From positions 62,001-126,000 of the forward strand of contig KN834842.1 of NCBI GenBank assembly GCA_000827265.1: DNA of 64,000 nucleotides, in the 5' to 3' direction. Positions 1 through 64,000 of this stretch are shown in pieces. The position numbers and the translations under genes are program-made. Under the pieces are notes generated by a model, which searched no databases, was not told the origin of the DNA, and worked only from the letters and a program-made list of their open reading frames with translations. Positions within the stretch are counted from its first letter, which is position 1. The number at the start of each line of letters is the position of its first letter. This DNA is from Collybiopsis luxurians FD-317 M1 (lineage: Eukaryota; Basidiomycota; Agaricomycetes; Agaricales; Omphalotaceae).

Positions 1-2778
1 GCAGACCACGATATTCGACTCTATCTAGAGGACAGATTAAGAGATATCCGAGAGCAGCAGGAAGAGGAACCAAATTGGCCCTCTGAATTTGAGGTATCGA
101 GACTCACAAGACGCGCTGACGGGCTTTTCATCTGGGCCGTCATCGCCTGCAACTTTATTGAACAACCAAGTTGTCGGGAAGAGCTTTCTCGTTTGCTCCA
201 AACTAACGCAGCCGTTGGTATCGACGATCTCTATGCTCACACTCTCGGATCTGAATTCTCCAAAGTGCGCGGTAAAGCTGCTTGGTTTGAGGACTATCGC
301 TCAGTTATGGGCTGCATTATCTGTAGTCTTTCTCCCCTCTCTCCCGCTGACATCGCCTCTTTGATCGGTCGTACTCAGAACGTTATTAATGCTACGCTCA
401 ACATCCTCCAACCGTTGCTTTTTCGCGACGAACAGGGACACGTTCGTCTCATCCATGCATCCCTGGCAGATTATCTTTTGGCTGAGGATCGTGGCCAGCA
501 GCTGTGGGTTGCAAATCCGTACCTCCATCTATCGCTTTCTCGAGGCTGTCTCAATTCTCTGATCAAATGCTCTAACCAATTTTCCCACTCATTGGATCTA
601 ACGACTCTTTCATCTCCTTCGAAATTCGTTCATTTGCTTCCAAGCGACCTACCCTCTCATATCCGATACAGCGCGATATCATGGGCTCAACACCTTGTAC
701 AAACACAATTAGATACCTCTCAAGCTGCTGAACTTGCCGAAGTTGTTAGAAAGTTTTTGACAACTTCATATCTGACTTGGCTGGAGATTCTTAGTCTACT
801 TGGCTATGTAACGAACGGTGTACATTCATTGAATCTCCTTTGCTCGTGGGTTGAAGTGCGTATATTGCTCTGTTAACTACCCCGTGATGTCTTCTAATGC
901 ATATTGTAGATCCATGGAATCCCACTCCGGATTCTTGCATGGGACAGTTACGCCTTCCTTGACACGTTTCGAGTTCCTATTCAACGGAGCGTAGCGCATA
1001 TCTACATCTCGGCCCTGCCCTTTGCGCCCTCTGGATCTCAAATAGGAGAAATCTATCGCGACCTACTTGATCCAGATGGAAACCTCCTTCCAGTAGTTCG
1101 TTCTGGCTTACCGAAAAAATGGCCTTCAGATGAAGTCGTGCAATCGGTAGAATTCGAGGAATCAACATCAAATCAAAGTCGAATCAATGAACCTGGAAGT
1201 GCGATGCATGGATTTTTAGTCTTTTCACCTGATGGAGTGCTCGTTGCTCATGCGGTAGGGCAGGAACTGCGAGTCTGGGAAACTCAAGAAGGGCGACTTG
1301 TTTGGGGGCCTCATCTTTCATCCTCCAGGATTGAGTCCGTGGAAATCTCCCTGAACAACAGGCTCATTGCATGTGCTGCAATGAGCGCCGACCAACTGAT
1401 CCCTCATGGTATCGAAAATATCGAACTTGTTCCAGAAGAGTTCCTCGAGATCAACGTATTTCCCATTACAGACGGCTTCATGCCCAGGGATTCGCTTTTT
1501 CTTCGAAAAATCAAAGTCGTCTCATCGATTCTGCAATCGGGCCAATTCAAAATAATGAGTTTCTCCTCGGACAGCTCCCAACTGAAGATTTTGGCTGACC
1601 TTTCCTATGACGATCAGATGCAAACATGGAATGTCGAAACGGGCGCCTTGGTTGAGAATTCTTCATGTTACTTTCCAAGTTTATCTTCGACCGCTCGTAC
1701 AGATACGATCGTATTCGAGCATGCGACTGGCTGGTTACTTAATCGTGAAGGTCCTTCTGGCGCACTCGGTTTCATCCCCTGGTATCAGTGGCATGTTACA
1801 ACACTGGATCTTTACCGAAATCATTGCGCGAGTGGATACTATCCTGCTTCCAATACAGCCACGGTAATTTTAGGCGATTGCCCAATCATCATACAGTTTC
1901 CGAAGGGATGGAAGGTCAACTTTATTTATCTCAGTAACGTGGCATAGCTTACCTTGTCCCAGAATATCCAGTCGGCTAGATATGAGAGAGGTGATAAAAA
2001 ATCTGGAGATCAATCAGATGAATCGGACGATGATTCAGTATCATGTCATCCTTCCTTTCCTTCCCGAGCGCATTTTGGGCTGAGCGAAGCAGAAACCACT
2101 GCGAGATATCAATCTGTGCTTTCGCACATGCGATACGCCGAAATCTCAGAAGGATTTATCACTGAGTTCAAGGATATTCAAGCCGTTTATGGAAGTACCG
2201 TACAGTTTTTTTGCGAGAGTGCGTATCCTCGATTCTCTTCTCTAACCGCAGAACCAAGTCTGAGCGGCTTACAGCACCAGTTTCTTGTAAGAAATTTTTG
2301 GTATACTCCTTCGTAGCTTTCACCCAGTTTCATATCTGTCATGCAGTACCCTTCGTTCATGTGCGGCTAAGCAGCCTCCCACCTCCAACTACTCTTTGGA
2401 TAAAACAACAAGATAAAGGAAATTCCGGGGAACAGCTGAAGTTCAAATTTATTCCTTGTCGAGACCCAAATGAAGCGGATGGGACAAGGCACTTTCTTGT
2501 GCTTGGACAAAGAGGGTTTTGGTACGTCCATCATCTCTCTCTTTCTCAGAAGCAGCTCATTCATTTCCTCGTTTAGGCCTGTTTATGTTGTATTTGATAT
2601 GAATGAGTTGGATGACCATCCACTCTCCGACTCAGAGCCTGAATACTACAACTATGCCTACTCCTCATCTTACTCATCGCGAGGGTCGTTTGAGACTAGT
2701 CAGTACCTATTGAATCCTTCCATTGATTTCGATCTTGATGGCTTTAGGCGTAGAATCGATATCTTCCTCGCCTTTTAG
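1..2778 (+). CDS. NLR/STAND-like protein, C-terminal part (cut by the left edge)
   Basis: Exon model <1-855, 910-1914, 1963-2286, 2328-2521, 2577-2778. All joins keep frame, giving 859 codons plus stop. The start lies outside the window. The first residues (LTRRADGLFIWAVIACNF) match the segment just after the NACHT/nephrocystin-3-like NTPase core of Agaricomycete NLRs. A helical linker region follows (codons 70-285). Degenerate WD40 repeats come next, with FSPDGVLVAH...LRVWETQEG and MQTWNVETGAL visible. The tail is acidic and Ser/Tyr-rich and ends in FRRRIDIFLAF. The P-loop and effector domain are not in the window, so their state is unknown. The family acts as intracellular signalling ATPases in fungal non-self recognition. 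The weakest join is 1914/1963 (donor GTCAAC); without it the protein would stop at 1947. The last intron (2522-2576) has a strong GTACGT donor and TTTAG acceptor. Confidence 0.75.
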
Positions 2779-3071
2779 TCCAAATCTTGAAGTAGTTGCT
2801 CAGAATGAGGAATAAGAGCACTGGAATAATACCCAAATATCATCCTGCGGCAAAGAGACATAATACAGGCGCAGTTATAATCAGTGGAGAATTTTTCGGT
2901 GATAATAGACTAAGCGCCAATAAGAGATGATGTCTGCAGACAAAGGCGCGAAGCACTCGTGTCAATCGGACCTGCCTCGTGGACAGGGCCTGAAAGAAAG
3001 ACGCAAAGCCCTTTGACGAACATCATAATTTGTAACACCTAACCTTCATCTTCCCTAATTTCTCTGGAAAA
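2779..3071. other. Intergenic spacer between two plus-strand genes
   Basis: No ORF or RNA gene is recognised. It must hold the 3' end of the NLR-like gene and the promoter of the next gene. A pyrimidine-rich stretch lies just before the ATG at 3072. Confidence 0.4.
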
Positions 3072-4508
3072 ATGGAACCCGAGGAGCCCTGCAACGTCTA
3101 TCAGTCCTTTCCAATCTTTTCCGCAGCCCATAGCGACGCCCAGATGGCGTGTTTAGAATTTCTAAACACAAAGGCAGCAACGATTGGAAGTCCTTGCCAG
3201 GAGTTCCGAGCTACAGTTAGTAGGCTCAAAAAATTTCGACAGGATTCCCAACTCGCTGAAGGCGGTCAGGGCGCTAAACGTAATCATCGACTGGGATTCA
3301 GCTCACAATTTGAGAGTGGAATGGAGGAAGAGCTTTCGGCCTTCACAAACGAGAAAGTGGCTGAGGTTAGGGATGAAATTATCTACAGCGAGGTGCCAGA
3401 AAGCTATGGGCCACTTTCACGGACGATACCCCATTGCCACGGTGAGGCGACTGTAGGGCTCGAGGCGGCGCCGGGCCTGAAGCCGGTCCGAGGTAAGCCA
3501 AATGCGCGTGGTCATCCGGGTAAAGCCTTGTTCTGAACGCAGTCTGAACGACTGACCAAAATTCTATTTCTTTGCCCAGGACGTCTATTCGACGGGAACG
3601 AACCTAGCCGCAAACACAAAGTCTTGGCTAACTCTGATCAACCTCAAGCACTTGACCGGCACGAAGCTCGAAATGTGCCAACCTGGATAACGATTTGGTT
3701 TGTGCTCAGTTCAGTGGTAGGTCAACCCTGACTACTTTTATATTGCGCTCATGAAATTGGGAATTGAAGACTTGTATCTGGGATCTCTTTGTAATGAGGT
3801 TTGGGCTTCATTGTAGTTACTTTATGATATCTCTGACCGCCGGGCAGAGCAGGAACTGGTAGAATGCTCGTATGTCTCCCAAACGGATTTTACAGGTCTC
3901 TATCCTTAACTTTTTTGTAGCTCGAGGAAGCTTTTCTGGCCTACTTACCGCTCCAAATTCCCTCACACCACTGGCTGGCGAGTCCCATTCCCGAAGGTCA
4001 ACCACTATGATGCCGCGTCTCCGTCTTTTTCTGATTCTGAATAGTATTTCCCTTTGTCACGGAAGCAGCCTTAAACGTTACGTACCTCCTGTCGTATGTT
4101 TTCTATCGGCAAACTGCTCTACTGCTCGCGTTTGCCTCTGCAGCTGTCACCGTCGGACAGGTTCGTGATCATGCATACATTCTCTCTATGGAGCATCCTC
4201 ATGCGGTTATTAGACCCTTTCGGTTTGCCTCCAAGCATATTTTTATCCGAACTTCATGTCGAGCCCAAAGAATCTCTCAACCATATCTTGGGCATTGGTA
4301 CTTATGTAAATATCCCCATTCTCATTTTTACTTGATGTATTTTAACGCTCTTTTGACGTTAGATTCAGAATATTTATACCTACTCTAATCGGGTTCACGA
4401 CCGGAAAAGAGTTATGCTATTGGTTGGGGGTGAGTGCAGATTGGGGAAGTAGTATTTACTAATCGAGCACCTCCCTGAGGCTTTGTAACCGTGCCTTGTA
4501 CAGAGTAG
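3072..4508 (+). CDS. Multi-exon protein of unknown function
   Basis: Not recognised. Model: 3072-3492, 3580-3716, 3817-3869, 3921-4043, 4144-4160, 4214-4305, 4363-4429, 4480-4508, totalling 312 codons plus stop with every phase consistent. Support includes strong donors (GTAAGC at 3493, GTATGT at 3870, GTGAGT at 4430) and branch points such as TTAAC before the acceptor at 3920 and ACTAAT before 4479. Readable segments include PKVNHYDAASPSFSDSE, IFLSELHVEPKESLNHIL and NRVHDRKRVMLLVGG. No signal peptide or clear membrane span is seen. The 17-nt exon 4144-4160 and the roughly 100-nt intron before it are the least certain parts. It lies between the NLR-like gene and the microexon-array gene on the same strand. 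It could be a young or fast-evolving gene, or two gene fragments that happen to read through. Confidence 0.4.
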
Positions 4509-5645
4509 AGCTTCATATATTTATACTCTATACTGATGTTTGTTCCTCTGTATCTTCTTCGATCTCCTGTGCCGTCAAAGAAATCTGGGAGCTGGTCAAA
4601 GCCTGTGCTTCGGCATGATACATACCACTGGCTGCTAAGGCTCTTTCTACAGCTCTTCTTGGAAGTTGTAATGACTTCTTTTCTTGCTTACCTTAATGAT
4701 GTCCAAAGCAATACTGACTCCGATTGGTCCCTTCCGACCAACTTCCGACTGCCATTATGATAAGCAAGTGAAAGATTGGCTCAATGTAGATTATAGATGT
4801 GGCACCAAGAAAATGCCCTAAATAATAAGGATTGCGAGGGGTACCGCTAACATGTCAAGGTCACTTGAATGATCTCGATGACAAGGGAGAGAAGAAAAGG
4901 TTTAGAACTCTGTGACTGTAAACATTGGATGATTTTCCGAAAACTTCGGTACGGTTCCAGTTTCTTGCTAGTTAGACCAAGGTTTCTCGAGGCCTTTCTC
5001 GCCTCTAAGGTTATGGGGCATTCCGTACCCCATCTGTCTCAGCCTAAGATGCGGTTCCTCGCTCAGTCAGTTTGTTAAGTTTTAAGCTGACATGTTCGAC
5101 ATGGTTTCAATGATAAATCAAGGAGAGATGGATGTGTCCGTATGTTGAATTCAAGCAGTAAAGGTTTACTTCCGCAACAATACAGCCTGGGTCTGACTCA
5201 GACTCGCCATCTTGTATACAACTTGCTACTATACGCTCCTGCCAAGCCAAAACTATCAACGGAGAAATACCCCGCTGAATTCCGATGAATTCAACGGTAG
5301 GGAATAAGTACATGCACATCTTTTGATTGATAGACAGAAGCCTATGCTTGCTGGTAAGTAAGTGAGGAGCCATACCGGCAGGCTGTCTTACATGACAGGA
5401 CATTCGGAGCTAATCAGTTTCCATGCGCTGATTTTGATCTAAGAAGAACAATTGCCTGGGGATGGACTTGGACTGTATGAGGATAGCATTTGTCCTGTGC
5501 TCTTCTGTCAATCCATATTGAGTGCAGCCAAGCCTAGCCATCATCAGGCTATAGCTTGACGAACTGTTCGGCTTGGATCAGATTCTTTTATGGTGGATCA
5601 TCTCACTTTGCTTCTCCTCTTTACTAAGCTACGCAATATCCAGTC
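4509..5645. other. Region without a supported gene
   Basis: Short open stretches occur (for example a helical-looking VKEIWELVKACASA in plus frame near 4575-4620), but none has a start, stop and splice signals that fit. About 1.1 kb probably contains decayed coding sequence plus the promoter of the gene starting at 5646. Confidence 0.35.
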
Positions 5646-8600
5646 ATGGCTCCAGGCATCCACACTGCTCAGCCGTTGTCCAGTCCATCCGGGCTCTTTG
5701 CGAACGCTCATAACTTCCAATTGAACGGAGGCTCATACGTTTACAAAGCCGACAGTGATTCATGTGTGTACCAATCTCTACTCATTATGAATTCTGCTCT
5801 AACATCGTTATTCGACGTTGCGAAATGTTGTGTTTGCGCCGGAGCAGCCGTACGTTCATCCCGTTCTTTTATTCCAGGTATCCGTTAATACTGCGAAGGT
5901 TGTTTATTGCCTCAAAGGGCATTTATCTACTGCTCGACCCGAATACTTTACTATTGGCTGCATAAAGCCAGGAAATCCGGGGGAAAGCACTCATGTCGTT
6001 CGGAGATTTACTCGGGAGGAGGACCGAGACCGCTTTGAATTTCTTCTTGAACGATTTGGGTGAGTGTTCTTTGTACTGAGCCCCACATTCCAGTGCCACT
6101 TTGATATCTGATCAGAATATAAGATGGGCCGCATTCACTATGAAACCACTCTGGAGGTTCACTCTGTATGGGGACCCATGCTTAGCTGTATCCTCTGCAG
6201 GTAATATTCAACCCCCGTCCCAGACTTCTCTGCGCTCCAAACTGAAACATATTGAAGCTCTATATACATGGAAGGAAGTGGTAGGACATTTTGATAAAAA
6301 AAATAGCCTATCGAATCAGTTGCAATTAGTAAGCTTGAATGTAGCACCTCCTCATTTCTTTTGCTCATGAGCCGAATCAGTTTCTCAAGGTTTCTGTATG
6401 ACCGTTGGCTTGATGATAGCTTCACATCTTGCTAATGATACTTCAGTCCTTTTTTACGACAACCTCAGGACTTTATCCCGGCAAATGGAAGTGGCTGGAC
6501 CTTTGGCAAGGGCGTGGCTTATATGAGAATTTAAAGTTATTTGATTGGAATGGCAATCTTGTAATGGATATGGAGTTACTTGAATCGCTTGAGCTTGTGT
6601 ATCAGGAAGGCCCAAAATCCTTGGTAACTTTAATGCTGCATGCCTCGATACTAAGCTCTGATTAGCATATAACAGAATTATGGAGATAAGAGCTTCTATT
6701 CAACAGCGTTTCAATGGATAATCCGCACAAGAAATGCAATAGGTGAGTGTAGGTTCAGTAAAGGAATCTGAACTAATATTTAGCTGAAACTTGTGAATAG
6801 GAGATGCCAAGCTGGATAAACTAGTAAATGGTCACATAGGCCATAATGAGGTGAGTCAGAAGTATCCAATGAGCCATGCATGATCTATGAGGAACTGAGA
6901 CTACGATCCTTGCACAGAATGTGAGTTTTGTGAACTAATCCCCCTTGTGCAATACTTACCCGATAAAATATCTAGTTAGTGAGTCTGGAACCTGGCCCCA
7001 TATGTGGATTATTGGTTGCCACTTACATTTCACCTATTATCTTTTGCATTGGTAGGATGTGAGTATTAGCGCCTCTGAACTTTAAATTCAATTCTACCCG
7101 GCGATTAACCCGATTTTCTCTCAATTTTATAAATTAGATAGTAAGTTTCTTAAATTTCATATTCAGTGCTAACGGAAGCCAACTTCTTACTTCTTGCTTT
7201 ATTTAGCTGGTGAGCCCCTGTCCAATTCTTTTCATCTTTGATTTTGATGTGAATGTTATGCTTTTTAAAAGTTGGTACGTATTTTTGACCTCTGGTTAGC
7301 CAAGTAGCATTCTGAAAATATATTTTTAGTCGGTGAGTCTACTGGTCTATGGCACCACGCCAGTATTGTTATGCAGATGCTCAATTCCTCAATCTTGCTG
7401 CGACTATCAGGCGGTAAGTCCTAGCTTTAAGAGTCCATACCACGCTTCTATAAAGACTGAGTTGGTGTTTACTCAATTTTTAGGATGTAAGCCATTTCTT
7501 TGCTCGAACTTGTATTTTTTTTGTTCTAACAGTATTATCTCTCTTTATTGTCCCGCCCCTGTTTGATTCTTCTCTTCATGAATTAGGAGGTAAGAGCTCT
7601 CATATTATTTGGAAATGTTGCTGTCTCAAGTACATAAATCTTACTCGATGCAGCTAGTGAGTTAGATTCGACCAATTTTGGTTTCCAGTACAAGCATTTT
7701 TACTGACAATTGTTTTCGCTCTCTCTTTTCTAAGTTTGTAAGTCCTCATACTCTGTTTTACGGTCCTCACTGCTCAGTAGCACATTTACTCTTTTTTTTT
7801 CAGTATGTGAGTTGAAATCCGTTCTTGTATCAGTCCGTTGTTTAAATGTAGTGGCTACATTGTACCTTTCATTTCACTATAGTTTGTAAGTCTTTTCATA
7901 ATCTTCAAATTCTAGCTGTGATATCTCCATTGGCTAAATGACATCGTCTATCCGCTCCAGGATGTAAGCCCTCCCTTTCCATTTACAATCTGTTGCGCCT
8001 ACTGACAATGAAGTTATGCAATGTGCATCCTCACTAGTTTGTAAGTCCTGTTGAACAACGAGAATATGATTGCTGCTTACTGCTACATGCAATCTCTATT
8101 TCAGTTTGTAAGTTCTACCGTGCGAGGATCAATCATTTCAGACACTAATTACTAATTTCTTTTTGTCCTTTTCCAGTTGGTAAGCCTGTTAATAAATAAT
8201 TTGCATTTTCCAGCATCTAACAATCATCTCGATACACTCTTCAATATCTAGGATGTGAGCAGTCTACTCCAGTTTCAATTCTTTAACGAGTAATAGTTCT
8301 GAGCTTTCATTTCTGTCCTTAGTTTGTGAGTTAACCTAATACCTCTATCTTAAGATCTTGCTTCCCGCTAACAGGCATTTATCCTTCTTAATCCAGAGTG
8401 TAAGTGATTTAGAACTGGTTCAGTATTTTAGACCGCAGCTGACTCGGCAACGTTGCTTGTATCAGGGTGTAAGAGATTTTCGTCTGACATTCTATTGCCT
8501 ACTGATTTACTTCACTTTATTCACAGTTTGTGAGTATTCTCTTTCTTGTTCTGTAATTAAACAGCTACACCTGACATTTCTGACATTTTGTGTTGCATGA

Positions 8601-9242
8601 AGTTTGTAAGTTCTCCGATTTGCATCAATATTTGTGGGTGTCCCTTACGATGAAATTACTTTTTCCTCTAGAATGTTGGTCTCTTCAAACTATGATCTTG
8701 GGTGTCAGCCCGACTCAAAGTCATACTTCTTCTACAGGATTCGAATATCCATGATGGAGATGATGAAGAAATTTTCGAGGAAGATGCACTTCCCAAACCT
8801 GAGTTGGAGCCATCGAATATCAATATTTTTGCCGTGTCTCAGGACGCGACCGGCGAATATGACGCTGGAGATACAGACTCAGATTACCCTGGATCCGCAC
8901 AATCTTTGGGTTTCTTTGGTAACCAAAGCTCAATCACGAATAGCAGTCCCCGGAGTGAGTAGTACTTATCCTTACTGTTCGTTGTTTGTGGTTTTTAATT
9001 ACGAGGCAGGCTTTTTGCGTCATGAAGACTGGGGTAACCGTAATGTTCCTGGATTCATCGTCTCTGATTACAAACTACCTTTAGGATTCGCCAGGTTGTC
9101 GGATGGTTTTGATGAAACCTACCATCGTTCCCACTCCAATGACGATTTGCTTCGTAGTGCATCACCAGCGCCCTCGACTGTGGTTTCTGGCTGTACAAGG
9201 CCGTACTTGCACTTTACTTCCCCACTAGCAGGAGTTAATTAA
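5646..9242 (+). CDS. Microexon-array gene: 456-codon protein of unknown function containing 25 consecutive 3-nt exons
   Basis: Model: 5646-5765, 5848-6059, 6124-6328, 6381-6395, 6447-6623, 6676-6742, 6801-6850, then 25 three-nucleotide exons (listed in the next entry), 8738-8954 and 9010-9242. The sum is 1371 nt in one frame with no internal stop. The N-terminus carries FANAHNFQLNGGSYVY, a motif I associate with N-termini of Agaricomycete NLR and kinase-like proteins. Exon 2 holds YFTIGCIKPGNPGES and a charged helix (FTREEDRDRFEFLLERFG). A middle domain reads WIIRTRNAIGDAKLDKLVNG. After the array come a strongly acidic segment (DGDDEEIFEED) and a Ser-rich C-terminus. There is no signal peptide, so the protein is probably intracellular. 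Exon 1/2 junction (donor GTGTAC) and the 15-nt exon 6381-6395 are the weaker calls. Function is unknown; acidic plus aromatic composition would fit an interaction or activation segment, but that is inference. Confidence 0.65.
6851..8737 (+). other. Array of 25 single-codon (3-nt) microexons separated by 26 short introns
   Basis: Each unit reads AG|NNN|GT. Microexon starts (each 3 nt): 6918, 6976, 7056, 7138, 7207, 7272, 7330, 7411, 7484, 7587, 7654, 7735, 7804, 7883, 7961, 8038, 8105, 8177, 8252, 8323, 8397, 8466, 8527, 8603, 8672. Codons 1-13 translate to NLDILLSADELFY, and codons 14-25 to FDFFLDFSGFFN. The 26 introns are 55-100 nt, most 60-80. Donors are GTGAGT, GTAAGT, GTAAGC, GTGAGC, GTAAGA or GTACGT, except the last (GTTGGT at 8675). 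Acceptors are mostly preceded by T-rich tracts, and CTNAY branch-like motifs are common. The upstream exon ends in phase 0 at 6850 and the downstream exon starts in phase 0 at 8738. The whole block is 1887 nt, a multiple of three. The introns do not look like copies of each other, so recent amplification of one element is not evident. Transcript evidence is lacking. Confidence 0.85.
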
Positions 9243-9706
9243 ATAGTAGTACATGCAAAATTCTTTTAAATGCATTGCACCTGAAGAAACAGCAAAATAA
9301 CAAATGATCTAGTTGTCCGAGCCGGCCTCCTCATCCAGAATAAAACCTTGTTACTTCTATTAACCTGACAAGCGCAAAGGTGTTGAACTTCTATTGTCGT
9401 CGTCGTCTCGTGAGGCGCCTGGATGCCATTCGTTCACTCGGTGTAATGCTCAGAAAAAATACCATTCATCATTAGACCAAATACTCTTTTACAAAAGAAA
9501 AAGTGATCAAGGACGGTATGGAACACAACACCAGAAGGATCAAAGCCAAAACGTAGCCGACCGAAAGAAGAAAACAAGAGACAAACGTAAAGTCCGGAAT
9601 GTTCAACCAGACTGATACATAAACGATCAAGGTACTCGATCACAGTAGCACCAACTTCTTAATAGGCAGAATCATTATCCAAGACCCTTTGTGGCATGAG
9701 GCGAGC
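9243..9706. other. Intergenic region between convergent genes
   Basis: It separates the 3' ends of the microexon-array gene (plus) and the hydrophobin gene (minus). It is A-rich, with no start/stop/splice combination that supports a gene. Confidence 0.5.
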
Positions 9707-10304
9707 TTAGAGGGTGACGGGGACACATCCAATGGAGACCAAACCACCCTATATATCATTTATGAGCTCAATTAACATCCTGCAGCTGAGTGAAGGGCTT
9801 ACGTGAGAATTGTCCTGGCAGCAGACCGCCTGAGCACTGCAAGTGCTACCTCCCACACCAATGACAGTGATGGGGGAGCAGGCAACGCCGAGCAAGACGC
9901 TGACATCCTGAACAACGACGCCAATCAGACTGAGAAGGGCCGCACCAGCAACGGAACCAGCCTATGATGTCAAAGAAGCAATAAAAATCGACTCTTGAGC
10001 GATTTTGGAATATGTTCCTACCGTTTCAGTGCTGTCGCAGCACTGGAGGTCGCCAGTAGAGCAGGAGCTGGCGGGGATGGTGGTGGTGCTACCGGGCTAC
10101 ATACGAAGTTATTCATTAGCCAACCAAGTATACAAATGACTGCAAATCGAGTCCACTGACCGCAGTGACCGTCACCGTCGTAGTGACGGGAGGAGGGGGA
10201 GAGGTGGTGGTGGTAGGCGGGGGCTTACCTCCCGGAATGGCGGCAGCAAGGATAGTGCAAGCGCATAAAACGTAGAAGACAACGGTAGAGATGCGAGAGA
10301 ACAT
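9707..10304 (-). CDS. Class I hydrophobin
   Basis: Four exons on the minus strand: 10304-10161, 10096-10022, 9961-9803, 9748-9707, all phase 0, giving 139 codons plus stop. Residues 1-22 form a signal peptide ([15 protein letters not shown]). A Pro/Thr-rich linker (about 25-47) follows. Then comes the eight-cysteine pattern: C in IPASSC, the CC pair in LQCC, C in GVAC, C in STC, the CC pair in AVCC, and C in SIGC. Spacing between the first CC and the next C is long, as in class I hydrophobins. The C-terminal [13 protein letters not shown] is typical. The secreted protein self-assembles at air-water interfaces and coats hyphae and fruiting structures. Introns are 54-64 nt; the first has donor GTCAGT and branch GCTAATG. 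A TATA box lies upstream. Confidence 0.95.
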
Positions 10305-10370
10305 GTTGTTTTTGAAAAGTGCTTGTGGGTCGAAGGGTTGTTCGATGCTCTGAACCTTCGAAATTGGAGG

Positions 10371-10380
10371 CTTTTATAGC
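10371..10380 (-). promoter_or_regulatory. TATA box of the hydrophobin gene
   Basis: GCTATAAAAG reads on the minus strand about 67-76 nt upstream of the hydrophobin ATG, a normal place for a fungal TATA box with a short 5' leader. Confidence 0.6.
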
Positions 10381-10767
10381 CAAAAATTTGACTGAAAAAG
10401 AAAAAGAAATAGTCGATGAGTCGACCTGAGTGATACGTCAAGGAAAACGGAGGAAAAAACTACCGAACGCGTCATGAAGAAGGTGTAGAAAGCCATGAAA
10501 AAGGTACAGACGGGTGTGAATCGATCAAGAATCTAAAGAAATCAGTCAGCAGTCTGAATTAATCTTTCGGCGTACGTGAGATGCTTGTGCCGCTTATGGA
10601 CAAAAGAAACTATCTACGACATAGTTGATGCCGCCAATGATCAGGTTCTGAAGCATGCCACTGACGTCTTCGTCTATCAAAATGTCAAGAGTCACTTCGT
10701 AAATCCCGAAGAAAGCCCTGCTACTGGTTGAAGATTGCGTCAAAGGGGTAGAAATAGAGCATATCCG

Positions 10768-11007
10768 TCAAAATTGTATTGCCAGTATGTACATCTGACT
10801 TGAACTTCCTGGATTGACGTTACGAGAAGATTCGTTTCGGCCGTAAACAAAGTCGATGCGTGTTAAGAATCGTTCCTGTGACGCGAGGTATTCAGATAAC
10901 ACAAAGCAGGGAATGCTTTCGGTCTTTAACCTCGTAGCGTTTCCAATCACGAAAAGGTTATGGAGTCTCGAGTGGACTGGATTATTCTCGACCCAGAGAC
11001 ATACATC
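10768..11007 (-). CDS. Unrecognised coding fragment
   Basis: A 79-codon open stretch following an AG acceptor (TTTGTAG before 11007) and ending in TGA. It reads DVCLWVENNPVHSRL... and ends SSQMYILAIQF. No ATG of its own at the 5' end fits, so it would be the last exon of a longer minus-strand gene. The candidate upstream sequence (11105-11717) is broken. Composition looks coding, but I recognise no domain. It may be part of the same decayed locus. Confidence 0.25.
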   Translation of the reverse strand, partial: DVCLWVENNPVHSRLHNLFVIGNATRLKTESIPCFVLSEYLASQERFLTRIDFVYGRNESSRNVNPGSSSQMYILAIQF

Positions 11008-11104
11008 CTACAAATAATTCAAGGGTCTTGGCGTGGATTCCGCAATGCTTCCAAAAAAAGCTATTTACCTGACTGAAAAGCAATAGACTCTCCAGCTCCA
11101 TTGT

Positions 11105-11717
11105 TCACCTTGACATAATGAATTCTTCCGTTTGATTAACTCCCATTAAACCCACAGCGGCCGATGATATGAAGGTAACTACGGTCACAAGCGTATAGGC
11201 AGCCTGCAGAGGGGGTCTAGAAGAATCCCAGGACAATGGATAAGGATCCAGTGATGCTGCGAAGTGGGATTGAAAATATATAACTCTCGTGACCACCCTT
11301 TCATACTCACAGATGACTTAGGGGTTAGATACAGGAGACGTCAGTGCTAAGAAAGGAAGGGAGGACGTGAGTCGAGAAACAGATCCAAAATCGAGAATTC
11401 AGAAGCGAGGTACAAGGTCATGTTGGGTGATTCAAAATCTTACTCAGATGCCAGCACATCCGTTATCCGTAGCTGCAGTTATAATGCATTGGATGGTGCA
11501 ATCGGAAAGACCAGTGGAAGTTGGAGAGGAGGAAGTTGAAGTTGGAATATCGGAAGACGTAGTGGAGACCGTATCTATGCAGTCATAAACACGTTATTAA
11601 GCGAGTTCAAAAAACTCAAGGCAGGTTCGTACTAGTCGTGGTTGTCTCAACTTGGGCCCAAACGCTCACTGCAAAAAGTAGCGAGAAAGTGAGGGATCGC
11701 GAGACTCCCTTCATCAT
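11105..11717 (-). pseudogene. CFEM-like secreted protein, disrupted
   Basis: The ATG at 11717 opens a clear signal peptide (RSLTFSLLFAVSVWAQ). A short intron (GTACGA donor, CATAG acceptor) follows, then a Ser/Thr-rich linker and the start of a CFEM domain: DCTIQCIITAATDNGCAGI, with its first cysteines. An in-frame TGA then sits directly before the next donor (GTAAGA). The following exon contains DVSCI but shifts frame before the next expected cysteine. A hydrophobic stretch near 11130-11200 (LVTVVTFISSAAVGLMGV) could be the remnant of a C-terminal GPI or membrane anchor. CFEM proteins are fungal surface proteins, some of which bind haem. Two independent lesions argue for a pseudogene, although a short 70-residue product remains possible. 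Confidence 0.5.
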
Positions 11718-11809
11718 GTTCGATACGTTTCAATAAAAGAGATCGTGTCGAGTTCAGAGTTTCACTGGTAAAGATGGGAGAGTGAAGCAAAAGCAGCAGC
11801 ACAATCTGC

Positions 11810-11817
11810 TTTATATG
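11810..11817 (-). promoter_or_regulatory. TATA-like box of the CFEM-like locus
   Basis: CATATAAA on the minus strand lies about 95 nt upstream of the ATG at 11717. Its retention suggests the locus decayed recently or still makes RNA. Confidence 0.35.
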
Positions 11818-11974
11818 TAACGTACAATTCCCCTCACGTGGACCAGATTTCCAGAAAGGATTCAGATCGAAGTGTCAAAGCTGGTTTTACAGAACCAAAC
11901 TGAGAGCGACAGTTGGTAGATGGTCTTGCCTGGACAAACTTTACATAAGCTTCACACGGTGATAAGATTAGTAC

Positions 11975-12113
11975 TTGGTTAGGTGGGTTAGCGGTTAGGG
12001 TTTCTCCTCACGCCGCAGGCGTGCCCGGTTAGATGGTTAGGGTTTGGTTAGGGTGGGTTAGCGGTTAGGACGGAGGTTTAGGGGCAGAGCCCCCATAGTT
12101 AGGGTTTGGGGTT
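11975..12113. repeat. G-rich telomere-like degenerate repeat block
   Basis: About 140 nt dominated by GGTTAGG, GGTTAGGGTTT and GTGGGTTAGCGGTTAGG words. The last occurs twice, ending near 12000 and near 12069. The block resembles fungal telomeric TTAGGG units but is imperfect, and it is broken by a GC-rich piece (CGCCGCAGGCG) and a GGGGCAGAGCCCC hairpin. It is internal in the window and therefore interstitial. Confidence 0.6.
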
Positions 12114-15100
12114 GAGGATATCGAAAAAAAGTTCTCAAGTTCAAATTCACATGTTACAGCCGATAAGCCTGATATGGATTGAGATAAGAGCAATAAGCTT
12201 ACGTAAAGTTTGTCCGGGCAATGCACCCCAGTTGGTATGCAATTGGTATGAGACTTTGGTAAATGTTCCTGAATTCCTCCTAACAGATGGTTCAGACTCA
12301 AGAGATTTTACGATGCAGAATGAATCTTGTACTATGATTCCAAAAGCAACGGAATGACCCTTGACTAGTATGGAAAGCCGGAAGGCCTCGCTCTCAAGCG
12401 AGTGATCCGCTGATGGTAACGTACAGGGACCCATATCACTCCGGTAAGCGCTTGATAGTATAGATTAATTGATTCCCGTTTTTATGTCAAATTCGAATAT
12501 CAACCCCGTCTGGTACTCTCCAAACGAGTATTGAGAAGGCTCAAAAATCGAGAAAATTCATGAAAAGGGTATTTACTTCCCACTCCCTCTGCATATTTCA
12601 TTATTAAATCTGTGAATGTACTGTTTGTCTCTCGAGTTCCCATTCGCAGATGCATTAAATTCAGTGTGAAGTTCCCCCCCTCCCTTGCTCTCACCTGCAT
12701 ATAGGCAGCGTACTGACTAGAATTAATGAAATCACCCTCACTTGCTTGCACCATTATTCACTCTTTTACTGAGTATCAAAGCTGGATGCAGTTTGTTCCC
12801 TTAAGAATCATATTCAACTAGAAATACATGTCATGATTTATATTGACCAGCTACTAAATTGGAGAGAAAGTATCATTTATGGCATTCATCTCATCCTAAG
12901 TTGATTGATGATTACAGCTGACTGTTATCCTATCTCCATATAAGGTCAACATGTCCAGCCAAATAATTTCCCTGATATATGGTGATTTTAGCTTTATTTA
13001 TTTTATCCTTATAAAAGCTGAATACTATGTAAACTAGAACAAGTTTCCTTTGAATTGCAACTTTATCCTTGTCAGTTTGTCAGTACTTGCTCCACAAAGC
13101 TCTCCATGTACCTTCTTATTTGTACACAGTGTAGCTCCGCCGTTGCTGTGCAGCAATCTGAGGACAAAATGGCCTCATACTTCAGGGCAATTGTTGCACA
13201 TTCATGTATGAGTCTAACATTCACATGGATAGATGGACATTGGACTAGTTCAATAGTTGCAAGATACACAATTTCTCAGGTGTTTAAAGTTATGAGTGGC
13301 AAAGAACAAGTAGGTGATTAACATGGCAGGCAGTCCTCTGACTGAATTTATTGCTTTTGAGTCGACTTTGAACAAATTACAGTATATACAAATGTGGATG
13401 GGTATAGGGCTCATTTAATCCAAGCTTGGATCTGAAGTTGAGATGCTCAGGGTGTGATTATCTTTAGCGACTTATTGCTAGTATGCTAGTGACATGCTTT
13501 GCTTGCCAGTCACCAATGTCAAATACACAGGACAGGGAGAATTGAAGGCAAATAGCATTGTCTACATCGCATGAATATTGTTGGACAATACGCAGGAATC
13601 TCGAGGGTATAGAATCAACAGATGGAAAGATTGATAAAATTATTGTTACTACTGCATAGTACTTAAGTGGAATGAGTCAATAGGATCAAATATACTAGTA
13701 AAGTGGCGCTTATGCTGTACGTAGCTACGGATGCGCAGTGGCTGGACAATCCTGATATCAATAGATTTTTATTTGCAGATACAAAGTATGGAGCCTTTGT
13801 CAAGAGACGTAAATACTAAGTACTTAGTTGTGTAGAAATGAACTATATTACTATCTAGTTGTTATTAGATGTAGGTACTAGATAGATAGTCAGTAAATGT
13901 GTGAAGTATAAATGAAATAATTTAATACTCACCTCAGTTGTGTGGAAATGAACTGAGGTGATATGGATATGTAGGTCAGCTATAAGTAGTATCCATATCT
14001 GTATACTTTGTAATGAAGGAAGTAAGCATCAGACCTAACACCAGGAAGAGAAGGTCCAAAAAGGAATAAATAAACTGCTAAGGAACTATCGTAGATATAG
14101 AATCATGAAGGGAAACATCAAAGCACGAAATACTTAGACTGCTACGGACTGATGTACTCCAACAGCATTGAGCCTGGTCTCATATACTCTTGAGTCTTGA
14201 ACCCAATTTGGATTCCCAAGTGCAGTTTATGTGGGTTTTGTGTTAGCTTGCCACATGACCATATTGGTAGTACCATTGCACCCTTATCTTTCTAGCCACA
14301 GTTCTCTGCATAGAAGCAAATTCCTGTGCAGCACTCAATGAATTCTCTAATAACACTGAGCATTAAGAATTTAGGATCAAATTGAGGGGGAATCTGGTGT
14401 ACGGTGGAGCAGGCTCACCATAGAAATTTGCAGGAACCTCAGCATGTCGTTCTTTTATTTTGATACTGTCATTTGAGCTAATACTTGCACAATAGTGTTT
14501 TCTAGCTCATCTTTAAGACTTTAGCACAAATACTGCTTTCAATAACTGCAGCTAGTACTGAATTGTTTTGCTACCTGACTGATTGCCTTAAGCAAACAAC
14601 ACAGAACTTGCATTAAATATTGACTCAATTCCTCGAGTTTTGTGTAACAGGTGGCTTCTGCTCACCTGCAATATATATACAAGAATATATGAAGATTCCG
14701 AATAATATTTTCCACTTGAAATAGCAATTTCTGCTGTTCCCACTTCTGACACAAGTTGCAGCCCTTACATGTAGATGTGCATTGCATGCTGTACACTCTT
14801 TTATTTTCCCCGAACCCACCAAATCCGCATCGAATGAGTCTGAGGCTTGCTCTGTTTGCCGGCAGTTTTGCAAGGGCTAGCAAATGCGAACATTGTTTGG
14901 AGATATACAAGTGAGGGTATAGCTGGTACTGATGCCGAGCTGACAGCAAAGCAAGCATGGATGCAGAATTATTGAATCATGTTAAAGGTAGACCCACTGG
15001 TCATGACCAGACGCCATTCCTCTATCCTATTGCGCAGCCATCGGAATATCCTTAAGTACCAATTTTGTATTATTACAGTATATAAATGGCCAGTAGACAA

Positions 15101-15870
15101 CATAATCTGGAGTTCTTTTCGATGCCCCGAAATTTTATCACCAGTTTTACTTTGCACCCAAATATAATTCACTACACTGATTGCACTACATGCTCTATGC
15201 GATGTTGAAGCCTTTCAGCTCAGTTGGAGCACTATGGCTTATGCTTAAGTAGATGTAACCCTCCACGGACATAAGATATGAACCTTATACTTATTTTCAT
15301 TACACGGAAGCGCAACTCGGAGAGGTAGCAGGCTTTACCGCTGCGGCGTTATCTCAGTTATTAATGATGGACTGATTAAAGTGAGTGTTCGAGGTCCTAT
15401 TACTGCATATAGCTCAATCACCGAGATTCTATTGACTCACATGACCAATGACAGTTCCGACATGAGCGAGGCCTTCCGGCTTTCCATAGACTAGCTTGAC
15501 TGAGAAAAGTAGAGCAAACGGCTCGAAGGTCCGACGCTCACCCGAGCTCCGAAGGCAAGCAGTTTCGTAAATGTAGGCCATGGTAGATATTTACGAAGCG
15601 ATCTCACTGATCACTTCGCGACGTCTTAAGGCCTTACTTGACAATTAATACTGGCCTGGTGTCTCTACTCATGTTCCAGGCTCTAGTTCGGATCTCAAGC
15701 AGAGCTGGTCTCTCGATCGGGAGTGTACCTGTCTTAGCTCTTAGTGATGGTTCTTGGGTTGGATGTCTGGGACATTGGGGATGGTCAAAGTTGATGTTGA
15801 CGCTTGATATCGTGTTTCGCATGCGGGACAAGAATGTCAGGCTCAGAAGAAGGAATCTGTATGTCATCTA
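12114..15870. other. Gene-poor AT-rich region, probably decayed repeats
   Basis: No supported gene in about 3.75 kb. Only short open stretches occur on either strand, with no family match or consistent splicing. Inverted repeats and diverged duplicated words (AGTTGTGTRGAAATGAACT near 13825 and 13937) suggest old mobile-element sequence. I found no transposase motif. Confidence 0.45.
13930..13998. repeat. Two adjacent perfect inverted repeats
   Basis: CACCTCAGTT at 13930-13939 pairs perfectly with AACTGAGGTG at 13951-13960 around an 11-nt loop. Directly after it, ATATGGATA at 13961-13969 pairs with TATCCATAT at 13990-13998. An imperfect relative with a CTAAGTACTTAG palindrome lies near 13815. 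The arrangement resembles a MITE-like or hairpin-forming element, but no target-site duplication could be defined. Confidence 0.5.
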
Positions 15871-15879
15871 TGCTTAGAG

Positions 15880-16025
15880 AGCACATCCCCGACTCTGACC
15901 GAAGGGAAGGGGCCATCCTTTGGGTCCTGGAGGAAGAGGAAGACCATGTCGGACAGTGAAATCGATCCAAGCTCGGTGGGCTACAAAACGAGGAGAGCAA
16001 GAATGTTGGCGGCGGACAAGGACAT
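15880..16025 (-). pseudogene. Cytochrome P450 N-terminal relic
   Basis: On the minus strand an ATG at 16025 starts a membrane-anchor-like MSLSAANILALLVL. Then, after a frameshift, VRHGLPLPPGPKGWPL appears, the Pro-rich hinge typical of microsomal P450s. Farther down, IPSSEPDI resembles the segment after the hinge in another frame. No haem-binding FxxGxxxCxG or ExxR motif follows. It is a fragment of a gene otherwise lost. Confidence 0.55.
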
Positions 16026-16059
16026 TTCTGGAAGCATGCGTAGGTGGATTTCTCCGATT

Positions 16060-17002
16060 TCTCATAATGATAACCTGCTTATAAGTACTCACGAGGAGAT
16101 CAGAGTATTGTCAAAACTTAAAAGGTTACATCACAACTTGAAGTGCACCGGGTCATTGTGTCGTCAGGATTGCGTCGAAGGCCCTCAATGCGCCGCAAGC
16201 TTCTGATAGGTATCAAGTACGTATGTATAAACCTTGACAGATTAAAGTTATAGCGCACCAAGGATATCTCTACTCGGAGGTCATACCGCCCTTAATCGTC
16301 TGTTGTATCCTACCCACAGCTACTGTATCCCTTCACTTCCGCAGCGTGCGGGAAGATTTCATTCAGGAATGGCCGATTATAGTGCAACCTGCACCTTACA
16401 AAATAGGATTTCCTTGAAGAACATGTCCAACTCGACTGACGTGGTTTTCGAGACATTGTCGACTATGTATCGATGGCCGAGAGCCGGAGAAGCTATCTAT
16501 GTGTCTTCCAATTGTCCCAGTCAATGCGTTGTGGGCCGTGGCCGTTCTCATCCCAGGAACATACTTGTCTGAGAATGGGAAATGCCTGAAATGGCTTGCA
16601 AGTGAAGTTATTCCGTTCTGACCTACAAAGGAATATCAATGATTTCAGGCGACTAGTTTCGGCGAACGACAATGTGACAGTTCGTCCTCCGAGTTACGGA
16701 GAAGGTTTCATTATCTGCGTAGAAGCTTTTATCTTGGAGACTGTTGATCTGGAAGAACGGAATAATGACAGGGAGAACACTGTACAGGAGCGAGTGATGG
16801 AATGTCAAATATTTAATGAGGTGGAGATAAAAAGATGGGGAGGGGAGGATTATTGCATGATATAGGCCACGCTGCGTAATAACTAACTAACTATGCGTTG
16901 TACTGTCAACAACTCGCTTGGTCACTCAGGTTGATGGAGGAGTACGGTTGCCTTATATACTTAGGTTGCTTACTTTAGCTCCCTTCACAAGTTCCAAATA
17001 GC
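16060..17002. other. Region without a supported gene
   Basis: Open stretches on the plus strand (16303-16572, 16596-16865) and the frame reading VREDFIQEWPIIVQPAPYKIGF near 16345-16410 look weakly coding. I find no family match and no complete gene. It may be decayed coding sequence and holds the 3' flank of the peptidase gene that follows. Confidence 0.35.
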
Positions 17003-18762
17003 TCAGTAATCCGAGAGCTCCACAGCAAAAGCAACCGCAAGTTTCGTGAACCTGAAAGTGATCATCAATATATGCAACCAGACCAACAGCGATGGCCACT
17101 TCACTCGTGTATGTGCTCAAACGAAAACTCGCGTGAACTGTCGATCGTATCCCTTGGGGAATGAGCATCTGCATTTACCACCTCATTAACATCATACCAT
17201 ATCACCTTGATCTTCGGAAAAGAAAGTTGAACTCAAACTGACTCGCAACGTTCATATGTTCCCAAAGACCCTCAATAGCGTGCGCTGCTGGATATCCTGC
17301 TGTTGTCCATATCTGATGGTCGCTTGCCGCTAGACCGGAGTAATGGGTTTCGGCCCAAGGAATGTCGACTTGAAAGAGGAATAAGGAAGGGGGGAGAGCA
17401 GGATGGTATCAGAGTTAAATCCGATTTGAATTTTAGGGAACAAAGCACAGAAAACTTACGATACTTGTCAATGACGAGCTTCAACCATTCTGTTAGCGCA
17501 GGATTGACCCTATTCATCACAACTGCCACTTTTTCTTGTGTTCCAGCGGCAACCCAAGCCTACAGATCTGCATGAGTAAAACTGAGTTTGTATAAACCGT
17601 TCACGAAAAGACCAAGAATGAAAAGTAAATTAAGGAAAGATAAGAAAACGAAGAGAAAGGAAACAAAAAACTCCTCGATAAACCGCACACACACCGTCAT
17701 ATCAAACTGCATCATCCCCCTTACACTCTTCCCATCTCGAAGGAACCCATGAACAATGGGAATTGACCCCAACATTCCTCCTTCTTCCCCCGCATAGAAA
17801 TGAAATTCTAACGGAGACGTAGGTATGTATCCGCTCTCGAGAACGCTTCGATATGCTTCTAATATAGTGACAGTGCCGCTGCCGTCATCATCTGCTCCAG
17901 GAGCGCGTGCGAAGGGGTTTGAGTGGTTGATGGAGTCACAATGAGCCCCGATGATGGTTATGTTCGAAGATGGGGAGACGTCGTTTGGGTACAGCCGGAT
18001 AATCTGGCGTAGGGTACAATCAGTGGAGAGAGAGAAAGATCTGCATAGATGGCAACATACCACACTCTCCTGCTTGATGAGTAGATGTTGGACAAGCACG
18101 ATTTCAAGCAGGGCTGCTTCTCGTAGCTTACGACTGGCGTGTTGAAGAGTATAATTGACAGCACGCTCATACAACCATCTGGAAGATCGGCGTCCACTCT
18201 CTGAATTATAAAAACGCGTATGGAATGATGTGAAATGCTCAAGATTCTTCTTTTGTTCGGCTGGGGACAGTAGTGGGAGGATCTTCGGGACAGACGTTGA
18301 GTTTGGTGGTTGGTAAACCGCCTGCTGGATTGGAGACTGTGGGCAGAAGGTGGTTCCGAAATCGGGGTGTTCAGTGCTACAGATACAGCATGACTTGGAT
18401 CAGTTTTCCTGGACGAAAGGAACGTACATATCAATACAGTCCCTGCCGTTGCTCTTTGCTTCAAGCTTTTCTCGTTCAGTTACCCAAAGTGGAGGTCCGT
18501 ATCCCTGCTCTTCGATGAATCGAACCAGCCTAATTGATTCAAAGGCGAAATCGTTGCTTAGTTCTATGAGGAGCAATGTCAATAGGGAGGTATAAGCTTG
18601 ATGATTAAACGTACCGGGGATATCTATAACAGCATCTGAAATGTCTTCAGGGCTCCATGACACTGTGAGAGGGTTTTGGAAGTCGTCTGGCCATTGTTCG
18701 GAGGTGAAAACCTGGGTGAAAAGGTATCCAAAGCAGAGAACTAGTAGTGAAGATGGACGCAT
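17003..18762 (-). CDS. Secreted M28-family aminopeptidase (copy 1)
   Basis: Eight exons on the minus strand: 18762-18615, 18563-18428, 18376-18061, 18003-17695, 17559-17460, 17368-17243, 17168-17105, 17051-17003, giving 415 codons plus stop. Residues 1-20 are a signal peptide, followed by a propeptide-like region. M28 zinc ligands and catalytic residues are visible: [32 protein letters not shown] and the late His in ASDHQIW. Such enzymes remove N-terminal residues (often Leu) from peptides outside the cell and use two zinc ions. Each intron in copy 2 (40053-41707) has the same position and phase. The neighbouring peptide transporter starts about 490 nt away on the opposite strand, so the two genes share a divergent promoter region and probably respond to protein as a nitrogen source (inference). 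Confidence 0.93.
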
Positions 18763-19253
18763 TTTACTGTCATGAAAGATCCACCTGACAAGTTGGTCGA
18801 ATGTATTGACTTTTGACTCCCAATCATCCAGTCGATATTAAATTCTATTGGGCTAGGCACTCTTCTTCGCGACGTCCGATTAATGCCGATGTGAATCCAA
18901 CGGCTAACGGCTCGGACTTTCGTTCGACCCGACAGGGTCCCAAGTTTCGGCGTCTATTTCTTTCTCTCCTCGAATCATCTCCTGCGTCGAGTGCAGCCTC
19001 CTGAGCATTGCAGTTTGAAGGGTGATCTCGCTATCAATCAAATATCCTCAGAGAATTTTACACTTCCAGCCGTACACTGTCTTTGCAGCTGCTTTTGTGT
19101 TTAACAGAACTGGGAAGAAGACGTCTTCCCAATTGAGATATGTCGAGCTTGCAAACCATTATCCCACATGATCATGCCTGCCTGCAGTTCTTTACTTATC
19201 TTCGCCGCTTACCTGGCAGCTTGCTCCTCAGCTCGACGTACTCTTAGCTCAGT
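18763..19253. promoter_or_regulatory. Shared divergent promoter region
   Basis: About 490 nt between the divergent starts of the M28 aminopeptidase and the PTR2-type transporter. I see no ORF and no motif I would assign to a known regulator. Co-regulation is inferred from arrangement only. Confidence 0.35.
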
Positions 19254-21831
19254 ATGACCGAAAGAGAATCGCAGGATGAAAAATCTAGTCACGAAGCGGG
19301 ACTAGATGAGCTCGAGCTCGATGGTATGCTTGATGGCCGGGAATTCCCTACCGAAGAGGAAAGGGCAACGTTGAGAAGAGTATCAGATGCTATACCTTGG
19401 AATGCGTTTCGTATGTATCCGATTTTCTTCAATAATTACCTTACGCTTATACTCGCTTGTCCTTGCTTGTAGTCATTGCAATTATCGAGCTTGCCGAGCG
19501 GTTTTCGGTGAGTTCTGCTCCATGGAGCTTCTATGTTTTGGTTGATCCTACGGCGATAGTTCTACGGATGTTCAGTAGTTTTTGTAAGGATTTTTTCGTC
19601 ATCAGGCTAAGAGCAATCTCATTCAATCTGGTCGGGATAGACGAATTTTATCCAACAACCTCTCCCACCCGGGTCCACAACCGGTGCAGGATTCGCCAAC
19701 GGTCAATCTGGGGCACTCGGACTAGGCCAACGAGCATCCACCGGTCTCACCACGTTCTATCAATTTTGGTATTGGAATCCTTATTGCTAGTGATGCTCAC
19801 GACACGAACTGATTCTTCCTTGCATCGAAAGGTGTTACGTGACTCCGATTTTGGGAGCCTACATCGCTGATGCTCATCTCGGGCGTTACAAAACCATTTG
19901 TATCGCAGTAGTCATAACGCTGATAGGGCATATTCTGCTCGTCATCTCTGCCCTTCCTAGTGTAATCCAGCATGGCGGCGCAATCGGAGCTTTCTCGGTG
20001 GCACTTATCGTCATGGGACTTGGTGAATCCTACTACAACTTAAGAATTTCTGTATATACTAAATTCTCTCCCTTGGCAGGAACGGGGATGTTTAAGTCGA
20101 ATATCTCTCCTCTCGTCGCAGAACAATACAAAGGCACGAAGCTTTTCATCAAAACGACAAAGACTGGAGAAAGGGTTATCGTCGATCCTGCACTTACTGT
20201 TGCAAGAATATATATGGTAGTTTTCGTTCGTTGGGTCTCTAGTAGACTGAAGCTTCCGTTTGATGCAGTACTTCTATCTTTTCATCAACGTTGGATCATT
20301 GACAGGAAAGATAGGCATGACCTATTCCGAGAAAGTAAGCCCCCTTGTTCTCAATTCCTCTCGTTTTCAACTGAGCTCCGTCATGCACAGTACGTTGGCT
20401 TCTGGCTAGCCTTTACACTTCCTACAGTCGTTTTTCTGCTCTGTCCGCTTGTTCTTTGGGCTGGAAAATCTCGGTACACACATACACCACCTACAGGCTC
20501 CGTGTTGGCTACAGCGATCCGGCTGTGGCGTTTTGCCACTCGCGGTAGATGGAGTTTGAATCCATTACGGACCTGGCGTCAGTTGACCGCACCTCAATTA
20601 TGGGAAAATGCAAAACCGAGCCGTGTGGCTAATAAGCCCAAATGGATGACATTCGATGATGAGTGGGTGGACGAGGTGAAGAGGGGTTTGAAGGCTTGCG
20701 GCGTGTTTTGTTGGTTCCCGCTTTATTGTGAGTTAAGAGTTCCGCTCTACTGCTTTTGTTTCGTTATTTCCCAGTCTTACTATATATATTTTCCCTGCAG
20801 GGCTTTCGTACAATCAACTCAATAATAACCTTACGTCTCAGGGTGCGACAATGACCACACATGGAGTTCCGAACGACATTCTCTCCAACCTCGATCCTCT
20901 GGCTCTTATCATCTTCATCCCGATCTGCGATCAGCTCGTACGTCTTCTCAATTATTCTTTGTGCTAGACTAAGATACTATTATCTCCCAGATATATCCCA
21001 CTCTACAAAGAGCGGGCATCAACTTTAGCGCGTTGAAAAAAATCACTGCGGGTTTCGTAGCCGGTTTGCAAAAGTTCCTTTCCTCGATTGAGTGGTTTTT
21101 AATACGTTGCTTTGTTTTTTTTTAGGTACGATGGCTATGACTTGGGCAGCAGGTAGGCGCTTTGGATAATTTCATTTCGAATTTCAACTCACATCTGCTT
21201 CCTCGTTGTTAGTACTTCAGCACTACATATACAAGGTAAATTCTATATAAATGACCACTTCCACTTTACTCAGCCTATATATCCAGACCAACCCCTGCGG
21301 CTACTTCGCGGCAACCTGTAAAAATGCATCACACAACGCAGCCGTCTCACCGCTCAACGTATGGATCCAAACAGGCTCGTGAGTAGTATACTCAATTTGT
21401 TCCGAGGGATCGACTTATAGACACGCGTCCCGCAATAAATCGTAAATCCAGATACGTCCTCATCGCCTTTAGCGAAATCTTCGCGTCCATTACCGGTCTT
21501 GAGTATGCTTTTACCAAAGCCCCGCGGAATATGCGTTCATTGGTTATGGCTGCGTATCTGTTCACATCAGCTATAGCAGCGGCAATCGGAGAAGCCTTTG
21601 TTTGTAAGTTGTCGCAAACTCTCATCAGATTCTCTACTTTACCGCCTTTCCGTCCTTGCAGCTCTTTCCGCGGATCCACTCCTTGTCTGGAACTACGGTA
21701 CTATGGCAGTCATCTCCATCGTATCCGGAGTATTTTTCTGGATTTCCGTACGAGGGTTGGATAAACGAGAAGATGAGCTGAATAATCTGGATCGTACTGC
21801 CAGTCGTCACGTCAAAGAAGATAATCGGTAG
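19254..21831 (+). CDS. PTR2/POT-family proton-coupled oligopeptide transporter
   Basis: Fifteen exons: 19254-19410, 19473-19507, 19560-19583, 19641-19768, 19832-20022, 20080-20216, 20269-20334, 20391-20727, 20801-20937, 20991-21063, 21126-21152, 21213-21235, 21287-21378, 21452-21603, 21662-21831. All phases agree and the sum is 582 codons plus stop, normal for fungal PTR2. After an acidic N-terminus come the ExxER proton-coupling motif (IELAERFSFYG), the family signature YFYLFINVGSL, a long loop between the two six-helix halves (SRYTHTPPTGS to KRGLKACG), and SGLEYAFTKAP-type sequence as ITGLEYAFTKAP in the second half. The protein sits in the plasma membrane and imports di- and tripeptides with protons. 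Several exons are only 23-35 nt. It lies between secreted peptidases whose products it would import. Confidence 0.95.
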
Positions 21832-22086
21832 GCTGTAGATACCGATACTGTTGACGACCCGAATCAGCCTTGAACTCAAACTTTGCGGGAATAAAAATAG
21901 TATTTGGGTTCCGGTAATATTTACAAGCAACTAGAGAGAGTGAGGGAAAGCTTGAAAGAGTGAAGCTTCCGAATCCAAGTAAAAAAAGTTCAATACATTG
22001 ATCCAGTATCTAACGAGTCCTGATGAGAAAGATAGTGATGGCACAGATGTGAGGGATGTAATGAGGGTATGTATCTGTTCAAGTTT
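21832..22086. other. Spacer between convergent genes
   Basis: Holds the 3' ends of the transporter (plus) and the aspartic protease (minus). No gene is seen. Confidence 0.5.
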
Positions 22087-23642
22087 CTATGACAGCTTGG
22101 CAAATCCAACGGAGGGAGTGTCAAAGTTAAAGACAGTGTAGACGTTCTTCATGAAGCTGCAAGGGCAAAGTTGTCAGTGATAATGAAAGCAACAGCGTGA
22201 AAGAAAATGTTACCTGTCACCGAGAAGCCAAGTGTTGTCTCCGAGTCCAAGATCCTGACCGGCAAGTGCGCCTACACAGGTAGAAGCTCCATCTTCGGTC
22301 GTGCCAAGGTTGAAGCTGTAAAAAAAGAACAAAAGATTCAACATTGAAGTTCTCACTCATAAATCGACACTCACTTGGCAGAAGAGATGGCGAACGAGTT
22401 TCCGCCCCAGCTGAAGGACACTTCGGGCACACTGCTGCAAGGGAATGAATAGAAGCCATTTGTCGAGTCGAATAGCTTGGCTCCAGAAACTTTCGAGTAG
22501 AACGTCTTCACTGCCGAAGTGGGGCCGTACATGATGGTCGTTCCAGAATCAATGATGGTTTCAAAGTTGGATACGGCAGTTTTGCCCCCAGTGGCAATGC
22601 TTCCGCCTGTAATCTGCCAGAATCCAGTAGAGGTGTCGACGTTGTGGGGCTCGACGGTGCCGGAGAACTTGCTAGAGTCGGTGCCGCCAAGATAGAGCTC
22701 GGAGCCTGAAGAGGCGAGGAAAAAACTAAACTCGTTGGATTTAACGGTACCTTGTGAGTTGGCAGTGACGAAGAAGGGGTTAGCATTCAGGTTGGAAATT
22801 GATTTGAAAGCCAAGCCAAGAATCCCGTCGATGGGATCATCGGCAAAGCTGGACGAGAGGGTCGTAACAGGGGAGAATGCCTGCTTGGTAGCGGTGACTC
22901 CGGCGACGGTGACCGTCTCTTCGTAAACTGGTCCGGAAACTGTGGAGCCATCACCGTATTCAATGGAGAAGCTACCGGACTCTTTGGTTGACGTGGATGA
23001 TTTGCTGGCAGTGTACTTGCTCTTCGATGAACAAGTCGAGCTGGTGCAGGAAGACGAAGGCACCCAGAGGTCAGAAGATCCGGCTGGAAGGGTTCTAACT
23101 TCAACAAAGATCCCAAACATAGATGGATGACTTACTGTCAAAATCGACCAAGAATTTTTGCCCCGGAGTACCAATCGTGATATCACCTGTAAGGCATATT
23201 CGTCAGTACACATCATATCATTTTGCTTGAAAGATCGCTTGATTACCTGCCCACTCCTCATCATCTTCTTCATCTGTCAAAGCTTCAGCCTGTCGCTTCT
23301 GCAGGCTCGCTTCGATGTTGGCCGGAAGCAGTGCAATAGGTTTGATCTCGAAACCCTATAGTAGACGAGCTGAACATGGGCGGGCGGGGAAGAAAACGAA
23401 GCACGACAAACCTGAGGAAGGCTTCCAGTGTTGTTCTGCAAGTTCAACAAATTCTGACGGTGTTTGTTGATGGTGGCAACGTTCTGGGCGACCGCTCGGT
23501 CATGGTCGAAGGTACCATCGGCCTTGGTGAGAGAGGCCCGTTTTGGTAAGGAGATAGCTGTGTGACGCTGCTGCTGCATTGGAGTGGCCGCAGCGAGGAC
23601 AGCAAGCATTACTGAAGCGAGGAGGGAGGCTTTGCAGAACAT
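22087..23642 (-). CDS. Secreted pepsin-type aspartic protease (A1 family)
   Basis: Six exons on the minus strand: 23642-23412, 23355-23247, 23186-23136, 23083-22375, 22315-22214, 22156-22087, giving 423 codons plus stop. Residues 1-20 are a signal peptide (LLASVMLAVLAAATP). A propeptide to about residue 110 contains the acidic stretch EALTDEEDDEEW. The first catalytic site is D(F)DTGSSDLWVPSSSC, spanning the intron at 23135. The flap tyrosine is in IEYGDGSTVSG, and the second catalytic site is TIIDSGTTIMYG. Paired cysteines are seen at SSSC..STC and in FPCSSVP with STCVGAL. The fold is complete to the C-terminal VGFAKLS. It would degrade protein outside the cell at acidic pH, upstream of the peptidase and transporter next to it. 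The start ATG was chosen because it gives a clean signal peptide; a longer in-frame N-terminus is less likely. Confidence 0.95.
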
Positions 23643-25117
23643 TGTGAACGAGGAAAACTTCAACGAAGGTGCGTGAAGATGTTGGAAAGAACCGAGCAAG
23701 TCAGGGAAGGGAGAGCTGTAAACAGGGAAGAAACCTGATGAATGTTACGGCCTTTCATAACTCACCTTTATACTTGCCTTCAAGCGAGTGATGATCCCGG
23801 CATGGAGTATGGTGCCGTCTGCAGTTGGAAGATCAGTGATTTTTGGGCGCACAGTCGTTACCATGTTGCCTCTAGTGCTTTCAAGCATGAGGTCTCCCAA
23901 ATCGATTGGCAAGAAAAGCATGCTAAAAAACAACAGGAATTCTAGCGCGATACTCCTTTGCATAGAACCGTATGCAAACCTTTCAGATCTGGTAATGGCC
24001 CCATGCACTTGATATCCAAATCTGGTCAGTAAAATGAGGCTCCACTGCGATTGACTATTAGAAGAAACTAGGCAGTAAATCACCTGAACCGAATTAAATC
24101 TATTGAAATAAACAAAGTAGATCTTCGAGGACGGTTCGACAGTTCATCACCATATCACTCTTGTCGTCAACGTGAGCTTTTAACAACTGCAGGCGGCTTT
24201 CAATTCAGAAAGAAAAAATAGCCCAGTGATAACGGAACAAGAATGCATATGGCGTTCGTTGCATCAATACAGTTCATTCAAGTTGAACATACGTCTCGTA
24301 GGTATCATTGGGGTAGATAAGACGTACAGTTATTGTGATCTTCATGGGAGGACATTTGTAATGAAAGGAGTCAGTTAAAAAACGCATCGCGGTCATGAGC
24401 ATAGAAGCGCAATCACCGGTTTGAAATGACATGGTGGTGATGCCAAATAGGATTACTTCGGCAGTGTGAGGCGATGAAAGTCATGCCGACTGAGACGAGC
24501 AGATAGTTAAGTGGTCCAACTTTGAGGTACAAGATGAGCCAGGATCTTATTTTAATCTGCGCTGGACAGAGCCGAAGGGCAGAAACCCGACAAGTTGAGA
24601 GGAAAAATATGGGCAGTATCCGACCTTGACATTGAAATAATGGCCCTCCTAAACAGAGGAACGCTGTACGAATTGCGGTGCAATTCTCAAAACCCCATCC
24701 CTTAGAACGAAAATGCTGATAAGAATCTTCTCGGTTGAGCTCACGGTTGTGCTTCAAAGGCATTGGATTCTCCACCACGATCCTACGTACAGTAACCGTC
24801 GGTATAGGACAGATTTAGCATCGGTGAATGGTGTAAAAACTTACCGACCAGCATTAGGCTAAATGCTCACACATTTCTCCGTTTAGTAACTTCCCCTTCT
24901 TTTGCCGTCCTTCAAAATCACAATTCCAGTGCGAGTTGACTAAAGGCGTGTTGGGATTGATGTGCGTCGGGATTGATGCGACGACGGATTCGGGAGGCGG
25001 ACGCCGGACGGACCGGCGTGAAACTCAGCGCTTAGCGGTTGCTTCGGTCAATGATCACCGTGCTCGCTTTTCACCATGCCTGGTAAATCCTTGATCTAAT
25101 GCGCCCGCCATCCCCGC

Positions 25118-25408
25118 ATGAAATGGCTCGTTATTAGTATAAATGCACTGCGAAGTGTCATTCTGTTACTCCAGCAGGTACGGTTCAGCTTCAACGTCAC
25201 ACTCTATTTACCGAAAATAATTAGTTTCTTCGTATTTCTGAACCTTGTTTCCGCCTTGCCTGTAGAGTCTTGGAGACTTCTCTCGCTTTTCCGAAGTCCG
25301 ACTACACAGGATGTTGATAACCTACTTAATCGGCTGTGCACAAACTCCGAATCCGAGGATCCCGAACCTTTTGCTAGCTTCACTGTTGACCAGGATATAC
25401 GCCACTAG
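25118..25408 (+). CDS. Possible small hydrophobic/acidic protein
   Basis: A single-exon ORF of 96 codons with ATG at 25118. It has a hydrophobic N-terminal half (IISFFVFLNLVSALP, possibly a late signal or membrane segment) and an acidic C-terminal half (TNSESEDPEPFASFTVDQD). No family is recognised and no splice signals are needed. It lies just outside the duplicated segment. It could be a small secreted protein or a chance ORF. Confidence 0.25.
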   Translation: MKWLVISINALRSVILLLQQVRFSFNVTLYLPKIISFFVFLNLVSALPVESWRLLSLFRSPTTQDVDNLLNRLCTNSESEDPEPFASFTVDQDIRH

Positions 25409-25639
25409 ATTTCCTGCCATATATTGCTGGTGAATACTGACTAGTACAGACTGTCCAACATGAAGAGCTTTATCGACTCAGAAGAGTTTCAGGTTGAAGG
25501 CGTCCAATCTAATTTTCAGCCTCAGATTGTATCGAAAAAGTGTCGATATCAGTTCCTCAACATTGATCACCTGGCCCTCCGTTTCTGTAAATGGAGTCAA
25601 CGGTACTCGGAACGCATGTGCTTCATAACTTCAAAAGGA

Positions 25640-26040
25640 CCTAAGAGCCCAATAAGAGCATCTTTCATTCTAGCAGCTTCTCGGCAGGTCCTTCGCATCT
25701 CGCTCATTCAAGTTCCCTGAGTCTACCGCATTAACCTCGATTCGCAAAAACGATGCTTTGTTTGGGTCCTAAAACTCTTCCTGAATGATAACTTGGACAT
25801 GTCCTTGTATTGACTGTCGACCTAAAACTAAACAAAACATATCCCCTGGCTTTCCCTGTCCCTCGAAACACGGACGGAGTTGATAACGATTAAATTTCTT
25901 GGGTCATTGCAAAATAAACAGCTTGCCGGTTAACGCGAATCTTATACAATGCTTTCAACTCAGGTCTTGTCAGGTACAGTTCGGAGGACTAGGCCACGGC
26001 AGAGGAAACCACTTGTGAATGAATGAATAGTATAAAGTTC
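25640..26040 (+). repeat. Upstream flank of duplication unit 1
   Basis: Shares ordered words with 29490-29960: TTCTCGGCAGGTC, CCCTGAGTCTA / CCCCGAGTCTA, GATGCTT / CATGCTT, GACCTAAAAC / CAGACTAAAAC, AAATAAACA, and CACTTG(T/C)GAATGAAT-like ends. The divergence is substantial, so the duplication is not recent. Confidence 0.55.
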
Positions 26041-26194
26041 TGTTATTCAGATATCCGGACAAGCACGAATCTGTACTAATCCTAATAATTCAAATCTCGT
26101 GTTCAAGTTCCAATACCAGCCCAGAAGCTAGATGCATGGGGATCCCCCCGACGTTATTTGTTTCAGTCGGAGTTGAAGGAGCAAAAACCACTTC

Positions 26195-26202
26195 TATATA
26201 AG
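26195..26202 (+). promoter_or_regulatory. TATA box of 7TM-like gene copy 1
   Basis: TATATAAG about 180 nt before the ATG. A TATAAAAG stands at the equivalent place before copy 2 (31631), so the element is conserved between duplicates. Confidence 0.5.
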
Positions 26203-26379
26203 AGAAGTGTTCGTTTTGGGCTCATTCACAGAGTTATAAGACCACTGTACTCGAGAACTCTAGGCCAACGAGTTATCGCTGCGCTCAGTATCTGCACATT
26301 CTAGCACCATCTGGGGAACCTTCCAGCCATCCACGGGCGATAAATTTGACTACCCTCCATTTCATCTTCACGTCACAAG

Positions 26380-28159
26380 ATGTCTCCTGCGCTGTTACTC
26401 CCCCCAACTTCAGTTCGGGCTGCAGTCACCCCACAAAAAACGATCATTGTCGATCAAAATCTCGCGACGTTGGCCCAGCTTACTGAGCCAGATGTTACAG
26501 GACTTGTATGCCAGGCCATCTTCTACGGTAAATTCAGGATTTCCATGATTACATCTAGTACTAACTACAATTGCGTACAGGTATATATGTTTCCATCGCG
26601 TGGCCTACGCTCTCGGCCCTCCTGTAAGCAGGCGTTCCGTACAGATGTATGGCTTTATCATTGGTACTCATACCGTTTCCTATCAATACAGCAACAAACG
26701 TCCTCGTACCAAGCCTTGGTTCTTCTTGCTTACGTCAACGATCCTCATGCTTCTCATGTCGACAGTCTGTCTCGTTCTCGAGGCGGTGAGCACAATGGCA
26801 GTGGTATGTTACCATTCTTATACTATTTCCTGACGATTTTCAATAATCTTCTTTTCTTTTCTTTCAGTTAGAAGGAATCAAGCTCGAAACTGAAGGAGCA
26901 TTTCAGCCTCCGACCGCTTGGTACGGATTCCGTGGGGCGAATAATCGCACTCTAGCTCAAGCAATTATATTTTCCCTCGAGGTCAGTATCGCAACTTTGA
27001 TTTCTGATTACGCTCCGATTGCGAACCTCTTGTATACAGTTCATTCTCGGAGATGCTATTGTAATATGGCGAGCTGGAGCTCTATGGAAATTTGACTTAC
27101 CAATCATGATCATCATGCTCACACCTCTGCTCGCGGATTTCGGTAGGGATCGTGGTTTACGAATACATCTGATTCTTGTACTGACTGTCCCACAACCCAG
27201 CCACAACACTGTATTTTATTGGCTGTGAAGGCCAAGCAGATTGGTGGTACATTGCAGGCACAGAGCCAAAAAGGTATGTCTGCATTCGTCTCCATCTGAC
27301 TCAATCTGATCCTTCATCATTAGCTGCAATGTAGCTCAGCGGGGAATGTTCTTACTCTCCTTCTCGACGAACGTAGTTGCAGTCTTTTTCATTGCTGTAA
27401 AGGCTTGGTTCCACCGACAGGCATTCATTACCATGCCCGACTCCTTATCCTCTTCGAGTTCGTGGAAGAAACTCCGCTCTCCAGCTCAGAAGATTATGAT
27501 CCTGTTCCTCGAGTCTGGATTTATCTACATGCTGTTCTGGGTGAGTGAATCTTGTACCCTCCGTTTGGTATCAAACTTTAATCCATTACTGGCTCACTTT
27601 CAGGCGGCTTGTAGTTTTACGTATTTTCCATTTGTGTTGGGCGTCGAATCCGCAGCATATTTTATGACCACCTTGTTCAATTCGATTCGATATCAGATTG
27701 TGGTGGGTATCACATGTCCTCGAGAGTATATCTACTGTTGCATGTATGTTGATCAACTCTCCCGATTCTTAGGGTCTCTACCCAACGGTGATCGTTCTAC
27801 TGGTGCATCGTGAAAGCCTTCAATGGGGATCACCAGCCATATCAAATGCTGTCCATTCGAGTTTCAAAGCTGCTCCTGGTCCTGGAGGATCTTTACCCAA
27901 ACGACACAAACCATCGACCACATTTAACTTCAGCACTGTCGGTACTGTTACCGATATTGTCGATCATGAGGCCGACGAGTCTCAATCGACAGAGTCTACC
28001 TCTCTTCGAAAGGCATCCAATGGTTTGCCTCAGAGTTTGGATGAGAAGACACAGTCCAATCAGCCTGTTGTGTCATTCGTTCGACCTGTTGTGAGTCATG
28101 AACGTTCACCGTCAGATGGCCCTTCTGTCATATCAGATGAAACAGCCGTAGCTATCTAG
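26380..28159 (+). CDS. Seven-transmembrane-like integral membrane protein (copy 1)
   Basis: Nine exons: 26380-26527, 26581-26623, 26692-26803, 26868-26981, 27040-27142, 27201-27273, 27324-27540, 27604-27702, 27773-28159, giving 431 codons plus stop. About seven hydrophobic segments are visible, for example FFLLTSTILMLLMSTVCLVL, FSTNVVAVFFIAVKAW, IMILFLESGFIYMLFW and FPFVLGVESAAYFM. They are followed by a long Ser/Thr-rich cytoplasmic tail ending SVISDETAVAI. The layout resembles the abundant Agaricomycete 7TM families of unknown ligand. Loops carry GFRGANNRTLAQA and GCEGQADWWYIAGTEPK. Copy 2 (31837-33656) shares all exon boundaries and phases. A signalling or sensor role is inference from topology only. 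Confidence 0.85.
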
Positions 28160-28889
28160 GATGACTTTCGGTTGGATGGGATTAAACATTAGCTTTGACG
28201 GTTTTGACAACTTCAACTTGATCTTTGGTTTGACTCTACGAAAAAATGTGTGTAATTGTGTAATACATATGCTTATAAGCACTTCTAGTAAAAGGTACAT
28301 AATATAATAAATTTAACCGCCGTCTATATAGGTTCTCTCTCCTTTTATGATTTAATATTTACTATTAATCACCTAATAAGAACTTTCTGAATTCTTCATG
28401 TCGCAAGTTTTCGGCAGCCGTCTCTAAGTGGACTACTGCCGAAGAATCGGAATGAGCCGGCCGTGCCAATGATCTTTCGAACCTTCAGGCCCATGCATTC
28501 CTGCAGCCGTCCGACATAACTTTGGAATCACTAAAGCGGGCAGCAGGGAGATACTTCAATTCCACGGTAGATTCGAGGAGGACTTGGGGTACTTCGCAGT
28601 AGCCACAAAGGGTAAAAATGTTAAATGAGATAATGCCACAACCTGATAGTTTACACAGAAGTCATCCCCTCGCCATCCTCTCCTCCAAGTTATTGACTGG
28701 GGCTATAGAGGCTACATCATGTACGACTTTCCCCTCAGCCTGCCTTAGGCTTCGAAAGGTAGTGAATCTCTCACCAGGTACTTTATTCATCATGACATTG
28801 CTGTGAATTAATTCTATAGATGAAGATTTGAGTATCTTCGTCTTCTCTACCCCTCGAACACACAGAGACACATCCTTGTGACTCATGAG
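28160..28889. other. Spacer between 7TM copy 1 and GMC relic
   Basis: AT-rich just after the 7TM stop. The part near 28640-28880 faintly resembles the promoter region of the intact GMC gene at 34600-34940 (for example the ACACAGAGACACA / ACACGCAGACACA words). No gene is seen. Confidence 0.45.
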
Positions 28890-29100
28890 GACGTTGAGAA
28901 TCACAAACAACAATGATAGAAGCCGTCCTTCAAACCTCCGTACTCTGCAAGCCGCGGGCGCTGCGATTCACAGTCGATGGAAGTCTCTATTTGACTCTCA
29001 CCAGTCAACTTTCTATTCCCGGGTTAAATCGGATACACAGCTTGAATGTACCGCAGGCAATATTATCGCCAATAGGCTGTTCGGTGAGTTTAGGAGCACA
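28890..29100 (+). pseudogene. GMC oxidoreductase N-terminal relic
   Basis: Reads LQAAGAAIHSR and, after a damaged gap, AGNIIANRLF. These match [11 protein letters not shown] and [10 protein letters not shown] of the intact GMC gene at 34951. The FAD-binding GGGTAG is lost and no later exons are found. The relic sits in the same position after 7TM copy 1 as the intact gene does after copy 2. Confidence 0.7.
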
Positions 29101-29489
29101 TGTACTTAGAGCGCCGTTGAGTTCTTGTGAAGAAATAATCAGCCAGGTGATCATACTTACAAGTGACGGTGAGGAACTCGAGCATCTGAAATTACTATAT
29201 AATGATGGTATTTAACCTGAGATCGAATGTTGAATATTAGAGAACGTCTCCATCCCGGAACTTTCTAAAGATTTCCATCATTTTTCAGAAGCAGTCGGCG
29301 TTAAACGAACATTTGTTCACTGGTGAAGTCCCATTGAGTCCTAAGGTGTATATCGCGGGCCAAAAGGGTTCAAACTGACAGGAACCGCAAGTGGTAGAAC
29401 TTTATGATCCCTGACGTTATGGAACTGTTGGTATCAGCAGAAGTAGGTGTGTGATACTCCTAATACATGTGCTCCGGACTTTGAAGATC

Positions 29490-29960
29490 AGGGATCATGA
29501 TATGAGAGCCTCTTTTATTCTTGCACCTTCTCGGCAGGTCTTCTACTTCTCTTGAACAGGCTGGAATTTCCCTGGTTCAAACCCCATTGATTCAACGTCC
29601 CCGAGTCTAGTTCCCACATCTAGCATCTTTCGAAAACCATGCTTGATCCCGAGACTCGAGACATTACATTCTTTCTGCACGATAATAAGCTAGGACTTGT
29701 TCTTGGGTCGGTTGTTGACTTCAGACTAAAACATGTAGTTCCCAAGAAGCGTAATTGACTCGATAATAAGTAAATAATAACTCTATCTCTGAAATAAACA
29801 ACCTTTTGGCGAGCGCGAGATTGGGAAACTCATATATTTCAAGGTCCAGTTCAGCTCGGAAATTGATTAGTAGTGGACCAAACCAATCACTTGCGAATCA
29901 ATGTTACAGCTGATTGTGAAATTGTAGAATAGATTCCAAAAAACACGCCTTTCTGTTCGT
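29490..29960 (+). repeat. Upstream flank of duplication unit 2
   Basis: Counterpart of 25640-26040 (see that entry). It marks the left part of the second unit. Confidence 0.55.
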
Positions 29961-31500
29961 GTTTACCTATAAACAAACTACCAATTCATTGCTCCCCGAG
30001 AATGCCGCTAAATGTAGGCTCGATACTGATGTTTGTGGGGTTTTTGAAAAATAAATCAAAAAGGAAAATTCCAAAAAAGGAAAAAAAGAAGGGAGAGTTT
30101 AGAAGAGTTCTGTGACCTCATTGGTCTTCATACCGCTTCTGAGCTCACCATACAGACACTCTCAGTTATTTGACAGATTTTTATTTTGTCGGGATTTTTT
30201 CTGCTCTCTCAGCTGCGTGTTTTCTATGTGATAAGATACTGAATCAAAAAGAGAGCTCCCATTCACTCATTTCTGTGGATATGCCTCTAAAATGGTGTCA
30301 GGACTATTAATGCTATATATTTCAAGCTGTCAGATTTTTTTGAGCCCCGATTCAGCAGACTAAGCGAATTATTTCTGAAATTGACGAAAAAGGCAATTCA
30401 GATACTGACTATGCCGTCAGCCGTGCACACACGTATGACCCATCGCCTTTCCTCCTACTTTGCCCTGTCCTCCTTCTGTGCCCCGTCAACTGCCAGTCTC
30501 GCTTTGTCCACATCAATTCCGTATAGCTTGTCCTTTTAGATGAGCTTCAAGCTAACCACCATGCTTCAATTTTTCAGTGCGAAGCACTTCTTTACCAGTT
30601 GCTCGACCGGAAAAGCCCATGCCCGAGATGAATCATGTAGCCAGAATCAATGAAGGACGAGAATGAAAGCAGAGCTCTCAAAGTCTCCAAATCCTATATA
30701 CTGAACCAGCCCATACCTGGACCACTGTTTGAGGAGTTTGCCCCGGTTCTTCTCCCAGACACTGACTTGAATTCCCTTATTTCTTTCCCGAAATTTTCTT
30801 TACCAAAACTGTTACAGGACGGCAGTAAAGCACAGTATTTTGAAAAGGTCTGAGTGTATTTGTTCGAATCTAGGTGTGTATTTTACAGCTGAATTCTCGT
30901 TCGGACATGAACTAAGGATCTACAAGTTTCTGGATATTATATATATGCAAATTAAGCTATCATACGCCTATTAACGAAGTTGGAATATCTTAAACATATA
31001 AGCTGTCTGAATCCCACCCCAAATGACACAGAAGTTCTGTTGTTTTCTGAAGCTCTGCCTCTCACCACTCTCGACAACCTATACACAAACAGTTCACCTT
31101 GCAACTGAAGCATGCCTCACCTCTGTATGTTTTCGGCACTTCATTTTCAGTGTCGGCAATGTGAAGAAGATGTTGGTGCTCCTGCTACCACTGAGCTGAG
31201 CACGTCAGGAGTTGCGGAGCCACTGGAATGGGAGAATGGCTGGAGCTGAGCCTGAGAAAGGTAGAGGTGACTCTCAAAGAGAAGGGATGATGGGGCTTGT
31301 TCTTTTGACCTCCTGCAAAGATAAATGAGAAAGAATCCAGTCCAGAGCAATATCGCAGAGGACCTGCCGTTGCAGCCTGTCGCGTCTCGGTATCCAGATA
31401 CCATGTGACAATTTGTAAGCAGTGGCGGTGCGCAGTAACCGGTATCAGTATCGCACACAGACACTGCTACCGACCCTACAATTTCGCAATCAGCTGTAAT
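29961..31500. mobile_element. About 1.5-kb segment present only in duplication unit 2
   Basis: In unit 1 the repeated flank is followed almost at once by the 7TM promoter, whereas here about 1.5 kb intervenes. It holds small open stretches only: 30650-30853 plus (NQPIPGPLFEEFAPVLLPDT) and a minus-strand Cys-containing stretch at 31147-31464 with a hydrophobic segment (SSAILLWTGFFLIYLC). No terminal repeats or transposase are recognised, so insertion in unit 2 versus deletion in unit 1 is open. Confidence 0.35.
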
Positions 31501-31630
31501 TTTATGAACTTAATCTCTCCTGATACTGATAAGTCAAGCCTCATGCTCCTATACGATCCCAGAGGTTAGGTTCATGGGGATTCACTGACGATATCCGTTC
31601 GGTCTTGATCGTAAGTGGAAAAATCACAGC

Positions 31631-31638
31631 TATAAAAG
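31631..31638 (+). promoter_or_regulatory. TATA box of 7TM-like gene copy 2
   Basis: TATAAAAG about 200 nt before the ATG at 31837, equivalent in position to the box at 26195. Confidence 0.5.
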
Positions 31639-31836
31639 AGATTAATTTCTCTTGATCCTATTTCCAAAGTAATCCCACCACTCTAAGCTGGGAATAATAT
31701 CTTCCCCCCTCTGGCATCAGGCTAACTAACGACTTACAGCTACTCTCAGTGTCTATAAAGTCCAACTTTCCCCAGCAGGTCCCTGAGGTTGTTCAAATAA
31801 CCAGAGTACTCCCAGCTTGATCCTGAGACATCCACT

Positions 31837-33656
31837 ATGTCTCCATTACTTCCGCCAACCACAGTCCGGGCTGCAGTCACTCCGCAAAACACGATCGTCG
31901 TTGATCAAAATCTCGCTACATTAGCCCAGCTTACGGAGCCAGACGTAACAGGACTTGTGTGCCAGGCGGTTCTTTACGGTACCAAATTTTGGAACTCCAT
32001 GTTTTGCATTTAATTTTAACTCCACCGCGTTCAGGTATATACATTTCTATCGCATGGCATACGCTCTCGACCCTTCTGTGAGTAAAGAGTTTGTCCAAAT
32101 ATCTCCAGATTGGCTTATGGTCTGGCATTCTATGCGAAATTATTCCCTTCCTGGCCTACGATTTACATGTGCTTTTGTCTCTGGTATATTTTTTCTTCAC
32201 TGGTACAGTAACAAACGACCTCGTAACAAAGCCTGGTTCTTCTTACTCTCATCCACAATCTTCATGCTCCTGATGTCGACAGTCTGTCTTGTTCTCGAGG
32301 CGGTGAATACAATGGGAGTGGTGGGTTGCTATTGTTACATCTCTTAGCCTAACGACAGTAGATGATTTTCACCTTTCTCAGCTTGAAGGAATCAAGCTTG
32401 AAACTGAAGGAGCATTTCAGCCTCCGACGGCATGGTACGGATTCCGTGGGGCCAATAATCGTACCCTAGCGCAAGCAATCATATTTTCCCTCGAGGTCAG
32501 TCACAATTTTTATCGCCACTTGGGTGCCAATTCTAATCGTACCACTTATGTAGTTTATCCTCGGAGATGCTATCGTGATATGGCGAGCTGGAGCTCTGTG
32601 GAAATTTAACATACCAATAATGATCATAATGCTTGTACCTCTGTTGGCAGATTTCGGTGAGTAGTAGACTAGTGGTTCATGAACGCATTTTGGTCTCATG
32701 TTACGGTACATTCCAAGCCACAACATTATTTTTCATTGGCTGTGAAGGTCGAGCAGATTGGTGGTACATTGCAGGCACAGAGCCAAAAAGGTACATCTGC
32801 GTTAATCCTATCTCAGAGTCAGTCTCTCAACCTTTGCCAACAGTTGCAACGTAGCTCAGCGGGGAATGTTCTTGCTCTCCTTCTCGACAAATGTAGTGGC
32901 AGTCTTCTGTATTGCTGTAAAAGCCTGGGTCCACCGACATGCATTCATTGCCATGCCCGACTCTGTATCTTCTTCAAGTTCATGGAGCAAATTCCGCTCT
33001 CCGGCTCAGAAGATTATTATCCTGTTCCTCGAGTCTGGTTTCATCTACATGCTATTTTGGGTGAGCATCCTCCGTTCAATGTCAGGCTATTCAATTCGTT
33101 ATTGGTGCACTTCTAGGCGGCTTGTAGTTTTACATATTTCCCATTCGTGCTGGGTGTCGAGTCTCCGGCATATTTCATGACAACCTTGTTTAATTCAATT
33201 CGATATCAGATCGTGGTGAGTATTATCAGCTGCCTTCTTCTAGGAAGTAACTGTATGATTGCGCATATGCCGATCATCTTGGTACTATAGGGTCTCTACC
33301 CAACGGCAATTGTTCTGCTGGTCCATCGTCAAAGCATTCACTGGGGATCCCCGGCCATGTCGAATGCTATTTACTCAAGCTTCAAAGCTGCCCCAGGTCC
33401 TTCGGGACCGTTACCTAAACGGAACAAACCGTTAGGCCTTGTTGATTTCAGCACCGTTGGTACCGTAACCGATGCCATTGAAGCCGATGAGTCTCCCTCT
33501 TCTCTCCGAAAGGCATCCCATATTCTTCCTCAGATTTTGGACGAGAAAAGACCATCTGAAGAGCCGGTTCTTACTCTTGCTCGCTTTATGAGTCACGAAC
33601 GTTCACTTTCCGATGGCCCCTCTATCACATCAGAGGAAACAGCGGTGGCTGTATGA
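31837..33656 (+). CDS. Seven-transmembrane-like integral membrane protein (copy 2)
   Basis: Nine exons: 31837-31978, 32035-32077, 32209-32320, 32382-32495, 32554-32656, 32718-32790, 32844-33060, 33117-33215, 33291-33656, giving 422 codons plus stop. It has the same exon phases as copy 1. It retains VRAAVTPQNTIVVDQNLATL, GFRGANNRTLAQA, GCEGRADWWYIAGTEPK and the tail motif ending SEETAVAV. Intron 2 is 131 nt against 68 in copy 1. The extra sequence is open in all three frames and one frame is hydrophobic (LAYGLAFYAKLF), so it could be an additional or alternative exon. Role as for copy 1. Confidence 0.85.
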
Positions 33657-34950
33657 AAAAGCAGCTGACTTAGTTTGGAATGGTCCGGAAATGGGTTTGA
33701 CCCGACTTGGTTGTAAGTGTACATACCACGCTGAAACTTCCGGTAAATATGTGTAAGTAACGATAGGTCGAAATTGTAATACTATTCATCTTTTCTGGAA
33801 TATTCTTAATGACTACAAGAAAAGTTAAAACGTACCCTACGGGGTGGTTATTGCGCCAGGCCATCACAATCGGCCCGAGCTGCCAGTCTGGGCCGCCAAG
33901 GCTACTGTTCGGCGCCGCGTCTCATTAGCTGGTGTCCCAAGTTCCAACTCAGGCCACTAAAATGGCTCAAACTTTTTACCGTATGCTTGAGTTAACTGAC
34001 ATTATCCTGCATAAATGGAGTGCGATACTGCCGTGACCACTCTCGGAATCTCGTATACTTAATGGCTAAGTCCACCCCTGTATCTCGATTAATCATAAGT
34101 GATGAATGTATGAAGTTTTGGCGGCGATACTTGGCATCTCGAGAGCGAAGAATAAAAAATCCTCCGAATCGAAGTTAGATCCCGGAAAGATTCTTAGAAT
34201 AAGCTTCTTGCCGGGAGTGGTAAAAATGCCAGCATTCTTCGCAGTCATATTGTTACATTGCTTAGTACTACACAGACCTTGCTCCACCCGCTTACTGCTG
34301 CCTTGCCTATAGAAGCGACATGAATGTACGACTTCCTCGTAGCTCTTTGCTCTCGCGAGGCATTCGCTTCTGTATTTTCAAACTCCGTCATGCTGTAATT
34401 AGCAATCTTTGCGTGTATATGTAATATTTATGCACGTCTGTCCAAACTTTTACGCTTGAAGTCACGCTCCTGATGCGCTTTCTTCGTACATCAGAGTGTT
34501 GTTCTTCTGCTTCGAGAAGCTATATACTTTCATCGCCACTCTTTCACATCTTTTCCCATCTTTTCCCATCTATTACCTCACTTAGAGGTAATTAATTGCC
34601 GGAATGAGCTTTTGCTCCATACTGATCCACCTAGAAGAACGTACATGCGGGGTGTTCATGGTATCATCTCGGAGTTCCAACGTTAAGTTCTCTTTCGCTG
34701 ATTCTGCATGGCGGATTGTCCTCGAGGCCGAGGACCGGAACTTCTTCAGCTTGCCTTTAGCTTCCAATGGTCGTAAATCTCACACCGTCCCACCACTCCT
34801 CACGCTCCTGGCCAAGGTAGTCTATTATGCTGATCTATTCGTCATAACATATTCCAACTTTATATAGCACACGATTCGGACGTTTGCATATTTTCTACCC
34901 TCCTCGGACACGCAGACACAACCTTACAAGGACAAACGATAGTTTGGATA
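33657..34950. other. Spacer between 7TM copy 2 and GMC gene
   Basis: About 1.3 kb with no supported gene. TTTTCCCATC repeated twice near 34550-34570 and a T-rich stretch probably belong to the GMC promoter. Short open stretches on both strands do not splice into anything recognisable. Confidence 0.45.
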
Positions 34951-37376
34951 ATGCAAACAGCACTATTAGCAATCTTCCTTGCTCTGCAAGCCGTGGGCGC
35001 TGCGATACACAATCGAATCAACGACTTGGACCGAACCGAGTTTGACTTTGTTGTCATTGGAGGTATTGATCTGACTCCTTTCGGCAATGTTTCTATTTCC
35101 TGAATTGATTGAGCACTCAGGAGGTACCGCAGGCAATGTCATTGCTAACAGACTGACTGAAAATCCGTTCTGGTCGGTTCTCGTCATCGAAGCTGGAGGA
35201 TCGTGAGTATCACGCATCAGGACTTCCGATAGTACCAACTTCTCCATTACGGCAGGGATCGTGGAGTTCTACCACTTGCGGTTCCCGGTTTGGCACCTAT
35301 TGTCGCGCCAGACACACCTTGGGATTGGAACTTCACGAGTGAGTTGACGTTATTGCTCGCCCCATTTACTTACTGAACGCATTTTTTTTTTGATTCAATT
35401 ACAAGCCGTTCCCCAAGCTGCATTGAATAATCGGTCGCTCCCAGTTGCAAGAGGATTTGTTCTAGGAGGAAGCAGCTCAGTCAGTCAGTGAAGATCGGTA
35501 TTCTCATACAAATTACTCGCAATCTGACAAGAAAACGGAAGATTTTTTGGGGTATACTCGAGGGTCTAGAGAAGATTGGGAACGATACGCCGAAATAACT
35601 GAAGACGAGGGCTGGTCCTGGGATAGGCTGAAGCCGTATATGATGAAGGTAAGCATTCGGACAGTGTGCAATTTGTCTGCAAAGAGTCGATGTTCAGGAC
35701 GAATCTTTTCTTCCTCTGTCAATCAGAACGAGAAATTTACCCTCCCACCAACTTCCCTCGACCAAAATATCACAGGCAAAATCGATCCTACTGTACACAG
35801 CTTTACAGGTATCAACTCAGTCAGCCTTGCTGGGTTTCCTCATGGGTTCGATAATAGGATACTCAACACCACCGTTGATCTAAGCAAGGAGTTTTCCTTT
35901 AACGAGGATATGAATGCAGGCTTCCAACTTGGGGTGGGTAAGTATATGAAATAAACTTCTGAAGTAACCAGTCATACTACTCAGTTTATTCACGCAGGCT
36001 GGGTTCAGCAAACTACCGATAACGGAACACGTAGCAGTTCCTCATTCTCATATCTGGCCGACAAATACCTTGCTCGTCCAAATCTTCATGTATTGGTCAA
36101 CACGCGCGTCACACGCGTTTTTGAGAACATTCCAAGGTCTTTAAATTTCAGCAAGGTCGAAATCACTCAAGATAATGGCGGTATTTAGCTACGTTCATTT
36201 ACATTGGCATTTTTGGGCTGATCTTCTCTTCTAGCATCATTCCAGAATATTACCGCTTCGAAAGAGATCATTCTCTCCGCAGGAAGTATCATGTCTCCTC
36301 AAATCCTTCTGCTCTCAGGCATCGGCAATTCATCAGCTCTCTCGAAAGTAGGCGTTACCCCAGTACACGACCTACCTTCTATTGGAGCGAACCTTACCGA
36401 ACATCCTTTCACGGGAAATCCATGGACAGTCAATCCTTCATTAGGAACCTTCGATGATATCTTTAGAAATCAGACGGTATTAAGCGAGGCAGAAAGAGTG
36501 TGGAATTCGACAAAGACAGGAATGTTAGTCGACTCGCCGCTGGCGTTTATGGCATGGTTAAGGATTGCGAATAATGCTTCCATATTCGAACAATTCCCAG
36601 ATCCAGCTGCAGGGCCAAAAACAGCGCATTACGAATTATTCTTCATCGTAAGGACTGATTATCTCTACAATAGTATATTAGATTAAGCTCTCTGGCTTTT
36701 TCAGAATGGACATGTCGGAGGAACGCCTGCTACAGGGAGCTTCCTCGAGCTAGGTACCGCGGTTGTTACACCTCTTTCCCGTGGGTTGCAATCATCATAA
36801 TTTGGAACTGGCGCTCGATTTAAACTCTATCTTTCCTAGGTGGCTCCGTTTCCTTGAACACTTCTGACCCTCTTGCTCCTCCACTCATTGACTTCCAACT
36901 TCTCTCATCGGAATTCGACATGTTCGTCCTTCGATCGGCTATCCGAAGCAGTATGCGCTTTCTCGGGTCTTCCAGTTGGACTGATGTTATCATTTCCCCG
37001 CCTGCAAATCTCTCAACAGCTAATCCAGACGAGATAAGTGACGATGAACTGGACCAGTACATTCGAGCGAACGCGCTCGGCGTGTTCCATCCTGTTAGCA
37101 CTGCAGCGATGACTGCGAGGAATGCGAGTTGGGGTGTGGTTAATCCTGATTTGAAGGTTAAAGGAGTCAACGGACTCAGAGTTATTGACTCGTCTGTCTT
37201 GGTGAGTCTCGCCGGGAAAAGACCAGAGACATTCTTACACCGTCGTTCCTTTCGTGTTTTCGCTGTAGCCCATCATCCCCGCTGCACATACTCAAGCCCC
37301 GACTTATATCATAGCGGAGCGAGGGGCTGATTTGATAAAAGAAACATGGTGGGCTACCGAAGGCGGACGCTCATGA
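34951..37376 (+). CDS. GMC oxidoreductase (aryl-alcohol-oxidase-like), secreted
   Basis: Eleven exons: 34951-35062, 35121-35202, 35256-35338, 35406-35479, 35532-35648, 35727-35937, 35998-36180, 36235-36647, 36705-36780, 36840-37201, 37269-37376, giving 606 codons plus stop. Residues 1-19 are a signal peptide. The FAD dinucleotide fold is [17 protein letters not shown] with a later [12 protein letters not shown] signature 1 is at [21 protein letters not shown], and signature 2 is near [15 protein letters not shown]. The active-site His is in [11 protein letters not shown] and the second in [11 protein letters not shown]. The family oxidises alcohols or sugars and makes hydrogen peroxide for lignin attack. 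Around the 35480-35531 intron the model gives [14 protein letters not shown] where relatives have a shorter SSSxN(Y/F)MxYTRG. This is either a shifted splice site or mild decay. Unit 1 has only a relic of this gene. Confidence 0.88.
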
Positions 37377-37789
37377 AATCGTAATGCTGAAGTTCTAATG
37401 TACCCATATATCACACGCGTTCAGGAAATACACTTTACATAATCGCACGCCCGCGTTTACCTGTCCATTATCCACCAAAATGGACAATTCGTCAGCAGGA
37501 CGCTGAGGATTACTCTAATCAATTGCACTTCCACCAAAACAACATAGACTGCCGCATTGCCACATCCCCAAGCCACACGAATCGCCCGCTACTTTCTTTC
37601 GTACTCATCCAGGTACCTTTGACATCGTGAAACATCCCTCATACACAGCTGGACGTTCCGGCGCACTCATCGTCTCTCTCCAGCGCCCAGAGATGTTTTG
37701 ATTATGGTTCCCAATAATGTATCCACGGTATAACCATTTTTCTCTGTCTCCTCCATTCGGCGAGACATTCTAGGTTGAATAACGACGCG
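37377..37789. other. Spacer between convergent genes
   Basis: Holds the 3' ends of the GMC gene (plus) and the F-box-like gene (minus). No gene is seen. Confidence 0.5.
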
Positions 37790-39671
37790 TCAGATACAGA
37801 TACAAGAACCTGAGTCACGGAGTAGAAAATAAAGAAGCCGAATAGAAGAATAAAGAGGGAGAACGAAGAGAGCCTGGTCACATACATAATCTTTTTTCAG
37901 ACTAACGAAGCCATCCCGAGGTCGTACTCGACCAAGCAGTTTGAAGTTACCCCAAGGAGCTTGTCCCTACAAGATCCCTCGTCAATAAACAATAGCATCG
38001 AACAGTATGCACTGACCTCGCCCTTGACAATAACGTCTATTACCCTCCGCTTCCGCCCCTGCTCACCGTTTTCCTCTCTATCGGCGCCGTCATTTGCTTC
38101 AGGTTCCGCTCGATCATGAAAACCCGAGACTACAGCTCGCTTGTACACCAACGTCCTCTTCCCATATCCAGGTTCCGTTATTCTGAGACCTTGCGATGTT
38201 TCTTCCATGAGTGCGCCAGCCTATGAAAGTTCGCATTGAATGTAAGCATAGTAACAGGTGAATGGAAAGATAGATAAACGGTATTGAGGAAGACATGAAT
38301 ATTACGTACCGGTAGATACATACGAATTGCACCCCCAGGTGCAAGCGGTTTGACTGCTTCATTCTTATCGTCAGTGTCATCGGAATAAAGGTGATACTCT
38401 CTCAGGTGCCAAATCTGATTCTGATGTCCAATGAGCATGTTCTGCAGAAATTGCGGATGACTGCCCGATGATATCAGTGAGCCGTAGGAATTGAAGTCGG
38501 TGTACATGAACATTCCCATCCAGTTACCGTCTATGCTGGGAACATGGAACAAATGTAAGATTTAAATGATTACAGCCTGAGAAAAACGCTACATACCTCC
38601 CTGGTTTAAACACGTCCCTTAATTCCCTCTCGACAGAACCTTTCTTGGTCCCCAAGTTCGTCGTCCTGCCCCACTCATACTCCCACTCACTACCAAGGGC
38701 TTTTAAGGCCGCCGGCTGAAGGGGAGGTGCGAGCGATGGGATAACAGGGGAGTACTCCGTATTTTCCGGGAGGTGACCCAAAAGAGCGAAAAAGCATAGG
38801 ACAGCAGGAGGTGTGAGAGCTGGAGCTTTGAGAGATAGATTGGAGTCGTGGTACAGGGGTGTCAGTTGGGAGACTCCGCCGTCGCTCGGCGGGGGGAGAA
38901 AGTTGAGCCAGGAGGGAGTGACAAGGGGATACTGATATAGGACTTGCGGTGAGTTTGAGTGATGACTGACAAACGAGGACATACGATGTGAGCTCCCAAG
39001 GAGAAAATCTTGAGAATGGCTAATGCTCTTTTTGTGTGAGGGCTACCTCGAGACAATTGATCTGCAAAATAACATCTTTGAGCACAATGCTTGGGGAAAA
39101 TACCAAAGGGCAACTCACCCGGTTTGAATAGGAACCAGAGCAGCCACATCGCCAAACAATTGGATTCATTATGAGCAGGCCATTTGCCCTGCTGAATACT
39201 CCGCCATGACCCAGAAGCGCCATATTCATCGAACCAAAATTCTATCAACCAACTATCCATACGAGCATATGTTGCTAGCTGACGCCGATTCTTCCCTTCG
39301 TCCTCAAGCATCATAAGATAGATCTGATATAAAAACTCGGACAACCACTCGTCCTCCCTTGCAGATCCTTTGGTAGATGCCCCTTGGCGATCTCGAATGC
39401 GTTTCAGCATGATACATTTCCGTCTAAGCTCTTGAGCCAGATTGGGTGAAGGAAATGAATGGACTTTGAGTCTGCGCAAAGCTGGAGACAAGTCGAATTT
39501 GGATTCATAGATTTTGGCATAGACGTAGGGATTCGAACCAATCGAGAGACAGGAATAAGTCCATCTGTTCACGAGAAGTAACGGAAGAATCGCGGACGGT
39601 GGGCCTAAGAATGTTTGAGCAGCGGTGTAAATCGCGATTTCAGAGAGGATTTCTTGGGGGAAGGCGTCCAT
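37790..39671 (-). CDS. F-box-like domain protein
   Basis: Six exons on the minus strand: 39671-39119, 39061-38985, 38931-38597, 38535-38310, 38220-38017, 37966-37790, giving 523 codons plus stop. The N-terminus FPQEILSEIAIYTA followed by LPLLLVNRWTYSCL is a typical degenerate F-box of Agaricomycetes. The middle is helical and charged. The C-terminal region carries GNWMGMFMYTDFNSYG, a repeat-free acidic loop (EPEANDGADREENGE) and the family-like ending PWGNFKLLGRVRPRDGFVSL. These proteins are thought to recruit targets to SCF ubiquitin ligases. The last exon may be shorter, because the residues after FVSL look unlike the family and could be intron read-through. Confidence 0.75.
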
Positions 39672-40052
39672 TCTCGCGGCAGGATTGATGATGTTTGAAT
39701 GTCCGAGTTTTATCCTGCTTTGGTCAGCAGCAGCAAGTGACTTCCCGAAGCTGAATTGTTTACCTTGTTCCGACGGATGGTCGGACTACATAGTACCAGA
39801 TATTCGTTGCTGAGCGCTGAATATCGACCGGGTATTGAGGAAGATTACCCTTCGTCAACACAACTGGCGGACGATTTATTTGTCCAAGACGCTCACGACA
39901 TACGGAGCCTGTATGGAGCAGTTTGCGTCGGAAGCAAGTTTGTGTTCCGACGGGGACCCAGTTACATCCGATGATGTGATGCCAAGATGATTCAGAAGTT
40001 AATCGTGTATAAACGCAACCGTACCTATTCAATTACAGTTGCGCTTAAACTC
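39672..40052. promoter_or_regulatory. Divergent promoter region of F-box-like gene and M28 copy 2
   Basis: About 380 nt between divergent starts. It has short open stretches on both strands with no support. No TATA box is obvious near either start. Confidence 0.35.
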
Positions 40053-41707
40053 ATGCGCCGAGCTTCTCTACTACTTCTCTTTCTCTGCTTTGTATTCATT
40101 GTCACACAAGCTGTTGCTTTTGAACGACCAACCGACGATTTTCAAGCTCCCTTGACAATTTCGTCGAGTCTTGATGACTCGGGGACTGAAAATGATTGGA
40201 TTCTTGTTGATGTAGCTGGTACGTCGAGGATCGTCGTTCGCGCCTGTTCCTTTCTGCTGATACTATTTCTCATAGAACTCAACGCCCAGGAATCATTAAG
40301 ACTGGTTCGATTTATAGAGGAGCAGGGATACGGATTTCCACTTTGGGTTACTGAACGGCAAAAGCTTGATGCAAAGAGGAACGGCCAGGATTACATTGAT
40401 ATGTATGCCTTCGCCTTTCCTTTGGAGATTCCCTCCATAAATTACGCTGTATTCTTAGCACTGAACACCCTGATTTTGGCATTCCGTCCTACACTCCACA
40501 GCCCCAGCACCAGCAGCAGATTTACCACCCTCCAAACTCGACAGTTGTCTCGAAGATCCTACCCTTACTATCCTCAGCCGAGCAAAAAAGAAATCTCGAG
40601 CATTTCACGTCATTCTACACCCGTTTCTACAACTCAGAAAGTGGACGGGCGTCCTCGAGATGGCTTTACGAGCGTGCTGTAAATTATACTGTTCAATACG
40701 CCAGTCCCAAACTTCGAGAAGCAGTCCAACTTCAGGTCGTGCTTCATCCACATGCATTCAAACAAGAGAGTGTCGTAAGTAGACGTCCATGCAAATCTTT
40801 TTGCTGCTTACGCCCTTTTGATGCAGATCATCCGCCTGCACCCAAACAACGTCTCACCATCTGCTAACATAACAATCGTCGGTGCCCATTGCGACTCCAT
40901 CAACCTCTTGAACCCCTTCGAACGCGCTCCTGGGGCAGACGACGATGGCAGTGGTACCGTCACTATATTAGAGGCGTATCGAAGCATTCTTGAGAGCGGA
41001 TACATACCCTCGTCCCCGTTGGAATTCCATTTCTATGCAGGAGAAGAAGGGGGGATGTTAGGATCGATCGATGTAGTTCATGATTTCGTTCAGAGCGGGA
41101 AAAGTGTGAGGGGGATGATGCAGTTCGATATGACAGTACGTGCGCGTTTTCTTGAGACAATCTTGGCGTTACTCACACAGATCTGCAGGCTTGGGTCGCC
41201 GCTGGTACACAGGAAAAAGTGGCGATAGTGATGAACAAAGTCAATCCGAGGTTAACAGAGTGGCTAAAGCTCGTTATCGACAAGTATCGTAGGTTCCCGT
41301 GTATTTTCGTTCAAAGACTGATTCTGACACAACGCTTCTCTTCAAGTCGACATTCCTTGGTTCGAGACCCTCTATTCCGACCGAGCGGGAAGCGATCATC
41401 AACCATGGACAATGGCACGGTATCCGGCGGCCCATGCTATTGAGGGTCTTTGGGAAGATATGAACCGTGCAAGTCAGTTCTGATTTATGCTTTCTTCCCC
41501 AATGGCAGTTAATCCGGCTCGTACTGACGAGGTTCTCATGTAGATGCTCATTCACCGAATGATACCATCGACATTTCCAGCGAGTTCTCGTTTGAGCACA
41601 TACTTGAGTGAGTGACGATAGCTTGCTTGCGAGGCAGGATTTACATGACCACTTTCAGGTTCACAAAGCTTGCAGTTGCTTTCGCTGTCGAGCTCTCGGA
41701 TTACTAA
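40053..41707 (+). CDS. Secreted M28-family aminopeptidase (copy 2)
   Basis: Eight exons: 40053-40218, 40276-40402, 40459-40774, 40827-41135, 41189-41288, 41347-41472, 41544-41607, 41659-41707, giving 418 codons plus stop. Signal peptide [17 protein letters not shown]. The M28 residues [32 protein letters not shown] and GSDHQPW are all kept. Phases and most exon lengths equal copy 1 at 17003-18762. Around the last ligand the sequence differs ([19 protein letters not shown] versus YSGLAASDHQIWTTAGYPA), which could alter the substrate pocket. The copies lie 23 kb apart in opposite orientation. Confidence 0.92.
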
Positions 41708-42189
41708 ACTCCTTGGACTCTTTGGGTGGAGGATAGCAGCTATACTTACATTTACGAAACCAGTTTCGATATGTACTACCTCAGCATTGAAACTGAACGA
41801 GTTTCCGGGAATAAATTTATCTTTCCTGCTCTAAACCAGTGCTCCTCAAAGCGTCACACGTTCCTATGTTATGACACATGCGATCTCCTATAATCCAAGA
41901 ATCCATCCTTGTCCCATCTACCCCCCTCTCGAGCTTAAACGTATCCCTCTGACCCGAATTTTTTTCCAACATCATAATCTCCTGTATCAAATCCCAATCT
42001 TTGACTCCATTGAAGACGTGTAATAACTAGTTCACTTTATTTGCCATCGAAACTATCAGCAAGGAAGGAGCTTCCACAGTCCTGGGCACAAGAAGAAAGG
42101 GGAGCAATATTGGAACCAAGAGGAATCAGGCGATTAGGCGCCGTTGGGACCTTACCACGTCTTATACTTTCCTCCCTCCCTTTCACGGC
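41708..42189. other. Spacer downstream of M28 copy 2
   Basis: No supported gene. Short open stretches near 42040-42280 overlap the start of the ammonia-lyase duplication and look like chance. Confidence 0.45.
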
Positions 42190-42600
42190 TTGCCTCGTCG
42201 GCGTCTTCCACCACCTCCATCTCAACCACCCACCGGTGTATCATCCTGAGCTGCCTGAAATCGGTCAAGTCATAGTATAAAGAGAATCGAACCCTTGTGC
42301 TGTCTGTGTCAATTATATACAAGTTCAACACAGTCGGAAGTCACCTACTGCTCGCTTTGTATGCTATAAGCTAGTGATACCGACCCAATTCCGAGATTAC
42401 TTCCAGCTGTTCCGAATGCGGGACCCCGCTATGTACGAGTGTCGGTTGCTCGCCCCGCAGCTCCGATTCACTATATAGCCGCAAATTGCAGTTTTACACC
42501 CCATCCGTTTGCCTCCCTCCTACCACCCCTACGAGTTCAAACGGAATATATCGCTGTTTCTGTCTTCCTCGAGTGACGCTCCATCGATTATCCCGCCACT
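42190..42600 (+). repeat. Promoter-side flank of ammonia-lyase duplication, copy 1
   Basis: The words GGCGTCTTCCACCACCT, CCACCGGTGTATCATC, GGTCAAGTCATAGTAT and TGTCTGTGTCAATTA recur in the same order at 45530-45650, so the duplicated unit includes about 400 nt of upstream DNA. A TATATAG box lies at 42472-42478. Confidence 0.7.
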
Positions 42601-45268
42601 ATGTCCCTCAGCCATACGCGTGTAACATGTTCTGCGGTGGAGAAAGTCGAAGCTTATGTTCACGGAGCAGAGCCCATTGTAGTTGATGGAAGCCGTCTCA
42701 ACCTTGCTGCAGTTGTAGCCGTCGCCCGGTAAGTTATTTATGCTGAGAAACGAATCATCGGCGTCTCCCTTAATTGCTTGTGGACTTTAGCTATAACTCA
42801 GTCCCCCAGCTGTCGGATGATGAACAAGTTAAGACAAGAGTTAATAGAGCGTGTTCCGCCGTCCAAGATCGCATTAGTAGTGGGGGCTCAATTTACGGAG
42901 TGACTACTGGTGTCGGAGCATCCTGTACGCAGTTTATGATTGTAATTGAGGGCGAGTGTATTGTTCGTTGACAAAAGAGGCTATGTAGCCTTCACTCGTA
43001 CAAACAGTGTACATGAACTACAGGACGCCCTAGCTACAGCGTACCTCAATGGGATTTTACCGACTCTTTCCTCAGCTCCCAGTTCAGCAAGTATGCGAAC
43101 AGTGCTTGATGAAGATTTTATGAAAGGAACCGTGATGGTGCGAGCTATAGTTTCCGAACGAGCTTCTCTGTGATGATTTCCTTAGGTTCGCTTGAACAGT
43201 TTAATTCGAGGCCATTCGGGGGTTCGCTGGACGGTACTTGAAGCTATGCACAAGCTTCTTGTTCACGATATTGTCCCACTTGCATCAAAGAATAATACTG
43301 TGAGGTATAATCTGGAAGTACTTCTCATCTATCCAGGCCTAACATCCAGCTTTTAGCGCTAGTGGTAAAGTCGTGTGTTTCTAGCCCTGTTCAGTTTATG
43401 AAATTTTAGAGTAGGAGACCTCGGGACTCTCGCATACATTGCCGGAACCTTGATTGGTCGCCCTGATCTTCGTGTTTGGTATGGTCAAAGGTAAATTCTG
43501 CTCTTAATCTGAAGCTCTACATAGTTAACTGCACATAGATCTGAGCGTTCGATCCGTCCTGCTGCGGAGGTCTTGAAAGAGATTCAATTAGAACCACTCA
43601 CTTACGGCCCTAAAGAGGCGCTTGCGATTCTTAAGTGCGATCTACTTTGATTCGAAATCCGTTTGCTCTTCTAAGCTTGTATTTTAGCGGGACCGCAGCA
43701 AGTGCCAGTGCCGCTGCGCTTGTACTTTACGATGCAAACATACTGCTCCTTGCAGCTCAAGGTCTGACTGTTATGACAATAGAAGCACTCAGGTCGATTC
43801 TCGAGCCTTTCCAACCGTTTCCTCATGTGGTTGCTCGTCCACATCCTGGTCAAATTGAAGTTGCTGCAAACATCGCGCGAATGACAGAAGGGTCCAAACT
43901 TGCTTTGAAGGAATACCCCGAAGGTGATCCTGAATTCTTACTTCGTCAAGACCGATATCACATCCGGTAAACTTCTGATTGAACTGAAGTCTCATCGATA
44001 TGCACTAACGCATACCAAAGATGTGCTCCCCAGTGGTTCGGACCATTTGCAGAAAATCTCCTACGTGCAACAGAGTCTGTAACCATTGAACTGAATTCGA
44101 CGACTGACAATCCCATTATTGACTCGGATGACCAATCTCCTCACAATATTTACCATGCCGGCAATTTTCAAGCTCTTACTCCTGCAGAAGCCATGGATGC
44201 TGTACGTCATGCAATCCTTGGCATTGGTTAGTGTATGAGTTCAATGTTAGCGCGTAACGGCTAACCCTCTTTTCTCCCTGTCAGCAAAGATTCTATATGC
44301 GCAGCAATCGGAGCTTTTAAATCCAATGTTGAATCGAGGTCTCCCTCCAGATTGTGCGGCAGGAGAACCCAGTCTTGACCTCGGTTTAAAAGCATCCGAT
44401 CTCTGTTGCTCCGCATACTTATCGGGTACGCTGCAACCTCAAACATTCTCCGATACACGAGTTGATCATCCCGTCCCCTTCTCCGCTAGAGATTGGATAT
44501 CTTAGTGGATCGTTCCTCCCTCATATCAACTCAACTGAACACCATACTCAGTCCATTAACTCTATGGCCCTCGCATCTGCTCGACATGCGAGAGATTGTG
44601 TGGACCTTCTCCGGCAGGTGAGTTCTTATTCTCGAGAATGACGGCCATAGATATGATGGTTCTGTATATTCCAACAGATAATGGCGACTTATTTGTTCAC
44701 CGTTTGCCAAGCGATTGATCTACGAGAGATGAACAACCGATATCTCAGCAAAGCAAAAGAAGTCTTCCAGACCAAGCTACCTGGGATACTGCTATGCTCC
44801 GAGGACACCATCATGCAAGATGCCGTGGCTTCCTTGTTCACTACGATTCGTGTTCAATTCGGTCGCACCGCTTCTATGGAGTCTTCGTCAAGGTTCAAGG
44901 CCATGTTATCCCCGCTAATCGCCGAACTTTATACTCGTACAACCCGAAACAGTCAAATCCAACTAGTAACCTCGACGACTCCTGTGCACTGGGTCGAAAT
45001 GCTCGAGGTCAAACTTCGTGAGCTGTTCCTCCAGCACCGGCTGGAGTACTTCAAGGAGACTGCGGGAGCGAGTGATTCACTCAGTCGAGCGGGCAGACTC
45101 ATTTATACCTTCATTCGAAAGGATCTGGAGATTCCAATGAAGAAGGGGATGAATCAAATGGATAAGCATGAAATTGGAACATATATCAGTATCATCTTCG
45201 AGGCTTTGAGCGATGGAAGGATGGACCGAGTGTTCACAGAAGCTGTAGGGTCCGCTGATAAGCTGTGA
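42601..45268 (+). CDS. Aromatic amino acid (phenylalanine/histidine-type) ammonia-lyase, copy 1
   Basis: Twelve exons: 42601-42728, 42791-42924, 42989-43137, 43186-43304, 43357-43364, 43415-43490, 43539-43634, 43688-43966, 44021-44226, 44285-44425, 44490-44617, 44678-45268, giving 684 codons plus stop, the usual PAL length. The catalytic loop tyrosine is in SIYGVTTGVGAS. The MIO-forming triad is S-A-S-G-D-L, with codons for A-S and part of G in the 8-nt exon 43357-43364. Other family marks: RGHSGVRWTVLEAM, ARPHPGQIEVA, LRQDRYHIRCAPQW, ELNSTTDNPIID and QSINSMALASARHARD. The enzyme deaminates an aromatic amino acid, probably Phe or Tyr, to the cinnamate-type acid in the cytosol. At the pair that sets Phe/Tyr choice in yeast PAL (His-Gln) this copy has Ala-Tyr in TAYLNGILP by my unaided alignment, so the substrate is open. 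Confidence 0.93.
43357..43364 (+). other. 8-nt microexon encoding the catalytic MIO triad (copy 1)
   Basis: Sequence CGCTAGTG between the acceptor TTTTAG and the donor GTAAAG. With AG from the previous exon and GA from the next it encodes Ser-Ala-Ser-Gly. Flanking introns are 52 and 50 nt. Skipping it would shift the frame and remove the active-site residues. Confidence 0.85.
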
Positions 45269-45284
45269 CTCACGATAACATAAA

Positions 45285-45367
45285 TCAGTATCATCTTCGA
45301 GGCTTTGGGCGATGGTAGGATGGACCGAGTGTTTACAGAAGCTGTAAAATCTGCTGATAAGCTATAA
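45285..45367 (+). repeat. Duplicated 3' tail of the ammonia-lyase gene
   Basis: About 83 nt closely matching 45186-45268, the last 27 codons of copy 1 (ISIIFEALGDGRMDRVFTEA ... ADKL then stop). It lies 16 nt after the real stop. It is untranslated unless the first stop is read through, in which case the frame also differs. Confidence 0.85.
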
Positions 45368-45874
45368 TTTATGATAATCATACACCCTGCCTAGGAATGA
45401 GTGATCGTTACCGAAAAGAGCGACTTGTAAACGTGTTTCTGCCTCATTAAATATATCTGTTATTAACATAGAGGCATTTTTCTAATGGAGAGAGGGTCTC
45501 CATTCATTTTTTTACGCCCATATCCTCCCCGTCGGCGTCTTCCACCACCTCTATCTTAACCGCCCACCGGTGTATCATCAGAGCTTGAGTCGGTCAAGTC
45601 ATAGTATCAATAGAATCCAACCCTTATGATGTCTGTGTCAATTAAACATAATGGGACTTGTCGTTGATATCTTTCAAGACAGCCGGAAGTCACTTACCGC
45701 TCGTTTTATATGCTATACGTTAGTGATACCGACCCGGATGATTCTCGAGCTGCACATGCACACGGATGAAATCTTGAATCCATGGAAATTTCCGAGATAT
45801 CCGTCTGGCAAAAGCTGGTCAGGCGGGCGACTACAAGACTGCACACTTAAGGTTTACCTTTCACTGCATCCACC
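45368..45874 (+). other. Spacer containing upstream flank of ammonia-lyase copy 2
   Basis: From about 45530 it repeats the copy-1 upstream flank. Compared with copy 1 the part between 45740 and 45874 differs, and I see no clear TATATAG box at the equivalent place. The two copies may therefore differ in expression. Confidence 0.5.
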
Positions 45875-48541
45875 ATGTCCTTCAGCCATACACGTGTAAC
45901 ATGTTCTGCGGTGGAGAAAGTCGAAGCTTATGTTCACGGAGCAGAGCCCATTGTAGTTGATGGAAGCCGTCTCAATCTTGCTGCAGTTGTAGCTGTCGCC
46001 CGGTAAGTTATTTATGCTGAGAAATGAATCGTCGACGTCTCCCTTAATTGCTTGCGGACTTTAGCTATAACTCAGTCCCCGAGCTGTCGGATGATGAACA
46101 AGTTAGATCGACAGTTCATAGAGCATGTTCTGTCATCCAAGATCGCCTTAGTAGCGGACGCTCACTTTACGGAGTGACTACTGGTGTTGGAGCATCCGGT
46201 ACGCAGTTTGTGATTGTAATTGAAGGGCGAGTGTATCGTTCGTTGAGAAAAGAGTCTACGTAGCCTTCACTCGTACAAACAATGTGCATGAACTACAGAA
46301 CGCCCTGACTACAGCGAACCTCAATGGGATTTTACCGACGCTCTCCTCAGTCCCCAGTTCAGCAAGTATGCGAACGGTGCTCGACGAAGATTTTATGAAA
46401 GGAACCGTGATGGTGCGAGCTATAGTTTCCAAACGAGCTTCACTGTGACGAGTTCCGTAGGTTCGCTTGAACAGCTTAATTCGTGGCCATTCGGGGGTCC
46501 GCTGGACGGTACTTGAAGCTATGCACAAGCTTCTTGTCCACGATGTTGTCCCACTTGCATCAAAGAATAATACTGTAAGGTATAATTTGGAACTTGTCTA
46601 CTTATCTAGGTCTAACGTGCAGCTCTTAGCGCTAGTGGTAAGGTCGTGTGTTTCCAAACCTGTTTCGCTTATGAAACTGTAGAGTAGGAGACCTTGGAAC
46701 TCTCGCATACATTGCAGGTACCCTGACTGGTCGCCCTGACCTTCGTGTTTGGTATGGTCAAAGGTAAATCCTGCTTTTATTCTGAAGCTTTGCATATTCA
46801 CTGTACACAGATCTGAGCGTTCGATCCGTCCTGCTGCAGAGGTTTTGAAAGATATTCAATTGGAACCACTTACTTACGGCCCTAAAGAGGCGCTTGCGAT
46901 TCTCAAGTGCGATTTACTTCAATTTGAAACCAGTTTGCTCTTTTAAGCTTCTCATCTTTCAGTGGGACTGCAGCAAGCGCTAGTGCCGCTGCCCTTGTAC
47001 TTTACGACGCAAACATACTACTTCTTGCAGCTCAAGGTTTGACTGTTATGACAATAGAAGCGCTCAGGTCGATTCTCGAGCCTTTCCAACCGTTTCCCCA
47101 TGTGGTTGCTCGTCCACATCCCGGTCAAATTGAGATTGCTGAAAACATTACGCGCATGGCAGAGGGGTCCAAATTTGCTTTGAAGGAATACCCCGAAGGT
47201 GATCCTGAATTCTTACTTCGTCAAGACCGATATCACATCCGGTAAACTTCTGATTTAACCAGTCCCGTCGATATACACTAACGGATACCAAAGATGTGCT
47301 CCCCAGTGGTTCGGACCATTTGCAGAAAATCTCCTACGTGCAACAGAGTCTGTAACCATTGAGCTGAATTCGACGACTGACAATCCCATCATTGACTCGG
47401 ATGGCCAAGTTCCTCACAATATCTACCATGCCGGCAATTTTCAAGCTCTTACTCCTGCGGAAGCCATGGATACTGTACGTCATGCAATACTTGGTATTGG
47501 TAGGTGTATGAGCTCAATGTTAACGCATAATGGCTAACCCTCCTTTCTCCCTATCAGCAAAGATTCTATATGCGCAGCATTCAGAGCTCTTGAATCCAAT
47601 GTTGAATCGAGGTCTCCCTCCGGATTGTGCAGCAGGAGAACCCAATCTTGACTACGGTCTCAAAGCATCCGATCTCTGTTGCTCCGCATACTTATCGGGT
47701 ACGCTGCAACCTCAAACATTCTCCCATATTCGAGCTGACGATCCAGTCCCCTCCTCCGCTAGAGATTGGATATCTTAGTGGATCGTTCCTCCCTCATATC
47801 AACTCAACTGAACACCACAATCAATCCATTAACTCTATGGCCCTCGCATCTGCTCGACATGCGAGAGATTGTGTGGATCTTCTTCGGCAGGTAAGTTCTT
47901 ATTCTCGAGAATGACGGCCATAGATATGATGGTTCTGTATATTCCAACAGATAATGGCGACTTATTTGTTCACCGTTTGCCAAGCGATTGATCTACGAGA
48001 AATGAACAATCGATATCTCAGCAAAGCAAAGGAACTCTTCCAGACCGAGCTACCTGGGATACTGCTATGCTCCGAGGACACCATCATGCAAGATGCCGTG
48101 GCTTCCTTGTTCACTACAATTCGTGTTCAATTCGGTCTCACCGCTTCTATGGAGTCTTCTTCGAGGTTCAAGGCCATGTTATCCCCGCTGATCACCGAGA
48201 TTTATACTCGTACAGCCCGAAATAGTCAAATCCAACTAGTAACCTCGACGACTCCTGTGCACTGGGCCGAAATGCTCGAAGTCAAACTTCGCGAACTGTT
48301 CCTCCAGCACCGATTGGAGTACTTTAAGGAGACTGCGGGAGCCACTGATTCACTCAGTCGAGCGGGCCGGCTCATTTACATCTTTATTCGAAAGGATCTG
48401 GAGATTCCGATGAAGAAGGGGATGAATCAAATGGATAAGCATGAAATTGGAACATATATCAGTATCATCTTCGAGGCTTTGGGCGATGGTAGGATGGACC
48501 GAGTGTTCACAGAAGCTGTAGAGTCCGCTGATAAGCTGTGA
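45875..48541 (+). CDS. Aromatic amino acid (phenylalanine/histidine-type) ammonia-lyase, copy 2
   Basis: Twelve exons: 45875-46002, 46065-46198, 46264-46412, 46461-46579, 46630-46637, 46688-46763, 46811-46906, 46963-47241, 47294-47499, 47558-47698, 47763-47890, 47951-48541, giving 684 codons plus stop. Every exon has the same length as copy 1. Catalytic features are the same: YGVTTGVGASAFTRT, SASGDLGTLAYIAG, LRQDRYHIRCAPQW, ELNSTTDNPIID. The 8-nt microexon with the MIO codons is kept exactly at 46630-46637. At the substrate-selectivity pair it reads Ala-Asn (TANLNGILP) where copy 1 has Ala-Tyr, one of few differences near the active site. Both copies look functional. Confidence 0.93.
46630..46637 (+). 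other. 8-nt microexon encoding the catalytic MIO triad (copy 2)
   Basis: CGCTAGTG between acceptor CTCTTAG and donor GTAAGG, identical to copy 1 although the flanking introns have diverged. Confidence 0.85.
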
Positions 48542-49033
48542 CTCATGATAAATAGTACTACCTACGTAGGAATGAGTGATCATTGTCGGGAATCCAACCC
48601 AAAGAGCGACTTGGAGACGTGTTTTTGCCGACCTTCTCATTGAACATCTCTACTAACAATTTAGATTCATATTTCTAATGGAAGGAGCGACTCCATTCAT
48701 TTTCTTACTGCCCACGTCCTTCCGCTCGTGGTCGACACAATTTCGAGCCCCAGTGGCTCATTGGCGCGTCGTGAGATACACGTGAGTGCCACTTCCACCG
48801 TGACATCGTGACAGGTTTCTTCATTGTTCTTCGATGCCCACCGTGTCTTCCAACAATTGCGATCTACTCAACAGTCCGTTTCCCACTTGAATGTGACGTG
48901 ACAGCCTCATAAAAATGCTGCTTTCAATTTTGACTTGAGGTACAACCGCAACTTTCATTCGCCACTCTCCGTCTTTCAATCGTTCTTTCTCGTCAAATAA
49001 TGATTTCAATCACTCTTGAGATGATACTTGGCC
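48542..49033. other. Spacer after the ammonia-lyase pair
   Basis: No gene is supported. The first 150 nt resemble the 3' flank of copy 1 (AGGAATGAGTGATCRTT, then CTCCATTCATTTT). Confidence 0.45.
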
Positions 49034-49702
49034 ATGATACTGGAGACACCACCCTATTCTCCACCGCAGACCTATTCCAAGTTCGTAGCCCGAATTCTGA
49101 TTTCATTCGGAGAGCATTTATTTACTCTATTCCAGCTGCAGGAAAGTTTACCGGTTGTCCTCGGAGCCAGCCCTCATCCTATTCGTCCTTTTGAGGCCCG
49201 TCGTATCTACTCCGATAATTTGTTTCAAAAACCAAGAGACTCTCGTACAGTCCCAGAATCATTTGACCAACAGCGAGAATGTATTACCGTCAGGGGCCTC
49301 AGTATTTTCCCTCAAGAATCGGAAAGAGGTTCAATTCGTGTACTGCTATTCGTTCCGGCACCACTGGAACTGTACCCTCCAGGACTACATTTTCCCGTGT
49401 ATGATCAGGAGGGGACTTACGTTTCCGGCTGGGAGTTTTTCGTTTGCTGGGGCCTTTGGGTTTTGGAAATGGATACAACCTATGTAGGATCACTAGAGCA
49501 GTGGAATCTGATGCCTCCTCTGGTACGTATTAGCTTACTATCCTTATTCCGCATTTTCCCTAATCGAACCCGAATCGAAACACAATCAAAACAGGCCAAA
49601 ACCCCTCTGGAACAGTTTTATCAATATTATGGGATCCCCAAGTCGTTGCAATATCCGGAACAACACCTGGTGCGGTACACTCTAAAACGATTAAAGTTCT
49701 AA
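49034..49702 (+). CDS. Unrecognised 222-codon ORF
   Basis: A single long ORF with ATG at 49034. It reads ETPPYSPPQTYSKFVARI near the start, PVYDQEGTYVSGWEFFVCWG in the middle and FYQYYGIPKSLQYPEQHL near the end. It is rich in aromatic residues and Pro, with no signal peptide and no family I recognise. Its length without a stop in an intron-dense genome is notable. A possible intron (GTACGT at 49523) would shorten it. It could be a lineage-specific gene or a fragment of a retroelement protein. Confidence 0.4.
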   Translation: MILETPPYSPPQTYSKFVARILISFGEHLFTLFQLQESLPVVLGASPHPIRPFEARRIYSDNLFQKPRDSRTVPESFDQQRECITVRGLSIFPQESERGSIRVLLFVPAPLELYPPGLHFPVYDQEGTYVSGWEFFVCWGLWVLEMDTTYVGSLEQWNLMPPLVRISLLSLFRIFPNRTRIETQSKQAKTPLEQFYQYYGIPKSLQYPEQHLVRYTLKRLKF

Positions 49703-50460
49703 TTTTTAGTCATCTAGTTTTGTGGATCCTCTAAAAAGTCAAAGTTAGAGCTGCATTCGAAAAATCTTTATTCCTGGTTTTCTTTTCCTGTTTTCTGTCG
49801 ATTTTCTTTTTATGTGCTGATTTCATGCACCCTTTGTTCTTTTAGAACTGATGTGTACTCGACATAGTCGTACCACGTACGTTCGGCGCAAGCATCAACT
49901 TGAGTGCTGTATACCAGTCCCGTTGATCTTCCGTTCTGCCGCTCAACCCACTATTGCACCCACCTCCGTCCTCCCCGGTCCATTTCCTATCATTTTTTTT
50001 ATTCCCGTAGGTCAGTCAGTGATCAGAGTCTAGATGTTTTACTACAACTCATAACCAAGTACAACAAATAGTGGGTACTCGAGCGAATTTCTCAAACTCG
50101 ATGTCGATGATATAACTCAACCCGTGTCACCACAACCTCAGCTGTCGCGTACATATACAGCAGCTATAATTATGTATATTTTGACCCTTGTAAACGACTG
50201 GCGCGTACAAGTTACAGCAACGTTACGAAATCGTCCAAATCATCGTCGTGTACATACGTAAACGAATGTGGCACATACATACAACATCGAGCCTACAAAA
50301 AAGTCTTGTCGCAGAAAAGAAAAGATTAAAACATTGAGACAATACGAGGGTATCATAGCCAATGAAAGAACGTAATCGAGTTCCTCGTCGAGGCCGAATC
50401 ATCAAAGACCAACAAAAGCCAGCAAAGCCTTGTCAGTCTTGTACGCATCCCGAAGAGTCC
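49703..50460. other. Spacer between convergent genes
   Basis: T-rich just after the ORF, otherwise unremarkable. It holds the 3' flank of the cupredoxin-like gene. No gene is seen. Confidence 0.45.
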
Positions 50461-52089
50461 TTACAACATAAGCATAACCGCAGCTACGACCCCAACAAGA
50501 GCAGTAACTCCTCCGAGCCTGAACGAGGGAATAGCTCCACTCGATCCTTTGCCGGTGCTAGACGGCGAGGCAGCAGAGCTCGTGCTGTTGCTAGAAGCAA
50601 TAGTCGAGTTGACCAGAGTCGATTCCGCGAGAGCGAGGAATGCCGCAAAGTTGTTAGGTCCCGACTCTACGGCGTTGATGGAGAACACCATTCCGGAACC
50701 GCAGTGGCTGACGGGGCTGGTTTGGGCGCAGTATCCCCAGATTGGAGTGGTCTGAAGGGGCGTGTCAGAGACGGGTCAGGAGATCAAAAAAAAAAAGAGA
50801 GAAAAACCCACGTCGTTGATCGTAATTGAAAAAGTGGGTCCGGTGGTGTTGGCAGCGACAGGTTGGCTATGGGGCAGAGTATGAGATATTGTCCACCCCT
50901 TGCGGCCGACAAGCGAATATAGATAACTTACAATCCCAAGTTGAAACCATTGTTAAGAGGCTTGCAGGGTTCGCTGTAAATGCCCGAATGTAGCTCAATA
51001 TGGCTGAACAAGAGCAACAGATTGCATGTAAAAACTCACGAGAAGCTAGACTGCACGACACTGTGGTTCTTGGCAAGGAAAGTGAACGAGACGATATCAC
51101 CGATCGATGCGCTGATGTTTGAAGGTCCGAAGGCCAACTGTCCGTTCACTCCGACAGTGATATTGTGGGTAACGGGACTAGGAGCGTAAGTCGGTTCTGT
51201 CGAACATGGCGTTTGTCAGTTTTACACGGCTTTCGGAATAAAGGGGATCAGCTTACCGGGAGTTCCAATATAGCTGGTGTACGTAGATACCCAGGTAGAT
51301 GAATCACTCGTGACAGTGGCAGTGGCGATAGACCAGGATTGGGCAGGAGGAGTGGAAACAGCCGGAAGCTCGGAGGTCTGGGTGCCATTCAACTCGATCG
51401 CGAGAGCCTGGAAAGCAGCGAAAGAGTGGTTCGAGGTAGCGTCAGGAGGGTTGATAGCAAAGACCATTCCTGATAACACAAGCGTTAGGATAATGAACGA
51501 AAAACAATCACACGGAAGTCCTACTAACCTGCTCCACAGTGTCCCTTTTGCTCACAGTGGACCCAGATTGGGTTGGTGTCGTTGACGGTAATAACAAAGT
51601 TGGGCAAAGTCGGATCACTATCTGAAGCTACAGCTTGACTGAAGGATAAAGCATCAGGCTGAGCGCTGAGGTGAGGTCAAATCTCCACTCACAAGCCTGA
51701 ATTGAAACCTCCGGCAAGAGGAACACAAGGCTGTTATCAACCGTTCGTCAGTTACAATCATCTCGGAGGACCCTCTTCAACCTACCGCGTCAAAGCTAGA
51801 CCTAGACTGGTTGTCAAAACTCGTCGTCGACCTTTCACATTGTGGGATACTTACTGAGTGACCGAATGGTTTTTGGGATGACTAAAAGAAAGGAGAGCGT
51901 CAATAATCTCATAGGGACGAAAAATTGAAAAACTTACAAGATCATGTTCACCGTGTCTCCGACCTCCGCCAAAACGTACTCTGGATAGAATATGAACTGT
52001 CCATTAGGACCAACCGATACGTCCCAACTGGTTGCAAGGGCGGCTGGGAGTACCGCAAGAGCAGAAGCAACGATTATTCTAGAGTGCAT
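50461..52089 (-). CDS. Two-domain cupredoxin-like (plastocyanin-like) surface protein
   Basis: The minus-strand gene starts at ATG 52089. Early exons: 52089-51938, 51881-51855, 51801-51786 (16 nt), 51730-51693, 51638-51529. Later exons run to the stop at 50461. Signal peptide IIVASALAVLPAALA. Domain 1: GPNGQFIFYPEYVLAEVGDT, then HPKNHSVTQSSFDAPC and WVHCEQKGHCGAGMVFAIN. Domain 2: GVNGQLAFGPSNISASIGD, then AKNHSVVQSSFSEPC and WGYCAQTSPVSHCGSGMVF. Each domain keeps the His, Cys, His and Met expected for a type-1 copper site. A Ser-rich stalk and a hydrophobic C-terminus (LGGVTALVGVVAAVMLML) suggest a GPI anchor. Such proteins are common on basidiomycete cell surfaces; the redox partner is unknown. 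The two domains arose by internal duplication. Confidence 0.88.
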
Positions 52090-52174
52090 TATTATTCTTG
52101 AACAAAAAAGAGACAAGAAAAAGGAGGGGAGAAAACGAGAAGAGTGATGAACAACAAGTTGAACTTGAATCCGT

Positions 52175-52189
52175 CTTTTATATAAAATT
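52175..52189 (-). promoter_or_regulatory. TATA box of the cupredoxin-like gene
   Basis: TTTTATATAAAAG-type box on the minus strand about 90 nt upstream of the ATG at 52089. Confidence 0.6.
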
Positions 52190-54399
52190 ACTAGTCAGTC
52201 CCGAACTAAAGGACTGACAGTAATGTTCAGGTCCTCGCTGTTCATTGGTTGGCAGTTTTCCCTCGGTCGATCAGATCACTCAACTGTATACTCTTTGCAT
52301 GGTTTGACTCTTGAGGGCGATGCGGGGTTGATGTTTCGCTGAATCGCCCTATGTACTAGTTAGAACAGAAATCCACAAAGCCAAGCCACAAACGCAGGGA
52401 CTGACGGAAAGAACAAGGACCAAAAGAGTAGCCACTCCTTCATCGATGAGGCCTCTCCGAGATGCCAATTTCAACATCGGTGAACGCGCACGTTGCCGCT
52501 GTCCGAAGTGAATAGTTGAACCTTAATTCCATGCGGAACGCTCGAAATGAAGGTCCTAGAACGCTCTGAAAAGAGGCGCGCCCGCGTAGAGTACATATAC
52601 ATCTTGGAAAAAGCTTCAAAGTTGGATGGTACCAATTTTTTCTTTCTTGCTTTTTTTGGAGGGTTTCTGCGATTTGCACTCTGATTGGACGCCGGCAAAA
52701 CGCCCACCAGTGTTCGAATGATGAAATGAGGATGCTGTGGGCGTGCATAGCAACCGAGATGCCCTTTGCATTGAAAACCTGAAACGGACGTTGACGAGAA
52801 AACGTAAAAATCCGGAGCAAGTCTGTAGAAAGGCGGTGCCATTTAGGTCGGGCCGGCCGGGTGGCTGAAGCTCTGGAAACTCATTGGGAATACGTTCTAA
52901 TGGTGCTAGCAGAAAAAACCCCAAATATGCTTAGCCATACAGGCCTGCATTTATCCTCATTCAGCCTGAGTCCGACGGTATGGACCCACAGAATTCTACA
53001 GCCGCATTCCCCCGCGGCTTCCTTCTTGAATCATACGGACCTCTAATCTGACCCGATACGCAGTTTCAGACTTTTGCAAATTTGGAACCTTTACTAGTGC
53101 GTCCAAGCCTCGAGAAAGTGAGATACGAGAAGGTGTAGAGTACTGCCCTGAACAGCTCCAACATCGCCAGTTTTACGTTGGTCTTTCTTCTCAACTCAGC
53201 GAAATCAGCATCTAGAGTGTCGTCTATTCATAGGTATCTACAAGGCCAGTGCAGATGAATCGACTGATTCTGCTCTGCCCTTAACTGGTTAGGGCTCTCT
53301 TGACCGCAATGCACTTTGTTCCGGTCGCGTGTTCACATGTGTAAACAGTCGTCCTTGGCTTCAAGTTCGCGAGAGCAGGAACTCCGTAGACAGGCAGGTT
53401 CGTCAGTCTTGGTAGAGCGTAGCGGTAATCCATCACGGTGCTACCTCGGCCCGGACTATTCTTCCTGCGTCGATTCGTAAGTGACTAAGCGCTAGGTACT
53501 CACCGGCGTTGCATTTGAAAGCCGTTCTATGCACGTACCTCACACGGACTACGTGTTACTTACTATTAGCATATCTCGTTCAGGTAATCTGCATGCAACG
53601 CAGTAGACTCAAGGTTAATTTTACAATACCAAGAGTTGGGTAGATACGGATTTAGATGGTCGAATTGAACTCCAGTTTCATGGTGTCCGGTACTAAAGCA
53701 TTCTTGTGCGTGGTAATCTGAAAACGACTTCTTACTCTATTACCGCGTAGTCGACTACACTTGGATAAGGTGGAGGATCCAGAGCACGCTCTATTGGAAT
53801 GTCTACTTAGAAACCTTTTAGCTGAGGACCTAGTCGGGCAGTCGCAGTCGCAGATGGGAAAATATCCTTTTGATATTCTTGCTCCTACGTAATACCTCTC
53901 TAGAGTATTGACGATAATCCTATCGTAGATACTAAGATATTTTCGAGTAACCCATTGCTGGTCTTCCTGTCTGGGCTATCTTCATATGGAACCACAGTAG
54001 CCAATGCGTCGCGACCTTTCCTAAACCGAAATAGTAGAGTCCAATGGGGATAGGATACTTATTACCAGAATGAACTTTCCTCTATTGTAGTACTACCGTG
54101 GAACATACATCATTACTCCGGGGAGAGGGGGTCGGGAGTATGTCCCTCTCAAGAGCCGACATGGAAAAGCGGAAAAATCTCTCCCGAGATCCCGGAGAGT
54201 ACATGGTCTTCTCCATTTCACCATTTCCACAGTGCATGCGAAGGCTCACTTCATTGGTCTCACTGTCAAACCCACCATTTTACAAATATCCTGCATGCTC
54301 ATTCTCATGTCTGTTGGCAGTCCGAAATTATCTCCACCTTCTAATCTGACCTTCTCAGTTCGATAAGTAGGTGTAGATTGCACTTGCAGGGTGGCGTTG
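52190..54399. other. Region without a supported gene
   Basis: About 2.2 kb with only short open stretches. Three overlapping minus-strand stretches at 52440-52924 look like chance. No RNA gene or repeat is recognised. Confidence 0.45.
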
Positions 54400-55500
54400 C
54401 AGCCTCATCGGAAGATCTATCTGGTTGCGGGGCCCGTTTTCTTTCACAACTTCCAAGATCCGAGCACCAACGGGTACTATGCCTTTTCTAAGACCAGTCC
54501 CGGTCTCGATGTACCAGTCGCCACCTCGCCCGAGTTCAACATCTCTTTCATGATGCAATTCCTACCGTAGGCGTCTGGCCAATATAAAACACGGTGTGGG
54601 CTCCTGATGTTGTAGCAGCGGCATGTGATTCTCACCGTACGAAGTCTACGACCGAACTAATACCTCTGTGAGCAGAACGGAGGATATGTGCTTTTCTATG
54701 CCGGAGAAAGCGCGGCTAACCCCGGATTTCACTCCGTAGGTGTTGCGACCTCAACCAACGTGGAAGGACCCTACAATGCTCAGGCTTGTGGCACCTCGCT
54801 CGTGGCTTGGCTGAACCCTCGTTTGTGATATTTCGTGAGTACTTGCCGACCTTCTGGGTGCATCGTTGGAAATGACGTCTAAGCGCAGTGCAAGAGGTTC
54901 CATCGTTCCCTGGCGACTTCTATCCCGTATGGAAAGTTGACGGCAACAACATCAAACATGGCGGAAACTGCAACAACGATGTTGCTCCCATCGCAAGACT
55001 TAGTGGAACCTCTACCACAATGTACATTCTGATCATCTCTGTCCCGTTCATTATAGGGTCCCTACACCCATCATGATCCAGAAATTAACCACCGACGGAA
55101 CTGCATTTGCTCCAGGACCCACTGCTACACAAATCCTTGACTGAGATGATAACGATGACCCTGTAGTCGAGGCTCCTTCGCTCGCACACAGCGCGGAAGG
55201 TATCTATTTCCTTACCTTTTCGTCCAACTGCTACAGGTTTGTGATTCCACCCGTAATAAATAGTATGATCATATCCTGGTAGCTCTTCGCTATACGACGT
55301 TTCGTACGCTACTGCAAGCAATATTCTGGGCCCATGCTTAATGGTTACTGGAACACCATATCCGCAGCTTTATGCTCCAATATCACCCCTGATGGTACGA
55401 AGATGGTGTTCCATGCTGATCCGGGAACAACTGTGGATACTAGGCAGCTATAAACAGCAAATATTGTCCTCTCCGAAACTACCATTACGATCCAATGAGA
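54400..55500 (+). pseudogene. Decayed GH43-like glycoside hydrolase (arabinanase type)
   Basis: Ordered pieces of one family appear in shifting frames: GPVFFHNFQDPSTNGYYAFS, VPVATSPEFN, WAPDVVAA, NGGYVLFYAGESAANPGFH, GVATSTNVEGPYNA, PGDFYPVWKVDGNNIKHGG, TPIMIQKLTTDG, DDNDDPVVEAPSL, GIYFLTFSSNCY and NITPDGTKMVFHAD. In-frame stops interrupt it near 54568, 55141 and 55453. The Trp-Ala-Pro-Asp and Val-Glu-Ala-Pro marks fit the GH43 five-blade propeller and its catalytic acid region. The expected start is not recognisable. The functional ancestor would have cut arabinan or xylan side chains outside the cell. Confidence 0.8.
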
Positions 55501-55547
55501 GGTTTTGTATTTCTGTGCCAGAAAACAATTTAAGTACGTAGATAATG

Positions 55548-56532
55548 CTAGCGACATTTATCCTGGAACAGTGTGTATGAGGGAGAGGTCAACCCTTGCA
55601 CGCTAACTTTCAGGAAACTTTCTTCGTCCTCCAATCGTTTCAGAACGTCAGGGTTGGCTTTCAATTCGTCAACGTCCCAATGTGCCCAAACAAAGCGACC
55701 ATGTAACCAACTCGCTTCCGGAGACGCCGCCCAAACCGAGAAATCTGCAGGCAAGTTCACTACGGAGAGAGAACTTTATTATAGCATCAGATATCGATCG
55801 ACGCGAAAGCTTACTTTCGTCCCATTTGAAAGCGTCTGGATCATAGGTTTTGGAAACACCCTCCGAGTATAGTATTCCTGGATGGAAGGATATAATCTGA
55901 ACATCTTCGACGGAGCGTTCATTGGCGATCCTTCCAATTAATGCAGCAAATGCTGCTTTGGAAGATGCATATGGGTTATAAAAGGGGGTATCGTCCATAT
56001 GAATGCCGGACGTCGAGATATTAATGAGATTGAGTTGCTGCCTTGCATGTCGGAGAGGTTGCTGCACGAACTTCGCCGACATGTAAAAATTGCCCCCCAC
56101 GTTGACTCCGAACGCCGTCATGAGCTCCTCCTTGTTCATGCTCAAGGTATCAGTGCCACTCGGGGTAATTTGAGCGGCGTTAAGTACTAAGACGTGGACG
56201 ACTATTTTTTGGGATTGCAGGAAGTCCCAGAGAGCTGTGACCGAAGCGTCGTCCCCGATATCTGTTTGTCGAGCCATGAATTCGGTCCCTACTTTGAACT
56301 CTCCTCGTAGCTTCATCACAGCTTCATCCAAGAATCCACCTCTACGACCCACAATGATGATCCTGGAAGCAGACGCTTTGGCGAAGGATCGAGCGATGTT
56401 GAATCCTAGTCCACCTCCTCCGCCCGTGATGAGAACGGTTTTACCGGCTTGGCGGAGGGACGGCTTGGTGGGCGATATGGCGGGGTATGTAGCACGATGA
56501 TGACTCTTGATTAAACTGAGCGCGGAAGCCAT
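55548..56532 (-). CDS. Short-chain dehydrogenase/reductase (SDR), copy 1
   Basis: Two exons on the minus strand: 56532-55815 and 55759-55548, giving 309 codons plus stop. The Rossmann motif is TVLITGGGGGLGFNIA, with VGRRGG after strand 2 (suggesting NADP(H) preference), LNAAQ for the NAG motif, catalytic Ser in INISTSGI, and Tyr/Lys in YASSKAAF. The tail contains LPADFSVWAASPEASWLHG. SDRs use NAD(P)H to reduce or oxidise carbonyl or alcohol groups, usually in the cytosol; the substrate is unknown. The intron, phase 1 in both paralogues, falls before the conserved tail. The gene overlaps the end of the GH43 relic's neighbourhood but not its sequence. Confidence 0.93.
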
Positions 56533-58041
56533 ATCTTACAGGCAGACACCAGTCTTGGTTGGTTAAGTACCCTTTTATTCCTGAATAGCATCTCGTGTTT
56601 CCCAGAGATGCCCAAGTTTAGAATCCGAAATAAGGAAATAAGCTGAAATGAACAGCTCGTTACTATCTTTACCCTATGCACATTTCGAGGGTGGTGACAC
56701 TTTTGTGTTTATATCTGTATTGCAAATCTAAACTCGAGGCTAGTTACGAACAAAAACGATTAAGCTTCATTCCTGGTTTTCTCTACTATAGTGAACGAGC
56801 GAAACTGTGCTAATAGAATCTTTCAACTTGGCAGGAACTCAGAAACTCGAGGTAGATGCTTGGTGGTGTTGGAAAATAATCTATCGCAATCGCACCTGAA
56901 TCGCACATACAGTGTATATTATTATTACATGGCCTGCAGTAATGAAAGTAAGTCCTACGTTAATGAAGAACCAAAATGTCGTAGTTGGTAGCGCATGCCA
57001 TTTTTGCTGCTCCTGTCATGTCAAAGCTTATGGACTCCGACAGGCAAATCTCCCGAAATGAATGGATACTGGGAGCCAAGTTTGGAAGTGACTCTTGCTC
57101 GTACAATAGATGACATAAAGATATCTTGAAAGAAGGACACCATTCGTCAACGCCATCCCGTCGAGACCCGACTCAAGACCGCCCTGTTAAGTGCATGGAA
57201 AACATATCACCTGTACTGCAAGGAACAGGATTATGAGTGGGCGAAGATAGTCAAAGAGGATAATTTTGACAGGACCCTCGATTACGGGCCATGAGGATTC
57301 AAAACCAAAAATATGGCTCAGTTTCCATTGCAGAACTTGGGCAGATTTCTGCAGATCTGCCAGTGGTAGTAATGTAATTATCGCCCACCAAGCTCGATGA
57401 CTCACTCTCCGTACCTGCGGGCGTAATTCATACCAAAGGTTACCTATGTAGCTAACCAATAGAATACGAATTCTGCGACAAAAAGGGCAAGCTCTTGGTA
57501 AGAGGTGGTACTACTTTTGCCTTGCGACAAGTTGACCGCACGGAGGGGTAAAATTGCCAACCAAGATTTGAGGGTTGTTTGAGGGAGCCAGTGTCGATGA
57601 GAAGAACGCCGGAGCCCGTTTTCTTGTCTAGTACAAATAAATGAATACGGGGTTTCAAAGTAAGTGACAATTCCTTCCTTCCCTCACATTTGACGCCGAA
57701 TGCTTCTATGAGCGTTTGCGCCTGTACACTATCAGGCTTAGTTCTTCCGAATTGAGCAACGTTCGGCTCAAGATATGGAGAAGATGTTCAGGGAACATTC
57801 CAACTATAGGGAAATCAGTCGGAAAAGTCGTCGTCTGTCGATCTTATAATCAAGAACGTGTTTCGAACTCCCGACATTTCGTTTCAGCTTCGTTCAAAAG
57901 TTCAATGCTTCGACTCGCAGCAATAATGCTGAAAGTGATCATGAACAACTATGCGTTCGGATCATCTCAGCTGTCTTCGTTGAATTAGCTGAATAGTCAG
58001 AGCTGAATATATTAATACTCCGTTAGGTAGCGTCAATGATA
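56533..58041. other. Spacer between the two SDR genes
   Basis: About 1.5 kb. Short minus-strand stretches at 57187-57670 have no family match. No gene is supported. Confidence 0.45.
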
Positions 58042-59019
58042 TTACTTATTCAAGTACGGTTCCAGCGAAGCACTTTTCAACCCCTCGACCCCGACCTTCA
58101 GGAATCCACTCTCCTTTTCTATCTGCTTCAAGAAGTCTGCTTTAAGTTCATCCACATCCCAACTTGCCCAAACAAAACGACCGTGTAACCATGACGCCTC
58201 AGGAGATGCCGCCCAAACAGAAAAATCTGCAGGTAATGCCACTGTTTCAACAAGTTCAACCTAACTATACGAGTTCGGAAGCTGCAGAAAATGCATGTAC
58301 GTACTTTCTTCCCATTTGAAAACACTTTTATCGAACAACTTGGCTGCACCCTCCGAGTATAGAATCCCCGGATGGAATGAGATAATTTGGACGTCATCTA
58401 CTGGATGCTCGTCGGCCACCCTCCCAATCAATGCAGTGAATGCCGCCTTTGACGTGGCGTATGAATTCTGTGAAAGTGCCGGATTCTGATGAATGCCACC
58501 CGTGCTGACATTCAAGAGGTAAAGTTGTTGCCCGGTCGGACGAAGAGGTTGCTGAACGAATTTCGCTGACATCAAAAAGTTGCCGCCAAGGTTGACATTG
58601 AACATATCCATGAGTTCCTGTTTATTCATAGCTAGCGTATCGGGCACCAGCGGACTGAGGGCTGCAGCATTCAGCACCAAGACGTGAACAAAGATGTTCC
58701 AAGAATGGAGAAACTCCCAAAGAGTCGCCACGGAAGAATCGTCCCCAATATCTCCTTGGTGAGAAATGAATTCTGTCCCTACCTTAAATTCCTCTCGGAG
58801 CTTCGTTACCGCGTCGTCCAAGAGTTCACTTCTTCGACCCACGATGATGATTCTGGAAGCTGAAGCTTTGGCGAACGATCGGGCGATCTCGAAGCCTAGT
58901 CCGACACCTCCACCAGTGATGAGAACGGTTTTATCGGCTTGGCTGAGGGACTGTTTGGTGGGTGAAATGGAAGGGTATGTATCGCGATGATAGGTAGTCG
59001 TCAAACTGGGGAAAGACAT
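58042..59019 (-). CDS. Short-chain dehydrogenase/reductase (SDR), copy 2
   Basis: Two exons on the minus strand: 59019-58305 and 58241-58042, giving 304 codons plus stop. Motifs: TVLITGGGVGLGFEIA, VGRRSE, LNAAAL, catalytic Ser in LNVSTGGI, and Tyr/Lys in SYATSKAAF. The tail reads LPADFSVWAASPEASWLHG as in copy 1. It is a diverged paralogue in the same orientation, from tandem duplication. The start ATG at 59019 aligns with copy 1; an earlier in-frame ATG is less likely. Confidence 0.93.
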
Positions 59020-59839
59020 GATGAAGATGGTGAAGAATTCTGCCTTCTGCCTTTTCATCCGTTTTATATTTCCTTAGATCAAAGGCACTTAACTGGAAGC
59101 GGTTAGCCCCCTTGCGTACCTGGCCAAGGTACCAATCGTGCAGAAAAAGGCATCTTGCAATTAATCTCTTCAAAATCTTTGGGCGCATTTTTCCTCGTGA
59201 AAACTATCAATATAAAAGCATCCTTTATCAGGGTCAACTTGTTTGCACAATTCATCTCACCTGAAGCCGTCTTGGTCCCTTGACTTCGGCTCTCTCTACC
59301 CTGTTTCCGTCTCTTTTGTGTTCTTTGCCGCCTCTAGATCTCTTTCGTATGTCGGCAAGCTCTTCTTGATAGAGGCTCGCCGTCACTTTTTGACCGATCG
59401 CCTGTGCGGGGTACGACCATGTGAAACAAGCGAGATGATGATGGTGGCTCAAGAAAGCAACAAGAAAGGTGATGTAATACTAATAGCAGATACATTTGCC
59501 CTTGCTAGTTGCTCCTAAACCAGTAATAAACCAGAATTTACTCTCCATTTACAACACCGGAGACTTTAGGGGAAAAAGGCGAAACTCGTCCATGGCCAGA
59601 ACTTGGATACAGCAACGCCCACAGGGTCCCGAACAACCGGAAACACCGGACTCCGGATCAGTGGCTTACTCAAAACAGCAAACGACCTCCGTTTGAGAGC
59701 GTGACCTGAGTGTTAAAAAGGTTTTTCGCCACCCCTCCCTTTTGTAACCTCTATCTCACCTGCAAGGTATAATTTGCTTCACTGTATCCCCGTTTTCTGC
59801 TTCCAGGACTTTTCCGAAGATTCGATCTCTCGTTTTTCA
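59020..59839. other. Spacer upstream of SDR copy 2 and of the zinc-finger gene
   Basis: Contains a plus-strand TATAAAAG at 59211-59218 without a clear coding gene just after it. It may start the zinc-finger transcript with a long leader or an unannotated RNA. A minus-strand AATATAAAAC at 59061-59070 could serve SDR copy 2. Confidence 0.4.
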
Positions 59840-60654
59840 ATGTCTAGTTCCCCTCGTTTAATTCTCCGAGTTCGTTTGGTTCACTTTGCTTCTCGTACCC
59901 ACTGTGCCACTCACATGTCTCGTTACCGCGGTAGTTTCTAAAGCCTGAAGACAGCCAGCCTTATGAAGACGACGACGATAAGGGTAAGGCCTGTACCGTT
60001 TGCCACACCGTCGTCGGCAATTTGAGCAGACATATGCGGATACATGCCACTGACAAAGACAAATTGAAAGTCTTTTTCATATTTTTTCTCGTGCCTCCCC
60101 CCTCTCACTGACCCGCGTTGGAACAGAATGCATCGATGTCCATATCCCAACTGTGAATTCCAAAATCTTCAAAGAACCAACGTCAACACACACATCCGAA
60201 CGCAGTTGAGTCCCATTCCCCCTTCTTTCTGCCTTTTGACCTGTGGTATCAAGCAGCCCGTTGACCGGTTCTTGTGACTCCCAGTACACAAGACAAAAAT
60301 CAGAAGTGCCCCGATTGTGCCTTTTGTTCCGTCGATCCTGCTTCTTTGACGCGTCACCGGAAGAGGATTCATGGGTACATCCCGAGGAGACGACGAACCC
60401 CGGCCTCTAGGCAGATTAAACCGAAGGCGTTGTCTGACTCTGTCAAGTCATCTCAAAATCCAGCTACCGAATCAGGGTGTAGCCGTTCGACTAGCGAAGC
60501 CATTTCTGAGAACAGCGGCGACGAGTCTGATATGGATACCGACACTGAGGTCGAATCGATGGATTCTCCGAAATCGGAGGTGTCAAATGTTCCTCCATCT
60601 CCACGCTTCATCTCGGCTTTGAAGTTTCCGGAGACGTCCCAGCACGCTCTGTAG
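59840..60654 (+). CDS. Small C2H2 zinc-finger protein (three fingers)
   Basis: Proposed start ATG at 59840. Exon 59840-59869, intron 59870-59934, then the acidic PYEDDDDKGK and finger 1 (ACTVCHTVVGNLSRHMRIH). Finger 2 is RCPYPNCEFQNLQRTNVN plus THIRT, near 60125-60210. Finger 3 is KCPDCAFCSVDPASLTRHRK plus RIHG, near 60302-60372. The tail is basic (PRRRRTPASRQ), then Ser/acidic (GDESDMDTDTEVESMDS), ending SQHAL. All Cys and His pairs for zinc are visible. It is likely a DNA-binding nuclear protein. The intron between fingers 1 and 2 does not join in frame with the best donor (GTCTTT at about 60069) and acceptor (60126), so that junction is unresolved or damaged. Confidence 0.6.
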
Positions 60655-62670
60655 ACGGCCCCGGTCGCTTGGAGGGCATCTCGTTCAACGTCACCGAAGC
60701 AAATCCGATCTGAACATCCATGCCGTTGCGAGTCTCCCTGGCCAATAGGGATACGCCGTTGCGTCCAAGATCTCGAATCGATGACTTGCTTGATTCCCGT
60801 TTCTATGCCTGATTTTGTTGGATTGTACATTTTGTACCTCAGGCTGTACTAGATTTCACACCTGCCTTTTTGCCGTTGCTTTCCTTTTTATGTCTGACAC
60901 GCTATTTGCACGCTATCGTACTGCTTTCGACGTTTTGTTGCTATTGTTGGCTTTGTCGCTGTGATAGTCGATGTATAAATTGACTGTTATATAGTTCTTG
61001 CTTCTTCATGAGTATTCTCAGGAATCTGGCGTTCGGCTCTTGGACCGCGTGCCGTTATTTCCTTGCTCGGGCCGTGTAATTAAGCGCCTAAAGTTCCATT
61101 TCGGGTCAATTCTCACGCAAATTTTTTCTGCTCCCTACCACCACCACGGCCGTCCCGTAGAAAGTGGATGGCCATGACACTTTACTGAGGGTGAGTCTGC
61201 TCTTTCCAGCTCTATCTCTCTATGATGAATATTTTTATCTCTTCACATAACCTTCGTTCTTCCGAGCAACGTATACCATACGTGAATTGCGGATAACTTT
61301 TGTGAATCCTGAATCGTCTTTTAATTTTTTCCTGCTAGTTGTCTTCTCTCTCGCGCTCTCTCTCTCTCTCTCTTCCTCTTCTTGCGTCCCTCCATACTGA
61401 CTTCTACTTAGCTACAGGAGACTGACAGTCGAAAATCTTGAAGGAAAACCGGTTGTATTAGTTACGTGCGTTTATACGTCGTTTTTTATGCTCTGTGACA
61501 TATCCTGACCGTCTTCTAGCTGTAATACACCTTCCATTTCCACACGCTCTGTCCTATATATCGATGGTAGCGCGCTCGCTTGAATGAGTGATGCGATCTG
61601 TGGATATTCTATCTCATCATCAAGAAAGGTTTTCTTGATCCTTCGGGTTTGCTCGCTTGTATTCCCAAGAGCTGGGATTTTATCGAGCTGCTAATTGGCT
61701 CTTGCGAGACGGTGTTGACACTACCTCGATCCTCCCGCTCGTGATATATAAAAGGTGGGTGATGTGGATGGGAGATTGTCGGACAGCGGACAGTGACAAA
61801 TGGTACATTCAACAGATATCCACTGTTGATAAACCGAAACTTGGATTCTATTTTCCATATTAAGCAGCTAAAGCGACCCTATTAAGCCTAAGTAAATAAT
61901 CTTTCATTATAATTTCTTAAGGCAATCTAAAGTATCTCGGTGTATATTCAGCCTTTGTAAGTACGCTCCTAGGCATTACCACTGAAGGCCAAACTGTAAA
62001 TCAATCTGTTTTGAGTTCTTGCAGATTTCAAACTCGAAAGTGGGGCGTCTATTAAGTGTGGGATTGTCCGGAGATGATCAGCCAGCAGTCATCGGAAACC
62101 CTTGCCTCTTTCCTGACTGTTGGATACCTATTGGAATCCAAGGTTCCCATTTTGATGACCTGATGTTTCTATCCTAGTCTTGACTGCCTGATTCCTTCTT
62201 TAAAGTTCATTATGGAAATCCTGAGGACCTCCTTATCGCCTTCTAGCTTAAAATTTTAGTTTTTAATTACTTAATGAGTCTGAAATACTTGTCCAAGGCT
62301 CAACGTGAAGAAAATGGCACAAAACGGGGAAAGGAAACCTAAGTAGATAAACCCCTAACCTTAACGCTATGGTAAGTGCTTTCACTGTGTGCATCACCGC
62401 GGTGCATCTAATGGACAATCTATGAAAGAGTCCTCGGCTCCTATCTGGATGGTCATTATATGTGAAGTATACAGTCCTGAGTCTGCGATCTTGTGAAGGT
62501 TAAAAATAAGCCGCGATATCACGGTGATAGACACGCTGCGCAAAGGGGATTCTAAGGTCCCGACAATTGAACAAAAAAAGGTGAATACCTGCTGGTAAAC
62601 GTTGATAAAGCACCCCGTATATCTGGCTGGATTGTGAATAAAGCATCAGCTTCTGTGGATTTTGCTAGAG
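60655..62670. other. Region without a supported gene
   Basis: About 2 kb. It contains a CT-rich microsatellite ((TC)n near 61350-61375) and A/T-rich stretches. Open stretches at 61609-61863 on both strands have no family match. Confidence 0.45.
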
Positions 62671-63959
62671 TTATCCCAAATGTACCAAAGGATACTGCAA
62701 GATGTTCAAGTTAGAACTTGAGCTCAAAACCAGGACCACTCGATACACACATAGAACGTTGATATATTGATCTATAAGAGATTGTGAGGATGATATTCTG
62801 AAAAGAAAAGGCAATCCAGCACTAACTGCATTCACAAAAGCCATCAAACTTTGAAATGTGAATTGGAACAGGATAAGCACATTTATTTCTGCACGTTCAC
62901 CAATCAACGGACTCACCTAAAGTATAGAGATCCTATAAAAACTGAATTACTCTATCCGGCCTGACAAGATGATAAAAAACAGGTGTATGCTTCTTACCAT
63001 CGCGAAGAATAATGTCAGTTAAAGGTATCCTGAGTTTTCGGAGTGTCCGCAGCTCGTGACGGGTTTTGTAGGCTCTAAAGAGTGTCATAAAAAATAATGT
63101 CAAATCGTACAAGAACGAAGCCTCCCAAGCAGCTGCAATTTCTACCCAGAAAGTTGAGGAAGTAAAATACTTCATAGGCCTGTCGGCGACATAGTACGTA
63201 CTAACAGATCTGTATTGCGATGAGAAAGGCGAGAGGTTGAACGATGAGAGTTGCGCACGTAATAAATGAGAATTCCGTATGGCACCCTACAGGAGTTTCT
63301 TCCGAATGATTTGTTTGGTCGAAGAACGTCGAAAACTATAACAAGGTTCGGTCGAAGCAAGTTTATAGGACTGAATAGAGCACTTACAATTGACAGAGAA
63401 GTCAACACAGCGGCAATTAAAAGCAGAATAGCGAGGACGCGCTTACTGCAATGGTACAAGGCATATATGCGGACGGTGAGGAGCACTGTCAGTAAGTTGA
63501 TACAAGATCACTTTAGTTTTATGAACTTATAAAATTGAGCTTACAACCAACTATGACCTGCATAGTGACGAGCAAAACCAGCTGGAAGATATTGAGCAAC
63601 TGACAGCTGAGGGATGTGTCAGTTCCCAGTTGCAATGATTTAAACGCGGAGTATCCCGCACCTCTTCCATTTGAAAAATCAGCCAAAAGCTTGGTTGAAA
63701 GAAAGGTACTTACTGATTCCGGAAGGTGGGCAGAAAAGGATGATACGGTCACGACAACGTTTCCCAGAAGTGCCAAGTAGCGACCAAAGAAGAAAAGCGC
63801 AGCACTTATGCGCACCGGGCCTTTCCATAGATATTGAACTTCATCCGCTGCGAGAACTGTCAATACAAGGACTGGTGTTGACCATGTAGTATAAAATACG
63901 TACCAAGGGTTAGCAGATGATCCCAGCACAAGATCGCTGAGTATTGCTCTAAGGTTCAG
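62671..63959 (-). CDS. DUF6533-type multi-pass membrane protein (5' end outside window)
   Basis: The minus-strand gene enters from the right edge. The first visible exon starts at 63959 after a TTTCAG acceptor. It carries the DUF6533 hallmark VLAADEVQYLWKGPVRIS followed by FFFGRYLALLGNVVVTV. Later hydrophobic exons read NIFQLVLLVTMQVIV, TVRIYALYHCSKRVLAILLL and WEASFLYDLTLFFMTLFRAY, then the cytoplasmic RIPLTDIILRDG and FQSLMAFVNAVSAGL, ending near 62671. These form about seven hydrophobic segments. The family is abundant in Agaricomycetes and its function is unknown. The joins around 63713/63660 and the last exons are not resolved. Confidence 0.65.
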
Positions 63960-64000
63960 CTGAAATTAAAAGATAGAGAACATACTTATCGAGAATAATT

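Follow-up and report, generated by a model that had tools for sequence, protein, structure and literature searches.

Does a gene in Collybiopsis luxurians FD-317 M1 carry 25 consecutive exons of exactly one codon each, and would such exons be joined into protein? The question arises in a window of 64,000 nucleotides (contig KN834842.1, positions 62,001 to 126,000 of the forward strand), which is the whole stretch analysed here; coordinates below are counted from its first letter. A first-pass annotation had placed 25 consecutive phase-0, one-codon exons inside one gene, and that gene has the following ordinary exons.

5646..5765 (+): predicted first coding exon (MAPGIHTAQPLSSPSGLFANAHNFQLNGGSYVYKADSDSC); start codon and donor predicted from the sequence
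5878..6059 (+): exon E2, family-conserved; tblastn match in 25/25 other members
6124..6200 (+): exon E3, family-conserved; tblastn match in 25/25 other members, 46-68% identity
6469..6623 (+): exon E5, carrying the family marker domain (LYPGKWKWLDLWQGRG...), with 25 further loci elsewhere in this genome
6676..6742 (+): predicted exon E6 (NYGDKSFYSTAFQWIIRTRNAI); open frame flanked by splice sites
6801..6850 (+): predicted exon E7, the final ordinary exon 5′ of the array; one open frame only
8738..8954 (+): exon E8, acidic (DSNIHDGDDEEIFEED...), lying 3′ of the array and beginning in phase 0
9010..9242 (+): predicted last coding exon, from the sequence, with TAA at its end

More small exons may lie between E3 and position 6469. 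The first coding exon has weak similarity in four other family members. Both exons flanking the array had been described as in frame; this holds for E7, whose 3′ end is a codon boundary (phase 0), and E8 is indeed open in phase 0, but a second frame of E8 is open too.

The array itself (6851-8737, plus strand) consists of 26 introns of 55-100 nt, outer introns counted, and 25 three-base units whose starts are spaced 58-103 nt apart, so that the reported 25-fold repetition of AG-NNN-GT is confirmed by the unit positions. The units are predicted single-codon exons, each called from its splice-signal pattern.

6918..6920 (+): single-codon exon 1, AAT (N)
6976..6978 (+): single-codon exon 2, TTA (L)
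7056..7058 (+): single-codon exon 3, GAT (D)
7138..7140 (+): single-codon exon 4, ATA (I)
7207..7209 (+): single-codon exon 5, CTG (L)
7272..7274 (+): single-codon exon 6, TTG (L)
7330..7332 (+): single-codon exon 7, TCG (S)
7411..7413 (+): single-codon exon 8, GCG (A)
7484..7486 (+): single-codon exon 9, GAT (D)
7587..7589 (+): single-codon exon 10, GAG (E)
7654..7656 (+): single-codon exon 11, CTA (L)
7735..7737 (+): single-codon exon 12, TTT (F)
7804..7806 (+): single-codon exon 13, TAT (Y); in YFDFF, shared with paralog C61a
7883..7885 (+): single-codon exon 14, TTT (F); in YFDFF, shared with C61a
7961..7963 (+): single-codon exon 15, GAT (D); in YFDFF, shared with C61a
8038..8040 (+): single-codon exon 16, TTT (F); in YFDFF, shared with C61a
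8105..8107 (+): single-codon exon 17, TTT (F); in YFDFF, shared with C61a
8177..8179 (+): single-codon exon 18, TTG (L)
8252..8254 (+): single-codon exon 19, GAT (D)
8323..8325 (+): single-codon exon 20, TTT (F)
8397..8399 (+): single-codon exon 21, AGT (S)
8466..8468 (+): single-codon exon 22, GGT (G)
8527..8529 (+): single-codon exon 23, TTT (F)
8603..8605 (+): single-codon exon 24, TTT (F)
8672..8674 (+): single-codon exon 25, AAT (N); its donor is weak

The codons read, in order, NLDILLSADELFYFDFFLDFSGFFN, and an insert of 75 nt would result if all units were spliced in. The donors are good, as had been noted, for 24 of the 25 units, which match GTRNG; unit 25 has the weaker GTTGGT. These 24 AG-NNN-GTRNG units form a single uninterrupted chain. 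Elsewhere in the window the plus strand (29 sites) has no such chain longer than 1 and the minus strand (26 sites) none longer than 2, and the longest among 2000 simulated sequences (first-order Markov, composition of the array itself) was 3, which bears out the view that chance is an implausible source. There is no stop among the 25 codons, a point that carries little weight for this gene alone ((61/64)^25 ~0.3) and much weight across its family. We infer from the sequence that the 25 exons are included in the transcript.

The family comprises 26 loci found in the genome, with paralogs for example at C61:26349 and C69:208080. Searches with two different exons, the second using the E2 of a paralog as query, returned the identical set. 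Arrays of one-codon exons are present at 24 of these loci, and two members have none. Other arrays are longer than that of the window gene, and C69 reaches 67 units; its array includes a single stop codon and two 1-nt oddities, so this gene copy may be non-functional or may leave those units out. The marker domain E5, whose exon is marked by YPGxW, was aligned across 17 members (alignment A1); an EF-hand assignment for it, with EF-hand_1 in 3/17 members at a best E of 0.0068 and none for the window gene, was rejected as weak. The gene was not placed in any family by Pfam, NCBIfam or PDB. Beyond the genome, a 389-aa spliced model of the window gene, omitting possible exons in 6201-6468, gave 2373 candidates with none at E <= 0.001, and with 50 aa of the marker domain as query the yield was a single metagenome protein, P0002 (78% identity), from a 653-nt contig.

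Across the 26 members, 402 strong donors lie downstream of the marker domain, and for 305 of them the closest AG is exactly 3 nt upstream; the opposite strand gives 11/269. A Viterbi model with free exon length, applied to 19 of the 26 members, assigned 3 nt to 330/381 exons, and a model permitting lengths 3 and 6 called 431/442 units as 3 nt and 11/442 as 6 nt. The length-free model called merely 14 exons of 3 nt in the window gene because its donors score lower with weights trained mostly on paralogs.

With lengths of 3 and 6 nt any unit could be skipped without loss of frame, and varying subsets might then be included, producing many in-frame isoforms per gene as in micro-exon genes. Such combinatorial splicing, which would also suit the weak or GC donors of some units, seems to us possible though doubtful, since the splice sites of many units look strong and alike, which favours constant inclusion.

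Several arrays have the intron as their repeat unit, and in some members the units are tandem and near-identical. Within arrays, 82 intron pairs from C61a, C100 and C7 reach at least 93% identity; their mean intron divergence is 0.049 and their codon divergence 0.630, compared with 0.65-0.69 over every codon pair in C61a and C100. The introns of these last two arrays are ~95% identical, and the codons between them are barely above random likeness. Simple duplication, with codon and intron copied together and diverging at the C21a/C21b ratio of ~2, predicts a codon divergence of ~10% where introns differ by 5%, against the 63% seen, and was rejected for C61a and C100. Elsewhere, identical codons are flanked by unrelated introns. 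Exons 13-17 of the window gene (YFDFF) recur as the same five codons near the array end of C61a, again with unrelated introns. Between C21a and C21b, 13/87 codon sites changed versus 134/1905 intron sites (p=0.011, uncorrected), and between C21a and C21c, 12/48 versus 112/1015 (p=0.009, uncorrected); the excess for C21b and C21c was not significant (p=0.083), both C21c comparisons covering the initial part of its array only. Equal neighbouring codons number 10 in C21e versus 2.2 expected by chance, so diversification is not uniform. These comparisons indicate that the codons and the introns of the arrays evolve independently.

Base composition offers a separate observation. Third-base C is scarce in the units (4/415, versus 12/54 at sites outside the array), and CpG observed/expected is 0.55 in the window array, 0.18-0.67 in five paralog loci taken whole and 0.89 in the window. 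Avoidance of third-base C could come from CpG loss or from donor preference.

Near-identical introns around near-random codons, as in C61a and C100, are also what would be left if a mobile, introner-like element had cut a one-piece coding exon codon by codon, the codons being old and the introns new. Such insertion would be expected to leave exons of 6, 9 and 12 nt and other phases, yet the 3-nt class predominates as given above. The 77-nt unit has at least 97 matches, all on contigs with a family locus except for C153, where no member was found; three places among these matches lack a detected marker exon. The placement of these matches makes a genome-wide burst of introners seem less likely. 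Moreover, C21f duplicated a block of six units together (SFSEIK/SFSEIR). Introns of the window array are mutually unrelated (identity 0.541 versus 0.535 when shuffled, 24 introns), as are those of C12a, so at least some arrays are not young. We therefore regard codon-by-codon insertion as unlikely.

Stops make up 2/377 of the non-redundant array codons, where column shuffles give 28.5 +/- 4.2 and a minimum of 14 in 5000. The array ends of C100 and C69 both read PYLDLF (6/6 residues, 13/18 bases equal), with three codons differing, all synonymously, and with end introns at 0.55-0.60 identity versus 0.53-0.58 shuffled, in a comparison picked after the strings had been inspected. All array exons of the window gene are phase 0; exceptions occur elsewhere, and the close paralogs C21a and C21b have a 1-nt exon followed by a 5-nt exon, and C21c a 1-nt exon followed by a 2-nt exon, the frame being kept each time. 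The array units look translated. The initial proposal of 25 one-codon exons in one gene is thus supported by the recurrence of arrays in the family and by stop depletion, and further by synonymous changes at kept residues and by 1-nt exons offset by 5 or 2 nt.

These signals bear directly on the possibility of one long intron, in which splicing links 6850 straight to 8738, the units being remnants of tandem introns removed whole or recursively with no codon kept. E7 and E8 are in frame even without the array, the frame survives skipping of any number of 3-nt units, and the intron is the repeat in several arrays, all of which would sit well with it. If the units were untranslated, however, the shortage of stops, the synonymous changes with residues kept and the 1+5 and 1+2 nt compensation would go unexplained, and the splice signals of the window array persist despite its unrelated introns; we give a single long intron little credence. 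A repeat acting at the DNA or RNA level (satellite, structured RNA or regulatory array), with AG-NNN-GT a mere part of its motif, would fit the near-identical tandem units of some members but is highly improbable, given that Rfam at gathering scores found nothing in 5500-9400, that likeness among the introns of the window array does not exceed that of shuffled ones, and that the codons show stop depletion, synonymous change and frame compensation.

We consider it quite probable that the 25 predicted single-codon exons are joined into a 25-residue protein segment; the same kind of array is present in 24 of the 26 family genes found. The best reading would be a hypervariable protein segment encoded one codon per exon, with the introns as exchangeable spacers. 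Splicing would likely proceed intron by intron starting 5′, because the splice sites flanking a 3-nt exon are too close for simultaneous binding, with each newly joined codon then supplying the exonic side of the donor that follows. The intron copies could act as both spacers and recombination ground, where exchange would add, remove, copy or shuffle single amino acids or blocks with the frame intact; diversity in the middle part of the array would follow from selection. Residues are conserved towards the ends of several arrays, and array introns have either diverged until no likeness is left or stayed almost identical. As the array product we predict a hypervariable segment, rich in aromatic and acidic residues, that serves binding or recognition in an intracellular fungal protein.

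Among known systems, the micro-exon genes (MEGs) of schistosomes have exons of 6-36 nt, and their products are secreted as a rule. The arrays predicted here resemble them in having many short symmetric exons mid-gene between ordinary exons, in that skipping preserves the frame, and in variable products; they differ in that exons are mostly 3 nt and introns are sometimes near-identical copies. Introners are scattered over unrelated genes. Fungal introner-like elements, which are near-identical spliceosomal introns multiplied in a genome (PMC4457414), resemble the near-identical introns of C61a, C100 and C7, absent in the window gene, but the copies found here are, apart from C153, on family contigs and at a fixed 3-nt spacing. 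Aphid bicycle genes are a fast-evolving family with many small same-phase internal exons, and the related megacycle has >100 microexons; nearly all internal bicycle exons start in phase 2, however, whereas the window array is phase 0, and the portions of that account at hand describe no array of 3-nt exons (PMC9168663). Isolated exons of 1 or 3 nt in Arabidopsis APC11 (PMC4674806), in Drosophila homothorax (PMC7392893) and among plant microexons (PMC8831610) show that exons as short as 1-3 nt can be included by splicing and be important; by the excerpts of these three papers there are one or a few per gene, and here dozens in succession. Reads spanning a 1-nt exon could not be placed by an aligner unless the exon was annotated (PMC8831610). 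Nematode HYP effectors have a central hypervariable domain in which motif number and order vary, but there the varying motifs are themselves coding (PMC11228951), whereas here the repeat is the intron and only the codon between would code. In stwintrons, linked introns are likewise removed stepwise (PMC5639578, PMC8469720, in extract); there an internal intron splits a splicing element of the outer intron and no exon lies between them, unlike the three stop-depleted bases here, and two 3-nt exons are mentioned for Dactylellina haptotyla lipS (PMC5639578). An array of single-codon exons was not found in the literature covered, preprints and most subscription papers lying outside its scope.

Inclusion of the units would mean that the spliceosome can assemble dozens of consecutive one-codon exons without the aid of exon length, well beyond the known isolated exons of 1-3 nt. 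This would open to test the course of splicing when all exons are 3 nt, and how introns homogenise while codons diversify. Segments of this kind would be expected to escape gene finders that set a minimum exon length, and comparable arrays may therefore hide in other genomes. Tentatively, and at somewhat less than even confidence, we propose a new gene architecture in which a conserved repeat that is spliced out would serve as a recombination handle, allowing single amino acids to be inserted, deleted, copied or swapped, with combinatorial splicing possible on top. If this is true, the family would be a fungal diversification system with a reach comparable to that of immune-type variable regions.

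The 25 AG-NNN-GT units (three bases between acceptor and donor) that the first-pass annotation placed one after another in a single gene, flanked by two exons in frame, are all present at 6851-8737 on the plus strand; they are spaced at 58-103 nt, the introns measuring 55-100 nt. The donor is GTRNG in 24 of the 25 units, termed clean, and GTTGGT in the 25th; CTRAY lies near the 3′ end of 10 of the 24 introns tested, and the remaining 14 have looser branch-site forms. The chain of 24 clean units is alone in the window: elsewhere there are 29 such sites on the plus strand (longest chain 1) and 26 on the minus strand (longest chain 2), and the longest chain in 2000 first-order Markov sequences was 3. 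Other features of the window are as follows.

193-1947: open frames in which Pfam gives two weak, sub-threshold matches, TANC1-type winged-helix and beta-propeller.
44681-45268 and 47954-48541: pair of near-identical 195-aa open frames, ~3.3 kb apart; the first has no Pfam match.
45178-45363: 99-nt tandem repeat, 1.9 copies, overlapping the end of the first 195-aa frame.
55669-56532 and 58261-59058, both on the minus strand: pair of similar, closely spaced genes for short-chain dehydrogenases (Pfam adh_short).

The frames at 193-1947 may belong to a gene of NACHT-WD40 type adjoining the array gene.

The assembly containing the window (64.3 Mb, 200 contigs) was searched with three queries with the marker exon (window 6469-6623) and one with a paralog's copy of the conserved exon E2, every query yielding 26 family loci, named here by contig. 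The family libraries searched gave no name to this family. Arrays of at least three chained units occur in 24 of the 26 loci and begin ~360-510 nt past the marker exon start. Seventeen of the 24 arrays are incomplete because the sequence covered extends ~1.5 kb or less past the marker (3 kb in C61a), and an N run interrupts or ends the array in six loci (C23a, C23b, C23d, C61a, C61c and C100). The longest observed, in C69, has 67 chained units plus two gaps with a unit uncalled. Runs of near-identical intron units with no detected marker exon, at C61:86786-87441 (minus strand), C61:33-151 and C153:5516-5749, are candidate orphan arrays or gap-split members.

The two loci without an array, C12b and C12c, are sisters (support 96/94) in the 26-member tree, whose root is the midpoint only. 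The window gene diverges most from the rest of the family and sits on a long branch whose position is uncertain, yet bears an array; presence is therefore likely old and absence a loss. Some 800-1300 nt past its marker exon, C12b is followed by open-frame pieces that by eye resemble a protein kinase, in the same gene or a separate one.

Exon size was evaluated in several ways. With no length assumed, the nearest AG is exactly 3 nt upstream of 305 of 402 strong donors 3′ of the marker; the complementary strand of these regions gives 11 of 269. A Viterbi model whose prior on exon length was almost flat called 330 of 381 exons as 3 nt (19 of 26 members); in the window gene it found just 14 of 25 exons, since its weights come mostly from paralogs, while the chain method recovered all 25. 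Allowing lengths of 3 and 6 gave 442 units in 22 members, a count that includes a doubtful loose third chain in C21e; 431 are 3 nt, and the 453 codons include one stop. A GC donor (GCAAGT) replaces GT in a few units of the L045 and L048 family loci.

Several observations point to translation of the units. Only 2 of 377 codons from 23 non-redundant members are stops, where 5000 shuffles of bases within codon columns gave 28.5 ± 4.2 (minimum 14), and one of the two, in C23e, vanishes once 6-nt units are allowed. In the window, 54 AG-NNN-GTRNG sites off the array include 3 stops. C100 and C69 both encode PYLDLF at the end of the array; three codons differ, all synonymously (CCT/CCA, TTG/CTT, CTG/TTA), and intron identity there is 0.55-0.60 vs 0.53-0.58 after shuffling of the introns. 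When all array pairs were compared, 2 of 23,718 six-codon windows matched at five or more positions and, by their printed strings, these are an overlapping pair at this same end. C61a has PYFDFF at that place (four of six residues equal to each of C100 and C69), and exons 13-17 of the window gene, TAT TTT GAT TTT TTT, are the same five codons as in the C61a motif, the introns there resembling each other no more than shuffled ones. C21a and C21b each have a 1-nt exon with one of 5 nt after it, and in C21c the exon after the 1-nt one measures 2 nt; all three stay in frame. Counter-evidence comes from C69, where one unit reads TAG and two 1-nt oddities occur; its duplicated block has a sense codon at the position of the TAG, and this copy may be damaged or these units skipped. 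The third base is C in 4 of 415 array units across the family loci vs 12 of 54 sites outside the array.

Introns and codons evolve separately. The C61a introns are mostly 74-nt near-copies, between which the codons read CTT TCT GAT TTG GGG CGG TTT ... ATG TTG GAT TAT CGG ACA TTG TCT GAG CCG. Among intron pairs from one array that share 95% identity or more (32 pairs), the preceding codon is equal in 12% and the following in 6%, vs 5% for random codons. With the cut-off at 93% identity there are 82 pairs (C61a 52, C100 26, C7 4), which diverge on average by 0.049 in the introns and by 0.630 in the codons; the codon figure is close to the 0.65-0.69 obtained when every codon pair of C61a and C100 is taken. 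Between loci, codon sites diverge more than introns in C21a-C21b (14.9% vs 7.0%, p=0.011), C21a-C21c (25% vs 11%, p=0.009) and C21b-C21c (18.8% vs 9.9%, p=0.083), with 9, 17 and 15 marker exon differences per 150 bases, respectively; seven of the eight C21a-C21b codon differences are nonsynonymous (over 27 codons, with one unequal-length exon omitted). By contrast, equal neighbouring codons form runs in C21e (10 vs 2.2 shuffled), and a block of six units is duplicated in C21f, its introns being 0.63-0.82 alike vs a mean of 0.70. Mutual intron likeness is at shuffled level in the window gene (0.541 vs 0.535) and C12a (0.540 vs 0.534). Arrays thus extend from those with recently homogenised introns to those whose introns decayed long ago, the one-codon layout outlasting the intron sequences.

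No array of single-codon exons was found in the literature searched, preprints and most subscription papers being outside its reach; one report mentions two 3-nt exons in lipS genes of Dactylellina haptotyla (PMC5639578). Splicing of 1-nt and 3-nt exons is known elsewhere (PMC4674806, PMC7392893 and PMC8831610).

We propose that the introns would be removed one by one through intron definition, with a single codon added per step, and that they would also serve as homology for unequal exchange and conversion, altering array length and order with the frame intact. Selection would exclude stops, maintain the end motif and diversify the array middle. L, D, F, W, S and E are abundant in the encoded segment, and an acidic exon follows the array in the window gene and, read by eye, in C21a; this composition and the acidic exon fit a possible role in binding or recognition.
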